From Pandoraea anhela (lineage in GTDB: Bacteria > Pseudomonadota > Gammaproteobacteria > Burkholderiales > Burkholderiaceae): a stretch of 64,000 bases of DNA. A program made the position numbers and the translations under genes. How positions within the stretch are numbered: position 1 is the first letter of the stretch; each line of letters opens with the position of its first letter. The stretch is taken from positions 1 through 64,000 of the forward strand of contig NZ_CABPSB010000025.1 in the NCBI RefSeq assembly GCF_902459655.1. The letters are read 5' to 3'. Below, piece by piece: positions 1 through 64,000 of this stretch. The notes beneath the pieces were generated by a model, which was not told where the DNA came from, made no database searches, and was given only the letters and a program-made list of their open reading frames with translations.

Positions 1-314
1 GGTATGCAGTCGGATCAGGTGCGCGAACTCAAGCAGTTACAGGAAGAGAACGCGCGGCTCAAGAAGTTGGTGGCTGAACTGAGCCTGGATAAGGCCATTC
101 TGCAGGACGTTGCTTCAAAAAAGTGGCCCGGCGGCCCGCGCTGAGAAAAGACGTGGTGGATTACGTGATAAGCCACTATGGATTGACGATGAGGCGGGCC
201 TGCAGGCTGGTCAAGCAGCCACGCAGCGTGCAGTATTACCAAAGTGTGAAAGACCCTCGAGCAGCGCTGCGAGCCCCCATCCCGCAAGACACTAGGATCG
301 ATAAGGTTCGGTAA
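1..314 (+). pseudogene. IS3-family (IS407-like) transposase remnant, orfA tail and orfB head
   Basis: Frame 1 reads the last 47 codons of an OrfA (leucine-zipper stretch with KQLQEENARLKKL, stop at 142-144). The overlapping frame from GTG 123 reads the first ~63 residues of an OrfB and then stops at 314. An A6G run at 117-123 sits exactly at the overlap, as in the programmed -1 frameshift that joins OrfA and OrfB in IS3 elements. OrfB lacks the whole DDE catalytic core (normal length about 280 residues), so the element is dead. The 5' part lies outside the window. A C-terminal OrfB fragment of the same general type lies at 17474-17950; whether they are halves of one copy is unproven. Confidence 0.85.
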
Positions 315-385
315 AAACCGGCAACGCACTAGAGGTGTGCAACATTTTCCCGGTAACAGGACGGTAACAGCGAGCCAAAAGAGAA

Positions 386-416
386 AGGGGTTACAAGCCG
401 ACGGCTTGTAACCCCT
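386..416 (-). terminator. Hairpin terminator downstream of the tRNA-Pro fragment
   Basis: Two 15-base arms (386-400 and 402-416) are perfectly complementary around a single base. Read on the minus strand the hairpin is followed by a T-rich run (the complement of the A-rich 376-385). It therefore fits a rho-independent terminator for a transcript coming from the tRNA fragment at 426-475, and is probably the original terminator of the tRNA gene, left in place next to the attachment site. Confidence 0.75.
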
Positions 417-425
417 CGATCCTGC

Positions 426-475
426 TGGTCGGAGCGATAGGATTCGAACCTACGACCCTCTGATCCCAAATCAGA
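426..475 (-). tRNA. 3' part of tRNA-Pro(UGG), probable att site
   Basis: On the minus strand this reads an anticodon stem-loop with 5-base stem arms and loop TTTGGGA (anticodon TGG, proline), a variable region, a T-arm with TTCGAAT in the loop, the acceptor 3' strand, discriminator A and an encoded CCA. The D-arm and 5' acceptor strand are absent: beyond 475 the sequence turns into an unrelated T-rich stretch. A tRNA 3' half beside a tyrosine integrase is the usual product of island integration into a tRNA 3' end. The intact tRNA and the other att copy were not seen in this window. Confidence 0.85.
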
Positions 476-532
476 TTTTTTGCAATTCCACCCAGATCAT
501 TGACGCTCACGAATATACGTAAGCATTTGATA

Positions 533-538
533 TATAAT
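533..538 (+). promoter_or_regulatory. Candidate -10 box for the integrase
   Basis: TATAAT lies in an AT-rich stretch (about 520-560) that stands out from the GC-rich surroundings and precedes the integrase. I see no convincing -35 at the standard distance, so only the -10 is called. Confidence 0.4.
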
Positions 539-590
539 GACTTTTATTTAAAGCTAAGATTTTCCACATCCATCGAAATCAACGTAGATG

Positions 591-612
591 GTAGCAATGG
601 AGTAGCAATGGA
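591..612 (+). repeat. Tandem 11-bp direct repeat before the integrase start
   Basis: Two exact adjacent copies of gtagcaatgga occupy 591-601 and 602-612, ending directly at the ATG at 613. Each copy carries an ATG; the second belongs to the same reading region as the integrase start. It could be an integrase-binding (arm-type) repeat or a by-product of slippage. The sequence does not decide. Confidence 0.6.
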
Positions 613-1833
613 ATGGGCCATTCAAGCAAGATCTCATTGAACTTCACCAAAGCAGTTATCGAGGGACTGCCGCCACCCGAGACCGGCTGGAAGTATTACT
701 ACGACACGAAAGTGAGTGGTCTTGCGGTCGGCGTTGGGGCCAGCGGGGTCAAGACGTTCGTCTTGTATCGGAAAGTCAATCGCAAGCCGGAGCGGGTCAA
801 AATTGGGCGCTTCCCCGATCTGACGATCGACAAAGCGCGTGCCCAAGCGATGAAGCTCAACTCGGAGATCGCCGAGGGGATAAATCCTGCCGAAGCGAAA
901 CGAACCCGACGTGCCGAGATGACGTTCGGTGATCTCTTCGACGAGTACTATACGAATCACAGTCTCCCGCACAAAAAGACCGCAGCCGAGGACAAGCAAA
1001 AATTCGAAAAATATCTATCGAGCAATACAGACGGCGTCAATCTTGCATCGCGGCAACTTTCGGAGATCACCAAGTCCACGATTGCCCAATTGTTCACCAA
1101 GGTAAGCAAGGAACACAAGATCATGGCGAACCGTGTCCTCGCGTTGGTCAGCAGCGTGTTCGGCAAAGCAATTGAATGGGGAATTTGGGACAAACTCAAC
1201 CCTTGCCATGGAATCCGCAAGCACAGTGAGGTGAGTCGTGATCGATTCCTCCAACCCGATGAGTTGCCCAAATTCTTCGAACAAGTGCTGGCATATCCCA
1301 ACCCGACCGTCCGCGATTTCATCTTGATCAGCTTGTTCACGGGAGCGCGGCGCGGGAACGTTCTAGCAATGCGCTGGGATCAGATCAATTTCGATCGCGC
1401 CGAATGGCGTATCCCGGACACAAAAAATGGAACACCCCAAACTGTACCGCTTGTTGCCGATGCCATCGCAATCCTGAAGGCTCGTAACAGTGCCCGCGCC
1501 AACTCGCCATTCGTCTTTCCCGGTGAAGGCGAGACCGGACATCTCGTTTCACCGAAGAATGCCTGGAGGGCGATTCTCGAAAAAGCGGGCATTGCAGATC
1601 TTCGCATACACGATTTGCGGCGTACGATGGGGTCATGGCAGGCTGGAACCGGCGCGAATATGTCTGTGATCGGTCGCTCGCTAAATCACAAGTCAACACA
1701 AACGACCGCGATCTACGCTCGACTGTGGCTTGAACCAGTGCGCAATTCTATGGAGGTTGCGACGTCAGCAATGCTACAGGCCGCACGAACACCCAATGCA
1801 AACATAGACACACCGGGTGAAAATAACGACTGA
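613..1833 (+). CDS. P4-type tyrosine integrase of a genomic island
   Basis: This 406-residue site-specific recombinase has the N-terminal DUF4102 arm-binding domain (about 10-95), a central SAM-like core-binding domain (about 105-205) and a C-terminal catalytic domain. All active-site residues are visible: Arg246 (TGAR), Lys271, His333 and Arg336 (HDLRR), His359 (LNHKS) and the nucleophile Tyr368 (AIYAR). It therefore looks functional. Such integrases insert islands at tRNA 3' ends, which fits the tRNA-Pro fragment about 140 bp upstream. Transcription runs away from that att site into the island. The length matches the family. No excisionase is evident next to it. Confidence 0.95.
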   Translation: MGHSSKISLNFTKAVIEGLPPPETGWKYYYDTKVSGLAVGVGASGVKTFVLYRKVNRKPERVKIGRFPDLTIDKARAQAMKLNSEIAEGINPAEAKRTRRAEMTFGDLFDEYYTNHSLPHKKTAAEDKQKFEKYLSSNTDGVNLASRQLSEITKSTIAQLFTKVSKEHKIMANRVLALVSSVFGKAIEWGIWDKLNPCHGIRKHSEVSRDRFLQPDELPKFFEQVLAYPNPTVRDFILISLFTGARRGNVLAMRWDQINFDRAEWRIPDTKNGTPQTVPLVADAIAILKARNSARANSPFVFPGEGETGHLVSPKNAWRAILEKAGIADLRIHDLRRTMGSWQAGTGANMSVIGRSLNHKSTQTTAIYARLWLEPVRNSMEVATSAMLQAARTPNANIDTPGENND

Positions 1834-2011
1834 ACATATCGAAAAATTGCGTCAATACCTGAGATGCAAGTTGAATCACAACTTCCGGCTGATCGAAGAC
1901 GTTCAGTCCGATGCGACGAATGGCCGCGTTTGCGCGAATTTGACGTGGTCATGCGTATAGTGGCGTTGACTTGAACACCGAGTCTCCCCTCACTATCCAA
2001 GGACATGTTGC

Positions 2012-2418
2012 ATGACCGACCGAGAAATCATTGTTCCCACTGCAATGGAGCAGATCGTTGAACGCGCGGGCTATGCGCCAGCCGTCAAAGTAGGAGCAAC
2101 CGTCTTCTGCGCCGGGCAAGTCGGACGTACACATGAACTTGAGGTCATCCACGATCCTGAGGCACAGTTCATCGTATGCCGGGAGATCTAAAGACACTTC
2201 TCAATGCGGCAGGCTGTACGTTTGAGGACATTGTCGAGATGACGACTTACCACGTACAAATGAGCGCACACATGTCGGTCTTCCGCGAGGTGAAGAACCG
2301 CGTTTTTCCAAGTGGCAAGTGTGCCTGGACTGCGGTTGGGGTATCGGAGCTCGCGCATCCGGGCCTGCTGGCCGAAATCAAATGCGTGGCGATACAACGA
2401 AGCTCAGCCGAGGCGTGA
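2012..2418 (+). pseudogene. RidA-family protein, frameshifted
   Basis: Translation from ATG 2012 gives a RidA/YjgF start that stops after 59 codons (2189-2191). The expected continuation (LKTLLNAAGC..FEDIVEMTTYHV) is read from the overlapping frame that opens at 2176 and runs to 2418. Together the two pieces make one ordinary ~130-residue RidA protein, so a single indel around 2176-2190 broke it. The family hydrolyses reactive enamines and imines to ketones and ammonia. A GC-poor spacer separates it from the integrase. A sequencing error cannot be excluded. Confidence 0.8.
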
Positions 2419-2653
2419 GCCTCTGCTGTCGATTTGAATTCGGACGTCCGATGCCAGTGTTTGACTTTCTCGGTTGAATCCACAGTCGGAGGCCGACGGT
2501 CGTGATCCGCGGCACTCTGCCATCTTCAGCCGTTCGATTAGCGCTCACATTGTCATTCGGGCGACCACTCCGCATGGTACTCACGCTTACACGTATGATC
2601 AAAGCCAACAAGTCGTTCGCGGACTAAAACATCATCCGTGCTGAAGTCACGCC

Positions 2654-3205
2654 CTACGGCACAATCCTTATCGCCCCCGACTCGATATTTACAAAGACGT
2701 ATTGAAAACCAGGCTCGGCTCTCGGTGCATAGCTCGTGTCTACGGCATCATCGTTAACCAACAGAAGCCGATATGTCGCAGCGCTGCCGTTCGAGCGCAG
2801 CTTCGATACCGCCTTTTGCTTCTTGGGACCGAAAAACGAAGGCGCCACATTGAACGCCTCTCCAACTAGCGTGCGGCCTTGGTGATCCTTCCCTCTTATA
2901 TCGAAGCCGTTGTGGTCTTCGTTGCCGAATTCGACGAGATAACTGTCAATGCCAAACGTTCCCGCGCGAATCAGGCCTGCAATGCCCCGCAATATGACTA
3001 GGTCCGACATGATGCGATTCGCGGCCTCGAAGAGACTGACACCCGGGTACGGCCCGTGCGCCAACTTCTCCCGCTTTAGTGCCGTGAGCAACGGGATTCC
3101 ACGAAGCCCGTGGATGGAATCACCTAGACTGGCGAGTGTTTCCAAAAAGCTCTCTGTTATTTGATTGACATTGTCTGCGGTCAAGATTCGTTCTGGTTGC
3201 TGCAT
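2654..3205 (-). CDS. Unassigned 183-residue protein, possible nuclease-like fold
   Basis: I do not recognise a named family. The protein starts MQQPERIL and has a mostly helical N-terminal half (to about residue 85) and an alpha/beta C-terminal half. The stretch YLVEFGNEDHNGFDIRG followed about a dozen residues later by LVGEAFNV and then a lysine-rich segment (GPKKQKAVSK) has the spacing of acidic-acidic-lysine residues seen in PD-(D/E)XK-like nucleases. That is only a pattern, not a domain call. It lies on the same strand as the helicase operon but downstream of it, after a ~600-bp gap, and may be separate island cargo. Upstream of the ATG the ribosome site is weak. Confidence 0.55.
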   Translation of the reverse strand: MQQPERILTADNVNQITESFLETLASLGDSIHGLRGIPLLTALKREKLAHGPYPGVSLFEAANRIMSDLVILRGIAGLIRAGTFGIDSYLVEFGNEDHNGFDIRGKDHQGRTLVGEAFNVAPSFFGPKKQKAVSKLRSNGSAATYRLLLVNDDAVDTSYAPRAEPGFQYVFVNIESGAIRIVP

Positions 3206-3801
3206 TCTCGTAATAGCCCTAAGGGTATGCGTCAGGTACCTGGTGATTGCTCGCTCGCCGAACCAACAAGTTGGGCGTGGCTACAGCCATAGCTTGAATG
3301 CCCGCGACGGTGCCACGTGCTTCAGTTTCGTTCTACCCCTCTCTCTCATCACGAGCGCCTGATCGCCGCCCTTACCGTTGAACCTGCGGATTCGTGGTGA
3401 CAGAGATGCCAGACGACAATCGAAACGCTTGCTCTCTGGCAACCTCATCGCCTTCAGCCATGACCGTTTGGGGTCGCAAGCAGTCCGTCGCAACAGGTGG
3501 AAATTGGCCATCAGCAGCCGCTCAGGCTAGACTGCTCGCATTGGTCAATGCAGCAAAAGAAACTGGCAATCCGTCAACGAAAAGACCAGTCACGTTACGC
3601 CAAGCGCACCTCATAACGTTCGACCTTCTCCATGGGGAACGGGAGTGGCTCAGGTGCTCGGACGAACCCGGCCCGCCCCTAGACAGCCTTGCACTGCGGA
3701 ATGCAGCTGAACAGTCAGGGCGTTCCGATGGATGCCGCAGTACTGCCTGAATGGATTGAGTCCGCCCAAAGGGTCTTCCAAAGTAATCAGATGTCCAACC
3801 G
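3206..3801. other. Long intergenic stretch, no gene supported
   Basis: About 600 bp between the 183-residue gene and the coiled-coil gene. Open frames exist on both strands (for example 3394-3750 plus and 3281-3511 minus) but none has a recognisable domain or ribosome site, and they overlap each other. A perfect 10-bp palindrome CAGGTACCTG lies at 3233-3242. This could be decayed mobile DNA, but I cannot show it. Confidence 0.5.
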
Positions 3802-5145
3802 CTATAAATACCGTCCCTTGTCAGTTGCTGTAACCTTGGCATTTCCGTCGTCAATAATTTTAAGTGGAACCTCGCCAACGCCAATCGCACGTTCGACGAG
3901 CAATGTGTCGCCTGTAGTCACTAGCAACTCCTGAAGCTTGCCAAAATCTCCGCACCAAAGGGTTTCGACGTCTTTGTCGCGCGAGGTGTCGTGATTTTTC
4001 GTCAGTGCAACGGCCCGAACTTGGAGCCGGCCCGTTTGGGTGTGGCCACCGAGTTCCACCCCATAGTCAGGGACGGCTGGATTCTTGACGACGACTCGTC
4101 CATCGCGTGCCCACGCCGTCTGCATTCCCTCATTGACCTCGTAGCCGAGCCGAGCCAGACCATTCAGGATTACGCCTCGCCTAGCCTGTGCGGCTTTTCG
4201 GTCCTGCTCCCGTGCGATTAGCTCGCGACATTCAGCTGCAAGTCGCCCGATCTCATTTAGCGTCGTTGCTGGGCCGCACAACCTAATTTGGCCGACGAGC
4301 GCTTTTGCCCCAGCGCTAGCTTCGGCACTCATCTCCGAGGCAAGCTCGTGAAGCTCCTCAATAGCCGCGTTATGCGCGCGAGACATTCTCACTGCACTTG
4401 CGAGATCAAGTATCAAGCTGTCAAGCAATAGGTTGCGGCGGGACTCGTTGACGTCCCTTTCGATCAACCGTAGCTTTTCCGCAAACGTGGCGACTTCGGA
4501 TTCATCAAGGAGCACCTGCGCTTCTGCGATTTGACGGTCGACTCGGTTAATGAGCGGATTATGCATCCGCGACATGTTGGCGGCCTTCCACTCTCCAAAA
4601 TCCTGAGTCCTTTCGCCCTCCAACAATCGGCCGGCAAGCTCCTTCTGCGCCACACTGATTTCTCGCGCGGTTTCCGGTACTAGCAAGCTGAATCCGCGAG
4701 CAAGCAAAACATCTGCGTCTAAAACCTCTGCACCCGAGGCAACAAGGGCAAGCTTTGATACCAAGTCTTGCGGCAGTTCGACGCCCTTCGACTTGAGCGC
4801 AGCCAACAATGTCGTGGCGCTGTCTTGCCCTTGTCTCCGGCGCTTAACAAGCTGTTCTGCTTTATCTATCGCGATGGCTTGGCGTCGAATCACATCGTCC
4901 TTTAGGAAGGCAATTTCGTCCGTAACCTTCTTTTGCAGCTCCATGAATGCGTCTGTCGCAATCAAGGCAGCAAGCCCGCGTTGACGCGCTCGGGTCGCCG
5001 CAATCTCTTCGGCAGAAAGCTCCCCGATTCGTTGTCCAGCCACGGCCCAAGCGACTATCGCCTGATCGAGCCGCCGAAGATGCCCCTCACAAATAGCAAG
5101 CATCTCTTCGCGGGTAACAATGCGAACCACCTTCGGACCACTCAT
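3802..5145 (-). CDS. Coiled-coil protein with MSGPKVV start, last gene of the helicase operon
   Basis: This 447-residue protein has no catalytic motif that I recognise. It opens MSGPKVVRIVTREE and is then dominated by charged, leucine-rich helices up to about residue 330 (several coiled-coil-like stretches, for example around 60-120 and 205-250). A small more globular C-terminal part (about 335-447) is rich in beta-type sequence. No signal peptide or membrane segment is seen. Its ATG shares bases with the stop codon of the helicase-nuclease gene (ATGA, 5142-5145), so the two are translationally coupled and probably act together. A scaffold or sensor role in the complex is inference only. Its length and helical content would suit a structural adaptor. 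Confidence 0.85.
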   Translation of the reverse strand: MSGPKVVRIVTREEMLAICEGHLRRLDQAIVAWAVAGQRIGELSAEEIAATRARQRGLAALIATDAFMELQKKVTDEIAFLKDDVIRRQAIAIDKAEQLVKRRRQGQDSATTLLAALKSKGVELPQDLVSKLALVASGAEVLDADVLLARGFSLLVPETAREISVAQKELAGRLLEGERTQDFGEWKAANMSRMHNPLINRVDRQIAEAQVLLDESEVATFAEKLRLIERDVNESRRNLLLDSLILDLASAVRMSRAHNAAIEELHELASEMSAEASAGAKALVGQIRLCGPATTLNEIGRLAAECRELIAREQDRKAAQARRGVILNGLARLGYEVNEGMQTAWARDGRVVVKNPAVPDYGVELGGHTQTGRLQVRAVALTKNHDTSRDKDVETLWCGDFGKLQELLVTTGDTLLVERAIGVGEVPLKIIDDGNAKVTATDKGRYL

Positions 5146-8100
5146 GCGGCAATCTCCAATTTCAGAGCGGTGTAAATCGCCGCTTTCAACCGAGCTCTTT
5201 CTTCCTCAGCGTTGTGATACCAACCTTGCGATGAAACCCGGTGAAGGTTTGGAATGGCGCGCCGCAATACGGACGGGCGCCAGATTTCACGTGCGCGGGC
5301 TCGTTGTAGCAACGGGTGACGCGGAGCGTCACATTCGATACCGATTGCGTACAAGCCCGTTTCTGGATCGGCGATGGCAAAATCAAGTCCGAAAGCGTCG
5401 CCTTCCTGTGCACTGACCGGAGACAGGCCAAGGTCGCGAAGGAACTCCAGGACATCCGTCGCGAAGCCATCATTGTCCGCAGTTTCGTACAGTTTTGCAT
5501 GCGCGCGCTCGCTGCTCATCCGTCCGAGGAGCGAGCGGCCACTTGGGAATTCTCCGTTGGAAATTGCGCGCGCGTACTCCAAATATCCCTGAAGATAGTC
5601 ACGCGGGATGGCCGGCTTTCTCTTGGTATTTAGCATGTCGGAAATGTCGCGGATTGGCATCGAAGTGATCAGTACGACCTTCTTTCTGGCACGAGTTACT
5701 GCGACATTCAGGCGCCGCTCCCCGCCCCTTTGCCCTAGCACGCCGAAATAGCGCTTGAACGCGCCTTGGTTGTTACGCCCAAACGTCGTCGAGAAAACGA
5801 TAACGTCGCGCTCATCCCCTTGGACATTTTCCACGTTCTTGACGAATACACCCATGTCTTCGCCACCGTCGGAGCGATCAGCCTCTTCCCGATAGGCGTT
5901 ACGGAAATCCTCATCCTCTTCTGCACGAAGCTCAAGCCGCTCCTCAATCAGGTTAGCTTGCTTGAGGTTGAAAGAGACGACACCAACGGACGGTCGTTGG
6001 TCGTAAGGCGTCCTCCATAGCTCGGCAAGGTATTCGACAACACGGTCCGCTTCGTCCGAATTCGTCTGACGTTCATAGACACCGTTTACCGGAATCAGCT
6101 CAAGCGGCTTGACCGCTCGAATCATTGCTTCGGGGTGTCGCACCGGCACACTCAGCTCGTTGTCGTAGAAAGCAGCGTTCGAGTAACCAATCAATTCACG
6201 GTACTCAGACCGATAGTGGATCTGCAGCGTGGTTACAGGCAGGGAAGTCCGCGCCATTTGAAGGAGGTCAGGGCAATCCTTGATCTCACGACGATTCCAG
6301 GTGTCCTCGAAGAGTTCGCGTTCCTCCTCCGTAGCATCTTCGTCGAGAGACTCCCCGTCATAATTATCAGGCTCGTCGCTGTCTACACGGCCGGAGAAGA
6401 AACTCGCTGGCGGCATCTGCTTTTCGTCCCCGCTGACAACAGAAATGCTGCCACGGAAGAGCGTCGGAATGGCGTATTCCACCGGCATTTGCGACGCTTC
6501 ATCGTAGACCACAGTATCGAACAGATTTGATTTAAGCGGCAGAACGCGGCTCGCCACATCCGGGTTCATCATCCAGACCGGACGCAGCGCCATCAATCCG
6601 AGCCCCGTACCTAGCTCGATGAATTCGCGCAATCGGCGAGAGCGGCGCCCCGTCAGGCGTGTCACATCCTCCCAGTCTCGGGCTGAGCCAAGTCTGCTTC
6701 GGTCGATGCCATTGCGTAGTATTTCCCGATTAAGACGGCGCATTTCCTCGTCGGCGTTTGCCAGAGCTTCCACCTTTGCCGCCGTCTCCCCCCTATCAAG
6801 GAGGAGCTCCGGAGTTTCCTGCTCGAAACGACGCTTCCAGCCCAGTCGAGCTTCACGATTGATCAGTCGACGCACTTCCCAGTCGATGTCTTCTGGGGCG
6901 ATACCTGCGAACGCCTCCGCGTGTGGCCGCATCACTGCGAAGACCTCAAGGGCTTGAGGATTGAGATGCTTCGCCCGCGTCCGGAACTGTTGGAATGCGG
7001 CAAGTGTGGGCAGCGCGTCGTTGATGCGGTTGAGTGGCGTTTGATAGGAGAGATTGTCCGCGACTGCGCTTCGACACGCGTCCGCTAACTCAGGAACGAT
7101 CCACTCTTCGAGTACGCGCAATGCCTCGAGACTGTGCTGACGGGCGTTATAGCGAATGAATGCTGTTTCAAATCCATCGAGTAGCTGTCTGACGGGCGCC
7201 TGATCTCCAGTCATTACGGCGGAATCAAACTCGTCGCCACGCGGCGCAATGGAGAGATGCTGCGAAAGCTCACGGATCTCTTCAAGTCGCCTAAGGCGGC
7301 TCAAACACTCCTCTGCGAGTGTCGGGCCACACGTCTGTGAGACGGTATCCAACTGTAGCGATTTGCTCGTCGCGTTTAACGCCTCTCGCTCTTGCCGCCA
7401 CGACTGTTCAAGGCGTGCAGCCGCCAGCAGGGCTCGAAGGGCGACATCCGTCGTCGGGACCCCACAACTCGCGAGGTATTTTCTCAAGCCGCTACGTCTG
7501 ATGTACGTGGCGGGATTGATGCGACTAATGAACGTTGGAACTTGTGTGGCAAGTGTCGCTCGCATTTCGATGGCATTCAGCTCGACGAGGGGCAATGTAG
7601 CTAGCGCGGGTGACAGCGTTTTGTCATAAGCGCCGCCGTCGATGGCCAGCAAATTCTCATGGAGCTGCTTTAGTGAGGCGTAATGCTTATGTCCCGGGGC
7701 ATCCTCTCTGTTTGCCGGACGAAACAAAGGCAGCCATTGTGCAAGACGCTTACGCTGTGTCTCATCGAGGTTTACCAGTCGGATAGCGTTGCTATCGAGC
7801 CAGGCACGATATGGCGCTGGATCTTCGACGTCAAAGCGGGCTGGATGAGCTGCAAGCGTTTCGACACGTAACCGCTCGGCTTCGAGGAAGCGAACGAAAA
7901 CGTCGGTGTACTCCGCGATTGTTGCGGGGTCGGTAGCAAACGACTTCAGTTGGACCAGCGCGCTCCCTTCAAATTTCGCTGGTAGCCAATAGCGCGCCAG
8001 CGGGGCGCACTGTTCCTCAAGCGCCGTTAGCGAGGATATGTCCAACTCGGCCAACTTCCCTCTCAGTTGGGGAACGCTCAATGGCGCTTCGCCAGCTTCC

Positions 8101-11100
8101 AACTGGATCAATTCGCCAAGCAAGGACCGGTAGCTCAAGCCGGTTGACTCGTCCACATGGTGGAGCGCTTGATGTTGTCGGTCGAGCTCACCCTCAAGCG
8201 CTTCGATCCTGGCGGCCATGCGTTCACGTTGGCGCGTCCAGTTGGTGTCAAACGGTGAGCCCCGGTTGACTGCATCGAGCTGCTCTCGAACTGCTCGGAT
8301 GGTTGGCTCTCGATCCTTATTCACATCGTTGATCATTACAATGCGATCACCGAGCCCTTCTGCGACCAATCGCTTGTGCACGACCTCGAGTGCCGCATGC
8401 TTCTGGCAAACGATGAGCAAGCTCGTGCCTCGCCCAATTGCGTCTGCAACCATGTTGACGATCGTCTGGCTCTTACCAGTCCCGGGTGGCCCTTCAACCA
8501 GGAGACCCGGACCTTGTCGCGCCTTCATGATCGCGGATTCTTGAGACGGGTCGCTGGAGACGGTAAGAAAACGTTCGAGCTCTGCGGCAGGGCCGTCGGG
8601 TGCCTTCTGCTCAGACTTGTCATCGAGTCGCAACATTGACGCAAGCGAGGTTCCCGCCGGCGATAAGACCTTCAATTGGCGCAAGTCCTCACCGATGGCT
8701 TGGCCGGCGAAGTCTACATGGAAAAGCACCGCAGAGCAGGCGAGACGAGGCTCGCCGGCGGGCACCTCGACCGCTGGCGACGGCAGCGCGCCAAGCTGAC
8801 GCCGCTCAGTGTTTGCCAACATCCCAAATGCGTCAATGACGTCGGCTACCTTCAGGGCCGAGCGACCCAATACATCATCGGCCGCGGCACGCCATGCTTT
8901 CACCGCATCCCTTCCTAACAGCCCCTCAAGCGCAGGATTCAAGCGCACCTCTTCGCGCTCACAATCGAAAGCCAACGCAACCTGACCACGAGCGCCAAGT
9001 TCCATCAGAAGTTTGACAGGCCAAAGCAGGATTGGAGTAATGCGTGGACGCGAGCCACTACGGCTGTCCCGGGTATGCAGGAACGGGAAGCCCAGATACA
9101 TCCCGTCAATACCGGTATCTCGCTTGTACAAAGAAGTTTGACGATGGAGCGTGTTCAGTCGGCTCTCCAGCGTCAGGTCTGCTCCGAAAATGGCGGGGTC
9201 GATGGAAACCGACTGTGCATTGCGTTGAAGTAAGTGCTCGAGCAATGCGGTACATGAATACCGCTCGCTATTCAGTTCATGAACGTCAACACGACCGGTC
9301 GTCTTGCCGATTGTCATGCGCACCAATGGACCGCGCAGTACGGTTGTGGCGACCTTCTTTTCGAAGAATTCCAGAATCTGCGACACATAGTGCTGCTTTT
9401 GCGGCTCCAGCCACTGCTCGGTTGGCACGGAAAGCAAAACGAGGACCTGGTGCAATGGAAGGCGTCGCTCCAGGCGAAAATGCTCAGCCCAGCCATCAAT
9501 CAAACTATTGCCAGTGTGCGCGAAGCCGGCGATTCGGTCGTCGACCCTGCGAAAGAGTTCCATGCGGGATTGCGCGAGCTCATCGCGAGCCACTTCCTTG
9601 TCAAAAGTGAGAATCTGCTCGCGCTTGGCAACGTCGGTTGCCTGATTGAGAATTTCGTCAACGCTGCGGAACTGCGTGATCTTTGCGCTCAGAAGGACAA
9701 TAAGGTCTTCTTCGCTGACGATGCGACGTTCCGATAGCGAAAGCAAGCCCGGGTGCGTCGAATCGGGTAAAAGTAGGCGCCGCGCGTCCCATTGCGCTGC
9801 GAGTTGGGCTCGGGACGTGGAAAGTACTGCGATTCGCAGCATGTCTTCATCCAGCTCAATCGCGTGATTGTGCGCGCGGTTTCGGACTTCATCGGCGCGC
9901 CGCTGAAGCCTCGAGAGCCATGTCTCAGTCTGCAAGCGTTCAAGGAAGGAGGGGACGGCCCCAGTTACCAAGTCGTAACCTTCTAGCGGGTTGCTGAGCA
10001 ACCAGCCTGGGGTGACAATCTCGCCACGCAGAATAAGTGGCATCTCGGGATTCAACAGCTTTAACGCGATCATCAGACGCCAGTCGTCGTCCACGCCATC
10101 GAGTAGCACCACTTGACGCAGGCCAGCGAGTTGTTTTGCCAAAACGCCAGCCTGTTCGGCCCAAGTGACCACAAGACCTCGACTGAGATGGTCGCGAGCC
10201 TCCTCCCAGTTCTCTCGTTCCGCTGCCGCAAGCGCGAACATGCTAGGCTTTCGATACTGTATTGCGCCGAGCGTGATACTTGCGCCTTCCGCTGAGTCGG
10301 TCTCGGTGGTCTGAGACTCTGGAGCATCGACCGGCTTACCATCAAGCCACGCCTTGACCTGGGGCCATTGCCAGCGTTGATGCCGATCACGGGCCAACAA
10401 ACCTCGCAGAAGCAAGTGAAGCGATGGATCAAGGTCGTCGGGCAGCGTGACGCCATTTGCGAGCACGTGAATCAGAAAGGCTCGCGGATTGACGCCTTCA
10501 AAGCACTTACCCGCTGTCAGTTGCTCAAGCAGGATCATGCCGAGGCTCCACCAGTCAGACGCTGCGGCAACGCCGCCAGCGATGGCTTCGGGTGCCATGT
10601 AACGCGTCGTTTCGAGCGGAGAAACGATGTCGAGATCGAATTCTGACAGTCGGGCCGATCCGAATCCGCTGATCACCAGATCGAGCGGATCTTTACTACG
10701 CACAAGCAATGTGCCCGGGCGGAGGTCGCGGTGTCGCAAGCCTGCTTCCGAAAAGGCGTTGAGTGCCTGTCCAAGTTCATCGACTACGTGTCGGATCGTT
10801 GCAATGTCCCGCAGAGCAATGCCCGCGTCGGCAAGCGTTCCGCCGCTAAGCTCCTCTGCGACTTCATAAGCCCGAGTATCCCACCGGCCGGTTGCGATGA
10901 TCTCCGGAACATGTTCGCGAGGAAGACGACGGACGACATCGTAGACTGACGTGTCTGGTTCAGCGCCGTCGCGGTATAGCGTAAGTATTGCCTGCCGGCC
11001 GGTATTGCTGTGCTGGGCAATGAACCGCTCGCGCACACCGTCCGTACTGGAAATCTGCCTGAGCAGGCGCCAACCGTCGATTTGCGTTTCGGCGTGTGTT

Positions 11101-11441
11101 TCGGATGTACCGCTAACGATATTCGTTTCACCAAAACTAGCGGCATCACTTTTGGCACTTTCAACGATGTTCGGATCTGCCCCGCACTCAAGGCACATCA
11201 GGTCTCCGTCGTTCATCGTGTGCCCGTTTGTGCACGTCTGTTGCGGGGAAACTCTCGGGCCCAAATCGGGCTCAGGGTCGCCCAGGCCATCGCGGGTAAC
11301 GATTTCCTGTTCGCGCCACCCGCGCGCCCGGATTGGCAGGCCAGACAGGTCCCAGTCACATTTGTCGCCGGCGACGATGCCCGCGCAGAACCATTCATCA
11401 ACAGACCTTTCGGTCTTGCAGTTCGGGCAAAAACGCATCAT
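5142..11441 (-). CDS. Zinc ribbon - pseudokinase - COG1112/DUF4011 helicase - PD-(D/E)XK-like nuclease fusion
   Basis: This is a 2099-residue multidomain protein. Two short zinc-ribbon-like parts come first (Cys5/Cys8 with Cys19/Cys28; Cys70/His74 with Cys83/Cys86). A protein-kinase fold spans about 121-368 (HRD 237-239, APE 283-285). It lacks the VAIK lysine, has Thr244 for the usual Asn and has GFG (259-261) for DFG, so it looks catalytically dead. A long DUF4011-like region leads to a superfamily-1 helicase with Walker A GPPGTGKS (983-990), a ~650-residue insert, Walker B DEAS (1646-1649), GDEKQMPP (1670-1677), HYRS (1741) and NVAVTRARK (1911). The C-terminal ~120 residues resemble the Vsr/DUF3320-type nuclease associated with these helicases (Asp2019, Glu2035-Cys-Asp2037). 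COG1112 helicases with kinase parts occur in Mokosh defence systems. The start may be either of two adjacent ATGs; AGGAAA lies upstream. Confidence 0.9.
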   Translation of the reverse strand: MMRFCPNCKTERSVDEWFCAGIVAGDKCDWDLSGLPIRARGWREQEIVTRDGLGDPEPDLGPRVSPQQTCTNGHTMNDGDLMCLECGADPNIVESAKSDAASFGETNIVSGTSETHAETQIDGWRLLRQISSTDGVRERFIAQHSNTGRQAILTLYRDGAEPDTSVYDVVRRLPREHVPEIIATGRWDTRAYEVAEELSGGTLADAGIALRDIATIRHVVDELGQALNAFSEAGLRHRDLRPGTLLVRSKDPLDLVISGFGSARLSEFDLDIVSPLETTRYMAPEAIAGGVAAASDWWSLGMILLEQLTAGKCFEGVNPRAFLIHVLANGVTLPDDLDPSLHLLLRGLLARDRHQRWQWPQVKAWLDGKPVDAPESQTTETDSAEGASITLGAIQYRKPSMFALAAAERENWEEARDHLSRGLVVTWAEQAGVLAKQLAGLRQVVLLDGVDDDWRLMIALKLLNPEMPLILRGEIVTPGWLLSNPLEGYDLVTGAVPSFLERLQTETWLSRLQRRADEVRNRAHNHAIELDEDMLRIAVLSTSRAQLAAQWDARRLLLPDSTHPGLLSLSERRIVSEEDLIVLLSAKITQFRSVDEILNQATDVAKREQILTFDKEVARDELAQSRMELFRRVDDRIAGFAHTGNSLIDGWAEHFRLERRLPLHQVLVLLSVPTEQWLEPQKQHYVSQILEFFEKKVATTVLRGPLVRMTIGKTTGRVDVHELNSERYSCTALLEHLLQRNAQSVSIDPAIFGADLTLESRLNTLHRQTSLYKRDTGIDGMYLGFPFLHTRDSRSGSRPRITPILLWPVKLLMELGARGQVALAFDCEREEVRLNPALEGLLGRDAVKAWRAAADDVLGRSALKVADVIDAFGMLANTERRQLGALPSPAVEVPAGEPRLACSAVLFHVDFAGQAIGEDLRQLKVLSPAGTSLASMLRLDDKSEQKAPDGPAAELERFLTVSSDPSQESAIMKARQGPGLLVEGPPGTGKSQTIVNMVADAIGRGTSLLIVCQKHAALEVVHKRLVAEGLGDRIVMINDVNKDREPTIRAVREQLDAVNRGSPFDTNWTRQRERMAARIEALEGELDRQHQALHHVDESTGLSYRSLLGELIQLEAGEAPLSVPQLRGKLAELDISSLTALEEQCAPLARYWLPAKFEGSALVQLKSFATDPATIAEYTDVFVRFLEAERLRVETLAAHPARFDVEDPAPYRAWLDSNAIRLVNLDETQRKRLAQWLPLFRPANREDAPGHKHYASLKQLHENLLAIDGGAYDKTLSPALATLPLVELNAIEMRATLATQVPTFISRINPATYIRRSGLRKYLASCGVPTTDVALRALLAAARLEQSWRQEREALNATSKSLQLDTVSQTCGPTLAEECLSRLRRLEEIRELSQHLSIAPRGDEFDSAVMTGDQAPVRQLLDGFETAFIRYNARQHSLEALRVLEEWIVPELADACRSAVADNLSYQTPLNRINDALPTLAAFQQFRTRAKHLNPQALEVFAVMRPHAEAFAGIAPEDIDWEVRRLINREARLGWKRRFEQETPELLLDRGETAAKVEALANADEEMRRLNREILRNGIDRSRLGSARDWEDVTRLTGRRSRRLREFIELGTGLGLMALRPVWMMNPDVASRVLPLKSNLFDTVVYDEASQMPVEYAIPTLFRGSISVVSGDEKQMPPASFFSGRVDSDEPDNYDGESLDEDATEEERELFEDTWNRREIKDCPDLLQMARTSLPVTTLQIHYRSEYRELIGYSNAAFYDNELSVPVRHPEAMIRAVKPLELIPVNGVYERQTNSDEADRVVEYLAELWRTPYDQRPSVGVVSFNLKQANLIEERLELRAEEDEDFRNAYREEADRSDGGEDMGVFVKNVENVQGDERDVIVFSTTFGRNNQGAFKRYFGVLGQRGGERRLNVAVTRARKKVVLITSMPIRDISDMLNTKRKPAIPRDYLQGYLEYARAISNGEFPSGRSLLGRMSSERAHAKLYETADNDGFATDVLEFLRDLGLSPVSAQEGDAFGLDFAIADPETGLYAIGIECDAPRHPLLQRARAREIWRPSVLRRAIPNLHRVSSQGWYHNAEEERARLKAAIYTALKLEIAA

Positions 11442-11458
11442 TGCTGAAATTTCCTGTC

Positions 11459-12103
11459 TTATCTGTTCTGCGCTTTGTCAGCGCTGATCTGGACTCGATG
11501 GCCCTGATCGGTCAATAGGTCGCGTAATCGCTGGAAGTCGCCCCGGTTCGGTATTCCCGCGAACCAGACGCTACCGTCCTCATCGAACATGACGTCAAGC
11601 GACTTGTCGCTCTCGGTCAGCTCTCGTTCATACTGTGAATAGAGTGCTCTGCCACGCTCCGTGAGCATATGCAGCCGCTGGTTGTCACTACCGCGAAGAG
11701 GACGGGTATGCGGGGCATCTATTTCAAACGGGTCGGTAACGAGCGCGTCAATTGCGCCATTAACCCGTTCCAGAGTGCCTGCGAGCGCCCCAAAGGGGTG
11801 GCCGCTGTAGACCAGAACATCGGCGCTAGATGCTTCTTGCAGGGCGCCGACAAGCGCGACTAGAGCATCCGGCTGATCAAATGGCTCTCCCCCGGAAATG
11901 GTGAAACCGTCGGCTTGAGGTAGCCAGATACTGATTTGCTCCAACACCCGCCCGACTGTCGACTCGCCGCCGGTCATAGTCCACGTATCGGCTGATATGC
12001 ATCCCGGGCAACGTATGCTGCAGCCTTGGAACCATATTCCAATCCGTCTTCCTGGTCCCAAGGATGTGACGGGGAAATGCAAACGCGACAGACGAATGTT
12101 CAT
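11459..12103 (-). CDS. NrdG-like radical-SAM / 4Fe-4S protein of the helicase operon
   Basis: The 214-residue protein carries the cluster motif Cys28-X3-Cys32-X2-Cys35 (CSIRCPGC) and the SAM-binding GGEPF (about 70-74), as in anaerobic ribonucleotide-reductase activases and QueE-like small radical-SAM enzymes. The later LRGSDNQRL stretch is typical of this family. No glycyl-radical enzyme or ribonucleotide reductase is nearby, so its partner is not the usual one. Its start codon overlaps the stop of the AAA+ gene (12100-12103) and it ends 17 bp before the helicase gene. I infer that it modifies a component of the system, or a nucleotide, rather than feeding general metabolism. Confidence 0.9.
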   Translation of the reverse strand: MNIRLSRLHFPVTSLGPGRRIGIWFQGCSIRCPGCISADTWTMTGGESTVGRVLEQISIWLPQADGFTISGGEPFDQPDALVALVGALQEASSADVLVYSGHPFGALAGTLERVNGAIDALVTDPFEIDAPHTRPLRGSDNQRLHMLTERGRALYSQYERELTESDKSLDVMFDEDGSVWFAGIPNRGDFQRLRDLLTDQGHRVQISADKAQNR

Positions 12104-13932
12104 GACTGTTGGTGCTTGTGCAATTGCAGTTCGCCGTCGGCAATGTTGGTGACTAGAAAGCTATCGCCGGGCTTCGCATCTTGATCGAACATGCCGCGCG
12201 CGAGCGGGTTGATCAGATGCGCCTCGATCTGGTTACGGATGCCGCGACCACCATTGGAAAGATCACTTAGGCACCGATGCTTAAGAGCAACCACCAACGG
12301 TGGGTCCAGTTCGACAGAAATTCCCTGAGAAGCAATGTCGTCGAGAACGGCGCCGATCATCTGGTCAAAAATATCTTGCGCGACGTTCTCCCGGATGAAA
12401 TCGAAAACAATAATGTTCTCGCCAATCCGGTTCAGGATTTCGGGACGGTTGAGCACCAACTTAAAGTGCCGTTGAATTTCAGAGAGCACTTTCGTGCCAA
12501 TGTCGTCAAAAGAATCGTCTGGGACGACATTGGGTACTCGTTGTCCAAGCTCGTCCTCTCGGAATATCCCCAGATTCGAGGTGAATACGATCAGCGCCTC
12601 GGAAAAGTACACCCTGTCTCCTCGCCCTGACGTGAGCACGCCGTCGTCGAGAATTTGCAGAAATTTATCGAGAATTCGCGGGTGCGCTTTTTCGATTTCG
12701 TCGAAAAGCACAACGCTGAACGGTCGCTCCCGAATTGCGTTCGTCAACTCTCCGCCAACGTCATAGCCGACGTACCCAGGCGGCGCACCAATAAGCCGTT
12801 GGTCAGAATGCTCAGAGCTGAACTCGGACATATCGAAGCGAATATATGCGCTCTCGTCGCCGAAAAGAAGGCTGGTGAGCGTCTTCGCAAGCTCCGTCTT
12901 ACCCACGCCCGTCGGTCCAGCAAGAAACGCGACGCCGCGCGGCCTGTTGCCTTTGCGCTGTACACCAACACCAGTCATAGCTCGCTTGACAAGGTCAAGC
13001 ATGTGCGTCACTGCATGTGTTTGTCCCTTAACCCGCTTGCGGATCGTAAGCTCAGCGTTGCGGATCTTCTCGCGGTCAATTCGAAGCCACGGGTCTTCCG
13101 TGACGCCAACCTTGTAGCGTCTGACGGCATCGGAAATCTTGCCGATGGGAACGCTTTCGACACGAGCGAGGGTAGCGATTGCATTCATGTCAGCGAGCAA
13201 CAGGCCCTCGGTACCATCGATGAATGCCGACTCGGCATCTTCCATGATGGCTGGTGTTGCCTCTCTTGAGCCAGGCACTCCTCGCAGAAGCGCTGGTGAA
13301 AGCGCGCGCCTAGCCGCGCTGTCGGGTTTGGAGACGGGCACATGCCTGATTCTCGGATTGCCAATAAGCAGCCAGTCGGGCAAGTCGCTTTCCTTGTCAA
13401 CAACCCAAAGTACAGTATTGAAGAATGGGCGACGCTGTTCGCCGGCCGGGCGTGGTGTGCACGTGTGTGAAAGAACGAGTGCACGCGTAAAGAGATTGTG
13501 TTCCGCCGCGCTCAGTGACTCCGTCCGGACGGCTAGTCGAGAGGCAAAGTCCACGACAAGCGCTATCGGCGGGCCCTCCATCGCAACAAGTCGCTCTAGG
13601 CACGCGGTTAGCACGTCGATTCCGCCAGGCGCCGAATTTCCAACTGGGGTCAAACCGAGACGCTGTAGCGTATCTTCGCCTCGTTCGACTTGATGTATGC
13701 GGCTTTCCGGAATGCCAAATCCGGATACAGGATTCCAGACCACCAACTGAGCATAGCCGGCTTCGCCAAGGTTATCAGCGAGCGTATTCACAAGCGATTG
13801 CGCCGTGATCATTTCTGGCGCGACCTCGCAGGCCTGCAAATCTCTAACATTTCCGGAAAGGACAAACTGACTCTTCAACGGCAAGAATCGCAGTAGGTCT
13901 TTCAACCAGCGAGGATTTTCAAAGGCAGGCAT
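12100..13932 (-). CDS. ClpB/ClpA-type AAA+ ATPase with a P-loop-less first domain
   Basis: This is a 610-residue protein and the first gene of the operon. The C-terminal half is a complete Clp-type AAA+ module: Walker A GPTGVGKT (339-346), pore loop GYVGY (386-390), Walker B VVLFDE (407-412), sensor 1 TSN (451-453), arginine finger region RPEILNR (496-502) and sensor 2 GGRG (561-564). The first ~250 residues look like a second AAA fold that has kept Walker-B-like IALVVDFA (123-130) and sensor-like VLWVVDK but has no Walker A. The Clp N-terminal repeat domain and the middle coiled coil are missing. The tyrosine pore loop implies substrate threading. No ClpP-type peptidase gene is adjacent, so remodelling rather than proteolysis is more likely. 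Confidence 0.92.
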   Translation of the reverse strand: MPAFENPRWLKDLLRFLPLKSQFVLSGNVRDLQACEVAPEMITAQSLVNTLADNLGEAGYAQLVVWNPVSGFGIPESRIHQVERGEDTLQRLGLTPVGNSAPGGIDVLTACLERLVAMEGPPIALVVDFASRLAVRTESLSAAEHNLFTRALVLSHTCTPRPAGEQRRPFFNTVLWVVDKESDLPDWLLIGNPRIRHVPVSKPDSAARRALSPALLRGVPGSREATPAIMEDAESAFIDGTEGLLLADMNAIATLARVESVPIGKISDAVRRYKVGVTEDPWLRIDREKIRNAELTIRKRVKGQTHAVTHMLDLVKRAMTGVGVQRKGNRPRGVAFLAGPTGVGKTELAKTLTSLLFGDESAYIRFDMSEFSSEHSDQRLIGAPPGYVGYDVGGELTNAIRERPFSVVLFDEIEKAHPRILDKFLQILDDGVLTSGRGDRVYFSEALIVFTSNLGIFREDELGQRVPNVVPDDSFDDIGTKVLSEIQRHFKLVLNRPEILNRIGENIIVFDFIRENVAQDIFDQMIGAVLDDIASQGISVELDPPLVVALKHRCLSDLSNGGRGIRNQIEAHLINPLARGMFDQDAKPGDSFLVTNIADGELQLHKHQQS

Positions 13933-13941
13933 GGCATTTTT

Positions 13942-13970
13942 TAACGACTTGAAAGTAATTCAAGACGTTA
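13942..13970. promoter_or_regulatory. Palindrome 1 upstream of the AAA+ operon
   Basis: Twelve-base arms TAACGACTTGAA (13942-13953) and TTCAAGACGTTA (13959-13970) are complementary except for one position, around a 5-base spacer. It lies about 10 bp in front of the operon's start codon and abuts a TATGAT box on the minus strand (13975-13970). A repressor bound here would cover the transcription start. Confidence 0.6.
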
Positions 13971-13975
13971 TCATA
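13970..13975 (-). promoter_or_regulatory. Candidate -10 box of the defence-like operon
   Basis: TATGAT on the minus strand between the two palindromes, about 40 bp before the AAA+ start codon. No strong -35 is visible, which would suit a regulated promoter. Confidence 0.4.
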
Positions 13976-13995
13976 GCCTGCCACGCACCGGCATG

Positions 13996-14016
13996 CTAAC
14001 GACAAGACGTCGTTAG
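13996..14016. promoter_or_regulatory. Palindrome 2 upstream of the AAA+ operon
   Basis: Perfect inverted repeat CTAACGAC (13996-14003) / GTCGTTAG (14009-14016) with a 5-base spacer. It shares the outer TAACGAC half-site with palindrome 1, 26 bp away, suggesting two operators for one regulator. The regulator is not obvious among the neighbours. Confidence 0.6.
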
Positions 14017-14249
14017 TTGTCACGTAAAGATCACGTTCTAATGGCTTGATTGTTCGAGACTAACCGGCACGGCATAGCCGATTTTTTTAGTCGTCGCCAG
14101 CAATTGGACTGGGTGGAGAAGCAACTTCACGTAGCGAGGGGCATGGTTCAAGCTTGCTGCTCGTTCCTAGTGGGCGCAACGACGCTTAGCATGAGTACTT
14201 GGAAGATAGTAATTTTCGGCAAATAAGCCGTATTAATCGGGGATCTCTT

Positions 14250-15008
14250 ATGGGCGCGTTGGGAAGTACTTTTGTTGTTATTGGTGTGCTTACTGTAGTG
14301 GTCGGCGTATTCGGTTTTGTCGACACACGCAAGGTCGATCGTCGATTTAGAACTGGCTATAAGAACAATGAGCCGGACACAAGAAACTTCCCTCGAGCTG
14401 GCAGAAGAATACTGTGGGGCGTAGGGATTTGCATTGTCGGTGCGGCACTGAACAATCTCATAGGAGCGCATAGTGTTCCCGGTCCGGCGAACTCGCCGCA
14501 AGTCACGGGCGCTGCTAATCGACTAGAGCAGCTTGAAGCCCCCCCACGCTCGGTTGGAACTGCGCCGCAGTCCGCCGAGTCTGTGCAAGAACAATCCGTC
14601 AAGGGCGTCCAATCGACAAACGAGCGAGTTGTAACTTCGTCCCTTACTCCACACCGCGAACCTCAGCATGCGTCTTGGGACGGCCAACAATCCGGGGGCG
14701 CCCAGACCTTTGTGACGATTTTTGATTGTGCTCGCGCATCATCAAGCGACGAATTGCAGATTTGCAACGATCCAGGGCTTGCAGCGATGGACGTTGAGTT
14801 GGGACAGATGTATCGGACAGCGTTGGCATCTGTAGCGGATCCCGGTGCTCTCAAACGTTCGCAGTTGGATTGGTTGTCATCTCGTCGTACATGTGGCGAC
14901 AACCTGAACTGCTTGCGGCAAAAGTATGGCGAAAGAATTGGTCAGTTCAATGGCTCGCTGGGCGCTGCGCCGCTACCTTCCTTGCGGTTCGAAGCAACGA
15001 AGCCATGA
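14250..15008 (+). CDS. Membrane-anchored protein with C-terminal LprI/DUF1311-like domain
   Basis: The ATG at 14250 is chosen because GGGGA lies seven bases before it; a TTG at 14199 would add 17 residues. The ~252-residue protein has two hydrophobic segments near the N terminus (about 2-25 and 53-72). A Pro/Ser/Gln-rich linker follows, and then a C-terminal domain (about 155-235) with FDCARA, ELQICNDPGLAAMDVEL and four cysteines, as in DUF1311/LprI lysozyme-inhibitor-like proteins. The domain would face the periplasm. Transcription diverges from the AAA+ operon, so both could share the palindrome region. Codon use is more AT-rich than in the core-like genes further right. Confidence 0.75.
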   Translation: MGALGSTFVVIGVLTVVVGVFGFVDTRKVDRRFRTGYKNNEPDTRNFPRAGRRILWGVGICIVGAALNNLIGAHSVPGPANSPQVTGAANRLEQLEAPPRSVGTAPQSAESVQEQSVKGVQSTNERVVTSSLTPHREPQHASWDGQQSGGAQTFVTIFDCARASSSDELQICNDPGLAAMDVELGQMYRTALASVADPGALKRSQLDWLSSRRTCGDNLNCLRQKYGERIGQFNGSLGAAPLPSLRFEATKP

Positions 15009-15224
15009 CCGGCTGATTCGCGTAGCTGGGCTGTTGCCGATTGGTTCGAGCGCGACGTATCCGTGATATTGGGCGCCAGCCGCTTATGCCCAATACACAT
15101 GTATCTGCATTATTTGACGATTAGGAGGATGACCGCCTCCAAATCATGGGAGCTTCGGCACAGCCAATACAGGATGTAGCTGGCGTTGAATGCCGTGGCT
15201 AAAGAATAAAGCAATGAGGTGAAT

Positions 15225-16148
15225 ATGGAATCTGCGCAGGACAAGATCACCGGAGAAATCGTTGAAGCCGAGCAACTTTGGCTCATCGCATCAGTCGACA
15301 AGGACCGATACGTGTGCCGCGGGTGTGGAGTCAAGCTCACGCCCGCTGCTTATCGACCAGAAAACGTGGTCCGCCCCTACTTCACTGCAAGGGACACCGA
15401 TCACAGGCCGAACTGCGATGTCGACGGGGAGCGAAAGCTGGCTCGCAAGGGCAAGAAGCAACGCCTAAGCACACCGAGGGACGGATTCCCTGCCCCGTAT
15501 CCGTCAAAGCTGGTCCTGCGCGATCGACGCATCATTACTGACGGGCCAGACTCCGAAGACAGTGATGCGACACGTCGGCGAGACGCAAGCGCCAGACGAA
15601 CGACTGGCAGCGACCAAGATACTCCGACAACAAGTCGTCGCCGTGCGGCAAACACAATTCGACCAATCTGCCGGACGTTCATAAACTTCCCATACGACCG
15701 AGATCTAGAACTAGATGTGCCTGGCGTCCTTGCCACAAAGTACATTTCCGTGTTCAAAAAGCTGAAGTGGGACGAACTAGTCTCATACCCGGACGCTCGG
15801 ATCTTCTATGCAGCCATTCGGTGGAGTAAACCCGTCGAATCAGACGAATATCTCGAGATCATTGTGGACGCGGGTGAACGCGATCAGGAAAAGCGTCTTA
15901 CACAGGGGCACCGCATTCGAGTCGAATGGGCAGAATGGAGCAAGGCGAAACGCACATACGTTCGCAATGAGATTGAAGCTGCTCGCAAGGAAGCGATTGC
16001 GGCAAAAAACAGCGATGCGAATGAAAAGGGATATCTGTTCTTTATTGGAGAGCAAGACGCCGGAGACGCATCGCTATTCCACGTAAACGACCACCGATTA
16101 ATCTGTTGCCTAGTTGACGAAATAACCTACCCCACACTTGCCAGGTAA
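15225..16148 (+). CDS. Island cargo protein with N-terminal zinc-finger-like motif
   Basis: The start at ATG 15225 is preferred over GTG 15219 because GAGG (15216-15219) lies five bases upstream. The ~307-residue protein has YVCRGCGVKLTPA followed by RPYFTARDTDHRPNCD at about residues 27-65. This Cys-X2-Cys...His-X3-Cys arrangement is like the zinc module at the front of CoiA-like and other nuclease-associated proteins. A charged linker (about 95-145) separates it from a C-terminal globular part without recognisable catalytic residues. The family was not identified. Its position between the defence-like operon and an IS marks it as cargo. Confidence 0.65.
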   Translation: MESAQDKITGEIVEAEQLWLIASVDKDRYVCRGCGVKLTPAAYRPENVVRPYFTARDTDHRPNCDVDGERKLARKGKKQRLSTPRDGFPAPYPSKLVLRDRRIITDGPDSEDSDATRRRDASARRTTGSDQDTPTTSRRRAANTIRPICRTFINFPYDRDLELDVPGVLATKYISVFKKLKWDELVSYPDARIFYAAIRWSKPVESDEYLEIIVDAGERDQEKRLTQGHRIRVEWAEWSKAKRTYVRNEIEAARKEAIAAKNSDANEKGYLFFIGEQDAGDASLFHVNDHRLICCLVDEITYPTLAR

Positions 16149-16292
16149 CCGTCAAATCCGTCTCTAAGATCGGTCGCAGGATACTTCGTTGCGTTATATT
16201 TCGGGCTGCCAATGGAGCCAACTCAATTGGATTCTTTGGCAGCAGCAGGCTTTTTCCTCGACCTGCCCTCCCGGATAACCGAGCACTTTGGC

Positions 16293-17141
16293 CTAGAGAG
16301 TTCCGGCTTCAAGGTGGGCAAGTCGGAACTCACCCGGAGTCAAATCGCCTAGTGAACTATGCGGTCTGAAGTCGTTGTAATCCTGTCGCCAGCCTTCGAT
16401 CTTTTCTCGGGCATCGTCCAGTGACAGAAACCAATGCACGTTCAGGCATTCATCCCGAAAACTGCCGTTAAATGACTCGATGAACGGATTGTCCGTGGGT
16501 TTGCCGGGACGGGAGAAGTCCAACGTTACGCCATTTTCATACGCCCAGTGATCCAGCGCATGAGAAATAAATTCGCTCCCATTATCGACCTGTATCCGTT
16601 TCGAGGTACCTCGCAGCGCTTTTAGATGTCCCATCGTTGCCACCACATCGGCTGCCTTCAAGGCGTAATCGACGGTAATCGCCAAGCTCTCCCGACTAAA
16701 GTTATCGACCACAGTTAAGGCCTGGATTTTCTGCCCGTTGAACAACTGATCGGCCACGAAATCCATGCTCCAGCACGCATTTACCGTAGAGATTTCGGGG
16801 CGCTCCATACGGTGTGCCGCAGCGACACGACGGCGAGGCCGCTTACGCCTCAGGTTCAGCCCCTCTTCAAAGTAGATTCGGTAGGTCTTCTTGTGATTGA
16901 TCAACCAGCCTTCGTGGCGCAGTAGAACGTGAATGCGCTCTACGCCGTAGCGTATCCGAGTCTCGGCAATCTCCAGGATGCGCCGACGCTCGGCACGGTC
17001 ATCACGTGGGCTCAGCACATAGAAGTACGTGGCCTGGCGTAGCTGCAATAGTGCTGTCGCACGCCGGATGCTCACCCGATACGCTTGAATCAAAAAATCA
17101 GCCAGCTCGCGCTTACGAGCTGGCTTCACAGCTTTTTTTGC
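16293..17141 (-). CDS. IS3-family transposase OrfB, produced by frameshift from OrfA
   Basis: This is the DDE transposase/integrase catalytic part, about 282 residues, with an HTH_21 region (around YGVERIHVLL), WSMDFV, DNGSEF and FIESFNGSFRDE supplying the D-D-E residues. It has no good start of its own. The frame is entered by a -1 slip at an A7G run (minus strand 17139-17132), where OrfA reads CAA AAA AAG and OrfB reads GCA AAA AAA GCT. The open frame extends further upstream (to 17312) but that part overlaps OrfA and is not transposase-like. The gene looks intact. Confidence 0.85.
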   Translation of the reverse strand, partial: AKKAVKPARKRELADFLIQAYRVSIRRATALLQLRQATYFYVLSPRDDRAERRRILEIAETRIRYGVERIHVLLRHEGWLINHKKTYRIYFEEGLNLRRKRPRRRVAAAHRMERPEISTVNACWSMDFVADQLFNGQKIQALTVVDNFSRESLAITVDYALKAADVVATMGHLKALRGTSKRIQVDNGSEFISHALDHWAYENGVTLDFSRPGKPTDNPFIESFNGSFRDECLNVHWFLSLDDAREKIEGWRQDYNDFRPHSSLGDLTPGEFRLAHLEAGTL

Positions 17142-17438
17142 ACCGCCTCCTGAAGCAGTTGCTTGTCGAGGCTTAGGTCGGCCACCATGCGCTTGAGTCG
17201 GGCGTTCTCCTCTTCGAGTTGCTTTAAGCGCCGCAACTCCGAGACTCCGAGGCCGCCGTACTTCTTCTTCCAGTTGTAGAACGTGGCTTCGGAAATACCC
17301 ATCTTCCGACACACTTCTGCCACCGTGGTACCCAGTTCGGCCTGCTTCAGCGCGAACGCGATCTGCTCTTCCGTGTACCTAGATTTCTTCATGCAAACCT
17401 CCCGCCCGTCAGGGCTTCAAATTTGCCAGAAATCTCTA
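16294..17438 (-). mobile_element. IS3-family insertion sequence, apparently complete
   Basis: OrfA and OrfB lie on the minus strand with a frameshift window between them. Imperfect inverted repeats bound them: TAGAGAGTTCCGGC reading inward from 16294 and TAGAGATTTCTGGC reading inward from 17438 (12 of 14 identical). The left repeat overlaps the OrfB stop codon. I see no clear target duplication, so exact ends remain provisional. The right end lies close to the truncated transposase at 17474, suggesting insertion into, or recombination with, an older IS. Confidence 0.7.
17126..17392 (-). CDS. IS3-family transposase OrfA
   Basis: An 88-residue helix-turn-helix protein (VAEVCRKMGISEATFYNWKKKYGG) followed by the leucine-rich dimerisation stretch ELRRLKQLEEENARLKRM typical of IS3 OrfA. 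It binds the element's ends and, through -1 frameshifting near its 3' end, supplies the N terminus of the OrfAB transposase. Confidence 0.9.
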   Translation of the reverse strand: MKKSRYTEEQIAFALKQAELGTTVAEVCRKMGISEATFYNWKKKYGGLGVSELRRLKQLEEENARLKRMVADLSLDKQLLQEAVQKKL

Positions 17439-17473
17439 CTTCTCGCCGCTACGTTTTTTCGGGGGGAGGTCGG

Positions 17474-17950
17474 TCGATGGATTTCGTGTTCGACCGAACA
17501 GCGGAGGGCCGCGTCATCAAGAACCTGACGGTGGTCGACGACGCCACGCATGAGGCTGTGGCCATTGTGCCGGAGCGAGCGATTGGTGGCCTGGCGCTCA
17601 CGCGTATTCTGGATCGTGTGGCGCTGCATCGCGGTTTGCCGCAAGCGATTCGTACCGATAACGGTAAGGAATTCTGCGGTCGTGCAATGCTGAGCTGGGC
17701 GCACGGGCGAGGTGTGAAGCTATTTCTGATTGAGCCGGGCACGCCAAACCAGAACGCCTATATTGAATCGTTCAACGGACGCTTTCGGGATGAATGCCTG
17801 AACGGGCACTGGTTCACCAGCCTGTCTCACGCCAAGGTCGTGATCGAAGCTTGGCGGCGGGAGTACAACGAGGAGCGACCGAAGAAGTCACTGGGCGGAC
17901 TATCACCAGCAATCTACGCCCGAAGACTGGCAGCAAAGCAGTTCGCCTAG
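17474..17950 (+). pseudogene. C-terminal fragment of an IS3-family (IS407-like) OrfB
   Basis: From SMDFVFDR at 17474 to the stop at 17950 the frame reads the catalytic core of an OrfB (VVDD, RTDNGKEF, AYIESFNGRFRDE, then SLGGLSPAIYA). The N-terminal ~120 residues are gone. The sequence before 17474 is not transposase-like and runs into the right end of the neighbouring IS at 17438. The sequence differs clearly from the complete IS next door. With the fragment at 1-314 it may represent an IS cut in two by island formation. Confidence 0.85.
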
Positions 17951-18345
17951 CCCCGCGTATATGAGCATCATTCCCCGCGCCGCAAAATTCGTTACCCCTA
18001 GCTTCACTCGCTCGGTGACGCTGATCCCGCAGGTCCTGGGACGTCGAAGCCAATAATCATTCCATGCCCAGAATTCCACATTAACTGGCGAGAGATCACT
18101 GCAATCCCGGAACACCAGTGAATACCCGCATCGAACCGCAGGAAGCACATTCGACCCCTGCTGAAATCCCTTAAGTCTGCTAGGTTGATGCATATTCCGC
18201 ATCAAGTTCTGATTTTTTTTTTCGAATGCATCCGTTTTTTTTTCCTAAAGAATCATGACCAAGGATTTGAAGCAAACCGTTGAACGGTCCGCCAATTTAC
18301 ATACCAACCAATAGGTATTTTTCTTTCTCAACTCTGGAGAGCGTC
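17951..18345. other. Intergenic stretch between IS remnant and catabolic operon
   Basis: About 395 bp. Two T-runs occur around 18210-18220 and 18233-18242. A 100-codon open frame on the minus strand (17903-18205) overlaps the transposase fragment and matches nothing I recognise. This probably holds the right boundary of the accessory block and the promoter of the TetR-led operon. Confidence 0.45.
18301..18318. promoter_or_regulatory. Candidate TetR operator
   Basis: ATACC and GGTAT form an inverted repeat around an 8-base spacer, 28 bp before the TetR start codon. The placement fits autoregulation and control of the downstream transporter genes. Confidence 0.45.
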
Positions 18346-19008
18346 ATGGCGCACGACGGAAAACGGCGTACTCAGGCGGATCGTACCGCCATGGCGCGGG
18401 CGGCACTTGTCGAGTCGGCCATTTCGTTGCTTAGTGAGCATGGCTTCGCGTACGCCACAACCGCAGCTATCGCGCAACATGCACGAGTGACTACGGGGGC
18501 ACTACATCATCACTTCCCCACCAAGGAAAGTCTGCTCATTGCCGTTCTAGACGAACTGACTGAAGACGCGCTGGCACTGTTCCGTGATCTGCACGAGTCC
18601 CGCGCAGGCGGGCAAGGGCCTGCCCGTGCCATCGTAACGAAGCTCTGGTCACTTTACGGTAGCCGCCGGTATTGGGCGGTCTGGGAAATCAACATCGGGT
18701 TACGTCGAGACAAGGCGCTCTACCAAGCGCTGATCGAACACCGCGGAACGACGCGCGAACGTATGTTGCGAACCGTCACTGCGAACGTCGCTCTCAAACC
18801 CGAAACCAAACAGGCGCTGCAAGAACTCCTTCCCTTCTTGTTATCTGCAATGCGCGGCATCTTCCTAGACACGTTCTTCGCCGGTCACGAACCCGGCGTA
18901 CTCGACCGTCAACTAGAACGCCTGATTCATGCATTGGACCAAGAACTCGAAGCGCTCTCGCTTGACGGCCCACACCGGTCGTCGGTCGCACCGTATTCGC
19001 CGCGTTGA
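18346..19008 (+). CDS. TetR-family regulator of the hydantoinase/ABC operon
   Basis: The start at ATG 18346 is preferred to 18280 because CTGGAGA lies just before it. The result is 220 residues with an N-terminal TetR helix-turn-helix (ALVESAISLLSEHGFAYATTAAIAQHARVTTGALHHHFPTKE split over about 20-62) and a helical ligand domain. It lies first in the run of co-directional genes, about 85 bp before the ABC ATPase, and has an inverted repeat in front. It is probably a ligand-released repressor of its own operon. The inducer is unknown, presumably the imported substrate. Confidence 0.9.
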   Translation: MAHDGKRRTQADRTAMARAALVESAISLLSEHGFAYATTAAIAQHARVTTGALHHHFPTKESLLIAVLDELTEDALALFRDLHESRAGGQGPARAIVTKLWSLYGSRRYWAVWEINIGLRRDKALYQALIEHRGTTRERMLRTVTANVALKPETKQALQELLPFLLSAMRGIFLDTFFAGHEPGVLDRQLERLIHALDQELEALSLDGPHRSSVAPYSPR

Positions 19009-19094
19009 TGGTCCTGAAGCCGCGTCACCCACGGGGAGAGCGCTGCAGGTAGTCCGAAAACGAAATGGGCCAATGAAGGCCTTAGGAGTGTCCC

Positions 19095-20333
19095 ATGCAA
19101 AACGCCAATCGCGCTGATGTGCTGCCCCAGGCCCCCCCCCGAGCACCGGCCAAGCGCCTCACTCTTGATGCCGTCACAAAACGATATGGTCACGTTCATG
19201 CACTCGACGCCCTGTCGTTATCCGTATCGCCGGGCGAATTGGTGGCGTTACTGGGTCCCTCGGGGTGTGGCAAGACGACCACGTTGCGCTTGATTGCCGG
19301 ATTCGAATATCTGGACGCGGGCGTGATCTCGATTGACGAACAAGACGTATCGGCCCTACCGCCGAACAAGCGCTCACTGGGCATGGTGTTTCAGAACTAC
19401 AGTTTGTTCCCGCACATGACGGTCGGGGAGAACATCAGCTTCGGATTGCGCATGGCGGGGGCGAGTCGCGACGCAATTCAGAGTGCCGTAAAGCGCATGC
19501 TCGACCTGATCCGTTTGCCTGACTACGCCGAGCGTCGCATAGGCCAGCTTTCGGGCGGACAACAACAACGCGTAGCACTCGCGCGCGCCATTGTCACCGA
19601 CCCCTCGGTACTGCTGCTCGACGAACCGCTGGGGGCACTGGACAAGAATTTGCGTGAGGGTATGCAGTTCGAAATCCGCCGGTTGCAACAAAATCTCGGC
19701 ATTACAAGTGTGATGGTCACGCACGATCAGGAAGAGGCCATGACGATGAGCGATCGCGTCGTCGTCATGAGTCAGGGGAAGATTCTGCAAAGCGGCGCGC
19801 CACGTGAAGTGTATGATCGTCCGCGCACGCGCTTCGTCGCTGAGTTCCTCGGCACAGCTAATGTCATCGCCTGTTGGGTGCTAGCGCGAAGCTTCCATGG
19901 CGTGACGCTCGCATTGCCTGCCGAGGATAACTCGCCCCCAGTGGAGTGCGCCGTGGCGTTGCCGACACAATGGTCGGGGGAGTTGCCCCCGATCGTCCAT
20001 GTTGCAATACGCCCGGAAAAGATCGTCATCGATGCACCCAGCGACGGGCGGCCGACATTGCGTGGGCGCATCGTACAGCACATATTCCGTGGCTCACAGC
20101 ATTCTTATGAAATCGACGTGCCGGCCTTCGGCAAGCGTGTCTACGCTTACGCACAAGCCACGTCCTCCGAACACGCATCTCATCGGCCTGGCACTGCGGT
20201 CTCTATCACGTTCTCCGCCGCTGACGTTGTCGCGCTGGCCCCGGAGGCGCCCGTCGAGACGTCATCGCATGCCGTCGTCAATGATTCCGCGTCCGATGCA
20301 GCGAGGGTGTTAGTTCGGGACGGGGGACGATAA
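19095..20333 (+). CDS. PotA-type ABC importer ATPase
   Basis: A 412-residue ATPase of the spermidine/putrescine/iron family with Walker [10 protein letters not shown] (54-62), Q-loop region FQNYSLFPH, signature [14 protein letters not shown], Walker [13 protein letters not shown]-loop MVTHDQEEA and a C-terminal TOBE region (about 280-380). AGGAG precedes the ATG by seven bases. Its stop codon TAA overlaps the start of the first permease (TAATG). It powers import by the two permeases and the binding protein that follow. A C-rich run near codon 13 is a potential sequencing-slip site but the frame is intact. Confidence 0.93.
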
Positions 20334-21238
20334 TGCAATCTGTCTCCCCCACTCGGATTCACGCCGTGCCGCTGCCGGGCATCGTGCGTGCACGGCGTTC
20401 TGCTGCTTTGCGCATCGCCTTGCTTTGCACACCCGCATGCTTCCTCCTATTGGTATTCTTTGCAGTTCCGCTGTTAGGGAATGCAGCGCGCAGCCTCGGT
20501 GTGGACCTGCACGCGACCTCTTCAGACGCGCATGCGCTAGCCAATTACGAGCGCCTATTCCTCGATCCGTACTATCGCTCCATCGTGTGGGAGACGCTCA
20601 ACGTGAGCTTCTTCACTACCGTGCTTTGTCTTCTGCTCGGCTACCCGGTAGCCCATTTCATGGTGCGTCGCGCCGGATGGTTGGCCATGCCGATGCTGTT
20701 CCTGCTAATCACGCCGTTGCTGACGTCAATCATCATGCGCACTTTCGGCTGGCGGGTGCTGTTTGCACGTCACGGCTTATTCAACGACGTGCTGATGTGG
20801 ATGAACCTCATCGAACACCCTCTGAAGGTGCTTGGCGGGCCGCTTGGCGTGTACATCGGACTTGTACACGTCATGGTGCCGTTCATGGTGCTATCCATTA
20901 TTCCCGTGCTGCGTGGCGTAGACCGTCGGCTGGAAGAGTCAGCCCGCACTCTCGGTGCCGGGGTGATTCGCACATTCTTACTGGTCACCCTACCACTGGC
21001 CGCCGAAGGCGTCGCTACAGGATGTGTACTGGTGTTCATGCTGACGAGCGGTAGCTTCGTCACTCAACTCATGCTCGGCGATGGCAGTGTCGTAACGCTT
21101 CCGCTTTTGATCTTCCAGCAATTCTCGTTGACGCAAGACCTGGGTTTCGCGAGTGCAATGGGCAATCTACTGCTGGCGATCGTGCTGATTTGCCTGTATC
21201 TGCAATTACGCATGTCTGACCGGAAGGGAGATGCCTGA
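20333..21238 (+). CDS. PotB-type ABC permease
   Basis: A 301-residue inner-membrane protein with six hydrophobic segments. It carries the EAA-type cytoplasmic loop (EESARTLGAGVIRTFLLVTLPLA) that contacts the ATPase. It begins one base inside the stop of the ATPase gene and ends overlapping the start of the second permease (TGATG). The N-terminal tail is somewhat long. It forms the channel together with the next protein. Confidence 0.92.
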   Translation: MQSVSPTRIHAVPLPGIVRARRSAALRIALLCTPACFLLLVFFAVPLLGNAARSLGVDLHATSSDAHALANYERLFLDPYYRSIVWETLNVSFFTTVLCLLLGYPVAHFMVRRAGWLAMPMLFLLITPLLTSIIMRTFGWRVLFARHGLFNDVLMWMNLIEHPLKVLGGPLGVYIGLVHVMVPFMVLSIIPVLRGVDRRLEESARTLGAGVIRTFLLVTLPLAAEGVATGCVLVFMLTSGSFVTQLMLGDGSVVTLPLLIFQQFSLTQDLGFASAMGNLLLAIVLICLYLQLRMSDRKGDA

Positions 21239-22059
21239 TGCTGATTATTCGCCCGTACCACGAACTCGCTGCTCGGACCGCAACCGCTATCCATGCGCTA
21301 TTCACAGCATGCTTCTTCGTCGCATTAATCGCACCGATTGCAGTGGTCGTGATCGTGTCCTTCACGCCCGACGAATCGATTACTGTGCCTTTTCATGGCA
21401 TTTCCCTGAGATGGTATCAACGCCTGTGGGAATATCGCCCCTTCGTCGACTCGTTGCTCACCAGCCTCTACCTTGCGCTGACGTCGGCTTTCATCGCGAT
21501 CGTGATTGCCGTTCCAGCAGCACTCGGCGTCGGCCGCAGCCGCGCCCGCGTCGCCACTGCGCTAACAACGTTCCTGCTCGCCCCGATTGCAATCCCAGCG
21601 CTGGTTATCGGATTGTCGCTGCTCTACTTTTTTTCGAACATTGGGATCGGCGTGTCATTCACCGCACTGCTAATCGCCCACACTGTGGTTTCAGTTCCCT
21701 ACGTGATGCGCACAACGCTGGCGACCTACAAGAACACCCAGGCGTCCTACCTGGAAGCCGCCTCAGTGCTCGGCGCCACGCGCTGGCAAACACTCCGTTA
21801 CGTCACGCTACCGCTGATCGCCCCCGGCATTTTTGCCGGCGCGCTGTTCTCGATTCTCGTCTCGCTCGACAACCTCGGCGTGTCGTACTTCTTCGGCACC
21901 GCCAATGTGACGACGCTGCCAGTTGTCATGCTGTCGTACCTGCAAAATCAGTTCGATCCCGCCATTGCCGCCATCAGTACCGTGCAGATGATCATCACTA
22001 TCGCGCTCTTGCTGATTGTCGAGAAAACTTATGGACTTCGCGCGCTCATGACGCAGTAG
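21238..22059 (+). CDS. PotC-type ABC permease
   Basis: A 273-residue permease, second of the pair, with six membrane segments and the EAA loop (LEAASVLGATRWQTLRYVTLPLIAPG). Tight start-stop overlap with the first permease makes co-translation likely. The FGTANVTTLPVVMLSYLQ stretch is usual in PotC-like proteins. Confidence 0.92.
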   Translation: MLIIRPYHELAARTATAIHALFTACFFVALIAPIAVVVIVSFTPDESITVPFHGISLRWYQRLWEYRPFVDSLLTSLYLALTSAFIAIVIAVPAALGVGRSRARVATALTTFLLAPIAIPALVIGLSLLYFFSNIGIGVSFTALLIAHTVVSVPYVMRTTLATYKNTQASYLEAASVLGATRWQTLRYVTLPLIAPGIFAGALFSILVSLDNLGVSYFFGTANVTTLPVVMLSYLQNQFDPAIAAISTVQMIITIALLLIVEKTYGLRALMTQ

Positions 22060-22141
22060 AACAACCCGCGTTGGCAAATCGCGATCTCGCATCTTTCAGT
22101 TATCTGCTTTTCACATCACCGCTATATCAGAGGGAGTCGCA

Positions 22142-23173
22142 ATGAAATTACCGCATTCTTTCGCTGCCAGCGCCATTACGCTGGCATTGGGAATATCCGC
22201 GGCAAGCGCCCATGCGGCGGATTTGACGGTTACGGCATATGGCGGGGCATGGGAGCAAGCCTACCGAAGGTGCTTTGTGCAGCCGTTCGAAAAGAAAACG
22301 GGCAAACGTGTCGACGTCATCTTGGGCAGCCCGATGCAATGGATCAATCAGATCGCGGCAAACCCTGCCAAGCCGCCAATCGACGTAATGGTCGGGCTGG
22401 TAGACAGTGGCGAAATCGCTCGTGAGCGCGGGCTGGTCGAAAAGCTAAACGATTCGGATCTGCCGAACCTAAAAGAACTCAAACCCAACATGCTGGGCTT
22501 CGGCAAAGGTTACGGCTTCCCCATCGCGTCTGGCGACTTCGGGCTGATGTACAGCAAAAAAGCCGTTGCTAATCCTCCGAAGACATGGCAGGAATTCGTC
22601 GACGGTGTTGTCGCGGGGAAATGGCACGCCGCCGTTCCGGGCATTGCATACGTGGCTACAGCACAAGGCTTCATCGGTCTGTTTGCAACGCTTTATGGCG
22701 GGAGTCTGGACAACGTCCAACCCGGCCTTGATCAGATCAAGCGCCTTAAGGCCAGTGGAAACGTCACGTTCTACAGCGAGCCTAATTCTCCCCTTGTCGC
22801 GCTCAAATCCGGCGACATCGATATGGCGATGTATTTCGATGGTCGCGCGTGGGCGGAACACGATGCAAGCAATCCGGACATCGGCTATCTGAATCCGAAG
22901 CCGGGCGCGGTGGCTTTCCCAACGATGGTTCAGAAAGTCAAGAATGGTTCGCCGCTGGCGTGGCAATTTATGAACGACCTGGCTTCGGCGGACCGACAAA
23001 GTTGTTTTGCCAACGCGATGCAGTACTCGGCCTCGAATCGTAACGTCAAGTATTCCGAGCAGGTCAAACCACGCGTGCCTAGAGACGACGATTCGATGTG
23101 GCTGTCATTCGACACGATCTCGAAGAAGACGCCGCAATGGATCGAAATGTGGAACAAGCAAATCGGTCGCTGA
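22142..23173 (+). CDS. PotD-type periplasmic substrate-binding protein
   Basis: A 343-residue extracellular solute-binding protein family 1 member with a clear Sec signal peptide (cleavage expected after about residue 26, SAHAA). The mature part begins DLTVTAYGG, as in polyamine/opine binders. AGAGGG precedes the ATG. It delivers the substrate to the permease pair just upstream. Since HyuA/HyuB follow directly, the ligand is likely a cyclic amide, opine-like or amino-acid derivative rather than a polyamine. That is an inference from context. Confidence 0.92.
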   Translation: MKLPHSFAASAITLALGISAASAHAADLTVTAYGGAWEQAYRRCFVQPFEKKTGKRVDVILGSPMQWINQIAANPAKPPIDVMVGLVDSGEIARERGLVEKLNDSDLPNLKELKPNMLGFGKGYGFPIASGDFGLMYSKKAVANPPKTWQEFVDGVVAGKWHAAVPGIAYVATAQGFIGLFATLYGGSLDNVQPGLDQIKRLKASGNVTFYSEPNSPLVALKSGDIDMAMYFDGRAWAEHDASNPDIGYLNPKPGAVAFPTMVQKVKNGSPLAWQFMNDLASADRQSCFANAMQYSASNRNVKYSEQVKPRVPRDDDSMWLSFDTISKKTPQWIEMWNKQIGR

Positions 23174-23193
23174 ACCCCAAAGAGGAACTGAAA

Positions 23194-25245
23194 ATGAGTT
23201 TGAGAATTGGTGTCGACATCGGTGGTTCCTTTACCGATTTCGCTGTGCTTGACGATGAAACCAGAAAGATTCGCACGCTGAAGGTATTCTCGCGTCCGGA
23301 CAGCCCGGGCAGCGAAGTGTTGGCTGGAATTGCGGGCCTCGTCGAGCGGTACAAAATCGCACCGGAGGACGTCTCCTACTTTACCCATGGGACCACCGTG
23401 GGTGTCAATGCCGTGGTTCAACGTAAAGGCTTGCGGCTTGCCTTGGTGACCACCGAGAAATTCGAGGACGTGCTGGAAATCGCGCGATTGAAGATTCCGG
23501 ACATGTATCACTTGCTCTCGCGTCGACCAGAGCCGCTGATTCCCCGCGATCGCGTGTTCGGTGTCGCGGAACGTATCGGTGCAGACGGCCAGGAAGAATT
23601 GCCCGTCGACGAAGCGAGTGTCCTGAAAGCGATTCGCGCAGCACAGGCAAGCGGATGCGAGGGTGTTGTGATCTCGCTCTTGCACGCGTATCGGAATCCG
23701 ACGCATGAATTGGAGGTCAAGGCACTCTTCGCCATGCACGCACCGGCGTTGTTCGTATCTTGTTCCCATGAGGTCTGGCCAATCATTCGGGAGTATGAGC
23801 GAACCTCCACAGCGATCATCAGCGGCTACGTGCAGCCGAAGGTTGCGAACTATCTTACGAAGTTGCAGGGAGCACTGGCCGAAGCTGGCGTCTGCGCAGA
23901 ACTCAAAGTCACCAAGTCCAACGGCGGTGTGATGAGCGCCGAAAACGGCAAGTCGAACTGCGTGCAGATGATTTTGTCTGGTACGGCGTCGGGGGTGATC
24001 GGCGCTACTTATGTCGCCAATCAGTGCGGCATCAAGAATTGCATGAGCCTCGATATCGGCGGAACCACAGCCGACGTCGCCTTGATCGTCAATGGTGAAC
24101 CGCAATACGCCACAGGTGAATACATTGGCGATTTCCAAATCCAGATCCCGTCCGTGTCGGTTTCGTCGATTGGAGACGGCGGCGGATCAATCGCATGGGT
24201 CGACGACTTCGGTGTACTCAAGGTTGGGCCGCAAAGTGCGGGTTCCAGCCCCGGCCCGGCGTGTTACGGCAGAGGGGGTGACAAGCCCACCATCACCGAC
24301 GCGTTCGCGGTCATGGGATTCCTAGGTCAATCCGATCTAGGGTACAACTCGGTGTCGCTCGATCGAGACTCGGCGCGCACGGCGATAGGCCCACTTGCAG
24401 AGCGCCTGGGGAAAACGGTCGAGCAAGCCGCAGAGGCGATTATCCGTGTGTCGACTTCAAGCATGTATGCAGGCACTAGCCGCTTGATATCGAGATTCGG
24501 CATCGATCCGCGAACGTTTACCTTGCTGCCGTTCGGCGGTGCCGGTCCAATGCTTGCTTGCTATCTTGCGCGCGCGTTGAGTATGCCTAGCGTAACCGTT
24601 CCGCGAACGCCAGGGGTCCTGAGTGCATTGGGAGGGCTTATCGCCGATATCAAGAACGATTTCGTCAAGACGACCTACTACGAGCTCGATGCAAGCGTGC
24701 TCCCAACGCTTGCCTATGACGTTCGAATGCTGGAAGCGCAAGCGCGCGACTGGATGACAGAGCAGGTGGGCAACAGCATGGGCGCAATGCTAACCATGAC
24801 GGCAGATATGCGATATCGAGGTCAGTCGTTCGAAATTGAAACGCCGCTGGATATTGGTGCCGTCATGAAAGGTGACATCGACTCGATCAGCAACGCGTTT
24901 CACGAGGAGCACCGCCGGTTGTATGGTCACAGCGACGAACATGCGGGTATCCAACTGGTTGCGCTGCGGCTCGTGATTGCCTGCGCGACACCCAAGCCAG
25001 AGCTTGAACGTATCGAAACGTCGGAAGTCGCGCCCGTTCCAGCGCGAATGATCCGCGTTTGGGTGGACGATGCTGAGCGCGACATTTCACTCTACCGACG
25101 CGCCGACCTGCTCGCAGGTCAATCATTCGAAGGCCCGGCGGTGGTATCGCAGGACGATGCGACGACCTGTGTTCTGTCGGGCTTCTCCGTGACCGTCGAC
25201 GCCTTTGGCAATCTCGTGATGTCCAATCGCGCAACCCAACACTGA
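23194..25245 (+). CDS. hyuA: Hydantoinase/5-oxoprolinase subunit A
   Basis: The start at ATG 23194 (20 bp after the binding-protein stop, with AGAGGAA upstream) gives 683 residues. Features of the ATP-dependent HyuA/OplahA family are visible: N-terminal actin-like GVDIGGSFTDF, THGTTVGVNAV, a central LDIGGTTADVAL, GDGGGS and AGSSPGPACYGRGGD. With HyuB it would hydrolyse a cyclic amide or carboxylate an acetone-like substrate using ATP. Length and motif set fit N-methylhydantoinase A. The true substrate cannot be read from sequence. Confidence 0.9.
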   Translation: MSLRIGVDIGGSFTDFAVLDDETRKIRTLKVFSRPDSPGSEVLAGIAGLVERYKIAPEDVSYFTHGTTVGVNAVVQRKGLRLALVTTEKFEDVLEIARLKIPDMYHLLSRRPEPLIPRDRVFGVAERIGADGQEELPVDEASVLKAIRAAQASGCEGVVISLLHAYRNPTHELEVKALFAMHAPALFVSCSHEVWPIIREYERTSTAIISGYVQPKVANYLTKLQGALAEAGVCAELKVTKSNGGVMSAENGKSNCVQMILSGTASGVIGATYVANQCGIKNCMSLDIGGTTADVALIVNGEPQYATGEYIGDFQIQIPSVSVSSIGDGGGSIAWVDDFGVLKVGPQSAGSSPGPACYGRGGDKPTITDAFAVMGFLGQSDLGYNSVSLDRDSARTAIGPLAERLGKTVEQAAEAIIRVSTSSMYAGTSRLISRFGIDPRTFTLLPFGGAGPMLACYLARALSMPSVTVPRTPGVLSALGGLIADIKNDFVKTTYYELDASVLPTLAYDVRMLEAQARDWMTEQVGNSMGAMLTMTADMRYRGQSFEIETPLDIGAVMKGDIDSISNAFHEEHRRLYGHSDEHAGIQLVALRLVIACATPKPELERIETSEVAPVPARMIRVWVDDAERDISLYRRADLLAGQSFEGPAVVSQDDATTCVLSGFSVTVDAFGNLVMSNRATQH

Positions 25246-25251
25246 GCACCG

Positions 25252-27285
25252 ATGATGACCTTCGAAAAATCGGAACTGCAGATATTTGCTAATTATTGCG
25301 TGGCCGCTGCCGAAAGCATGGCTTATACACTTGTGCGAACCGCGCATTCGACGTTCGTCAAGGAGACTGAGGACTTCTCGTGTGCACTGACCAGTGTGAC
25401 GGGGCAGACTTTCGCTTCACCTCGAACGTTCGGCGCGACTTGGTACGTGGGGCTTGACTATGGTCCTGTCGTTGCCGCGTTCGACAACTATCGTCCTGGC
25501 GATGTCTGTATGACCAACGACCCGTACAGCGGCTATGTTGCCACCCACACGCCTGACGTGGTGATGTGGAAGCCGGTGTTCCATGAAGGAGAAATAATTT
25601 GCTTCGTGGGGGGGCACATCCACAACACTGACATGGGCGGTGCTGTTCCCGCTTCGTTGTCGCGATCACTCACGGAGATTCATCAGGAAGGCGTTCGTTT
25701 TCCTCCCACAAAAGTGGTCGAGGCGGGCCAGCTCAATGAAACACTGTTGGATTGGATAATGCGTAACGTTCGTGCCCCGGACCAGAACATCGGCGATCTC
25801 AAGGCGCAGATCGCCTGTTTGATGACAGGTGAGCGCCGCGTGCTCGAAATCGTGGAGCGCTTCGGCATCGATGCGTTCAAGGCTGGCATCGGGCAGTTGC
25901 TGGACTATTCCGAGACACAGGCGCGCGCCGTAGCGCGCACGATTCCTAATGGTACTTACCGTTTCAGTGAGTACGCCGATGAGGATGCCGTAGACGGCAA
26001 GCCAATGCGTATCGCCTTGGCATTGACCGTCGCGGACGGATTGTTGCATTTCGACTTCTCCGGGAGCGACCCGCAGTTGACGTCCTCTCTGAATGTCCCT
26101 ACAGGAGGGCACCCGCGCCACGCATTGTTGCTGGTCGGCTTGAACTACGTGCTTTACGCGCTCAATCCGGACATTCTGCTCAACGCGGGAATGCTACGTA
26201 TCGCGACATGCGACATGCCGCTCGGCAGCGTGCTCAATCCTGTCCCTCCTGCGGCGGTGGGGATGCGAAGCCTGACTTGCGTCGTGGTGCAGGCAGCCGT
26301 CTTCGGCGCATTTGCGCAAGCACTCCCCGAACTGATGCCCGCGTGCCCGGCCTCCAGCGTTTGCCTGGTCAACGTCAAGACAACGGATGCACAAGGCCGC
26401 ACCATCATGGCCTCCATTGGCCCGGTGGGCGGAGGGGCGGGTGGCGCTGCGGCAGGCGATGGCTCCGATGCGTCGGGTGCGAATATGGCCTTTCTGCGTA
26501 ATACGCCGGTGGAAATCAACGAAGCCGAGGTCCCCGTCCGTATACGCGAATACCGTCTGGTTGCCGATAGCGGTGGCGCAGGGATGCACCGCGGGGGATT
26601 GGGTGTCGTAATGGAATTCCAGGTGTTCGCCCCCAATTCGCTGGTCACCGCCCGGAATCGAGATCGTACGATTTTCGGATCGTGGGGAATACGAGGCGGC
26701 CATGCGGGACGAACCTCGCGCTTCCTGCGCAATCCCGGCACCGACCGCGAGGAAGACTTGGGCAACACGGACCTTGTCACATGCTCGCCCGGCGACATCA
26801 TCCGTTTGGAGGGTAACGGTGGTGGTGGGTTCGGCGCACCTTACACTCGCCCCATCGATGCCGTGCTGCAAGATGTTAGACGCGGCTACGTTTCGCGCGA
26901 GGCTGCCAGCTCGGTCTACGGCGTCGAGCTTCACGAAAACGGGGGCGAAATTGTCCCGGATACGCAGGCAACCGACACGGCACGTGCAGCATTGCTCAGC
27001 GCTGACGCGAGCGCCGACAACTTCTTCGGCTATGGAGCGAACCGCAATGCGCATGAGGCCGTTTGGACACCCGAACGCTATGCGGCATTGCATCGTTGTC
27101 TCGATGCCGTGGCTATAGATTGGCGGTTCTTTCTCAAACACCAAATGTTTGACCGAATGAGCGCTGCCACGTGTGCCGGCCTGGCACCGGCCGGTGAGGG
27201 TGTCGTCTACGAACTATTCGATGGTCTGGTCAGCGCGTTTCCAGCGCTCAAGGCGCAGTGTGCCTCATTGCCGAAGGCGGCCTGA
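25252..27285 (+). CDS. hyuB: Hydantoinase/5-oxoprolinase subunit B
   Basis: A 677-residue partner of HyuA, beginning six bases after it. Family landmarks are TNDPYSGYVATHTPD, GGHIHNTDMGG, VRFPPTKV and the glycine-rich GGGAGGAAAGDG and LEGNGGGGFGAP stretches. It is somewhat longer than typical HyuB (about 550-600) owing to a C-terminal extension after residue ~590. The ribosome site is weak, consistent with coupling to HyuA. Confidence 0.9.
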   Translation: MMTFEKSELQIFANYCVAAAESMAYTLVRTAHSTFVKETEDFSCALTSVTGQTFASPRTFGATWYVGLDYGPVVAAFDNYRPGDVCMTNDPYSGYVATHTPDVVMWKPVFHEGEIICFVGGHIHNTDMGGAVPASLSRSLTEIHQEGVRFPPTKVVEAGQLNETLLDWIMRNVRAPDQNIGDLKAQIACLMTGERRVLEIVERFGIDAFKAGIGQLLDYSETQARAVARTIPNGTYRFSEYADEDAVDGKPMRIALALTVADGLLHFDFSGSDPQLTSSLNVPTGGHPRHALLLVGLNYVLYALNPDILLNAGMLRIATCDMPLGSVLNPVPPAAVGMRSLTCVVVQAAVFGAFAQALPELMPACPASSVCLVNVKTTDAQGRTIMASIGPVGGGAGGAAAGDGSDASGANMAFLRNTPVEINEAEVPVRIREYRLVADSGGAGMHRGGLGVVMEFQVFAPNSLVTARNRDRTIFGSWGIRGGHAGRTSRFLRNPGTDREEDLGNTDLVTCSPGDIIRLEGNGGGGFGAPYTRPIDAVLQDVRRGYVSREAASSVYGVELHENGGEIVPDTQATDTARAALLSADASADNFFGYGANRNAHEAVWTPERYAALHRCLDAVAIDWRFFLKHQMFDRMSAATCAGLAPAGEGVVYELFDGLVSAFPALKAQCASLPKAA

Positions 27286-27288
27286 CGT

Positions 27289-28710
27289 ATGGCCTTCCTG
27301 GACGATTTACGAGAGATTGTGGGACCAACAGGTCTCGTAGACATTGCCGACATCGCTGCTGCCGCCCCCTATCTGATCGACTGGCGTGGGCGATATCGCG
27401 GTAACGCGCGTGCGATTGCGCGCCCTGCCAGCACCGGCGAAGTTTCTGCCGTGCTTTCGTTATGCGCCGATCACGGCGTGCCCGTGGTACCGCAGGGCGG
27501 CAACACAGGATTGGTAGCAGGCGCCACGCCGTCGGAAACTGGTGATGCGGTGATTGTTTGCCTGTCTCGCATGTCACAAGTGCGCGAGATCGATATCGGC
27601 AACGACACCATGACCGTGGACGCTGGTTGCACACTGAAACAGGTTCAGGAGGCGGCAGCCGATGTTGACCGGTTGTTCCCTTTGTCCCTTGCCAGCGAAG
27701 GGTCGTGCCAGATTGGTGGAAACATTGCAACGAATGCGGGCGGTACAGCCGTACTTCGCTACGGCAACATGCGCGCGTTGGTGCTTGGTCTGGAAGTAGT
27801 ATTGCCGGATGGACGAATCTGGCATGGCCTGCGCGGGCTTCGCAAGGACAACACCGGCTTCGACATGAAGCAACTTTACATTGGCTCGGAGGGAACGCTC
27901 GGCATCGTTACGGCGGCCGTGCTTAAACTCTTTCCTGCACAGCATGCGCACGCGCTCGCGTGGGTAGCTTTGAATTCTCCCGAGGCAGCTGTGAATTTGC
28001 TCGGTCGGTGCCGCGCCGCCGCTGGAGAAGCCCTGACGTCCTTCGAGCTAATGTCGCGCAGCCAATTGGATGTTGTCTACGCGACTGTGCCTGATACACG
28101 TGACCCACTCGACAGCAAGTCGGCCTGGGTACTGATGGTGGAGTTGACGGCAGGCCCACACGATGCGCCCTTGCAGACCTTACTCGAGTCCGTTATTGGC
28201 GAAGCACTTGAGGACGGAGTCGCACAAGATGCCGCACTACCTGTCAGCGAGACCCAGCGGCAGGCGTTATGGCACCTTCGCCACGCCGTCTCGGAAGCCA
28301 ACCAACACTTCGGCGTCAGCGTAACCCACGACATTTCCCTGCCGATATCGCGCATCGCGCAATGCCTGCGCGAGACAGAAAGGCGGCTTGACGCATCGGG
28401 TCTGACTTGCGACGCACGCTACTTGTACGTAGGTCATGTGGGGGACGGCAACATACATTTCATCGTACTCTTTCCGCATGACGCGTGGGAGCGTGTGACT
28501 GACCAGCGAGCACAAATTGACGCGATCGGCCGCATCGTCAACGACGCAGCTGTCGAGTTTGGTGGCAGTATCAGCGCCGAGCACGGCATCGGGCGAGCCC
28601 ACCGCGACGAGCTCATACATTACAAGAGCGACGTGGAGCTAGATCTGATGCGTGCTGTCAAGCACGCGTTGGATTCGAGCGGACGTATGAATCCAGGTAA
28701 GTTGCTATAA
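27289..28710 (+). CDS. GlcD-type FAD-linked 2-hydroxyacid dehydrogenase
   Basis: A 473-residue flavoprotein of the VAO/PCMH family. It has the FAD pocket VVPQGGNTGLVAGA (about 65-78) and CQIGGNIATNAGG (about 140-152), and the C-terminal metal/substrate part GHVGDGNIH and EHGIGRAHRDEL. This is the layout of D-2-hydroxyglutarate and D-lactate dehydrogenases. Three bases separate it from hyuB. It would oxidise a 2-hydroxy acid released in the pathway, with electrons passing to an electron-transfer flavoprotein or quinone. Confidence 0.88.
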   Translation: MAFLDDLREIVGPTGLVDIADIAAAAPYLIDWRGRYRGNARAIARPASTGEVSAVLSLCADHGVPVVPQGGNTGLVAGATPSETGDAVIVCLSRMSQVREIDIGNDTMTVDAGCTLKQVQEAAADVDRLFPLSLASEGSCQIGGNIATNAGGTAVLRYGNMRALVLGLEVVLPDGRIWHGLRGLRKDNTGFDMKQLYIGSEGTLGIVTAAVLKLFPAQHAHALAWVALNSPEAAVNLLGRCRAAAGEALTSFELMSRSQLDVVYATVPDTRDPLDSKSAWVLMVELTAGPHDAPLQTLLESVIGEALEDGVAQDAALPVSETQRQALWHLRHAVSEANQHFGVSVTHDISLPISRIAQCLRETERRLDASGLTCDARYLYVGHVGDGNIHFIVLFPHDAWERVTDQRAQIDAIGRIVNDAAVEFGGSISAEHGIGRAHRDELIHYKSDVELDLMRAVKHALDSSGRMNPGKLL

Positions 28711-28736
28711 CCCGACACCAAACAAAGAGAACGAAG

Positions 28737-29651
28737 ATGACGTTACATCAACGTGACCTTAAGGGCATGTTCCCTGCGCTGCCGACGCCGATGAATGCCG
28801 CTGGCGAGATCGACCTCGAGCGCCTGTCGGTGTTGGTCGCGACATTGATCGACGAGGGCGTGGCGGGACTGGTTCCCGTGGGCGGTTCAGGGGAATACAC
28901 AGCACTTTCACCGGAGGACCGGGTACGCGTCGTCGCTACCACGGTCGAAGCGGCGCGCGGCCGGGTGCCCGTCATCCCCGGAATACTTTCGCCGGGATAC
29001 GACGAGGCACTGTCTAACGGGCGCCGCTTCGTCGAAGTCGGGGCGGCGGGGCTTCTTTTGGTGACGCCTTACTATGTGACGCCGACAGACCAGGGTGTTC
29101 GTGCCTACTTTCGAAAATATCGTCAAATTGTGGGGGTGCCGCTGCTGCTATACGACATTCCTGCACGCACGCGTTACGCGACGCCACCGGCGACAGTGGC
29201 AGCCATGGGCAGCGACGATGGCTGCATTATAGGGATGAAAGCGTGCAATCCCGATCTGGGCCTATTCGCGCAGACAGTTCAAATGGCGAAGAATGACGTA
29301 GCGGTGATGAGCGGAGACGATCTGTTGTACGTCCATCATGTACTACTCGGCGCGACCGGTGGCATCCTTAGTTCCGCCGGCTTGTTGCCACGATTTTGGA
29401 ACGACATCCACCGCTTGGCAAGCAATGGAGAAGTCGGCCGAGCATCGGCCGAACACAGCCGACTGGTTCCCGCACTCCACGCTCTATTCAGAGAACCTAA
29501 CCCAGGTCCAGTGAAAGCGGCGTTTGGATTGATCGGAGACCCTGTTGGAGAGGTGAGATTGCCGCTAATACCGCCGCGAGCCCAAACCTTGGAAGCTGTC
29601 AAAAAAGAGCTGGCTTTCCTGCTAGACAACAGGCAGGAGTTGAACGGTTAA
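28737..29651 (+). CDS. DapA-family aldolase/lyase
   Basis: A 304-residue TIM-barrel of the dihydrodipicolinate synthase/N-acetylneuraminate lyase family. The Schiff-base lysine is Lys168 (IGMKAC) and the catalytic tyrosine Tyr139 (LYDIPARTR); the pyruvate-binding GTTGE loop is GGSGEY (49-54). RBS-like AAAGAGAACG precedes the start. In this operon a biosynthetic DapA is unlikely. A lyase or dehydratase that splits a keto acid at the end of the route is more plausible. Confidence 0.88.
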   Translation: MTLHQRDLKGMFPALPTPMNAAGEIDLERLSVLVATLIDEGVAGLVPVGGSGEYTALSPEDRVRVVATTVEAARGRVPVIPGILSPGYDEALSNGRRFVEVGAAGLLLVTPYYVTPTDQGVRAYFRKYRQIVGVPLLLYDIPARTRYATPPATVAAMGSDDGCIIGMKACNPDLGLFAQTVQMAKNDVAVMSGDDLLYVHHVLLGATGGILSSAGLLPRFWNDIHRLASNGEVGRASAEHSRLVPALHALFREPNPGPVKAAFGLIGDPVGEVRLPLIPPRAQTLEAVKKELAFLLDNRQELNG

Positions 29652-30289
29652 GTTCGACCGAACCGGGGCACGTACCAATGGATGCCTGACGGATTTCTCC
29701 CATCATGTCTATGCTGCTCCTAAGTTTGGAAGGAGACGCTAGCGCCGATTCGCCGATGAAGCCCCCCAATATCCGAAGTCCGACTTTGTTTTCCGGTCGT
29801 CGCCTCAGTTCTTCGTTCGTCGCATATCGTATGCCGCGCACAGCGCTCCCAGCATCAGAAGTATCGGCAACACTGAAGTCTGTGGTGCCCCCCCCGGATA
29901 CCCATTTTGGCGAAAATGTTCTCCATGAATAGGTGTCCGATGACCAAACAACGTCGTTCGTTTTCCGCTGGGTTCAAATGCAATGCTGCGGCGCTGGTAC
30001 TCGACCAAAGCTACAGTCGCTACGCAACCAGTTACTCAGTCGCTCTGCCCACTAACCGACGATGCTAGGGCAGATTCGGTTGGCATTGCGATCGGGCGTT
30101 TTGTATCAAAACTCGCCGCTAGCCTTTGGGCGAAAACCGCAATTGTGATTATATTCAATGCAGTCATAAGTGTAGCTCCGCAAGCCGATTTTGCGTAAAA
30201 AGCGTAACACCGGTTGGGCTTTCTAATTAAGTGATGGCACGACTTGATGGCGTTTATCGCGGACGGCAAGCCTATGCCCTAGCTGCCCA
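29652..30289. other. Non-coding stretch between convergent operons
   Basis: About 640 bp between the ends of the plus-strand hydantoinase operon and the minus-strand ferredoxin-reductase operon. Short open frames on both strands (about 65-80 codons) have no recognisable domain and no convincing ribosome site. No strong terminator hairpin with a T-run was seen. It may be a decayed gene. Confidence 0.45.
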
Positions 30290-31477
30290 CTACACTGCAC
30301 CGTCCCGCGTCAAGATCATCCGGGCGTCCATATGGCCGCTGACGTCGTTCCATGACTCGACAGCCAGGAGCTTTTGTCCATCAAAATGCTTGAGACTAAA
30401 CGAGTCCGACGTCACTGTGCATCTTTGAGGTGCGGCGACTGCGGCTGGAAGCCACCCTGCCATTTGCATCTTGATGCCGAATTGATCCGACCAAAACCAG
30501 GGAGCTTCGGGGGCAGGAATCGGGTGACAGCAAAGCGTCATTGCGGCAATGCGAGCTTGCTCCTGCGCTGCCTGCACCGATTCCCATCGGGTATATCGTT
30601 GGTACCGCGCGCTGAAGCTGCGAGCGCAGTCACCTATCGCAAGAATGTCGGGTTCCGAACTAACTTGCCGGGAGTCGACGACAATCCCATCCTCGCACAC
30701 TAGACCAGCGTCTTTCGCGAGCGAATCCCGAGCGACAGATCCAATACCGGCGAGACATACATCCGTGACACATTCCTCTCCGCAGCTGAGGCGCATAGTC
30801 GCGCGGAGAGGATTCTTGGGGGCCGGAATGCTAGTTATGGAGACGACTTCGGCGTTGCAACGGATGTCAACGCCGTTCTCTCGATGCAGTGTTGCCACGC
30901 GCTCAGCGAAGGCAGGAGAAGCAACTCGGCTCAGTATCCGATGCGACCGCTCGATAACCGAAACGGAGACCCCCAGGGATCTCGCTGCGGCGGCGACCTC
31001 CAACCCAATGAAGCCGCCCCCCACGACAGTGAGATGTGCGGCATTCTGCAAGGCGCCTCTAAGCGCGCGGCTGTCACTCGCGGTAGATAAACTTAGGGCT
31101 GAGTAGCTACTGCACCCCGCACCAGACGTCCATTTTCTCGGTTGCGAACCGGTCGCCATTACGAGTTTGCCGTAGCCGAGCACTTTCCCGGATGCCAAAT
31201 GGACCCGGCGTGCGCGCACATCAATGTGGATGGCGGGGTCGCCTGGGCACCAAGTCAAGGAGTTCCCGTCAAAGAACGCTGGAGGACGCAACGGAAGCAG
31301 TGTTGGTTCCTCTGCGCCCACCAACATTGCCTTTGAGAGCTGTGGGCGTTGATATGGCGTCTCGGGTTGAGCGTCAAGTAAAGTGAGCGTTCCTGTGTAT
31401 CCAAGCCGGCGTAACGTTGCGGCGCATGTGACGCCAGCATGGCCAGCGCCTATAACGACAACGGATTGCAGTGTCAT
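30290..31477 (-). CDS. FAD/NAD(P)H ferredoxin reductase
   Basis: A 395-residue BphA4/CamA-type reductase. The FAD motif GAGHAG is at 10-15, the NAD motif VVGGGFIGLE at about 151-160, and the second FAD motif ILAIGDCA in the C-terminal half. The closing reductase domain begins near WFWSDQFG. It passes electrons from NAD(P)H to the [2Fe-2S] ferredoxin encoded two genes upstream. Its start overlaps the stop of the RidA gene by four bases. It is the last gene of the operon. Confidence 0.9.
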   Translation of the reverse strand: MTLQSVVVIGAGHAGVTCAATLRRLGYTGTLTLLDAQPETPYQRPQLSKAMLVGAEEPTLLPLRPPAFFDGNSLTWCPGDPAIHIDVRARRVHLASGKVLGYGKLVMATGSQPRKWTSGAGCSSYSALSLSTASDSRALRGALQNAAHLTVVGGGFIGLEVAAAARSLGVSVSVIERSHRILSRVASPAFAERVATLHRENGVDIRCNAEVVSITSIPAPKNPLRATMRLSCGEECVTDVCLAGIGSVARDSLAKDAGLVCEDGIVVDSRQVSSEPDILAIGDCARSFSARYQRYTRWESVQAAQEQARIAAMTLCCHPIPAPEAPWFWSDQFGIKMQMAGWLPAAVAAPQRCTVTSDSFSLKHFDGQKLLAVESWNDVSGHMDARMILTRDGAV

Positions 31478-31875
31478 GACGACCTCGCGACAATCAGATC
31501 GACCTCGACGAGGGCTCCCCTTCCGAGTCGTGCAACGCCGACAGTCGTTCTTCCGGGAAGCGCAGCGGGGTTCGCGTAGTACCGAAAATAGATGTCGTTG
31601 AAGCCTTCGAAATCGCGCTCGAACTCAAGAAGGTAAGCACGGACAAAAAGCGTGTGGCTAAGTGAATAGCCGGCGGCCGTTGCGATCAGTTGCAGGTTAC
31701 GAAATACGAGTTCGGTCTGTTCCCGAATACGGAGCGGCAGCGGGTTGTCGGGTGCGTCTGGGTCAATGGGCAACTGCCCCGTGATGTAAAGCGTCTGCTG
31801 GTACTCGGTTGCGTGGGCATAGCGCGAGGACTTCGGCGGTGGAGCAGCTTGGGGACAGTAGATGTGCTTAATCAT
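31474..31875 (-). CDS. RidA-family imine/enamine deaminase
   Basis: I place the start at ATG 31875 (MIKHIYCPQAAPP). The open frame extends 31 codons further but those are not RidA-like. The ~133-residue protein shows LYITGQLPIDP and the substrate arginine in LPGRTTVGVARL, followed by ALVEVDLIV. It probably clears a reactive imine or enamine made by the oxidative enzymes of this operon. It overlaps the downstream reductase (ATGA). Confidence 0.9.
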   Translation of the reverse strand: MIKHIYCPQAAPPPKSSRYAHATEYQQTLYITGQLPIDPDAPDNPLPLRIREQTELVFRNLQLIATAAGYSLSHTLFVRAYLLEFERDFEGFNDIYFRYYANPAALPGRTTVGVARLGRGALVEVDLIVARSS

Positions 31876-31995
31876 GTATGGGTACAGAACTGGTAGTTGT
31901 CGGTTGCACTTCCTTCCGTGCCTGAAAGAAGGCGATGTTTCGTCCGATGTTTTTAAAATGGCCCACACCTCCGCGCAGTTCGCGCCAGAAGAAGG

Positions 31996-32331
31996 TCAGT
32001 ATTCCTGCTCGGCAACTTCGACGCGCAAGCCCTGCATGGACTCGTCGACAGTGACCTGGCAAGCCAGGCGGCTGCGGGGATGCCGGTTGGTCAAGCTCGA
32101 AAGCAGCGCGTCCTCCCCCGGTGTCGGCGCACCCACTAGGCCCCAGGCCGTTTCCGATACACGAATGTGGCAAGTGCCGCATGCGGCGGATCCGCCGCAA
32201 TCGCCCAGGATTCCAGGAATGCCATTCGCCAGCGAGATGCTCATCAGGCTCTGGCCTGGCTTGGCTTGCACCGTGAAAACGCCATCCGCAGGCGTGGTGA
32301 ATGAAATTGAGATCATTTTCGCAGTGACCAT
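31996..32331 (-). CDS. [2Fe-2S] plant-type ferredoxin
   Basis: A ~111-residue ferredoxin with the cluster ligands in GDCGGSAACGTCHIRV plus a distal LACQV cysteine. A TTG at 32346 and an ATG at 32316 are alternative starts; ATG 32331 is taken provisionally. It is paired with the reductase two genes downstream. No Rieske oxygenase or P450 that would usually receive the electrons is encoded nearby, which is odd. Confidence 0.88.
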   Translation of the reverse strand: MVTAKMISISFTTPADGVFTVQAKPGQSLMSISLANGIPGILGDCGGSAACGTCHIRVSETAWGLVGAPTPGEDALLSSLTNRHPRSRLACQVTVDESMQGLRVEVAEQEY

Positions 32332-32378
32332 ATGTAAGTGCCGCAAGGCGTGGAATGATTGGCAAGAAGGTGGCGCGT

Positions 32379-33164
32379 TCAGGCGTTGAATTCAGACAAC
32401 GAAGCAGAGCTCGACAGGTGGTTATCCAGCCGATCTCGCAACACCTGGAATTCATTCGACGAGATATCTCGTGGAAAGGCATCGGGAATCGTCACGATTT
32501 CCGTAATTCGCCCTGGCGTGCCGCTCATTAGAACCACCCGGTCCGCCAATGCCAGGGCTTCAGAAAGGTCGTGCGTCACCATCAAGACTGTCGCATGAGT
32601 ATCACGCCATGTCGCAAGAAGATAGCTGTGCATCATCCGACGCGTCTGAATATCCAGAGCGCCGAAAGGCTCGTCCAACAGAAGGACTGAAGGTTCTGTC
32701 GAGAAAGCTCGTACGAGCGCCACTCGCTGTTTCATGCCCCCCGAAAGTTCAGATGGCGTGCAGTTTGCGAATCGTCCGAGGCCGACGCGCTCGAGTAGCG
32801 TCATGGCGCTTTTCCGGGCGTCTTCCTTCGGGAGGCCACGATTCTCCAGCGCAAAGGCCACGTTCCCCAATGCAGTCATCCAGGGGAAAAGGTTGTACGT
32901 CTGAAACAACAGCGCTGTGTCTGTGGTAGGGCCTGCGACTTGGCGACCGGAAACAAACACGTAGCCATCACTCGGCTGTTCGAGGCCAGCCACCATATTG
33001 AGAATGGTGCTTTTCCCGCAGCCGGACGGCCCAATGAAGGCGGTAAACGATCCGGCCGGTAACTTCAGCGAGATGTTTTCGACGGCCATCCGATCACGCC
33101 ATCGCTTCGTAGCGTGGTCTATGACGATGCTTCCTTTCACGCCTGATGTAGTGACTTCAGCCAT
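32379..33164 (-). CDS. TauB/SsuB-type ABC importer ATPase
   Basis: A 261-residue ATPase of the nitrate/sulfonate/taurine class. It carries Walker A GPSGCGKST, Q-loop FQTYNLFPWMT, signature LSGGMKQRVALVRA, Walker B LLLDEPFGALD and H-loop MVTHDLSEA. Its start lies 8 bp inside the permease gene, so the pair is coupled. It serves the permease and the Tat-exported binding protein of the same operon. Confidence 0.93.
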   Translation of the reverse strand: MAEVTTSGVKGSIVIDHATKRWRDRMAVENISLKLPAGSFTAFIGPSGCGKSTILNMVAGLEQPSDGYVFVSGRQVAGPTTDTALLFQTYNLFPWMTALGNVAFALENRGLPKEDARKSAMTLLERVGLGRFANCTPSELSGGMKQRVALVRAFSTEPSVLLLDEPFGALDIQTRRMMHSYLLATWRDTHATVLMVTHDLSEALALADRVVLMSGTPGRITEIVTIPDAFPRDISSNEFQVLRDRLDNHLSSSASLSEFNA

Positions 33165-34107
33165 TTCTTTGCCACCAAATAATGTGCCCCTGCATCCAGA
33201 GCATTAAACGGTCCATTGCGAACCCCAGGAGGCCAATGGTTAATACACCGACCATCACCAACTTCATGTTGAACATCTGCTGGCCCGTAATGACCAGATA
33301 GCCCAGGCCGGAATTGATGCCTGCCATTTCACCGGCAAGCACCGCCATCCAGGCACCAAACAGACTCATTCGAAGCATGGTGAGGATGCTGGGGGCTGCG
33401 GCGGGCAGCAAGACATGCCTCCATAGTCGCTGCCTGGAAGTGCCCAGCGTCTGAGCAACCTTGATGTATTCCTGAGGCACCCCATCGAACGCGGCCACAG
33501 CCGAAATGGTGACGGAGCTGAAGATCGCCATGACCACGACAAATATCGCCGCGGGAACGCCCACCCCCACGATGGCAATAGCAAATGGGATCCAAGCCAC
33601 AGGCGCGACAGGGGCCAGTGTCTGGACGATCGGCATGACGAGGCGCCTGACCACGCGCACTTCTATGACCAGTATCGAGACCACCATGGCTAGCAAGATA
33701 CCAAGCAGGAGTCCGCCAAATATGCGTGCCATGGTGATTAGGCTAGACTCAAAAAGACTCGATTTCTGAACGCCGAACCCTACCGACGCCGATCCGCTGA
33801 AGAGATAGGGAAGCGTTTCGCTTGGGGGCGGAAGGATGTGCGGATTTAGTAGTCCGGTTGCCGCGCAGATTTCCCAGAGCGCCACAATAATTAGCCAGGC
33901 AAGCACGAACCAGCCGAGATTGCAGAGGGCATCTTTCGATAATCCTTGCTTCCGCTTTACGGTCTTTTCAGATGCCCCTGGAACGCGGATGCCAGGCAAC
34001 TCGTCGCTCTGCGCCGGCAATGCATGAGATGGCTCTGCAAGCGAGGCATTGCGGGTATCTTCGATGGATGGCGTTTTTGCCGCGTCTATCGCATGCACTG
34101 AGTTCAT
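33157..34107 (-). CDS. TauC/SsuC-type ABC permease
   Basis: A 316-residue permease with a ~65-residue cytoplasmic N-terminal tail, six membrane segments (first around WFVLAWLIIVALWEI) and the EAA-like loop GVPQEYIKVAQTLGTSRQRLWRHVLLPAA. Its ATG overlaps the stop of the DUF1116 gene (ATGA, 34104-34107). The long polar N terminus is more than most family members have. Confidence 0.92.
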   Translation of the reverse strand: MNSVHAIDAAKTPSIEDTRNASLAEPSHALPAQSDELPGIRVPGASEKTVKRKQGLSKDALCNLGWFVLAWLIIVALWEICAATGLLNPHILPPPSETLPYLFSGSASVGFGVQKSSLFESSLITMARIFGGLLLGILLAMVVSILVIEVRVVRRLVMPIVQTLAPVAPVAWIPFAIAIVGVGVPAAIFVVVMAIFSSVTISAVAAFDGVPQEYIKVAQTLGTSRQRLWRHVLLPAAAPSILTMLRMSLFGAWMAVLAGEMAGINSGLGYLVITGQQMFNMKLVMVGVLTIGLLGFAMDRLMLWMQGHIIWWQRNG

Positions 34108-35339
34108 GGCCGCTCCCGTTCAGATGTGACCTCACCAAGCGCATTCACGGCTGAAGCAAAACAGGCAACGGGGGCCTCGGCGACGCCAATGCCAATCCAG
34201 CCAGAGATCCCGTTGCGATGCGCAACGCCGGTATGAATGCGGACGCCGGTGGCTCGTTCGAGAACGGCGTAAGCATCAAGGCCCAGCCCTAGAGCCGGCG
34301 CTCCGGATAGCGCCGGTGCGCGCCAGGAATGGTGACCAGCAAACAGTCGTTGCATGGCGTTCCCGCAGGCTGTTGCTTCCTCCCAGCTTCTATCCATCGC
34401 TCGCGCAATCTCCGGAGACGTGTGGGCGATGCACCCTCCCAGACCAAAGGCCTCCATGATTGCGCTGTCTCCGAGGTCAGCGTGCGCGTCGACCTCGGAG
34501 AACCCGGGGAACCATGCACCTCTGGGCAAGACTGCCGGCGCCTTGAACCACCGCCCAGGAAGGCCTGCGATCTGAATGCCGCAGTCTGAGCCATTGCGGC
34601 TGATTGCGGTAACGATGCTCGATCCGGAGACCCCGACTGCTGCGTCAAGGCACAGCTTGGCAGCGGCCATCGCGTAATTCAGGAAGTGTTGCGGATGGCT
34701 GATGAGCCAATCGCGTACATCCATCGGCAACGATGGGGCCAACGCCGACAAGAAGGACAACATGCCGGCAATATTGCGTTGATGAACGTCGTCTCCAAGC
34801 TCAACTGCGCGCTCAAGCAACGGCAGCATGGGCAAACCATCAGGGGGGAGCGCTTGCGCAATCGCATCGGCAATCGTTGTTTCTACGAAACGCAGCCCTT
34901 GCGCGACGTCCGTACCATAGGCGCCGAACCGCAGCACGCGCTGTCCTTTTTCCGCAAGCGTCGCAAAACTGCATGCGCCACTCGCCTCGTCCACGACCCG
35001 AAACAACCGCTGACTCGGCCTAACGACCCCCGCCATGGGAGAGACGACACCTAACGAGTGGTTGGCGTGGAGCCTGATCTCTCCCTCAAGAATGAGACGC
35101 TTCGCGTCGATTGGGTTGCTTGCCCACCCCTCGTGCTGCACCGCGCCCATCAAAGCGTGAAGCAGCGTTGGCGCGGGCACCTGCCCTGGGTCCAGCGGCG
35201 GCCCGGCATGTCCAAGGCTTCGACCTTCGAAGCCAATGACGTCGCTTGCAAGAACGACTTCTTTCAGGATTGGAGCGCATGCACGAATGCGCTTCAGGGC
35301 GATTGCATTGGCGGCATTTGTCGATTCGCGGGCGCTCAC
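34104..35339 (-). CDS. DUF1116 (AllG/YlbE-like) protein, possible carbamoyltransferase subunit
   Basis: A 411-residue protein with the DUF1116 landmarks GVVSPMAGVV, VLRFGAYGTDV, ERAVELGDDVHQRN, a long NGSDCGIQIAGLPGRWFKAPA stretch and GDSAIMEAFGLGG. In Escherichia coli the homologue AllG works with AllF (FdrA) and AllH as oxamate carbamoyltransferase. Here neither partner is adjacent, so the protein acts alone or with other subunits. It starts with GTG overlapping the TGA of the monooxygenase gene. It may cleave or transfer a carbamoyl group from the imported compound. Confidence 0.82.
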   Translation of the reverse strand: MSARESTNAANAIALKRIRACAPILKEVVLASDVIGFEGRSLGHAGPPLDPGQVPAPTLLHALMGAVQHEGWASNPIDAKRLILEGEIRLHANHSLGVVSPMAGVVRPSQRLFRVVDEASGACSFATLAEKGQRVLRFGAYGTDVAQGLRFVETTIADAIAQALPPDGLPMLPLLERAVELGDDVHQRNIAGMLSFLSALAPSLPMDVRDWLISHPQHFLNYAMAAAKLCLDAAVGVSGSSIVTAISRNGSDCGIQIAGLPGRWFKAPAVLPRGAWFPGFSEVDAHADLGDSAIMEAFGLGGCIAHTSPEIARAMDRSWEEATACGNAMQRLFAGHHSWRAPALSGAPALGLGLDAYAVLERATGVRIHTGVAHRNGISGWIGIGVAEAPVACFASAVNALGEVTSERERP

Positions 35340-36583
35340 ACGGTCTCTCCGGTTGGCGTCACGTCGTTGTCAAACGGTGCGAGCACCTCATCGACCGAAT
35401 GCCCGGTGATTTCGGCCATGCCTGGAACATGGGGAATCACCTCTTTCCATGGGCTGGAGGCGCGCGCCCAGATGTCGACCATGCGCTTGGCAAGTGGGGC
35501 GTCATGGATAAGGCAATCCATGAGCCCGCTCACAGTGGAGTCTGTCGGCACCTCGGCAAGATGTTTGCAGAAGGCGTAGATTTCTCGACTCTCGCGCTCG
35601 CGCCATTCAGGATAAGCCGTGGGCCAATCGCCGTTGACGATGAACGTTGACAGCGCTTCTGACGCATGCAAAGCGTCGCATATGCCCTGTGCGCCGGCGG
35701 GATGTTTAAAATGCGCCGCGTCGCCGACCAATGCCCAGCCGGCTCCTGTGTGCTGCCTATAGAAACCTTCGAGCTTTGTCGAGCCAAGTACGCGGCTGAC
35801 TTTTGTCGCGCCTTCCAGCCGGGCCCACAAAGCGGGAATGGACTGAATGCGCTCCAGATAGAACGCCTCCATGTCGCTGATGCTGTTACGCAGGTTGACC
35901 GGACCATTCATGGTGACGACATGGTGATCGTCGTCCGCAGGGAAGTGCGCGCAGATCCAAGGAGGGGCGAAGAAAAAGTCCTGAGTGTTGCGCGACTTGG
36001 CTCCCTTCCAGTAAGCAAAGTAGAGCATCGTCTCGCTTGGCATCACCTTTTTCCGCTCGAGACCAAGGCATCGAGCCATCGTGGAGTTCACGCCGTCGGC
36101 CCCCACAACTAGCGGCGCACTGAATCGCTCCTCTCCATCCGGGCCTTGGCACACAATGCCGGTGACGGGGTCTGTCGACGTACCAGAGCCCAACAGAGAA
36201 ACCACCTGCATCCCCTCCAGGACGACGCATCCCAGTGACCGAGCCTTGTTCACCAGGATGGCGTCCAAAGTGATGCGTCGCACGCACAACGCCCAGTCAC
36301 GTCCATTCACCGGCGCATGGGGGGCGACTACCGCGCGTCCCTGGTGGTGCCAGGCCGTATACAGTGGCGGCGGCCGATGCGCCTCAATCTCGTCGAGCAC
36401 CCCAAGTGCTTCAAGTCGCGCCAAAGTATTGGGGTAGATCACATGCGTGGAAAGCGTATCGGAAGGAAAACGAGCCCGGTCGACGGCTAGCACACGAAGC
36501 CCTTTGCGGACCAAATTGATTGCCAGGGAAGCGCCTGCGGCACGCGTTCCGACAATAATGACGTCAAAGGTTGAAGCGTTCAT
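35336..36583 (-). CDS. FAD-dependent monooxygenase/oxidoreductase (PHBH fold)
   Basis: A 415-residue flavoprotein with the N-terminal Rossmann motif VGTRAAGAS (11-19), the mid DG motif VVGADGVNS and the C-terminal VGDAAHFKHPAGAQG typical of class A flavin hydroxylases and geranylgeranyl-reductase-like proteins. It would hydroxylate or oxidise the operon's substrate with NAD(P)H and oxygen. It is coupled to the DUF1116 gene by a 4-bp overlap and lies 46 bp after the binding-protein gene. Confidence 0.88.
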   Translation of the reverse strand: MNASTFDVIIVGTRAAGASLAINLVRKGLRVLAVDRARFPSDTLSTHVIYPNTLARLEALGVLDEIEAHRPPPLYTAWHHQGRAVVAPHAPVNGRDWALCVRRITLDAILVNKARSLGCVVLEGMQVVSLLGSGTSTDPVTGIVCQGPDGEERFSAPLVVGADGVNSTMARCLGLERKKVMPSETMLYFAYWKGAKSRNTQDFFFAPPWICAHFPADDDHHVVTMNGPVNLRNSISDMEAFYLERIQSIPALWARLEGATKVSRVLGSTKLEGFYRQHTGAGWALVGDAAHFKHPAGAQGICDALHASEALSTFIVNGDWPTAYPEWRERESREIYAFCKHLAEVPTDSTVSGLMDCLIHDAPLAKRMVDIWARASSPWKEVIPHVPGMAEITGHSVDEVLAPFDNDVTPTGETV

Positions 36584-36629
36584 TGTTCGATAGGAGAGTT
36601 CTGAGGGCTTGGAGCGGGGGCAGACATAG

Positions 36630-37715
36630 TTATGCAGCGGGCTGCAACCTCAGGTCCATAACAGCGTCAGCGAAGTTGTCCTTGAAGTAACCCAGGGCAA
36701 TCAAGTACTTCATACCGCTGCGAATGCCATTGACGCCGCTGGCTTGAATGACTGGATTGGGCGACTGGCGCCGCAGGGCCTCGTACAGAATCGCCTTAGG
36801 CGCGGAATAGATGGGTTCCAACTCGGCGACTGCTGCGTCGTAATCGGCCGCCATCGAGGCGGCTGCGTCTTTCAAGATCGCCATGTACGTTTTCAGTACG
36901 GCCTGCTTAGCGCTCAATGACTTTGTGGTCGTATTGATCACACAGTCCGGCGCATGCGGGCCCCACACTGAATTCGAATCTGTCAGGTACGTGGCGCCAT
37001 TCTTCGCAACAACGCTCTGTGCATATGGCTGGGCAAGCGTACAAACATCGATAGAACCGTTTGCGATACCCTCCCCCATCCCAACCATGCTGGGGAAGAA
37101 GGTCATCTTGTAGTCGTCGTAGGATTTGCCATGCTTTGCCATGGTGCCGTACCCGACAAGCTCGAGCGTATCGAGCCGGAGCGTGCCGACTCTGAGCCCC
37201 TTTCCTGCTGCGTCGATAAACTCAGCCACATTTTTGACGCTGCCCTTACGGGCGACCAACTCGATGCCCGCCTGCCCGGACCCTCCAATAATGCGAAGTT
37301 CTCGACTTCCTTCGCCGTACGCGGCCATAGTCGTCGTCCAGGGGTTGTGCATGGCGTCCAGAGACTCGCTTAGCAATGCCTGCAGGTTTTCCGAGGGCCC
37401 ATTGAACTGGGTCAGTTCGACATTCAAACCTGCCTTCGCAAATAACCCCCGCTTCTTCGCCAGAAGAACGTGTGAAACACAGCCTGCCGGCAGGTGCCCG
37501 ATTCTCAGCCGCTCTCCGCCTGCGCGCGCTTCAGCACGTGACTCCGAAGCCAACAGCGCTGCACCGACAGGGGAAAGATAGAGTGCAGAGCAGCCGCAGC
37601 CTGCTAGAAAGGAGCGGCGTGACTGGAGGTGAAAAGGCGTATCGGCTGGCGATGCGCTTTCACCGTCGCTCAAAATGCTGGAATCAGCATGCGCTTTAAC
37701 CCGGAACAGACTCAT
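36630..37715 (-). CDS. Tat-exported nitrate/taurine-type substrate-binding protein
   Basis: The start at ATG 37715 has GGAGA five bases upstream; the frame opens 19 codons earlier without such a site. The ~361-residue protein has a twin-arginine signal (SRRSFLAG at about 32-39) followed by a hydrophobic stretch and a probable cleavage region around SRAEA. The mature part (LRIGHLPAGCVSHVLLAKKRGLF) is a NMT1/ABC aliphatic sulfonate-type binder. Tat export suggests folding before export or avoidance of metal. It is the first gene of the eight-gene operon. Confidence 0.9.
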   Translation of the reverse strand: MSLFRVKAHADSSILSDGESASPADTPFHLQSRRSFLAGCGCSALYLSPVGAALLASESRAEARAGGERLRIGHLPAGCVSHVLLAKKRGLFAKAGLNVELTQFNGPSENLQALLSESLDAMHNPWTTTMAAYGEGSRELRIIGGSGQAGIELVARKGSVKNVAEFIDAAGKGLRVGTLRLDTLELVGYGTMAKHGKSYDDYKMTFFPSMVGMGEGIANGSIDVCTLAQPYAQSVVAKNGATYLTDSNSVWGPHAPDCVINTTTKSLSAKQAVLKTYMAILKDAAASMAADYDAAVAELEPIYSAPKAILYEALRRQSPNPVIQASGVNGIRSGMKYLIALGYFKDNFADAVMDLRLQPAA

Positions 37716-38126
37716 GAGCTTCTCCATAGGTGGCTGAGGTAGACCAATCAGTCTACGCAAAAAATGTGCCAACGATGAAATCAGTCAAAACGGCCTGTCA
37801 ACGCGTGCGAGAGCTTGCTCGACGCCCGGGAATGGGGCTTACCGCATCGGAGGTGTGCCAAAAGAGGGCCGACAATGCGGCCTATTGGTGCGCGTTAAGC
37901 GAGGGCTTGGACGGGAGCTACCCGTTAGTTCCGGTGGGATAGTGTGCCTGGAGGGTGCCGAAGCAATATTCGATGTCCAATAGCGACAGATTGCTGCCTG
38001 TTTGACAGCACGCCGGGAGACAGCGCCCCGGCAATTACTGCTCGCGCTGACATGGGGCCACACCGATAAGCGGAGTTCCTCAGCGGCCGCCGCGAGGGGC
38101 GGCGCGAAGTTGGCGAGGCAAACGGA
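37716..38126. other. Intergenic region upstream of the Tat binding-protein operon
   Basis: About 410 bp between the operon start and the TetR gene, both on the minus strand. It should carry the operon promoter and a TetR operator, but I did not find a clear inverted repeat. A GC-rich stretch near 38083-38106 could form a hairpin ending the TetR transcript. No gene is supported. Confidence 0.4.
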
Positions 38127-38735
38127 CTAAATGGGCAGTTGTAGTCCTGCAGCGGTGAGCAGGTCGGCAGTAGTCTCGCGGGCCAGGTCTGCGACAGAGG
38201 CATCTCCGGTGACCATCGCTGCGATGATGGCGCCGTCGATGACCATCGCGATCTTGTCGGTCAGGCGCTCGGGCGAAGGCGCGCCAGCGGATTGGAGCAA
38301 TGCGATGACCCGGCGGTCCACGTTTCTCCTGTGATCAAGAGCAAAGGTACGAACCCAGCCGCTCTCCTTATCGTGCTCCGCCACAGCGTTCAAGAAGATG
38401 CAGCCGTAAAAATCGTCTCTTCCAAACCATTCCTTCAGAAGGTCAAAAAGCGTCAATAACTGACCGAGGGGGGCAATGGAGCATTTCGGTAACTTTTCGT
38501 CGAACCACCGATACCACATGCTCGCCTCCAACTCGAAGACGGCCCGGAGCAAATTCTCTTTTGAACCATAAGTTAGGTACAGGGTGCGTCTGGCAACACG
38601 CGCCTCATCGAGCAAACGGGAGATGCCCGTCGCGTGAATTCCCTCCCTGCAGAAAAGGCGACGCGCAGACAGCAGGAGCTTGCGCTCAGCGGATAGATCG
38701 AAACTAGTAACCGTATCGGGTGATATAGATGACAT
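38127..38735 (-). CDS. TetR-family regulator
   Basis: A 202-residue regulator with an N-terminal helix-turn-helix (ISRLLDEARVARRTLYLTYGSKENLL, read in two parts from about residue 38) and an AcrR/YxaF-like C-terminal ligand domain. It lies upstream of, and on the same strand as, the Tat binding-protein operon and diverges from the SnoaL-like gene at 39092, so it could control either. The start at ATG 38735 is at MSSISPDT. Confidence 0.88.
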   Translation of the reverse strand: MSSISPDTVTSFDLSAERKLLLSARRLFCREGIHATGISRLLDEARVARRTLYLTYGSKENLLRAVFELEASMWYRWFDEKLPKCSIAPLGQLLTLFDLLKEWFGRDDFYGCIFLNAVAEHDKESGWVRTFALDHRRNVDRRVIALLQSAGAPSPERLTDKIAMVIDGAIIAAMVTGDASVADLARETTADLLTAAGLQLPI

Positions 38736-39091
38736 TGAAGTGCGCGGAGATGCCGACCAGCGTCAATTGTGCCTGAAAGATGCGCGAAGGCACCGCATCG
38801 CCCCCCCACTCTGACATGGCTCATCTACACCACGGGCGTTTAACTCGGCGTTGCATGCAACGGGCACAGCGCTCTTGACGCTCATCGCCATTTCGCTCGT
38901 GCCGCAAGAACGCTTAGACAGGGCTGGGCACCTAGGGCGTTGCGAGGATCCTAGCTGGCAATTCTGTGGTACCCATATTGTCCCACGGTCAAGAGTCAGA
39001 ACGTCCCCACATGTCAAACCTGCGCATCACAAAAAATACACAGCCTTACTGTATATAATACTTACACACATACTCCATATAGACCTCGAAC
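38736..39091. other. Divergent intergenic region with a plus-strand promoter
   Basis: About 355 bp. TATAAT at 39054-39059 in an AT-rich stretch lies 32 bp before the SnoaL-like gene and is the likely -10 box. No good -35 was seen. No open reading frame is convincing. Confidence 0.45.
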
Positions 39092-39505
39092 ATGGACACC
39101 AACAACTTGAAGCAAGTCGTGACGCGATTCAACCGCGAAGTGATCCAGGACGGCAATCGCGAATCGTTTGACGCCTTGATGTCACCTGATTTTGTCAATT
39201 GGTCCGCCCCCGACGCTTCGCTTCGCGGAGCGGAAACAATGTGGAGGACGTTTGATACCGTATTGCGTCCGGCACTCTCGGATATGCAGGTCCGAATTCT
39301 CGATCAGCTATGTGAGGGCGATAAGGTCACGACACGAAAGACCATCTCGGGTCGTCATACAGGACCGTTGCTCGGCATTGAGCCCACCGATCGGATGATA
39401 TCGATCGACGTCATTGACATCGTTCGTATTCGCGACGGCCGATACGCGGAGCATTGGGGTGTTAACACGCTGGCAGCTGTCCTCGCCCAACTTCAAAACA
39501 AGTGA
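39092..39505 (+). CDS. SnoaL-like (ester cyclase) small protein
   Basis: A 137-residue NTF2-fold protein of the SnoaL polyketide-cyclase/ester-cyclase group (NREVIQDGNRESFDALMSPDFVNWSAP, GAETM, RHTGPLLGIEPTDR.ISIDVIDI, each matching the family's layout). Many members are of unknown function or act on small hydroxylated acids. It overlaps the next gene's start by four bases, so it is expressed with the MarR regulator. Confidence 0.82.
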   Translation: MDTNNLKQVVTRFNREVIQDGNRESFDALMSPDFVNWSAPDASLRGAETMWRTFDTVLRPALSDMQVRILDQLCEGDKVTTRKTISGRHTGPLLGIEPTDRMISIDVIDIVRIRDGRYAEHWGVNTLAAVLAQLQNK

Positions 39506-39981
39506 GGCCTGTCGAAGTGACCAGATCCCATCCTAAGGCGTCGTGCAGCGCCTGCAGCGAAGCAACCGTCTTGGCGGAGTCAATCCGTGACGTTGTCGGT
39601 CGTCTCGTGCGGGCCGTGCGCGAACATAGCGGGACGACATGGAACGCACAGAATGAAACCCTCGCTTTTCTCGAGCGAACAGGGCCGACAAGTGTTGCAA
39701 AACTCGCGATCGGCCGGGGCGTTACGCATCAGACCATGCGCTTGATCGTAGGGAGACTAGTGGATCAAGGGGTCTTACACCTCGTCCGGGACGCCGAGGA
39801 TCGTCGTGCCTACCTCGTGCACATGACTCCGGCTGGACGGGAACAACTCGCGAGGGACAGGACTGCGCGAACGGAGTGGTTGGCTCAGCAGATCTTATCG
39901 AAAACCAGCGAGGAGGAACGCACACTTCTGGCAAGTGCCGTTTCGCTGTTACATCAATTGACTCGCGCAACCAAGCCATAA
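39502..39981 (+). CDS. MarR-family regulator
   Basis: A 159-residue winged-helix protein with SVAKLAIGRGVTHQTMRLIVGRLVDQGVL and the wing RDAEDRRAYLVHMTPAG. The start is GTG at 39502, overlapping the SnoaL-like stop. It likely senses an acidic or aromatic substrate and represses the TauD-MFS-porin genes downstream, though no operator was located. Confidence 0.88.
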   Translation: MRPVEVTRSHPKASCSACSEATVLAESIRDVVGRLVRAVREHSGTTWNAQNETLAFLERTGPTSVAKLAIGRGVTHQTMRLIVGRLVDQGVLHLVRDAEDRRAYLVHMTPAGREQLARDRTARTEWLAQQILSKTSEEERTLLASAVSLLHQLTRATKP

Positions 39982-40117
39982 GAAACGCCAATAGAAGCGG
40001 ATCGAAAAATCCCACTTGTTCGCGCCAAGGTCCGCTTTTTACACTCCGTTCTGTCATATCGAACATCGCCCGCCGCGGTGTTCGCAAACAAATATAAACA
40101 GAACACGGAGACTACAA

Positions 40118-40969
40118 ATGATGATCGAACCTATAGGTCATCCCGAGCGCCAGTTCGGTGCGGTGATCAGCGGCTTGCGCGTCGACGAGATTACGTCGGA
40201 CACCACATTCACGCTTCTCAGTCAAACACTCGCTCGATATGCAGTAGTCGGCATTCGCGATTTGCCGCTCGAAGATGAGGTTCAGCTGGCGCTCGCGGAT
40301 CGCTTTGGCCCCATTCACCATTCGATCCTCGACGCATCGCGCAGGCGACTCGTCGATCGACGGCTGAACGACGTCGGCAATGTCGACGTCACTGGCAACT
40401 TGAGTGGCGCGACGAAGCCTGCTTACGGCGACTCGAACCTGCTCTGGCACGCGGACCTGTCGTTTCTTGCGCGCCCGGCACGCGTAACTCTCTTGTCCGC
40501 GCGCGTTTTGCCGCCCGCCCCTCCTCCCACCGAATACACCGACATGCGCGCGGCATGGGATGCGCTATCTGCGGCGCGTCAGCAGAAACTGGCGTCGCTC
40601 GAAGTCGAGCATAGCGTGTTCGTGCAACGGGCCAAATGCGGCTTCACCCAGTTCACGGAAGAAGAGCGTCGACAGGCCCCCCCGGCCAGACACGCGCTCG
40701 TACGTCGTCATGCGCAGAGTGGGCGATCCTCGTTGTATCTCTCGTCGAGCGCTTCGCATATCGTCGGATGGCCTGAGGAAGAAGGGCGCGCACTGATCGA
40801 TGAATTGACCACCCATGCGACACAGCCCGATTTCATGTTGAGCTACGCATGGCATGCGAACGATCTGCTGATGTGGGACAACAGCATAACGATGCATCGC
40901 GCGACCCCTTTCGCATCAACCGAACACCGACGGGAATTGCGCTGGACGGCGACCGTCGAGACAACGTGA
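40118..40969 (+). CDS. TauD/TfdA-family Fe(II)/2-oxoglutarate dioxygenase
   Basis: The start at ATG 40118 has CGGAGA nine bases upstream; the longer frame is untranslated leader. The ~283-residue enzyme has the iron ligands in LLWHADLSF (His-X-Asp) and the distal SITMHRAT histidine, and the 2-oxoglutarate-binding arginine region HRRELRWTA. It hydroxylates an acidic substrate next to a heteroatom, cleaving off sulfite, glycolate or similar groups. It sits between a MarR regulator and an anion transporter, suggesting the first catabolic step. Confidence 0.9.
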   Translation: MMIEPIGHPERQFGAVISGLRVDEITSDTTFTLLSQTLARYAVVGIRDLPLEDEVQLALADRFGPIHHSILDASRRRLVDRRLNDVGNVDVTGNLSGATKPAYGDSNLLWHADLSFLARPARVTLLSARVLPPAPPPTEYTDMRAAWDALSAARQQKLASLEVEHSVFVQRAKCGFTQFTEEERRQAPPARHALVRRHAQSGRSSLYLSSSASHIVGWPEEEGRALIDELTTHATQPDFMLSYAWHANDLLMWDNSITMHRATPFASTEHRRELRWTATVETT

Positions 40970-41020
40970 CCGACACAGACAATACAGAATGCGCCGCAGC
41001 GCATCACAGGAGACACCCCC

Positions 41021-42346
41021 ATGAGCTCGGTAATCTCATCCGTCACCACCGATACCGGCAACATCGAATCTCGCGCTTTCCGCAAGATCGATCTGCGTAT
41101 CGCGGCCGTGTTGTTCGGCTGTTTCGTATTGTCCTACATTGATAGAGTCAACATCAGCTTCGCGCATTTGCAAATGCGCCAGGACATCGGCTTGAGTGAC
41201 CAGCAGTATGGCTTCGCTGTGGGCCTCCTTTTCTTCAGCTATGTGTTGTTCGAGGTCCCCAGCAATCTGCTGATGGTTCGCATCGGAGCGCGCAAGACGC
41301 TGTCGCGCATCATGATCCTCTGGGGAATCGTCTCGACACTTACATTTGCCGTCCAGACGCCTTCACATCTGTACGTGGCACGCCTTGCCCTCGGCGCCGC
41401 GGAGGCAGGTTTCTTCCCGGGAGCATTACTGTTCTTCACTCGGTGGTATCCGTCAAGACGCCGAGCTCGAGTGATCGGCATGTTTGCGCTAGCAGTTCCC
41501 GTTGCGGGCTTCATCGGTGGTCCGTTATCTGGCTGGATTCTGCACGCGATGAACGACGTCGGTGGCATGCAGGCGTGGCGTTGGTTGTTCGTGATTGAAG
41601 GCGTCCCATCGATCATCGCAGGCGCGCTGCTCTACTTTTTTCTTACCGAGCGCCCGGAGGACGCGCGCTGGCTGACCGGCGCAGAGAAAGCCCTGATTGC
41701 CGACGCACTGGCATCCGAGCGCAATGCCAAGGGCAAAGATCTCGCCTCGCATCATTTCAGTGCAGCACTCAGGACGCCGCGCCTGTACATCGCTGCGCTC
41801 GTATATATGGCAGTTCCCTGGGTTGCGAACGTCATCACTTATTGGAGCCCTTCCATTATCAAGCAAGCGGGAGGCGTCAACACGGTCGACGTCGGCTTGT
41901 ATTCGATGATCCCGTACATGATCGGGGCTGTCTGTATGCTGCTGATCTGCCGCAGCTCGGACATGCGCCTCGAACGACGTTGGCATTGGGCGGCTTGCGG
42001 AACGTTGGCGGCGTTGTCGCTGGTCGCGCAAACCTTTGTCATGCACGACCTGGCATTGACTATCGTCACATTCACCCTGATGACAATCGGTTTTCTCGGA
42101 ATCGCGGCACTCTTTTTCACGATTCCGCTCGCCTACCTTTCCGGCACGGCAGCCGCAGGTGGATTGGCACTCATTAGTGCGCTTGGCCAGCTCATCGGCT
42201 CACTTGCGCCCATGGCGATCGGGCATATCAAGCAGCATACGGGCAGCCTCGTGGGCGGCCTGTACCTGGTTGCGGCAGTCGTCATGACCGCCGTGCTCAT
42301 AGTTCTTCTGCTCATTCCTGCGCAGACCCTGCATGAGCGTCGCTGA
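41021..42346 (+). CDS. MFS transporter of the anion:cation symporter (ACS) type
   Basis: A 441-residue, 12-segment carrier. FVLSYIDRVNISFAHLQM in segment 1 and EAGFFPGALLFFTRWYPSRRRARVIG between segments 4 and 5 are hallmarks of the phthalate/galactonate/tartrate-type ACS family. CAGGAG precedes the ATG. It likely imports the carboxylate processed by the neighbouring dioxygenase and FAH-type hydrolase. Confidence 0.92.
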   Translation: MSSVISSVTTDTGNIESRAFRKIDLRIAAVLFGCFVLSYIDRVNISFAHLQMRQDIGLSDQQYGFAVGLLFFSYVLFEVPSNLLMVRIGARKTLSRIMILWGIVSTLTFAVQTPSHLYVARLALGAAEAGFFPGALLFFTRWYPSRRRARVIGMFALAVPVAGFIGGPLSGWILHAMNDVGGMQAWRWLFVIEGVPSIIAGALLYFFLTERPEDARWLTGAEKALIADALASERNAKGKDLASHHFSAALRTPRLYIAALVYMAVPWVANVITYWSPSIIKQAGGVNTVDVGLYSMIPYMIGAVCMLLICRSSDMRLERRWHWAACGTLAALSLVAQTFVMHDLALTIVTFTLMTIGFLGIAALFFTIPLAYLSGTAAAGGLALISALGQLIGSLAPMAIGHIKQHTGSLVGGLYLVAAVVMTAVLIVLLLIPAQTLHERR

Positions 42347-42404
42347 CCGCTCAATCCCCCGCTACGCGCGACAAAGAAGCTAAAAGAAAACGACTGGAGA
42401 CACT

Positions 42405-43616
42405 ATGAATAAGGTGCCACGCCTATGTGCGTTTGCGCTCGGGGTTGCATGCGCGAGCACTTCTTACGCGCAATCGAACGTCACGCTATACGGCCTCATT
42501 GATACCGGCATCACCTGGTCCAGTAATCAGTATGGCAGCAGTAATTGGGAAGTGACGTCAGGAAAGTTGTCGGGTGCGCGTTGGGGCATTCGCTTTACCG
42601 AGGATATCGGCGATGGATGGCGTGCGCTTGGGGTGCTGGAAAACGGGTTCAATTCGGCAAACGGGGCGGCCTTGCAGAATGGTCGCATGTTCGGTCGGCA
42701 AGCCTATATCGGCGTGCTCAACAACACGTACGGCACGCTGCTTTTCGGCCGGCAGTACACACCGCTCGCGCTGTACGGTGGATTTCTCACATCGGCACTA
42801 CGCTGGGGTACCTCACTGATGGCGCACCCGCTCGACCTCGATCTGCTCGCCGGAACCACGCGCTTTAACAACGCGATCGATTACGAAAGCCCGAACTTCG
42901 GCGGCTTCACATACAAGCTGCAATATGCCTTCAGCAACCAAGCCTCCGGTTCTGCCGGCACCGGCTTCTCGAACAACCGTGAGTGGGGGAGCGCCATTCG
43001 ATATGTCAGCAACGACCTCACGATCTCTGCCGGTTATGCGCAAATCAGCCGTCCTGATTCGGCTTCCAATGCGAACGGCGCCGTAGTCGGTGACTATCAG
43101 ACCGCGCTGCCGTTGTGGGTGAGACAAGTTGATTCGACGTTGTCGGGCACCTCACCATCCGCAGCGGCACTCGTGGTGGGCATTCAAAAGACCGGCATGA
43201 TTGCGATGCTCTACACGCTCGATCGATGGAGCGTCGGTGCTGTCGTTTCACGCACACTGCTCAGCGACGACGTCATGACGCACGCGAGCACGACCAACAT
43301 GAATGGCAATGGCAGTCTTTCGCTTGACGTCGCAGAGCTTAATCTGACCTATCAGATAACTCCGGCAAATTACACGGGCCTAATGGTTACGTATTCTTCT
43401 GGTCAATTTCAGAGCGGCGCGACACACACGTCACCACACTGGTGGCAGATTGGCATCGCGAATGACTACTTCCTTTCCAAGCGCACGGATGTTTATGTCG
43501 CAGCAGCGTACGAAATTGGCGGGGCACGCGACGCAATCGCTCAGATCACCCTCAACGCCCCATCGTCCTCGCGCACTGAAGCTGGCGTGAGCGTGGGTAT
43601 GCGGCATCGATTCTAG
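42405..43616 (+). CDS. Burkholderia-type trimeric porin
   Basis: A 403-residue outer-membrane porin (Porin_4 family). It has a Sec signal (about 1-22, STSYAQ), the mature start SNVTLYGLIDTGI, many alternating beta strands and a C-terminal phenylalanine (RHRF) for barrel assembly. It follows the MFS gene by 58 bp. It probably admits the same substrate across the outer membrane and is an indicator of Burkholderiales. Confidence 0.93.
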   Translation: MNKVPRLCAFALGVACASTSYAQSNVTLYGLIDTGITWSSNQYGSSNWEVTSGKLSGARWGIRFTEDIGDGWRALGVLENGFNSANGAALQNGRMFGRQAYIGVLNNTYGTLLFGRQYTPLALYGGFLTSALRWGTSLMAHPLDLDLLAGTTRFNNAIDYESPNFGGFTYKLQYAFSNQASGSAGTGFSNNREWGSAIRYVSNDLTISAGYAQISRPDSASNANGAVVGDYQTALPLWVRQVDSTLSGTSPSAAALVVGIQKTGMIAMLYTLDRWSVGAVVSRTLLSDDVMTHASTTNMNGNGSLSLDVAELNLTYQITPANYTGLMVTYSSGQFQSGATHTSPHWWQIGIANDYFLSKRTDVYVAAAYEIGGARDAIAQITLNAPSSSRTEAGVSVGMRHRF

Positions 43617-43622
43617 GGAGAT

Positions 43623-44483
43623 ATGCCGGTGAAACTGCTATCTTTCATGCGTGACGACCAGCTCACATGGGGTGCCCTTGTCGCACGCAACGAACAAGGC
43701 TTCGATATCATCGACGGACAGCAGGCGACTCACGGACGATTCGCAACCCTCGACGACGTGATCGCAGCGGAAGCGATCGGCCACATTGCCGACGCCCTGG
43801 TGAGCTCGACCGCGACGTTGCGTTCCAAAACCATCAATTGGCGAATTCCCGTCCGACCTCGAAAGCTGCTTGCGGTCGGTGGGAATTACGCCGCGCATGC
43901 TCGTGAGATCGGCATGAAGGAGCCCGCGGCCCCGGTTTTTTTTAGCCGCTTTTGCGATTCTCTCGTCGCACCTGAAGCGCCGCTGATTCGCCCACGTGTG
44001 TCGAAACAACTCGACTTCGAGGGTGAACTGGCGGTCGTGATCGGCAAGCCCGGACGTTACATCGATGCGAGCAAAGCCGGGCAGCACATTGCCGGTTATA
44101 CGTGCTTCGACGACGGCAGCGTGCGGGATTTCCAGAAGCAGTCAATTGAAGCGGGCAAGAATTTCTACGCCACCGGATCGCTGGGCCCGTGGGTTGTCAC
44201 TTCCGACGAACTCGCCGATCCCGCTCAGTGCGTGCTGTATACCCGGGTCAATGGCGAAGTGATGCAAAGCGCTCCCCTTTCCGATCTCATTCATCCTGTT
44301 ACGTCTCTGATCGCCTACGCGTCCACATTCACACCGCTCGCCTGTGGCGACGTGATTGCGACGGGCACTCCCGCTGGCATCGGCGCGCGCCGAACGCCTC
44401 AGCGCTGGCTGGAGCCGGGTGATATCGTGGAAATTGAAATTTCGAGAATTGGCGTGCTAAGAAACGGCGTCACCGACGAATAG
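43623..44483 (+). CDS. FAH-family hydrolase (fumarylpyruvate/acylpyruvate-type)
   Basis: A 286-residue enzyme with the FAH metal-binding set: a first acidic pair in LDFEGELAVVIGK and further residues around GYTCFDDGSVRDFQ, plus the C-terminal PLACGDVIATGTPAGIG. It hydrolyses C-C bonds in acylpyruvates or performs related tautomerase/decarboxylase steps. It starts six bases after the porin stop and would act at the end of a ring-cleavage-like route. A GTG two codons later is an alternative start. Confidence 0.9.
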   Translation: MPVKLLSFMRDDQLTWGALVARNEQGFDIIDGQQATHGRFATLDDVIAAEAIGHIADALVSSTATLRSKTINWRIPVRPRKLLAVGGNYAAHAREIGMKEPAAPVFFSRFCDSLVAPEAPLIRPRVSKQLDFEGELAVVIGKPGRYIDASKAGQHIAGYTCFDDGSVRDFQKQSIEAGKNFYATGSLGPWVVTSDELADPAQCVLYTRVNGEVMQSAPLSDLIHPVTSLIAYASTFTPLACGDVIATGTPAGIGARRTPQRWLEPGDIVEIEISRIGVLRNGVTDE

Positions 44484-44486
44484 CGT

Positions 44487-45401
44487 TCACGCTACACGTA
44501 TAGAACGGTGCAACTTGTCGTGTTCGACTATGCGCTCCACCACTCGCTGAATGATGGACTGTCGCTCATCGGTACGATACACAAGCGTCAGGTCATAACA
44601 CTCCGGCGGCAATTGTGGCGACAGATCGATTACCCGTCCCGCATCGAGCAGCGGCTTTGCAAGTGCCATTGCTACGAGACCAATGCCGCCAGTCTCCTCA
44701 ATCATCCTCAGCATGCTGATCATGTTGCTGCATGTATTCACATGCAGCGGCGATGCGCCACATTTTTTCAGTGTATCGAGCGAGCGCGGGAAAAACTCCG
44801 ACGGTCGAGACACGAACCAGAGCGGCCTGCTATCCAGCTTTGCAGCCAGGTCGCACGCTTCGTCGAAACCCTCTTCCATTGCACTTGCGCCCATGAGCCA
44901 GCGCAGTTCCTCTGCCGCCAGCGACCGGGTGGCGAACATCGGGTGCTCGATGCGCCCAGCAACCACCGCAAGGTCCAGCTTTCCGGACTCCAGTTTGTGC
45001 AGCATGTTCATGCTCAGGTCTGTCTCGATGTCGTATTGCACCAGGGGCATATCACGACGCAGTTGTGCGAGCACGCGACCGAACCAGGTCATCGTCACGA
45101 TACCAATGCCGAGGCGTAACGTGCCACGCGCGGAGGTCACATCGGCGTGCGTCGTGACCGCCTCCTCAAGTTGAATGACGAGAGGCTCGACACGCTCGAT
45201 GAACTGACGGCCTTCCTCCGTCAGTTCCATGTTTCGCCCACGCTTTCTGAAGAACTGGATACCGAGCGACTGTTCAAGCTCTCGCACCCGCCCAGTGACC
45301 GTGGGCTGGGAGGCGTTGAGTCGCTCTGCAGCCGCGGAAAACGTGCCCACGCGCGCGATGCAGCACACAGTCTCGAGATTGGTCAGGTTCAGGCGGCTCA
45401 T
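44487..45401 (-). CDS. LysR-family regulator
   Basis: A 304-residue regulator with the N-terminal winged HTH (FSAAAERLNASQPTVTGRVRELEQSLGIQFF) and the two-lobed effector domain. It converges with the FAH gene and diverges from the MmgE/PrpD gene, whose promoter region contains a TAAG/CTTA dyad. It therefore most likely activates the MmgE/PrpD gene and possibly the FAH cluster. Confidence 0.92.
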   Translation of the reverse strand: MSRLNLTNLETVCCIARVGTFSAAAERLNASQPTVTGRVRELEQSLGIQFFRKRGRNMELTEEGRQFIERVEPLVIQLEEAVTTHADVTSARGTLRLGIGIVTMTWFGRVLAQLRRDMPLVQYDIETDLSMNMLHKLESGKLDLAVVAGRIEHPMFATRSLAAEELRWLMGASAMEEGFDEACDLAAKLDSRPLWFVSRPSEFFPRSLDTLKKCGASPLHVNTCSNMISMLRMIEETGGIGLVAMALAKPLLDAGRVIDLSPQLPPECYDLTLVYRTDERQSIIQRVVERIVEHDKLHRSIRVA

Positions 45402-45451
45402 GAGCAGATTGTCGATGTGGGAAGCGATCGGAATGATCGATCAAACAATAT

Positions 45452-45467
45452 TAAGATTTCGAGCTTA
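45452..45467. promoter_or_regulatory. Candidate LysR-binding dyad
   Basis: TAAG (45452-45455) and CTTA (45464-45467) form a short inverted repeat, including a T-N11-A type spacing, in the 113-bp region between the divergent lysR-type and MmgE/PrpD genes. Confidence 0.4.
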
Positions 45468-45514
45468 TTTGAATAGGCGCAAATACGTACACTGAATCGC
45501 TAAGGAGACATCGG

Positions 45515-46885
45515 ATGCCGGTAACTTATGTTGAAAGGCTCGCGGCGTTCATCGCTAATCGCAATGCAGACATGCTCACGGAGCTCGTCAATGAGAAGCT
45601 GCAGGCTTGCCTGCTATTCAATTTAAGCATCGCCTTCGCTGCGCCTACTGTGGACCCCATTCGTCACTCATTGGAAGCGGTCCATGCCATGAGCGGTAAC
45701 GCCATCTGCTGGCGTACGGGGGAAGAACTTTCGCCCGCTGACGCCGCTTTTCGCAACGCCGCGCTGATCAGCGCCCGAGGCCAGAATGACACCCACGCAG
45801 AGATAAACGGACATATCGGATGCGTCGCGATTCCCGCAGTAATTGCACTCGCCCAATCTGGCAATGCGACCGCGGGAGATGTGTGCGCCGCACTAGCTTG
45901 TGCATATGATGTGGCGCCGCTGGTCGCGCGTTCGGTCGCGATTAAGAGCGGCCAAAGAGGCTTTCGCGGCACCTCGCTTTTCGCCACGTTCGCGGCTGCT
46001 GCCGGTGCTGCACGTGTGTTGAAACTAAACGTCGCACAATGCGCTGCAGCGCTCTCCATCGCAAGCCAGTTCTGCGGCGGAACGACGCAATGCTGGGCGG
46101 AGGGCACGCAGGAGTGGCTTATTCAAGTCGGCAACGCGAGTCGGGCAGGCGTTGTCGCCGCGTTACTTGCGCAAGGCGGCATGCGTGGCGCTATCAATGC
46201 GCTCGAGGGACCTAATGGCTTTTATCGTGCCTTTGTCGGCGACATTCCCGACTGGCATTGGGACGGCCAGGCCATTGACGAGATACTCAACGTGACGTTC
46301 AAACCTTTCCCGGGATGCGCAATCAATCAATTGCCGGTCAAAACGCTCATCGACTGCAAACGTCAGATGTGTTTTGGTGATAGTGACGTCAGCCGAATGA
46401 CACTCGCGCTTCACCCCCTGTATGCGCGTTACCCGGGGGTTGATCGCTACGGCCCGTTCGAAAGCGCTACAAGCGCTATCATGAGTGCGCCGTTCATGTT
46501 GCAGACGGCGCTCGAGAATGACACGCTCACCATGGACGACTTCTCCCAAGGCTTTGGTCCGTCTTCGCGGCACGATCGGAGTCGCCAGATTGATGTTGTC
46601 TCAGACGATGCTCTTGAACCGTTTCATTGCTGGATAGACATTCAGTTACGAAATGGCTCTCGCACACGCGCTATCTCCGGCCCCCCGTCTAATCTGGCGT
46701 ACTCGCTCATCGAATCCCGTTCGTTGACTGGAAAGATCGCACAAGAATGGCGAATCGCGGAGCGCGATCAAGCCCACGCCCTGCTACTGAAGCAGGTTGC
46801 AGCGTTATGCTCGGTGGAAGGACGTAGGCGTCGGATTCGAGATGTGTTCGATATGAGTGCTTTTCGCCAAATCGACGCGGGATAG
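45515..46885 (+). CDS. MmgE/PrpD-family protein
   Basis: A 456-residue member of the 2-methylcitrate dehydratase/cis-aconitate decarboxylase-like family. It has DDTHAEINGHIGCVAIPAV-type N-terminal features (residues 90-110) and the FRGTSLFATFAAAAGAA helix. Family members dehydrate or decarboxylate tricarboxylic acids, or isomerise related acids. GGAG precedes the ATG. It is a lone gene under the divergent LysR regulator. Confidence 0.85.
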   Translation: MPVTYVERLAAFIANRNADMLTELVNEKLQACLLFNLSIAFAAPTVDPIRHSLEAVHAMSGNAICWRTGEELSPADAAFRNAALISARGQNDTHAEINGHIGCVAIPAVIALAQSGNATAGDVCAALACAYDVAPLVARSVAIKSGQRGFRGTSLFATFAAAAGAARVLKLNVAQCAAALSIASQFCGGTTQCWAEGTQEWLIQVGNASRAGVVAALLAQGGMRGAINALEGPNGFYRAFVGDIPDWHWDGQAIDEILNVTFKPFPGCAINQLPVKTLIDCKRQMCFGDSDVSRMTLALHPLYARYPGVDRYGPFESATSAIMSAPFMLQTALENDTLTMDDFSQGFGPSSRHDRSRQIDVVSDDALEPFHCWIDIQLRNGSRTRAISGPPSNLAYSLIESRSLTGKIAQEWRIAERDQAHALLLKQVAALCSVEGRRRRIRDVFDMSAFRQIDAG

Positions 46886-46998
46886 TAGGTCTGCCGGACA
46901 TCGAGCGCGCAACACAGATTAGGTATCGCTCCAATAATGGCCCGAACGGCGACTGTTACGGAGCGATACTGGATGCATCACGAGCGCGATGATGTCTG

Positions 46999-47871
46999 CT
47001 ATCGACTATTTATCATCGCGAGTATCGCGTTTGACAGATCGCTCCCCTCAATGCCGACACGATCCACTGCATCGAAGTGGTGACCGTCACGCTGACGCAC
47101 AATCTGGACATCCAGACCATGACCATTCAGAAGCGTCTGAAACTGGGCTTGCAACCGATGAAACTCGTCTGACTCGTCCCCACCTACACTGAGAATGTAA
47201 GGCAACGGCACGGGGGGAAGATGCTGGATCGGGCTGAAATCGGCAACTTCTCGTTCATTGAGCTGTACTGCTTCGTTCAGATAGCAGAGGCGAATCGGCT
47301 CGAGATCGTAGAGCCCACTAATGGCACATGCCCCTTTGATCAAATTGACCGGCGCGCCATATGAAAGCCAGTCGGTACCGGCCAATGCTGCGCTCAAATG
47401 ACCGCCAGCCGAGCTGCCGCACACATAGATCGCGTCGCCATCGATCCCGAGTTCCGCCGCATGTCGATACAGATGCAATACAGCCTGTCGGTTGTCCTCG
47501 ACGATATCCCCCATCCGAACTGCGGGCGCCAAACGGTAGTTCACGACCACGAAGTTGATGTCGTTAGCCTGATAGAGACCGGCGAGCACGCTGAAATCTG
47601 ACTTGTCCAGCGATTGCCAGTAACCGCCATGAATAAACACCAACGTCGGTCTTCCGTTGCGTCGCGCGGGAAACAGGTCGTAGGTCTGCTTCTCATCGGG
47701 GCCGTACGCCACATCCTCATGAACAGTGGCTGCTCGGCGAAATGTCTCACTGGTGACAGCCCATCGAGAGAAGATCTCGAGATGATCGGGAATGCCCGCC
47801 CGAACGTTATATTGACGATCTAGTGCCTCTTGATCAAATGAACGGTAAACCGTCATGCTAGCCTCACTCAT
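46999..47871 (-). CDS. Alpha/beta hydrolase (kynurenine formamidase/BD-FAE-like)
   Basis: A 290-residue esterase-fold enzyme with oxyanion motif HGGYW (about 78-82), nucleophile GSSAGGH, acid in GGDESDEF and His in DGHHFDAV. This motif set matches bacterial N-formylkynurenine formamidase-like and carbamate/amide-hydrolysing esterases. It diverges from the AraC gene with only about 110 bp between the start codons. An amide substrate would fit the nitrogen-rich theme of the window. Confidence 0.87.
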   Translation of the reverse strand: MSEASMTVYRSFDQEALDRQYNVRAGIPDHLEIFSRWAVTSETFRRAATVHEDVAYGPDEKQTYDLFPARRNGRPTLVFIHGGYWQSLDKSDFSVLAGLYQANDINFVVVNYRLAPAVRMGDIVEDNRQAVLHLYRHAAELGIDGDAIYVCGSSAGGHLSAALAGTDWLSYGAPVNLIKGACAISGLYDLEPIRLCYLNEAVQLNEREVADFSPIQHLPPVPLPYILSVGGDESDEFHRLQAQFQTLLNGHGLDVQIVRQRDGHHFDAVDRVGIEGSDLSNAILAMINSR

Positions 47872-47981
47872 CGGAATTGAAGTTGATTTCCCGCCGTATT
47901 CTGTCGGCGCGAGAAGCGAATCTAAGACAGCCGCGCCACAACGGCGCGCGAGCAGGTGTCAATCTATACCGAGGTCACGCC

Positions 47982-48764
47982 ATGTTCGGAAAGAGTGAGG
48001 ATCGAGACGACTATCAACGGATCGCACGCCCTGTTGGCGGGATGGCGCGCGACCTGCCCGATCGGTTCTTCATCGATTACCACGAGCACGTCCGGGGGCA
48101 ATTGATCTATGCGTGCTCAGGCTCCATCATCGTAACAACGGCCAAAGGGAGCTGGGTCGTGCCGCCGTTACGCGCCGTGTGGGTGCCGCCACAAGTGAGA
48201 CACTGCATGCAAGCGGTCGGCCCCATCGAAATGCGAACGCTGTATTTCGACGCAGACCATACGCCCCTTCACTCCAGCGATTGCTGCGTGGTGTCGGTAT
48301 CGCCTCTGCTACGCGAACTTATCGACTCGATCACCCGAATGCCCCTCGATTACGCGATGGATGGCAGAGATGCTGCCGTCGTGCATCTGCTGTATTACGA
48401 GATCAGACCACTAGGCATCGAACCGCTGCACCTCCCTATGCCCTCGGACGAACGCATTGCCCGCATCTGCCGGTGGATTCTGTCGAACCCAGCGGAAGAG
48501 ACGTCCGTCGCGGCGTGGAGCCAGATCGTCGGCGCTAGCGAACGCACGATCATCCGCTTGTTTCCCGAGCAAACCGGCATGACTTTCACGCGATGGCGGC
48601 AGCAAGCCCGCCTGCTCGCGGCGGTACAGATGCTCAGCGCACAACGCTCGGTCACGGATATCGCTTCATCGCTTGGCTACGACAGTACGAGCGCGTTCAG
48701 CGCTATGTTCCGCAAGGCGCTCGGATGCACGCCGACCGAGTTCTTCAAGTCCGGGAGTTCCTGA
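47982..48764 (+). CDS. AraC-family regulator
   Basis: The start at ATG 47982 has GAGGT six bases before it; an upstream ATG at 47877 is less likely. The ~260-residue protein has an N-terminal cupin sensor (VVPPLRAVWVPPQVRHCM is the ligand-pocket stretch) and a C-terminal double helix-turn-helix (SVTDIASSLGYDSTSAFSAMFRKALG). It shares its promoter region with the divergent hydrolase and precedes the RidA and FMN-protein genes. Confidence 0.9.
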   Translation: MFGKSEDRDDYQRIARPVGGMARDLPDRFFIDYHEHVRGQLIYACSGSIIVTTAKGSWVVPPLRAVWVPPQVRHCMQAVGPIEMRTLYFDADHTPLHSSDCCVVSVSPLLRELIDSITRMPLDYAMDGRDAAVVHLLYYEIRPLGIEPLHLPMPSDERIARICRWILSNPAEETSVAAWSQIVGASERTIIRLFPEQTGMTFTRWRQQARLLAAVQMLSAQRSVTDIASSLGYDSTSAFSAMFRKALGCTPTEFFKSGSS

Positions 48765-48875
48765 CGCCAAATGGCATAAGCGCGACAAACGTCGGCGTCA
48801 CCGCCACATTTTCTGCTTTCGGCATCATCCAGAATTGAATGGCAGCCGCAGCCGCGGCGCTTTTCTGGAGATCAT

Positions 48876-49340
48876 ATGAGCGTCTACCAACGCATCGCCG
48901 AAGCGGGCCTCGTCCTGCCTCGCCTTTCAGTAACATCCGCGCCCTTCAAGCCCTTCAGGCTCTACGAAAACACGCTGATCGTCTCGGGACAGTTACCAGT
49001 GCGCGACGGCGCAACTGTCTGGACCGGCAAAGTGCCTGCCGACGTGTCCACCGACGACGCGCGTAACGCTGCGAGACTTTGCATCATGAACGTTCTCGGG
49101 TGGGCGCACGTTGCCACGGATGGACAGTTGGACCGCGTGGCGAGTGTGCTGCGCGTCGGCGGATTTGTTGCCACGTCGGAGGGATTTGCAGACGCACCGT
49201 CCATCGTGAACGCGGCGTCGGAGCTGCTAACACGACTATTCGGTGAAGCCGGGGCACACGCTCGCATTGCTATCGGCGTTGCCAGCCTCCCGTTCAACGC
49301 TCCCGTCGAAGTCGAAGCCACCTTCGCGCTCAACTCATGA
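48876..49340 (+). CDS. RidA-family protein (YjgF_like_1 type)
   Basis: A 154-residue YjgF/UK114 family protein with LIVSGQLPVRDG and a C-terminal HARIAIGVASLPFNAPVEVEATF, where Arg takes the place of the RidA active arginine. The longer form and missing PxRxxV motif place it in the less-studied YjgF_like_1 branch. GGAGATC precedes the start. It stands between the AraC gene and the FMN-binding protein. Confidence 0.87.
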   Translation: MSVYQRIAEAGLVLPRLSVTSAPFKPFRLYENTLIVSGQLPVRDGATVWTGKVPADVSTDDARNAARLCIMNVLGWAHVATDGQLDRVASVLRVGGFVATSEGFADAPSIVNAASELLTRLFGEAGAHARIAIGVASLPFNAPVEVEATFALNS

Positions 49341-49520
49341 ACGCTTCGACAGGGCACGCCGACGTGGTCGTCCGCTAGTCATACCCGCGACTCGGGAAAT
49401 CACAACAACTTGCGTCGGTGCATATCGCTCTCGGTCGTTTGCGTCGTATTGCGTCGCGGACGTCGATCAGGGAATTGCACACGAATAGCGACTAAAAATC
49501 GCCAAAATGAGACATCAAAC

Positions 49521-50141
49521 ATGACACCTGATTACCTCGATAGCTCGATGCGTCGGACCGATCTGGCATGGCACGACTGGCCTGCCATCGAAGCATTCTT
49601 GCGAGACGAACTGATTTGCCGTGCCGTCGTGAACGACGCCCCGTTTCCCTATGTTGTGCCGCAGAGCTTTACATTCACGGGGGATGCGTTCCTGATCCAT
49701 TGCACTCGATTCGGACGATTCTCCCGACTGATCCAACAAAATCCGCACATCGTGATTGCAGTCGATCGCCCCGTGGCGCTGCTAAAAGCGCCCAAGGGAC
49801 AAAACACGAGTCTCGAGTACTACAGCGTTATCGCGCGTTGCCGGGCGACTGTCAGCCTGGACACGCCTCATGTCATCGCACATCAGAACGAGGCGCTCGC
49901 AAAGTTTCGTCCGGAAAATGATCACACCCCAATAGAGCAGGGCGCTGCGAATCAGATCATGGCGATTCGCTGCCGAATAGAAAGCCTCAGCGCGAAAAAA
50001 CGCATTCTTGCGGACGGACAGTACTCCCCTCCCGGTCTGCCACAGGCGCCGTATCTTCGCTATCCGTTCGAGCGCGGCGCGTGCGTATCCGGCTTGCCCG
50101 CGGGAGCCTTCGACCCCCAGCGTTTCGATCGCAGGACATGA
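49521..50141 (+). CDS. FMN-binding split-barrel protein (pyridoxamine oxidase-like)
   Basis: A ~206-residue protein; ATG 49521 is taken over a frame opening at 49410. AVVNDAPFPYVVPQSFTFTG and FLIHCTRFGRFSRLIQQNPHIVIAVDRP are the split-barrel FMN-binding pattern of pyridoxamine-5-phosphate-oxidase-like and nitroimidazole-reductase-like proteins. Its substrate is unknown. It could reduce or oxidise an imine handled by the RidA gene just upstream. Confidence 0.82.
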   Translation: MTPDYLDSSMRRTDLAWHDWPAIEAFLRDELICRAVVNDAPFPYVVPQSFTFTGDAFLIHCTRFGRFSRLIQQNPHIVIAVDRPVALLKAPKGQNTSLEYYSVIARCRATVSLDTPHVIAHQNEALAKFRPENDHTPIEQGAANQIMAIRCRIESLSAKKRILADGQYSPPGLPQAPYLRYPFERGACVSGLPAGAFDPQRFDRRT

Positions 50142-50313
50142 CCCGATAGTCTTCGACTTGCGACACGGAGAGTGCCTCATTTTGGCGTAACTTCGATCAC
50201 TTACGACATTTTCCAGCGCGCCACGTGAGTTTTGGCGACCGACATTGATGCAGCCAGTACCGATCATCGGCACTGAGGAATTCAACGGAGTGTGTCAACA
50301 CGGAGAATGTCGT

Positions 50314-51687
50314 ATGAAGATGCAATCGATTGAAATGGGCCGCATCATGGCAGCGCAACGTCTCGAGCGCCTTCCAATCTGCGGGTATCACCGATGGTTG
50401 TTTATCGTCATATCGCTGGCGTTTTTCTTCGACAACATCGATCTCGCCACCATGACATTCGTGCTCGGATCGATCAAGGCGGACTTTGCGCTCACGAATA
50501 TGCAGGCCGGCATGATCGGTAGTGCAAGCTTCGTCGGCATGGCAATCGGCGCAATCTGCTCGGGCGTTGCCGCCGACCGATTCGGACGAAAACCCGTATT
50601 TCAGATCAGCATGGTGATCTGGGGGCTGGGTAGCATCATGTGCGCCGTTTCACCGGGAGCGATGGGACTGAGCATATGTCGGGTACTCCTCGGGATCGGA
50701 ATGGGAATGGAGCTGCCGCTCGCACAAACCATGCTTTCGGAGTTCATTCCAGCGCAAAGTCGGGGCAAATACCTCGCGTTGATGGACGGAAACTGGCCCG
50801 TTGCATTCATCTGCGCTGGGCTCTTGTCCTACGCCGTTCTGGCACATCACAGTTGGCGCATCCTGTTCGCCCTAGAGGCAGTCCCGGCCCTCTTCCTCTT
50901 CGCAGTTCGCCGCTATGTGCCCGAGTCGGCACGCTGGCTCGAGTCGCAGGGACGATACGCCCAGGCCGACGCAGTCGTGGAAAAAATCGAACGCTCGGTG
51001 ATGCGTCGTCTCCGTCTGAGCGCCCTGTCTTCGATCTCGCCGACGACCGCGGAGCCGCTGGCCGTTGGGCAAGGTCTGCCCGTTATTTGGTCCGCCGATT
51101 ATCGAATTCGCACCCTCGTCGTCGGAGCACTGTGGTTTTTCGCGCTGCTGGGGTTCTACGGGTTAAACACCTGGTTGGGCGCTTTGCAACAGGCGGCCGG
51201 AATCGAGGTGACGAAGTCCGTGCTGTTCACCGTGTACATCTCGCTCGGCGGCATTCCCGGCTTCCTCGTCGCCGCGTGGGCCGTAGAGCGGCTAGGACGA
51301 AAGTTGACATGTGTCGGCACCCTCGTCGGCAGCGCACTTGCCACATACACATTCGGGCAACTGATGTTGGCTGGCTCCGCTCAGTGGTCAATTTTTGCGG
51401 CGGGAGCGAGCATGCAATTCTTCGCTTTCGGCATGTGGGCGGTCCTATACGCCTACACGCCGGAACTGTTTCCTTCGAGAGCACGCGCCACGGGATGTGG
51501 ATACGCGTCCCTCTGTGGTCGGATCGGCGCTTTGATCGGGCCGACGCTCATGGGCGCTATCGTCACCTGGTCGACACGCGACGCCATATTTCCGTTTGGT
51601 GCAGCGTGCTTCGCAATCGCTGCGGCTTGCGTTTGGTGCTTCGGCGTTGAAACCAGGGGAGCCCAACTCGAAACAGTATCGACATGA
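50314..51687 (+). CDS. MFS transporter (aromatic acid:H+ symporter-like)
   Basis: The start at ATG 50314 with CGGAG upstream gives 457 residues; the frame opens at a TTG at 50245. Twelve membrane segments are seen, with DNIDLATMTFVLGSIKADFALTN in the first loop and the MFS signatures GVAADRFGRKPVF (segment 2-3) and RARATGCGYASLCGRIGALIGP. This is the AAHS/NiaP-like class that carries aromatic acids or nicotinate. The neighbouring amine oxidase makes a nitrogenous heterocycle or amine a reasonable cargo. Confidence 0.88.
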   Translation: MKMQSIEMGRIMAAQRLERLPICGYHRWLFIVISLAFFFDNIDLATMTFVLGSIKADFALTNMQAGMIGSASFVGMAIGAICSGVAADRFGRKPVFQISMVIWGLGSIMCAVSPGAMGLSICRVLLGIGMGMELPLAQTMLSEFIPAQSRGKYLALMDGNWPVAFICAGLLSYAVLAHHSWRILFALEAVPALFLFAVRRYVPESARWLESQGRYAQADAVVEKIERSVMRRLRLSALSSISPTTAEPLAVGQGLPVIWSADYRIRTLVVGALWFFALLGFYGLNTWLGALQQAAGIEVTKSVLFTVYISLGGIPGFLVAAWAVERLGRKLTCVGTLVGSALATYTFGQLMLAGSAQWSIFAAGASMQFFAFGMWAVLYAYTPELFPSRARATGCGYASLCGRIGALIGPTLMGAIVTWSTRDAIFPFGAACFAIAAACVWCFGVETRGAQLETVST

Positions 51688-51995
51688 CATCCTGCTTGAT
51701 CTTTCAGCAGAAGCGCTGCCGTCCGCGTCCGGGGCAGCGCAGCCGGCAGACTTTTCAAGGGATCCTTAGTCTCCGCAGCTCCCATGACCTTCACAGCGTC
51801 CCGGCCCCATATACGACCGTTCAAAACGATGCACCACGCAAATGCGTTTCTCCAAATCCTCGTTCATGCGAATCGGCTCGCAAATAGTCCTTCGTCTGGC
51901 ATTGAAATGAAAAAAGAAATCTAACGCACCAAACATAAGATTGATTCGCGTTGAGCCCATGACAAACGGCTCGCTGGAATCTATTGGAGATCTGG

Positions 51996-53606
51996 ATGGA
52001 CACAATTGGCACACACGAACAAAACCCCGACAAAGTGACGCGGCGGCAATTGCTTTCCCTTGCCGGCCGGTTCGCTGGCGGTGCAGCGATGTACCATACC
52101 GCTCACAGTCTCGGGTTCGCGGCCGAGTCGACGTTCACGGGCCCGCCCAGGCTTTCCGAAGCGAAACGTGGTGCCACGGTCCTGATACTCGGTGCCGGTC
52201 TGGCCGGGATGACGGCAGCCTACGAGCTTCGGAAAGTGGGTTACCAAGTCCGCATTCTCGAGTTCAACGAGCGCGCCGGCGGCCGCTGCTGGACCATTCG
52301 CGGGGGAGACACCATTACCGACCTGAGTGGTGAAACGCAGCGATGTGGCTTCGCCAAAGGCAATTACTTCAACGCCGGCCCTTGGCGAATTCCTTATCAC
52401 CATCATGGTGTCATGCACTACTGCCGCGAACTGGGCGTCAAGCTTGAACCGTTCGTTCAGAACAACTTCAATGCCTATTTGCATAACACGAATGCGTTCG
52501 GGGGGAAGCCACAGCGCTTCCGGCATGTTCAGACGGATTACCAGGGCCATATCGCGGAATTGCTGGCCAAGGCCACAAACCAGGGAGCACTCGACGACAC
52601 CGTGACGCAGGAAGATCGCGACAAGCTGCTGGAAAGTCTTCGGTCGTGGGGAGCACTCGACACTCGGATGAAATACGTGAAAGGCGCGTCCAGCAGTGCA
52701 CGTCGCGGGTTTGAAGTAGACCCTGGCGGTGGATTGTCTTCAGCCCCCGTGCATTCGACGCCAATTGACCGTTCGACACTTCTCCGCTCTGACTTGTGGA
52801 AGCAGATCAGCACAGGACAGGAGTATGAATATGCACCCGCGATCTTCCAGCCGTCCGGCGGGATGGACTCAATTGCACATGCCTTCGAAAAATCGCTCTG
52901 GCCATTCATTCAGTACGCGGCAAAAGTAGTGCGGATTCACCAGTCGGACACCAAAGTCACCATTGCATTTGTCGATTCCAGGAATGGCGGAGCACCGCGT
53001 GAAGTCAGCGCCGACTGGTGCGTCTGCACCATTCCGCTCACCATTCTCAACCAATTGCAGGAATTGCAGGTCTCCGACGGCATGCGCAGCGCGATCGCTG
53101 CCGTTCCTTATGCAGCATCCTACAAAGCCGCCATTGAGTTCAAGCGACGCTTCTGGGAACAGGACGAGAGCATTTACGGCGGGATCAGTTATACCAATTT
53201 GCCCCTTCGCCAGATCGCTTACCCCAGCGACAATTTCAACGCGTCGGGCCCCGGTGTCATGCTGGCGGCTTACACGTTTGGGGTGAATGCATTCGAATTC
53301 ACAGCCCAACCTCACTCACAGCGGATGCAACACGTTCTCGACTTCGGCGCCAAGATCCATCCGCAGATGCGTGAGGAATTCGCCAGTGGCATCGACGTGG
53401 GTTGGCATCGAATGCCGTTCAGCCAGGGGTGCTACGGCCTGTGGACGCCCGAAACTCGAGAGAGGTACTACGACACTGTGTGCAGTATCGACGGCCGGTT
53501 GGTGCTCGCCGGCGAACATGCGTCATATCTTCCGGCCTGGCAGGAGGGAGCCGTTCTGTCCGCGCTAGACGCCATTGAACGCCTTCACGCCAAAGCGATC
53601 GCATGA
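51996..53606 (+). CDS. Tat-exported flavin monoamine oxidase/dehydrogenase
   Basis: The start at ATG 51996 has GGAG six bases upstream; TTG 51984 is the alternative. The ~536-residue enzyme has a twin-arginine signal (VTRRQLLSLAG, residues 14-24), the FAD motif LGAGLAGMTAAYELRKVG, the LEFNERAGGR motif and a C-terminal GEHASYLPAWQEGAVLSALDA flavin-pocket stretch. It oxidises an amine or amino acid to an imine. The following genes encode a periplasmic cytochrome c and a secreted RidA, so electrons probably go to the cytochrome rather than oxygen, as shown for nicotine oxidoreductase NicA2 with CycN. Confidence 0.9.
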   Translation: MDTIGTHEQNPDKVTRRQLLSLAGRFAGGAAMYHTAHSLGFAAESTFTGPPRLSEAKRGATVLILGAGLAGMTAAYELRKVGYQVRILEFNERAGGRCWTIRGGDTITDLSGETQRCGFAKGNYFNAGPWRIPYHHHGVMHYCRELGVKLEPFVQNNFNAYLHNTNAFGGKPQRFRHVQTDYQGHIAELLAKATNQGALDDTVTQEDRDKLLESLRSWGALDTRMKYVKGASSSARRGFEVDPGGGLSSAPVHSTPIDRSTLLRSDLWKQISTGQEYEYAPAIFQPSGGMDSIAHAFEKSLWPFIQYAAKVVRIHQSDTKVTIAFVDSRNGGAPREVSADWCVCTIPLTILNQLQELQVSDGMRSAIAAVPYAASYKAAIEFKRRFWEQDESIYGGISYTNLPLRQIAYPSDNFNASGPGVMLAAYTFGVNAFEFTAQPHSQRMQHVLDFGAKIHPQMREEFASGIDVGWHRMPFSQGCYGLWTPETRERYYDTVCSIDGRLVLAGEHASYLPAWQEGAVLSALDAIERLHAKAIA

Positions 53607-53631
53607 CCGTTCAATCCACAGGAGATAACAC

Positions 53632-54054
53632 ATGAAAAAGTTGATCGCACCAGTCACCTCCATCGTCATGATCGCGCTGGTGAACCAAAGCGTGCATGCC
53701 GGCCCGGCGAACGGAACGTCCCCAGATCCCACTTTCTCGACTGGGGGCGTGTTCAATCAACGCTCAGGGAAAGCCATCTACGAAGCCGTTTGCGCGGGGT
53801 GTCACATGCTCAACGGCGAAGGTGCCAAAGGTGCCGGATTCTATCCGGTGTTGTCGAAAAACCCTCGACTTGCTTCACCGGCCTACCCCGAGTATGTCGT
53901 AGTCCACGGGCTTCGAGGCATGCCCCCTATTGGGCCGTACCTGTCGGATCAACAGGTTGCAGACGTTGTAACGTACATACGCACAAGCTTCGGCAATCAA
54001 TACCCGGACCCGGTGAAGATCGACGATATTGCGAAAATTCGCACCGGCAAATGA
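53632..54054 (+). CDS. Periplasmic cytochrome c
   Basis: A 140-residue protein with a Sec signal (cleavage near VHAGPA, about residue 24). It has heme-binding CAGCH (Cys54, Cys57, His58) and axial Met97 in GLRGMPPIGPYL. The final helix DQQVADVVTYIRTSF is standard for class I c-type cytochromes. It follows the amine oxidase by 25 bp and is the likely electron acceptor. The RidA start overlaps its end. Confidence 0.93.
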   Translation: MKKLIAPVTSIVMIALVNQSVHAGPANGTSPDPTFSTGGVFNQRSGKAIYEAVCAGCHMLNGEGAKGAGFYPVLSKNPRLASPAYPEYVVVHGLRGMPPIGPYLSDQQVADVVTYIRTSFGNQYPDPVKIDDIAKIRTGK

Positions 54055-54068
54055 TGGAGATTAAAACG

Positions 54069-54584
54069 ATGAACCTCGATTGGTGCACTCGCTCGACTAT
54101 CGGAACCATGACGCTCCTTCTGCTCGGCCCCGTCTCGCAAGCCTCAGAATCGCCAAATGTGATACGCACCATCGCGCCCGATAGCAAACTTCCCATCGCG
54201 CAAGCCGTTGAAATACCCGCAGGCTATTCGACCGTCTATTTGTCGGGCGTCGTCCCCGCGAAAACGACTAACGCACCCGGTCGCAATGCCTACGGACACG
54301 ATACTCGCGAACAGACACTGAATGTCTTGCAGCGCATCGCTGCCCAGTTGTCCACCCTGAATTTGAGCATGCGGGACGTCATAAAGATGCAGGTCTTTCT
54401 CGTCGCGGATCCAAACAAGGGCGACAAGATGGACTTCGGCGGATTCATGGATGCTTACCGGCAGTACTTCGGCACTGCTGGGCAGCCCAATCTCCCCGCG
54501 CGATCGCTGGTTCAGGTGGCCGCACTGGCAAGCCCTGACTTTCTTGTAGAAATCGAAGTCGTGGCGGTAAGACCGCTTCCCTGA
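54069..54584 (+). CDS. Exported RidA-family protein
   Basis: The start at ATG 54069 has GGAGA nine bases upstream. The 171-residue protein has an N-terminal hydrophobic stretch (TIGTMTLLLLGPVSQASE) that looks like a Sec signal, which is unusual for RidA. The core shows VYLSGVVPAKT, MRDVIKMQVFLVADP and the substrate-binding arginine in LPARSLVQVAALASP. Placed after a Tat amine oxidase and a cytochrome, it should hydrolyse the imine product in the periplasm. Confidence 0.9.
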   Translation: MNLDWCTRSTIGTMTLLLLGPVSQASESPNVIRTIAPDSKLPIAQAVEIPAGYSTVYLSGVVPAKTTNAPGRNAYGHDTREQTLNVLQRIAAQLSTLNLSMRDVIKMQVFLVADPNKGDKMDFGGFMDAYRQYFGTAGQPNLPARSLVQVAALASPDFLVEIEVVAVRPLP

Positions 54585-54781
54585 CGCACCGATGCGAGAA
54601 CTCGCCTGAATGGTCGCTCTCCTCCGAGGGGGAGATGACTACCTCGCCGCATTTCCAAGAGTGTTTCATTCTCACCCGTAGGGTATTCCACAGTAATTTA
54701 CTGCTTGAAACAATCTCGCAAAAAAATTTAACTCTTAGTCATGGTCCTGCCCTATGAACTCTGAATTTACGGCCTTGTCTC

Positions 54782-55240
54782 ATGGATAGTATCGACAAAA
54801 GGATTATCGAGATTCTGCAAGAGAACGCAGAAACTCCGATTCAGACGATTGCAGAGCGAGTCAATCTCTCGACCACACCATGCTGGCGTCGGGTTCAAAA
54901 ACTGAAAGACACAGGGGTCATTCGGCGGCAGGTCGTGCTTTGCGATGCAAAACATCTGAATGTCGGGATTACGGTTTTCATCACAATCCGTACGGCGCAA
55001 CACTCGCCAGCGTGGCTCAATAAGTTCGTAAAGCACGTGGGTGACATTCCGGAAGTCATCGAGTTCTATCGAATGACGGGGCGTATTGACTACATGCTGC
55101 GCGTGGTTGTCCCCAATATCGAAAGCTATGATCGCGTCTACAAACGGCTGATCGACATTGCCGATCTGTATGATGTCAGTTCGTCCTTTGCGATGGAGCA
55201 ACTCAAGTACACCACGGCACTTCCAGTTGACTACGCATAA
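54782..55240 (+). CDS. Lrp/AsnC-family regulator
   Basis: A 152-residue regulator with HTH (TIAERVNLSTTPCWRRVQKLKDTGVI) and a C-terminal RAM ligand domain (FITIRTAQHSPAWL, RMTGRIDYMLRVVVPNIESYD). It follows the amine-oxidase set by about 200 bp on the same strand and probably senses an amino acid. It could control that operon or the cysteine dioxygenase gene that converges with it. Confidence 0.92.
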   Translation: MDSIDKRIIEILQENAETPIQTIAERVNLSTTPCWRRVQKLKDTGVIRRQVVLCDAKHLNVGITVFITIRTAQHSPAWLNKFVKHVGDIPEVIEFYRMTGRIDYMLRVVVPNIESYDRVYKRLIDIADLYDVSSSFAMEQLKYTTALPVDYA

Positions 55241-55249
55241 CTACACCGT

Positions 55250-55272
55250 GGAGGGCGCCCGAAACGCCCTCC
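55250..55272. terminator. Hairpin between convergent lrp-type and cysteine dioxygenase genes
   Basis: GGAGGGCG (55250-55257) pairs perfectly with CGCCCTCC (55265-55272) around a seven-base loop. It lies 10 bp after one stop and 11 bp before the other, so it can terminate both strands. There is no T-run. Confidence 0.7.
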
Positions 55273-55282
55273 GTAAGACGCC

Positions 55283-55864
55283 TCAAGTTATGAGTTCGGC
55301 GATGCGATTGACGTGGGTGGCGATTCGTTCCCCCTCAACGCCGTACACATGAACAGAGATCGCGACGTGTTCACTCGTGTTACGTAATCGGTGAACGGCG
55401 TCCATGCCGGCATGCCCGCCGACCACGGTACCTGCAGGACGTTTCTCGCTCCCGACCTGCGTAGCCTTACCCGTCGCTCTGTCCCAGGTGAACTGCTCCT
55501 CGAGCAAAACCCCCGTCATCACGGCATACGAGCACCATGTAAAGTGTCCGTGAACCGGCGTGTACTGTCCGGGATTCCACACCAAAGCCACGATCGTGAA
55601 CCTGCCCCTAGGGTGTGCGTACATCACATGCCGCGTGTACTGCGCCGAACTGCCTTGCTGCTGGGCTTTCGTAAGCAACGCATCGCAATCAATATTGCTC
55701 TCCAAGAGTCGACATACCTCATGGGGAATTCGGGTCGCAGGTGCGGTGTCGCAGATGTGTTGGATCCCTCCGATTAGCGCCTGCAGACGTGTCGTCAGCG
55801 CCACCGGCAAAGCTGATGTGGAAAAGCGGTTCATGATCGGAATCAATTCTCGTAATCGATGCAT
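55283..55864 (-). CDS. Cysteine dioxygenase type I family
   Basis: A cupin enzyme with iron ligands in PVHGHFTWC (HXH) and the distal HVYG histidine, plus YTRHVMY. Length is ~193 residues from ATG 55864; the open frame starts with GTG at 55909 and an ATG at 55834 is also possible. It oxidises cysteine or a thiol acid such as mercaptosuccinate or 3-mercaptopropionate to a sulfinate. No sulfinate pathway genes are adjacent, so its role in this region is uncertain. Confidence 0.85.
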   Translation of the reverse strand: MHRLRELIPIMNRFSTSALPVALTTRLQALIGGIQHICDTAPATRIPHEVCRLLESNIDCDALLTKAQQQGSSAQYTRHVMYAHPRGRFTIVALVWNPGQYTPVHGHFTWCSYAVMTGVLLEEQFTWDRATGKATQVGSEKRPAGTVVGGHAGMDAVHRLRNTSEHVAISVHVYGVEGERIATHVNRIAELIT

Positions 55865-55993
55865 AAATGCTACGTCACAACGATTAGAAAATTGACCGAA
55901 AGATCCCACGTGTTTCCATGCTTATCGGCGCGTTTTTCTACGCCACACAAGCTGAAAGAAAAACTTTCCTAACGGAAGCCATTCACCGAATGT

Positions 55994-57493
55994 TCAGTCC
56001 GGAATTCTGACTCGCAGCGCATTTCTGTCAATCTTGTTTGTCGCCGCCAACGGCATGGCATCGATGAAATAGACTCGCCGGGGATGTTGATATGCGGGTG
56101 CGTTGGCAAGCGTGAACCGCTTGATATCCTCCTCCGTCACATGCTGTCCATCTCGAAGCACGACGAAAGCGACCGGCTTCTGCCCCTTGATCTCATCAGG
56201 CACCGGAAGCACGCAAGCCTGCAACACTTCGGGCATCTTCTCGATGACCTGCTCCACCTCTCCCGGATAAATGTTCTCGCCACCACAGTTGAACATATCG
56301 TCGGCGCGGCCGACGAAATGAAAACACCCATTGGCATCGCACTTGAAGATATCGCCGGTCTTGTACCAGCCGTCGGGCGTCAGGACTTCGGCCGTCCTCT
56401 CGGGCATGTTCAAGTACCCGCTCATATTGGCGGGCGTCCGTAGCCATAGCTCCCCCTCGTGAGCATCCTGTCCGCTTTCGTTTATCAGCCTGGCCTCGAC
56501 CCCTGGGAGGGGCCATCCCAGTCCACCACCCACAGGGAGCTTTCGACCTTGCGTCGGGCCAAACGTAATTGGCCCACCTTCCGTCGTACCGTACCCGCCT
56601 GCGATGGTAGCGTTGGGAAAAGCCGCCTGCACAGCGGCATACAATTGCGGCGTGGCCGGTGCCGACCCCATGCGAACATATCGAACGGCCGATGTATCAA
56701 TGCTAGCCAGCGCATCGGTCTCCCGAACAACCATCGCCATCATCGTTGGCACAGACGTCACCCACGTCACACTGAATTTCCCGATCGCTTCGATAAACGT
56801 CTTTGCTTGAAACTGCGGCATCAAAACTACACTGGCATGCGCACTCAGGGCGAACTTGCATGCGGCAAGCGCGTTCATATGAAATAGCGGGGCGGCGACA
56901 ATCATGCGCTCCTCATCGAACGACTGACGCGTCGCGAATCGGGCCTTAACCGTCCAGATCTGTCCATCGTGAGAGAGCTGAACGCCTTTGGGCCGTCCCG
57001 TGGAACCGGACGTGTAAAGAATCATTGCGCATTCGTCCCGCTCCGGTTCGATTGCGTCAAACGGACCGAAGTCGAGCAGGGCGTCCCAGACGGGCCCGTT
57101 CAACGGCATGCCGTCGACTCCAGCAGGAACCAGACCGATGCGCGGATCGTCCACGAAAACGGCCTTCGCGCCGCAGTCAGCCAGAATGAACGACACCGTC
57201 TCGGAAGACAGCTTGTGATTGACGGGAACCGCAATCATTCCCGCACGAAGAATTGCCAGGTAGGCGATCAGAAACTCGGCGCAATTTGCGCTCATCAGGC
57301 CGATCGCATCGCCTCGCCGGTAGCCGCGTGCGAGCAAACCACGAGCACAAGCGTCCGCAAGATCGTCGAGCTGGCCGTGCGTGAGCATAAGGGGCACGCC
57401 CTCACTGCTGCAGTCGACAATGGCTATGACATCCCTCGCCTTTGTCGCATTCGTCAATTTCCCGAGATTGCTCCACGAATTCTCATTCCGCAT
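55994..57493 (-). CDS. AMP-forming acyl-CoA ligase
   Basis: A 499-residue enzyme of the ANL superfamily. It has the P-loop MILYTSGSTGRPKGVQLSH, A5 motif GYGTTEGGPI, hinge region YKTGDIFKCDANGCFHFVGRADDMFNCGG with ENIYPGEVE, and the C-terminal catalytic lysine in TNKIDRNAL. It activates a carboxylate to its CoA thioester. It diverges from the DUF2817 gene with about 90 bp between. A medium-chain, aromatic or malonyl-like substrate is possible, and the neighbouring thioesterase could reverse the step. Confidence 0.9.
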   Translation of the reverse strand: MRNENSWSNLGKLTNATKARDVIAIVDCSSEGVPLMLTHGQLDDLADACARGLLARGYRRGDAIGLMSANCAEFLIAYLAILRAGMIAVPVNHKLSSETVSFILADCGAKAVFVDDPRIGLVPAGVDGMPLNGPVWDALLDFGPFDAIEPERDECAMILYTSGSTGRPKGVQLSHDGQIWTVKARFATRQSFDEERMIVAAPLFHMNALAACKFALSAHASVVLMPQFQAKTFIEAIGKFSVTWVTSVPTMMAMVVRETDALASIDTSAVRYVRMGSAPATPQLYAAVQAAFPNATIAGGYGTTEGGPITFGPTQGRKLPVGGGLGWPLPGVEARLINESGQDAHEGELWLRTPANMSGYLNMPERTAEVLTPDGWYKTGDIFKCDANGCFHFVGRADDMFNCGGENIYPGEVEQVIEKMPEVLQACVLPVPDEIKGQKPVAFVVLRDGQHVTEEDIKRFTLANAPAYQHPRRVYFIDAMPLAATNKIDRNALRVRIPD

Positions 57494-57581
57494 GATGACT
57501 GTCCGTACTGAATTGAAAAAAAATGCTAAAGCGCCTGTGCAAAACTGGGGGCTTCATTCATCGTGTCCACCGAAGGAGCCA

Positions 57582-58673
57582 ATGATGTCCCCGAGTGTCT
57601 TTTCCGAAACCTATGCTGAAGCGAGAGAGAAATTTCTGAATGCCGCGAGTGAGGCGGGAGCGAGCATTCGCTCGTACCAGCATCCGTCCGAAACGGGCCC
57701 GCACGGTGAATCGCTTTATCTCGACGCTGCCTTTGCGGGGAATATGAACGCTCGGAAAGTGCTGGTTGTTGGGAGCGGGACGCATGGGATCGAGGGATAC
57801 TCCGGCTCCGCCGCACAGACCCATTGGCTGAACCTGCATGGACACACCCTTCCGGCCGACGTTGCTGTCCTCATGCTGCACGCTCACAATCCATGGGGTT
57901 TCGCACACGCCTTGCGCTTCACGGAAGAAAACGTCGACCTGAACCGGAATTTCGTCGATTTCTCCGCACCGCTCCCCGAGAATCCGCAATACGAACGGGT
58001 ACATGAAGCCATCTCGCTCAAGTGCTGGGACGAGTCCTCGGTCGACAGCATGTTCGAAGCGCTGGATCGCATTCGCGAGGACATCGGCGAGCAAGCATTC
58101 TCCGACGCCTTCAACGGCGGCCAATACACCCACGCTGACGGAATCTTCTACGGAGGCGTTCGTGAGCAATGGTCCAATCGCGCATTTCGCGGTGCGCTTT
58201 CCGAGCATCTCGGAAATGCCACCGAGGTGGCCATGATCGACTTCCATACCGGAATCGGGCCTGAGCGAGGACATGTCTTTCTCTGTTTCCATGAATCTGG
58301 CAGTGCCTCCTACGAGCGCGCTCGTGCCTATTGGGGTGAGCGCGCGGTCAATCGAGAAGGTGTGACACACAAGGCCATCGCGAAGTACCAGGGCCTCCTG
58401 GTGGACGCTTTCGTGAACAGCCTGCCTCATGCCGAGACCACTGCCGTCGTTGTCGAGTTCGGCACCCTTCCCCGACGCGCGATGCAACGCGCTTCGATGG
58501 CTGCACGCTGGCTTAGGACGGCTACGGCGGATAGCAGACTACGCGCAGGACTCATGTCGTCGATCCGTGAAGCGTTTTACCCCAATGCCCCGGACTGGCG
58601 CGAAGGTGTCCTTCGTCAGTCCGGGGAAATCGTGAATCAGGCTGTCGCTGGTTTGCGCGACGGCAAAAGATGA
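57582..58673 (+). CDS. DUF2817 (M14-like zinc metallopeptidase) protein
   Basis: The start at ATG 57582 has AAGGAG directly upstream. The 363-residue protein has the carboxypeptidase-fold zinc ligands in GTHGIEG (His68, Glu71) and DFHTGIG (His222), an NRN (121-123) and the catalytic-type VVEFGT (Glu292). DUF2817 enzymes are probable amide/peptide hydrolases. It converges with the ABC operon end and diverges from the acyl-CoA ligase gene. No signal peptide is visible, so it is cytoplasmic. Confidence 0.88.
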   Translation: MMSPSVFSETYAEAREKFLNAASEAGASIRSYQHPSETGPHGESLYLDAAFAGNMNARKVLVVGSGTHGIEGYSGSAAQTHWLNLHGHTLPADVAVLMLHAHNPWGFAHALRFTEENVDLNRNFVDFSAPLPENPQYERVHEAISLKCWDESSVDSMFEALDRIREDIGEQAFSDAFNGGQYTHADGIFYGGVREQWSNRAFRGALSEHLGNATEVAMIDFHTGIGPERGHVFLCFHESGSASYERARAYWGERAVNREGVTHKAIAKYQGLLVDAFVNSLPHAETTAVVVEFGTLPRRAMQRASMAARWLRTATADSRLRAGLMSSIREAFYPNAPDWREGVLRQSGEIVNQAVAGLRDGKR

Positions 58674-58678
58674 GCTCA

Positions 58679-59461
58679 CTACTCAGAGAGGGATCGACTG
58701 CTCTCGCTTCGATCCCAGAACACCAGCCTCCTATGCAAGAGCTTAATTAACTGGCTGCCGCCAATGCCCATGGCAGCGAGACTGATCAGTGCGGCGAACA
58801 TCGTGCTGGTATCCAACGTCGTCGTCGCCGCATTGATCAGATATCCGAGTCCCTCGGTTGACGACACGAACTCTGCAACGACCGCACCGATCAGCCCGAG
58901 CACCACCGAAATCTGAAGTCCGGCGAAGATGTGCCCGGCGGCTGACGGAATCTTGATACGCGTCAGAATGTGCCAGCGGCTGGCCGAAAATGCCTTCATG
59001 AGATCGATAAGCGACGGATCGGTGGCTTTCAGGCCAACGGCCGTATTGACGAACATCGGAAAAAAGCAAACCAGCCCCACCATCACGACTTTCGACCCAA
59101 GGCCAAACCCGAACCACACGAGAATGAGCGGTGCCAGAGCCACCTTCGGCATCGACTGAAGTCCCAGCACGAACGGGTACAGCAAGCGTTCGATGGATCG
59201 GAACTCGGCGAACAGAATACCCACCACGAACGCCAGCACGCATCCTGAGACGTAGCCAAGGAGCGTGCTCATCAACGTGAACCTGAAATCCCCCCAAAAA
59301 GCGCCGTCGATATAGCCTCGCTTGAGTGCCGCGGCGACTCCATCGAGCGATGGAAGAATATAGTTGGGCACTCCCCACCGGCTCACGGCCAGATACCAGA
59401 CGCCAACAAGAGCGCAGAGAAGCGCCAGCGGGTAAAGCACCGTTTTGGTACGTTCTTTCAT
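58679..59461 (-). CDS. TauC/SsuC-type ABC permease
   Basis: The start at ATG 59461 leaves the upstream ATPase untouched; the open frame to 59515 would overlap its end. The ~260-residue permease has six segments (first at TVLYPLALLCALVGVWYL) and the EAA loop DLMKAFSASRWHILTRIKIPSAA. It is the last gene of the operon that runs from the VOC gene. Confidence 0.9.
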   Translation of the reverse strand: MKERTKTVLYPLALLCALVGVWYLAVSRWGVPNYILPSLDGVAAALKRGYIDGAFWGDFRFTLMSTLLGYVSGCVLAFVVGILFAEFRSIERLLYPFVLGLQSMPKVALAPLILVWFGFGLGSKVVMVGLVCFFPMFVNTAVGLKATDPSLIDLMKAFSASRWHILTRIKIPSAAGHIFAGLQISVVLGLIGAVVAEFVSSTEGLGYLINAATTTLDTSTMFAALISLAAMGIGGSQLIKLLHRRLVFWDRSESSRSLSE

Positions 59462-59472
59462 GTCATATCCGC

Positions 59473-60264
59473 CTAGCGAGGTGCGTTCGAGAACATCGCG
59501 CGAAGCTCGGAACACAGTTCGGCAAAGCGCGGGTGGGACAGGGTTTCCTGAGTTCGAGGTACCGGAAGATCCACGGTCACCTCACGGAGGATCCGTGCCG
59601 GCCGGGCCGAGAGCACAATGACGCGATTCGAAAGGAAGACGGCTTCCGGAATCGAATGCGTGATGAAGAGGACCGACTTACGCGTCTCCATCCAGATACG
59701 CTGAAGCTCCTCCATCATGTGTTCGCGCGTCATGGCATCGAGTGCAGCGAACGGTTCGTCCATCAGAAGCAGGCTCGGGTCGTGAATCAAGCCACGCGCA
59801 ATACCGACACGCTGCTGCATTCCCCCCGACAGCTCGTACGGATAGTGGCTCTCGAACTTCTCCAGCCCCATCATCTTGAGCAGCGACCGGGCCCGCAGTG
59901 CGCCTTCCTCGACATTCATGCCAAGCGTTCTGATGGGTAGCAGAACGTTTTCCAGAACCGTTTGCCACGGCAGCAGTGTGGCCTGCTGAAAAACGATGCC
60001 GACGTCTCGTCTAGGGCCCTTGATAGGCCTCCCACCGAATTCTGCGATGCCGCTCGATGGCGCAAGAAGGCCTGACGCGACCTTGAGCAACGTCGACTTG
60101 CCGCAGCCGGAGGGGCCGAGGACCGATAGAAACTCGCCTGCTCCGAGAGAAGTGCTGAACGAATCTAGTGCCTTGGTCGCCCCGCGAGACGACTGGTAAG
60201 TCACAGTGAGTTTCTCGGCCCGAAACACCGGCGCCAGATTGGTCATGGGAACGCCTCTGTCCAT
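59473..60264 (-). CDS. TauB/SsuB-type ABC importer ATPase
   Basis: A 263-residue ATPase (or 257 from ATG 60246) with Walker A GPSGCGKST, Q-loop FQQATLLPWQTV, signature LSGGMQQRVGIARG, Walker B LLMDEPFAALD and H-loop FITHSIPEA. It lies six bases after the binding-protein stop and is followed by the permease. Together they form a complete importer for a nitrate/taurine-class ligand. Confidence 0.93.
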   Translation of the reverse strand: MDRGVPMTNLAPVFRAEKLTVTYQSSRGATKALDSFSTSLGAGEFLSVLGPSGCGKSTLLKVASGLLAPSSGIAEFGGRPIKGPRRDVGIVFQQATLLPWQTVLENVLLPIRTLGMNVEEGALRARSLLKMMGLEKFESHYPYELSGGMQQRVGIARGLIHDPSLLLMDEPFAALDAMTREHMMEELQRIWMETRKSVLFITHSIPEAVFLSNRVIVLSARPARILREVTVDLPVPRTQETLSHPRFAELCSELRAMFSNAPR

Positions 60265-60270
60265 CAGAAT

Positions 60271-61350
60271 TTATTCCTTGAACGCTTTTGCCTGCGCCAC
60301 AACCTTCGCGGCGTCGAACTTGGCGAACTCGGGAACCAGTGCATTGGTATAGCAGCCTTGAACATTGGCTGCCCGAGCCTGCATCTGCCCACCTTGGTAC
60401 AAAGCCTCCGCAAAATTGCCCCAGGCCTGCGGGTCAGACTCCCCCCACCGGCGCGCAGTTTGGCCACCAGGAAACGCCAACATCCGGGTAAGCCGAGCGG
60501 AAAGCACCTGAACGCCGTCGGCCAGAACCTTCGCAGGATCGCCCACCGGTTTCGTATTCGGGTATTCCTTCCAGAACAGTTCGACGCACGCCACCTTGTT
60601 GGCCTCGCAGAAGACCGTCGCCTTCGCGATAGCACGACCAAAGCCGCCCAGCAGCTGAGGCTTATCGCGAATCATGTCGTCGTGCGCAACCAATCCGTTG
60701 CTCGGTAACTGCGAATACCGCACCAACTGGCTCAAACGACGGATCTTCGTTCCCTGGGATTCGAGGGTCGCGATTTGGGTGTCGTACAGGTTGATGGCGT
60801 CGATGCTCTTGTTGGTTAGCGCCAGAAAAGCAGCACTTCCCGTACCGACCGGAACCAACGTTGCATTGACACCGATATCCTTGAACTCGGCACGGGTGAT
60901 GGGAACGTTGCCGAACGTCATCGCCCCGACGCCGATGTTCTTCCCATTCAGATCCTTCAGCGATTTGATCGGGGAGTCAGCGTTGACAACGAACTCCCAG
61001 ATCGACGTTCGCGCGGAGTTGTAGAAGAATTTCAGCGGCAGCGGCTGCTTCCCCGGTTCATGGGAAAGGATGAGCGTGTCGGGATTGGGGTAGCCGATGT
61101 CGACACGCTTCGAGAGCATTTGCGGGATGAGCGTGCCAGCCCCCTTGAAGCTGATCATCTCGACATCAAGCCCCTCCTCTTTGAAGTAATTCATTTGTTT
61201 CGCCACGACCACGGGTGCTTGCGCCAGCGTCATATCCGTCGTATTGCCGTAGCGAATTCTGGTGAGTTCCGCGCTGGCTGCAAGCGACCAACCCGCCAAC
61301 AGCAGGCCTCCACCCACAAGCGCAAAACGATATGTATGTTTGCAAAGCAT
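60271..61350 (-). CDS. TauA/SsuA-type periplasmic binding protein
   Basis: A 359-residue binding protein with a Sec signal (cleavage near AASAELT, about residue 27). The mature start LTRIRYGNTTDMTLAQAPVVVAKQMNYF is typical of the NMT1/SsuA family. AAGGGG precedes the ATG. It follows the thioesterase gene by eight bases and precedes the ATPase, giving one transport-catabolism operon. Confidence 0.92.
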   Translation of the reverse strand: MLCKHTYRFALVGGGLLLAGWSLAASAELTRIRYGNTTDMTLAQAPVVVAKQMNYFKEEGLDVEMISFKGAGTLIPQMLSKRVDIGYPNPDTLILSHEPGKQPLPLKFFYNSARTSIWEFVVNADSPIKSLKDLNGKNIGVGAMTFGNVPITRAEFKDIGVNATLVPVGTGSAAFLALTNKSIDAINLYDTQIATLESQGTKIRRLSQLVRYSQLPSNGLVAHDDMIRDKPQLLGGFGRAIAKATVFCEANKVACVELFWKEYPNTKPVGDPAKVLADGVQVLSARLTRMLAFPGGQTARRWGESDPQAWGNFAEALYQGGQMQARAANVQGCYTNALVPEFAKFDAAKVVAQAKAFKE

Positions 61351-61358
61351 GCCCCCCC

Positions 61359-61790
61359 TTACCCGGAAATGGGCACGTAGGTTCCGCGCCCGATCGCCAC
61401 CAGCTTTCCGTCGGGAGACATCACTTCGATATCGACGACAGCTGAAGTCTTGCCGATCTTTCGAACAACCGACACGCAGTCGACATACTCGCCAATGGCT
61501 GGACGTAAGTAGTCGATGCGCAGATTCATCGTCGGCACCCCACCGCCCACAAGCATGCCGACAGCAAAATCACCAACGACATCGATCAGCGCCGCGAGCG
61601 GTCCTCCATGAAACTGACGCGTACCAGCACCTCGCTCGAACATGTCGGAAAGTGGCATCCGTACGCCGAAGCGTGAACGCTCATGATCGACCTCGGTAAC
61701 GCTGAGATTCATGGTTCGGATGAACGCCGAACGAGCGAAGATTGCGGCGATCTCGTCGCGGCCGATATGTGTGGAGGATGTTGTACTCAT
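61359..61790 (-). CDS. PaaI-type hotdog thioesterase
   Basis: A 143-residue hotdog-fold protein with the HGGPLAALIDVVGDFAVGM central helix typical of PaaI thioesterases (His-Gly-Gly at about 61-63). It cleaves aromatic or small acyl-CoA thioesters. Its start overlaps the stop of the reductase gene by four bases (61787-61790), implying co-translation. The acyl-CoA ligase about 4 kb away could make its substrate. Confidence 0.9.
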   Translation of the reverse strand: MSTTSSTHIGRDEIAAIFARSAFIRTMNLSVTEVDHERSRFGVRMPLSDMFERGAGTRQFHGGPLAALIDVVGDFAVGMLVGGGVPTMNLRIDYLRPAIGEYVDCVSVVRKIGKTSAVVDIEVMSPDGKLVAIGRGTYVPISG

Positions 61791-62800
61791 GCCTTCACCA
61801 CCACTTTTCCGAACACAAGGCGGTCCTCGAGTTGTCGGAAGGCCTCATTTACTTCGGACAGGTGGTAGGTCTTATCGATCACCGGCAGGAGCTTGCCCTG
61901 GCGAACCAGATCCAGAAGGCTCGTGAGGTCTTCACGTGCCCAGCCATTGGAGCCGAGAATCTGCAGCTCATAGCTCCAGATGAAACGCAGATCCTCCTTC
62001 GGGTCGTAACCCGCAGTGGCACCGCATGTCAAAACGCGGCCACCCCGATGCAATGTGCGAAGCGACTTCACCCAGGTGTCTCCCCCCGTAAAGTTCACGG
62101 CCACGTCGACACCGTTCTCATGGAGACGACGATGCGGTTTGCCAAACTTTGCGAAGACCCATTTCATGAAATCGTCTTTTTTATAGTTGAGCAAATGATC
62201 TGCGCCCAGCGACTTGAGGCGATCCAGCTTCTCTTCGCTCGACGCCGCGGCAATGACTTCAGCCCCGGCCAGCTTCGCCAGTTGCACGCAGCATGTGCCC
62301 ACACCGCCCGAAGCCCCGAGGATCAGCACACGCTCGCCGGCACTGATCTTGCCGATGGCCATCATCATGCGCCACGCTGTGCCGTAGGCGACCGGCAGGC
62401 TTGCGGCAACCTCGTAGCTCACATCGCCCGGGAGAGAGACCAGGTGGTGATCCGGGACCGCACAGTACTCGGCCAGTCCGCCGTGGCGGGCCTCACCGAT
62501 CACACCACCGAAAGTCTTGCGGTCCGACGGGTCAATGAGCACACGATCACCCACTTTCCAACCGCCGACGACATTCGGCCCGACTTCGACGATTTCGCCG
62601 GCAAAATCGAGCCCCATGATGATGGGCATAGGAACGGAAATACCCGGCATGCCATTGCGGGTAAACACGTCGTGATAGTTCAACGACGCGGCCCCCACCT
62701 TGACGATGACCTCGCCCGCTTGAGCGACGGGGTCAGGAAAATCGGTTTCATACGAGATACTGCCGGGACCACCATGTTCGTAAATTACGGCTGCTTTCAT
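61787..62800 (-). CDS. MDR-family NAD(P)H-dependent oxidoreductase (quinone reductase-like)
   Basis: A 337-residue medium-chain reductase with GLDFAGEIVEVG near residue 63, nucleotide motif LGASGGVGTCCVQLAKLAG and the RQLEDRLVFGKVVV tail. It lacks the structural zinc cysteines and the classic GHE motif, so it belongs with zinc-independent quinone/enoyl reductases. It lies between the VOC gene and the thioesterase gene, overlapping the latter. Confidence 0.9.
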   Translation of the reverse strand: MKAAVIYEHGGPGSISYETDFPDPVAQAGEVIVKVGAASLNYHDVFTRNGMPGISVPMPIIMGLDFAGEIVEVGPNVVGGWKVGDRVLIDPSDRKTFGGVIGEARHGGLAEYCAVPDHHLVSLPGDVSYEVAASLPVAYGTAWRMMMAIGKISAGERVLILGASGGVGTCCVQLAKLAGAEVIAAASSEEKLDRLKSLGADHLLNYKKDDFMKWVFAKFGKPHRRLHENGVDVAVNFTGGDTWVKSLRTLHRGGRVLTCGATAGYDPKEDLRFIWSYELQILGSNGWAREDLTSLLDLVRQGKLLPVIDKTYHLSEVNEAFRQLEDRLVFGKVVVKA

Positions 62801-62832
62801 GACTACCGCTCTCCAATCTTAGAAGTGATTGT

Positions 62833-63717
62833 TTATGCCTGTACAAACTGAATAGGCGAGACTGTTCCCTCAAGGGGACCAACCCAGACCGAGCGCTTCT
62901 CCGTTCCGATCTGAGAGGCCAGCTCGTATGTAATGCCCACGTCGCCAAGATAAGCTTCGAGACGCTCCAGAGAATCGACGTCAATGCACGCAGCGCCTAC
63001 GCGCTCGAATGCATCAGCACAGGCTCGAGGCACCATCGAGCGCATGGCCTGCGATCCACAAACCCAAAGCTCTCCGCTTCGCAAAGCAAAGCGAAATGCA
63101 CCGCAGCACGATTGGGCTGGCCCCAGCAACGTTGCGAGCTGGTTGCTCCGCTCGTCAGGCCTGTCGCTCACCAGATAGACTCGACTGAGACCGAGTGCAC
63201 CGTTCGGATGAGATAGATAGTGGGGCTGCCATAGGACGTCGCGTGTCTTGTGTTCGATAACGATGAAGCGAGCGTCGGGAAACGCATGTATATCGGGATA
63301 GACATTGGCGAACCTCGCACAGCGAACATGCTCACCTTGTGCACCGAATGCAGCGTCACGCTCGAGCCGAATAGGAGCGGAAACATGTACGCCTCGCTTT
63401 ACGTACTCACGGTAAGCTTCGTTAACGTCCGCGGTATCGAGTGCAACAATGTGGAGCCCCTCATACTTTGCGAGCATGGCCTTCACGTTGCTGGGCAGCG
63501 ATGGGTCGACCAACCCCAGAATCTCGAAGTACCCTCGCTGAAACATGGCGCATTGATTTCCCGACCCCCACGGGACCACCGGACCGCCGGGCTCAAGACT
63601 TCCCGCATGCATGCTTTTTGCTGTCAGCTGAAATCCGAGTCGGAGATAAGCGACGCTCGAATCGCCAAGATTTCGTACTGCAAGGCCAACATGATCCAAT
63701 CCCAGATCTACCGTCAC
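62833..63717 (-). CDS. VOC superfamily (Glyoxalase_3-like) protein
   Basis: A 294-residue protein with LDHVGLAVRNLGDSSVAYLRLGF at the start and a second related module in the C-terminal half (LSRVYLVSDRPDERSNQLATLLG), i.e. two VOC modules. Members include glyoxalase, ring-cleavage dioxygenases and epimerases. The active metal residues are not all obvious. It is the first gene of the operon and sits 32 bp before the reductase gene. Confidence 0.85.
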   Translation of the reverse strand: MTVDLGLDHVGLAVRNLGDSSVAYLRLGFQLTAKSMHAGSLEPGGPVVPWGSGNQCAMFQRGYFEILGLVDPSLPSNVKAMLAKYEGLHIVALDTADVNEAYREYVKRGVHVSAPIRLERDAAFGAQGEHVRCARFANVYPDIHAFPDARFIVIEHKTRDVLWQPHYLSHPNGALGLSRVYLVSDRPDERSNQLATLLGPAQSCCGAFRFALRSGELWVCGSQAMRSMVPRACADAFERVGAACIDVDSLERLEAYLGDVGITYELASQIGTEKRSVWVGPLEGTVSPIQFVQA

Positions 63718-64000
63718 AACGCCTCCACTAGCCGCTCAGTCAAAGCAATTTTGTGAATCCATCATACGTGGCACATCTGGAATAAATTATTCAACAACGT
63801 GCGCAATGATTGGCAAATAGGAAAATAAATTCCCCCAACATGAGCTTCCGTATTAATTAATTCCAAAATAAGGGTTTCTACGGGTGCAAGATACGGGAGC
63901 CGCCCCTCGAAAAACGAAGCCTCCCAGGAGCAATTAGTTCTTCGAGCTCTGGGGCTTGTGACGCAAACGAAGTCCGGCAACGTGGCTCGTTACTACTAAC
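63718..64000. other. Window edge, no gene supported
   Basis: About 280 bp with an AT-rich stretch around 63780-63870 that may hold the promoter of the VOC-led operon. A 72-codon minus-strand open frame (63762-63980) has no recognisable domain or ribosome site, and the next gene lies beyond the window. Confidence 0.4.

Follow-up and report, generated by a model that had tools for sequence, protein, structure and literature searches.

A conserved operon linking a Clp ATPase and a radical SAM enzyme to a pseudokinase-helicase-nuclease, a candidate anti-phage system

Among the described defence systems, Mokosh includes both a kinase and a helicase and, to our knowledge, neither a Clp protein nor a radical SAM enzyme. 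In Dodola, the protein DolB is ClpB-like and its partner genes differ from those of the operon reported here. The ProA (NCBIfam NF058533) and PDC-S37 families have an SF1 helicase followed by an MTES_1575-type nuclease, and Hhe (NF042953) is of the DUF4011-type helicase-nuclease kind. A further comparison is offered by cDHS1, a defence hotspot of Pseudomonas aeruginosa. In the passages of Johnson et al. 2023 (PMC10250203) that deal with this region, one flank holds translation genes, ihfA, merR and a tRNA-Pro, and the other (right) flank holds a small hypothetical gene, a large DUF4011 gene and a radical-SAM gene. The same passages place these flanking genes in every isolate, where they serve as core markers, and discuss a founding mobile element seeding such a region, the construction of which they leave open.

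The window analysed here is a 64,000-nucleotide stretch of Pandoraea anhela DNA; its start is the start of the contig, which bounds the view of any element within it. Transcription of the four minus-strand ORFs runs from Clp through radical SAM and the kinase-helicase-nuclease to the coiled coil. Gene 1 (12100-13932) encodes a Clp/Hsp100-type ATPase of 610 aa, gene 2 (11459-12103) an NrdG-like radical SAM enzyme of 214 aa, gene 3 (5142-11441) a pseudokinase-helicase-nuclease of 2099 aa, and gene 4 (3802-5145) a coiled-coil protein of 447 aa. The domain assignments made in a first-pass annotation of the letters are borne out by Pfam, and the co-directional layout that it described, with overlaps of 4 bases (12100-12103 and 5142-5145) and a gap of 17 bases (11442-11458), is exact. 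It had also placed the operon behind a tRNA-Pro fragment and an integrase, and both are present. Positions 418-476 on the minus strand are 59 nt identical to a stretch that includes a complete tRNA-Pro(TGG) gene at another place in the genome; they form a 3' fragment of such a tRNA gene that is probably an att site, and a tyrosine integrase (Pfam), probably of the element, is encoded beside it at 613-1833 on the plus strand. Because the tRNA strand is minus, the element would extend to the right of 418-476. A 27-base core of the tRNA segment occurs only once within the 64 kb.

The four genes are a real, strictly conserved unit. A search with an alignment of the Clp N-domain (A1), covering one genome per species for 84,980 species, returned 333 relatives. 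The best 80, ranked by similarity to the window sequence, were kept and the remaining 253 left out, so the sample is biased to close relatives and includes some near-identical strains; two genomes appear twice (L017 = L025, L018 = L077) and are merged in counts of distinct rows. Co-occurrence of the genes, on which the earlier proposal of a unit had been made to depend, is common: by tblastn, all parts of the four proteins lie in one order at 77 of these best 80 of 333 loci. Two of the exceptions stop at contig ends (L068, L082), and the third, a metagenome bin (L065), has a decayed radical-SAM remnant. Four full-length frames are found at 74/80 loci, with broken frames for gene 3 in L074 and L099 and for gene 4 in L066. 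The spacing lies between -60 and 120 bases for Clp and radical SAM in 78/78 loci, for radical SAM and gene 3 in 77/78, and for genes 3 and 4 in 76/78; the last pair shares exactly 4 nt at 67/78 of the loci from which both were extracted. Given this overlap and the single order, the arrangement is not due to chance. Pairwise distances of the four proteins correlate with r of 0.90-0.94 over 77 distinct rows (shuffles at most 0.23), a correlation to which shared descent contributes.

No fifth conserved gene was found when 690 flanking ORFs of at least 90 aa were clustered, the largest family reaching 7/80 loci. This bears on the idea that the operon has a maintenance or transfer function for the integrative element itself. 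Nearby integrases and ends of an element, both in the window and in PB120, might favour that idea. With no flanking family at more than seven of the 80 loci, and similarity to the window's integrase in the flanks of 4/80, we regard such a function as very improbable.

The Clp protein is a two-tier Hsp100 with a first tier that lacks a P-loop, a feature new in this analysis. Residues ~1-275 form a degenerate AAA tier, and the second tier is complete and ClpB-type, with a P-loop, Walker B and the pore loop GYVG. No P-loop occurs in the first 285 residues and one occurs afterwards in 82/82 distinct rows, and the protein thereby departs from a definition of two-tier Hsp100s by a P-loop in both AAA tiers. 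The predicted model aligns over residues 4-609 with both tiers of ClpC, ClpB and Hsp104, and the active-site residues of the second tier are near-invariant across homologues. Clp proteins that dock on ClpP (ClpA, ClpX and ClpC) have a docking loop of the IG[FL] type; the simple IG[FL] motif, a sequence motif only, is missing from residues 451-500 in 84/84 rows. A sequence search with the Clp N-domain gave no believable match among solved structures.

Gene 2 belongs to the radical SAM superfamily by its CxxxCxxC and GGEP motifs, which are present in at least 95% of 82 rows (two of them repeats). It scores 78.4 bits to PF13353 (cut-off 22) and 23.2 bits to PF04055, under the cut-off of 29.5. With 71.7 bits against a curated cut-off of 126.1, it does not class as an NrdG activase, and Pfam finds no glycyl-radical enzyme among the four genes.

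The gene 3 protein begins with zinc-ribbon-like Cys pairs, followed by a pseudokinase (~120-370), a middle region, a DUF4011 match (757-840), an SF1 helicase (~964-1930) and an MTES_1575/Vsr-like nuclease (1993-2089). The term pseudokinase, already used in the first pass, is apt. None of the 79 distinct rows retains the VAIK Lys (Thr in 75, Ser in 3, Val in 1), so that on this residue an active Ser/Thr kinase would not be expected; the DFG Asp is Gly in 66/79 and Asp in 2/79, and the HRD Asp is retained in 77/79. Judged by these residues, the kinase part is a conserved pseudokinase. The active-site residues of the helicase and nuclease are near-invariant across homologues, and membership of the MTES_1575/Vsr-like family is indicated for the nuclease both by its score (62 bits, cut-off 38.2) and by its acidic residues (D2020 in 79/79 and E2036 in 78/79 distinct rows).

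Relatives of the Clp protein also occur with other partners. In type B loci a coiled-coil gene is followed by Clp, by radical SAM and by a kinase that lacks a helicase; the coiled-coil gene is seen upstream at five of them (L019 to L022, L133) and the kinase at seven (L020 to L022, L127, L131 to L133). By eye, a hydrophobic segment lies close to the end of the L020 and L022 kinase proteins, and L133 has an additional PP2C phosphatase. Lys, HRD and DFG are intact in 7/7 type B kinases, most of which have in common with the pseudokinase an 'LLVR..PLDLV'-like segment; on both grounds, the gene 3 pseudokinase looks like a degenerate branch of the type B kinase family. Type C loci (L134, L135) encode a Mokosh-like helicase (scoring 327 bits to MkoA in L134 and 321 in L135), a protein with a C-terminal PIN match, a coiled-coil protein, Clp and radical SAM. 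The PIN match reaches 59 bits in L135 and 20.1 bits in L134, under the cut-off of 21.9, and of the two proteins only that of L134 has similarity to MkoB (36 bits). A search for more type C systems gave two weak new matches (L171, L172), which matched no type C query. At type D loci (L128, L129) a coiled-coil ORF lies upstream of Clp, and tblastn found no radical SAM gene at either. Since these relatives combine the Clp/radical-SAM core with a kinase whose motifs are intact, or with a Mokosh-like helicase and a PIN-type protein, the core looks reusable.

The coiled-coil protein (447 aa) has the N-terminus MSGPKVVRIVTREE and is predicted to have an N-terminal strand and a C-terminal strand/helix domain that is weakly KA1-like. 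In a sequence search against solved structures there was no believable match, designed helical proteins ranking at the top. The MSGPK N-terminus is found in 72/80 distinct rows (window excluded). Seven rows from Enterobacterales begin with MSSS or MSAS and keep the radical-SAM gene, and one further row is partial. In the model, residues 5-10 form a strand that aligns jointly with the C-terminal domain. These exceptions and the modelled strand make a structural role for MSGPK likelier, and on the same evidence we rejected this N-terminus as the radical-SAM target. Profile comparison gave no significant homology between the coiled-coil proteins of types A/B and those of types C/D, and for type C against type D an E of 0.00038 with a probability of only 36; a relation of the C/D proteins to gene 4 is suggested by position and layout only.

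Within the order, 13 A1 matches were obtained from 399 genomes. Three are the four-gene version (G000, G255, G363), six have the kinase-type layout with the kinase seen, two are kinase-type loci cut by a contig end (G106 after radical SAM, G100 after Clp), and two have the Mokosh-like layout (G130, G328). A set of 398 genomes of the phylum, in a draw overlapping that of the order, gave 8 matches. In one genus the Clp N-domain (A1) is present in 13/98 genomes; the neighbourhood was read in one of these (G591), where nothing matches past the first part of the helicase and the copy looks broken. Among plasmid records, 11 have the coiled-coil protein and 8 the Clp N-domain. Seven plasmid loci were fetched, and four have matches to all four genes (L010, L012, L014, L016), with a stop in the Clp stretch of L012 and matches in pieces in L014; in L011 and L013 just gene 4 and the end of gene 3 are matched, and in L015 only part of gene 4. 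Viral contigs gave one relative, 50,697 phage records none, and megablast of the operon against E. coli genomes no match. The Clp tree is mostly grouped by order, with 14 changes against a minimum of 11, which speaks for moderate, not rampant, transfer.

Such a tree would also suit housekeeping or stress quality control of nucleic acid or protein, not directed at phages, with defence neighbours that merely share an insertion site; clearance of stalled or aberrant nucleic-acid-protein complexes would be one example. Hsp100 partners fit this role, and kinase-type relatives apparently stand amid housekeeping genes when viewed by eye. Against it are the patchy occurrence elsewhere, with this version in only 3/399 genomes of the order, and the copies on large plasmids.

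The Pseudomonas loci weigh on both sides of this question. Of the 23 among the 80, 21 were surveyed for tRNA-Pro(GGG) (L052 and L082 were left out). The operon is on one contig with an intact-length match in 4/21 genomes (G764, G765, G777, G778), 17 to 54 kb from Clp, and in 2/21 (G777, G778) it is bracketed by that match on one side and a 3' fragment of 47 nt on the other; ARAGORN confirmed that the G777 tRNA is intact. Operon and tRNA are on separate contigs in 17/21 genomes, and in 9 of those 17, more than 60 kb separate the operon from either contig end. It is thus not near tRNA-Pro(GGG) in 9/21, which rules out a genus-wide link. As the isoacceptor in the window is TGG, not GGG, the association appears to be a repeated one, not one inherited site. 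Defence-type island content was read in G777 alone. Its island of about 36 kb encodes an integrase, McrBC, PDC-M18A/B and a NOV_C protein similar to PDC-S36, together with a primase-like DUF927 protein and a 1715-aa protein that contains two helicase modules. P. aeruginosa PA7 has tRNA-Pro(GGG) at 2520102-2520178, near an IHF/HU-family gene (2519382), and the Clp N-domain of the operon on the minus strand at 2548990-2549760; the coiled-coil end of the operon therefore points towards tRNA-Pro. The PAO1 copy is presumably PA2725-PA2728. In the part of one paper that names them, PA2727 and PA2728 are grouped under replication, recombination and repair, which fits but proves little; a yeast paper also has at least two of the names PA2725-PA2728. 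The operon's distance from tRNA-Pro in 9/21 genomes and the core status of the flank genes in the cited passages on P. aeruginosa (PMC10250203) favour quality control, whereas its position inside tRNA-Pro islands in two genomes and an effector whose kin are defence proteins or candidates do not. Overall we consider quality control possible but less likely than defence.

Our preferred reading, to which we give a probability of roughly 0.6, is that the operon is a four-protein anti-phage (conflict) system, carried at least partly by integrative islands. It draws on the conservation of the unit and its motifs, the defence kinship of the effector, the tRNA-Pro islands in 2/21 Pseudomonas genomes, the two further genomes in which a Mokosh-like helicase accompanies the Clp/radical-SAM core, and the patchy spread within one genus (13/98); core status in P. 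aeruginosa cuts both ways. In this anti-phage system, the effector would be the SF1 helicase together with the Vsr-like nuclease at its C-terminus, attacking foreign or aberrant nucleic acid, and the N-terminal pseudokinase would act as a regulatory handle without phosphorylation. The coiled-coil protein could dock on the pseudokinase, possibly via its KA1-like domain, and link it to Clp. Clp, with a P-loop-less first tier and a threading motor as the second, would then remodel the complex of the coiled-coil protein and the pseudokinase-helicase-nuclease. On infection it may pull the partner off and so license the nuclease, or it may dislodge the nuclease from the wrong DNA. Given the lack of a glycyl-radical enzyme among the four genes, the radical-SAM enzyme would modify one of the system's own proteins and prime the switch.

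More tentatively, the system could be one instance of an undescribed core, formed by a radical-SAM enzyme and an Hsp100 unfoldase whose first tier is dead and usually accompanied by a coiled-coil subunit, that serves as a general switch for several outputs (a kinase, a pseudokinase-helicase-nuclease, or a helicase of Mokosh-like type with a PIN-type protein), and it could possibly be founding cargo of cDHS1 at tRNA-Pro. If so, post-translational radical chemistry would control an immune nuclease. On either reading, protein unfolding and radical-SAM modification would become part of how a helicase-nuclease effector of immunity is regulated, and genes that have served as core markers of a much-studied hotspot of defence in Pseudomonas would gain a function. 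The copies between tRNA-Pro and its fragment would be a direct candidate for the founding element of a cDHS1-like region.

That region offers the first comparison with what is known. The hypothetical, DUF4011 and radical-SAM genes of the cDHS1 right flank follow the operon order, and in PA7 the operon is oriented towards tRNA-Pro and an IHF gene; in the cited passages, however, the flank genes are core markers, neither named nor tested as a system, and the Clp gene goes unmentioned (PMC10250203). On the strength of gene content and location, this published flank apparently comprises three of the four genes. The first pass could match the set to no named system, and it is indeed absent from the libraries and literature searched; our literature search, with supplements and preprints outside its scope, found no name or description of the four-gene set and no origin of the name ProA. 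From its sequences, the set is probably an undescribed and apparently unnamed anti-phage helicase-nuclease system with partners unusual for such effectors. What seems new is the degenerate kinase branch, the P-loop-less first tier of Clp, the occurrence of the core with other partners and the apparent match to the cDHS1 flank.

Kinship of gene 3 to DUF4011-helicase defence proteins had been proposed and holds: in PADLOC it scores 484 bits to PDC-S37, 225 to Hhe and 163 to MkoA, and in the curated models 495.5 bits to ProA and 329.4 to Hhe, below the respective cut-offs of 1500 and 2000. Gene 3 resembles ProA and PDC-S37 in the helicase and following nuclease, and these scores could be taken to mean that a catalogued family (ProA/PDC-S37, Hhe or Mokosh) has acquired three passenger genes. 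We find this improbable. The ProA score is a third of its cut-off, the best stretches (945-2094 for ProA, 957-2093 for PDC-S37) omit the N-terminal pseudokinase, and passengers would keep neither their order at 77/80 loci nor their motifs. Hhe shares the DUF4011-type helicase-nuclease similarity, but here a pseudokinase and partner genes are added; as the effector half misses the curated cut-offs of ProA and Hhe, we file it under neither. Dodola DolB resembles the ClpB-type second tier of Clp (65 bits), but the match is limited to residues 277-454 and leaves the first tier uncovered. Mokosh shares SF1 helicase similarity with gene 3, which nevertheless matches PDC-S37 best in PADLOC and reaches 93 bits to MkoC, and genes 1, 2 and 4 have no Mko match. 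The nearer bridge to Mokosh is formed by the type C relatives, with their stronger similarity to MkoA.

A 183-aa ORF (window 2654-3205, minus strand), flanked by the integrase gene on one side and the gene for the coiled-coil protein on the other, has no match in Pfam, PADLOC or NCBIfam at E <= 1. Upstream of the operon, two plus-strand ORFs (window 14199-15008 and 15219-16148), both lacking a Pfam match at E <= 0.001, are followed by an ORF encoding an rve-type transposase (window 16293-17312). In the Pseudomonas genome G777, the operon-bearing island (L173/L174; ~36 kb, contig 133, 69500-106000) is bounded by tRNA-Pro and its 3' fragment and also carries an integrase, a DUF927 primase-like protein, McrBC and several PADLOC candidates.

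The coiled-coil protein has an N-terminus of the MSSS or MSAS type, not MSGPK, in all seven Enterobacterales copies (L070, L083, L085, L087, L088, L091 and L102). One IMG/VR contig (L155) encodes a Clp N-domain at 54% identity.

Other relatives show different layouts. At L128 and L129, Clp is paired with a coiled-coil gene, and we identified no radical SAM match within the stretch examined at these loci. Downstream of the coiled-coil, Clp and radical SAM genes, L133 encodes a PP2C phosphatase and a kinase with intact motifs (12593-16010), possibly a reversible phosphorylation circuit built around the same Clp/radical-SAM core. Finally, two genomes from the taxonomic order to which the window belongs encode a Mokosh-like helicase, a PIN-type protein, a coiled-coil protein, Clp and a radical SAM enzyme (L134, 1668-11777; L135, 1631-11614), and this uninterrupted gene run is a candidate separate system with a Mokosh-like layout.
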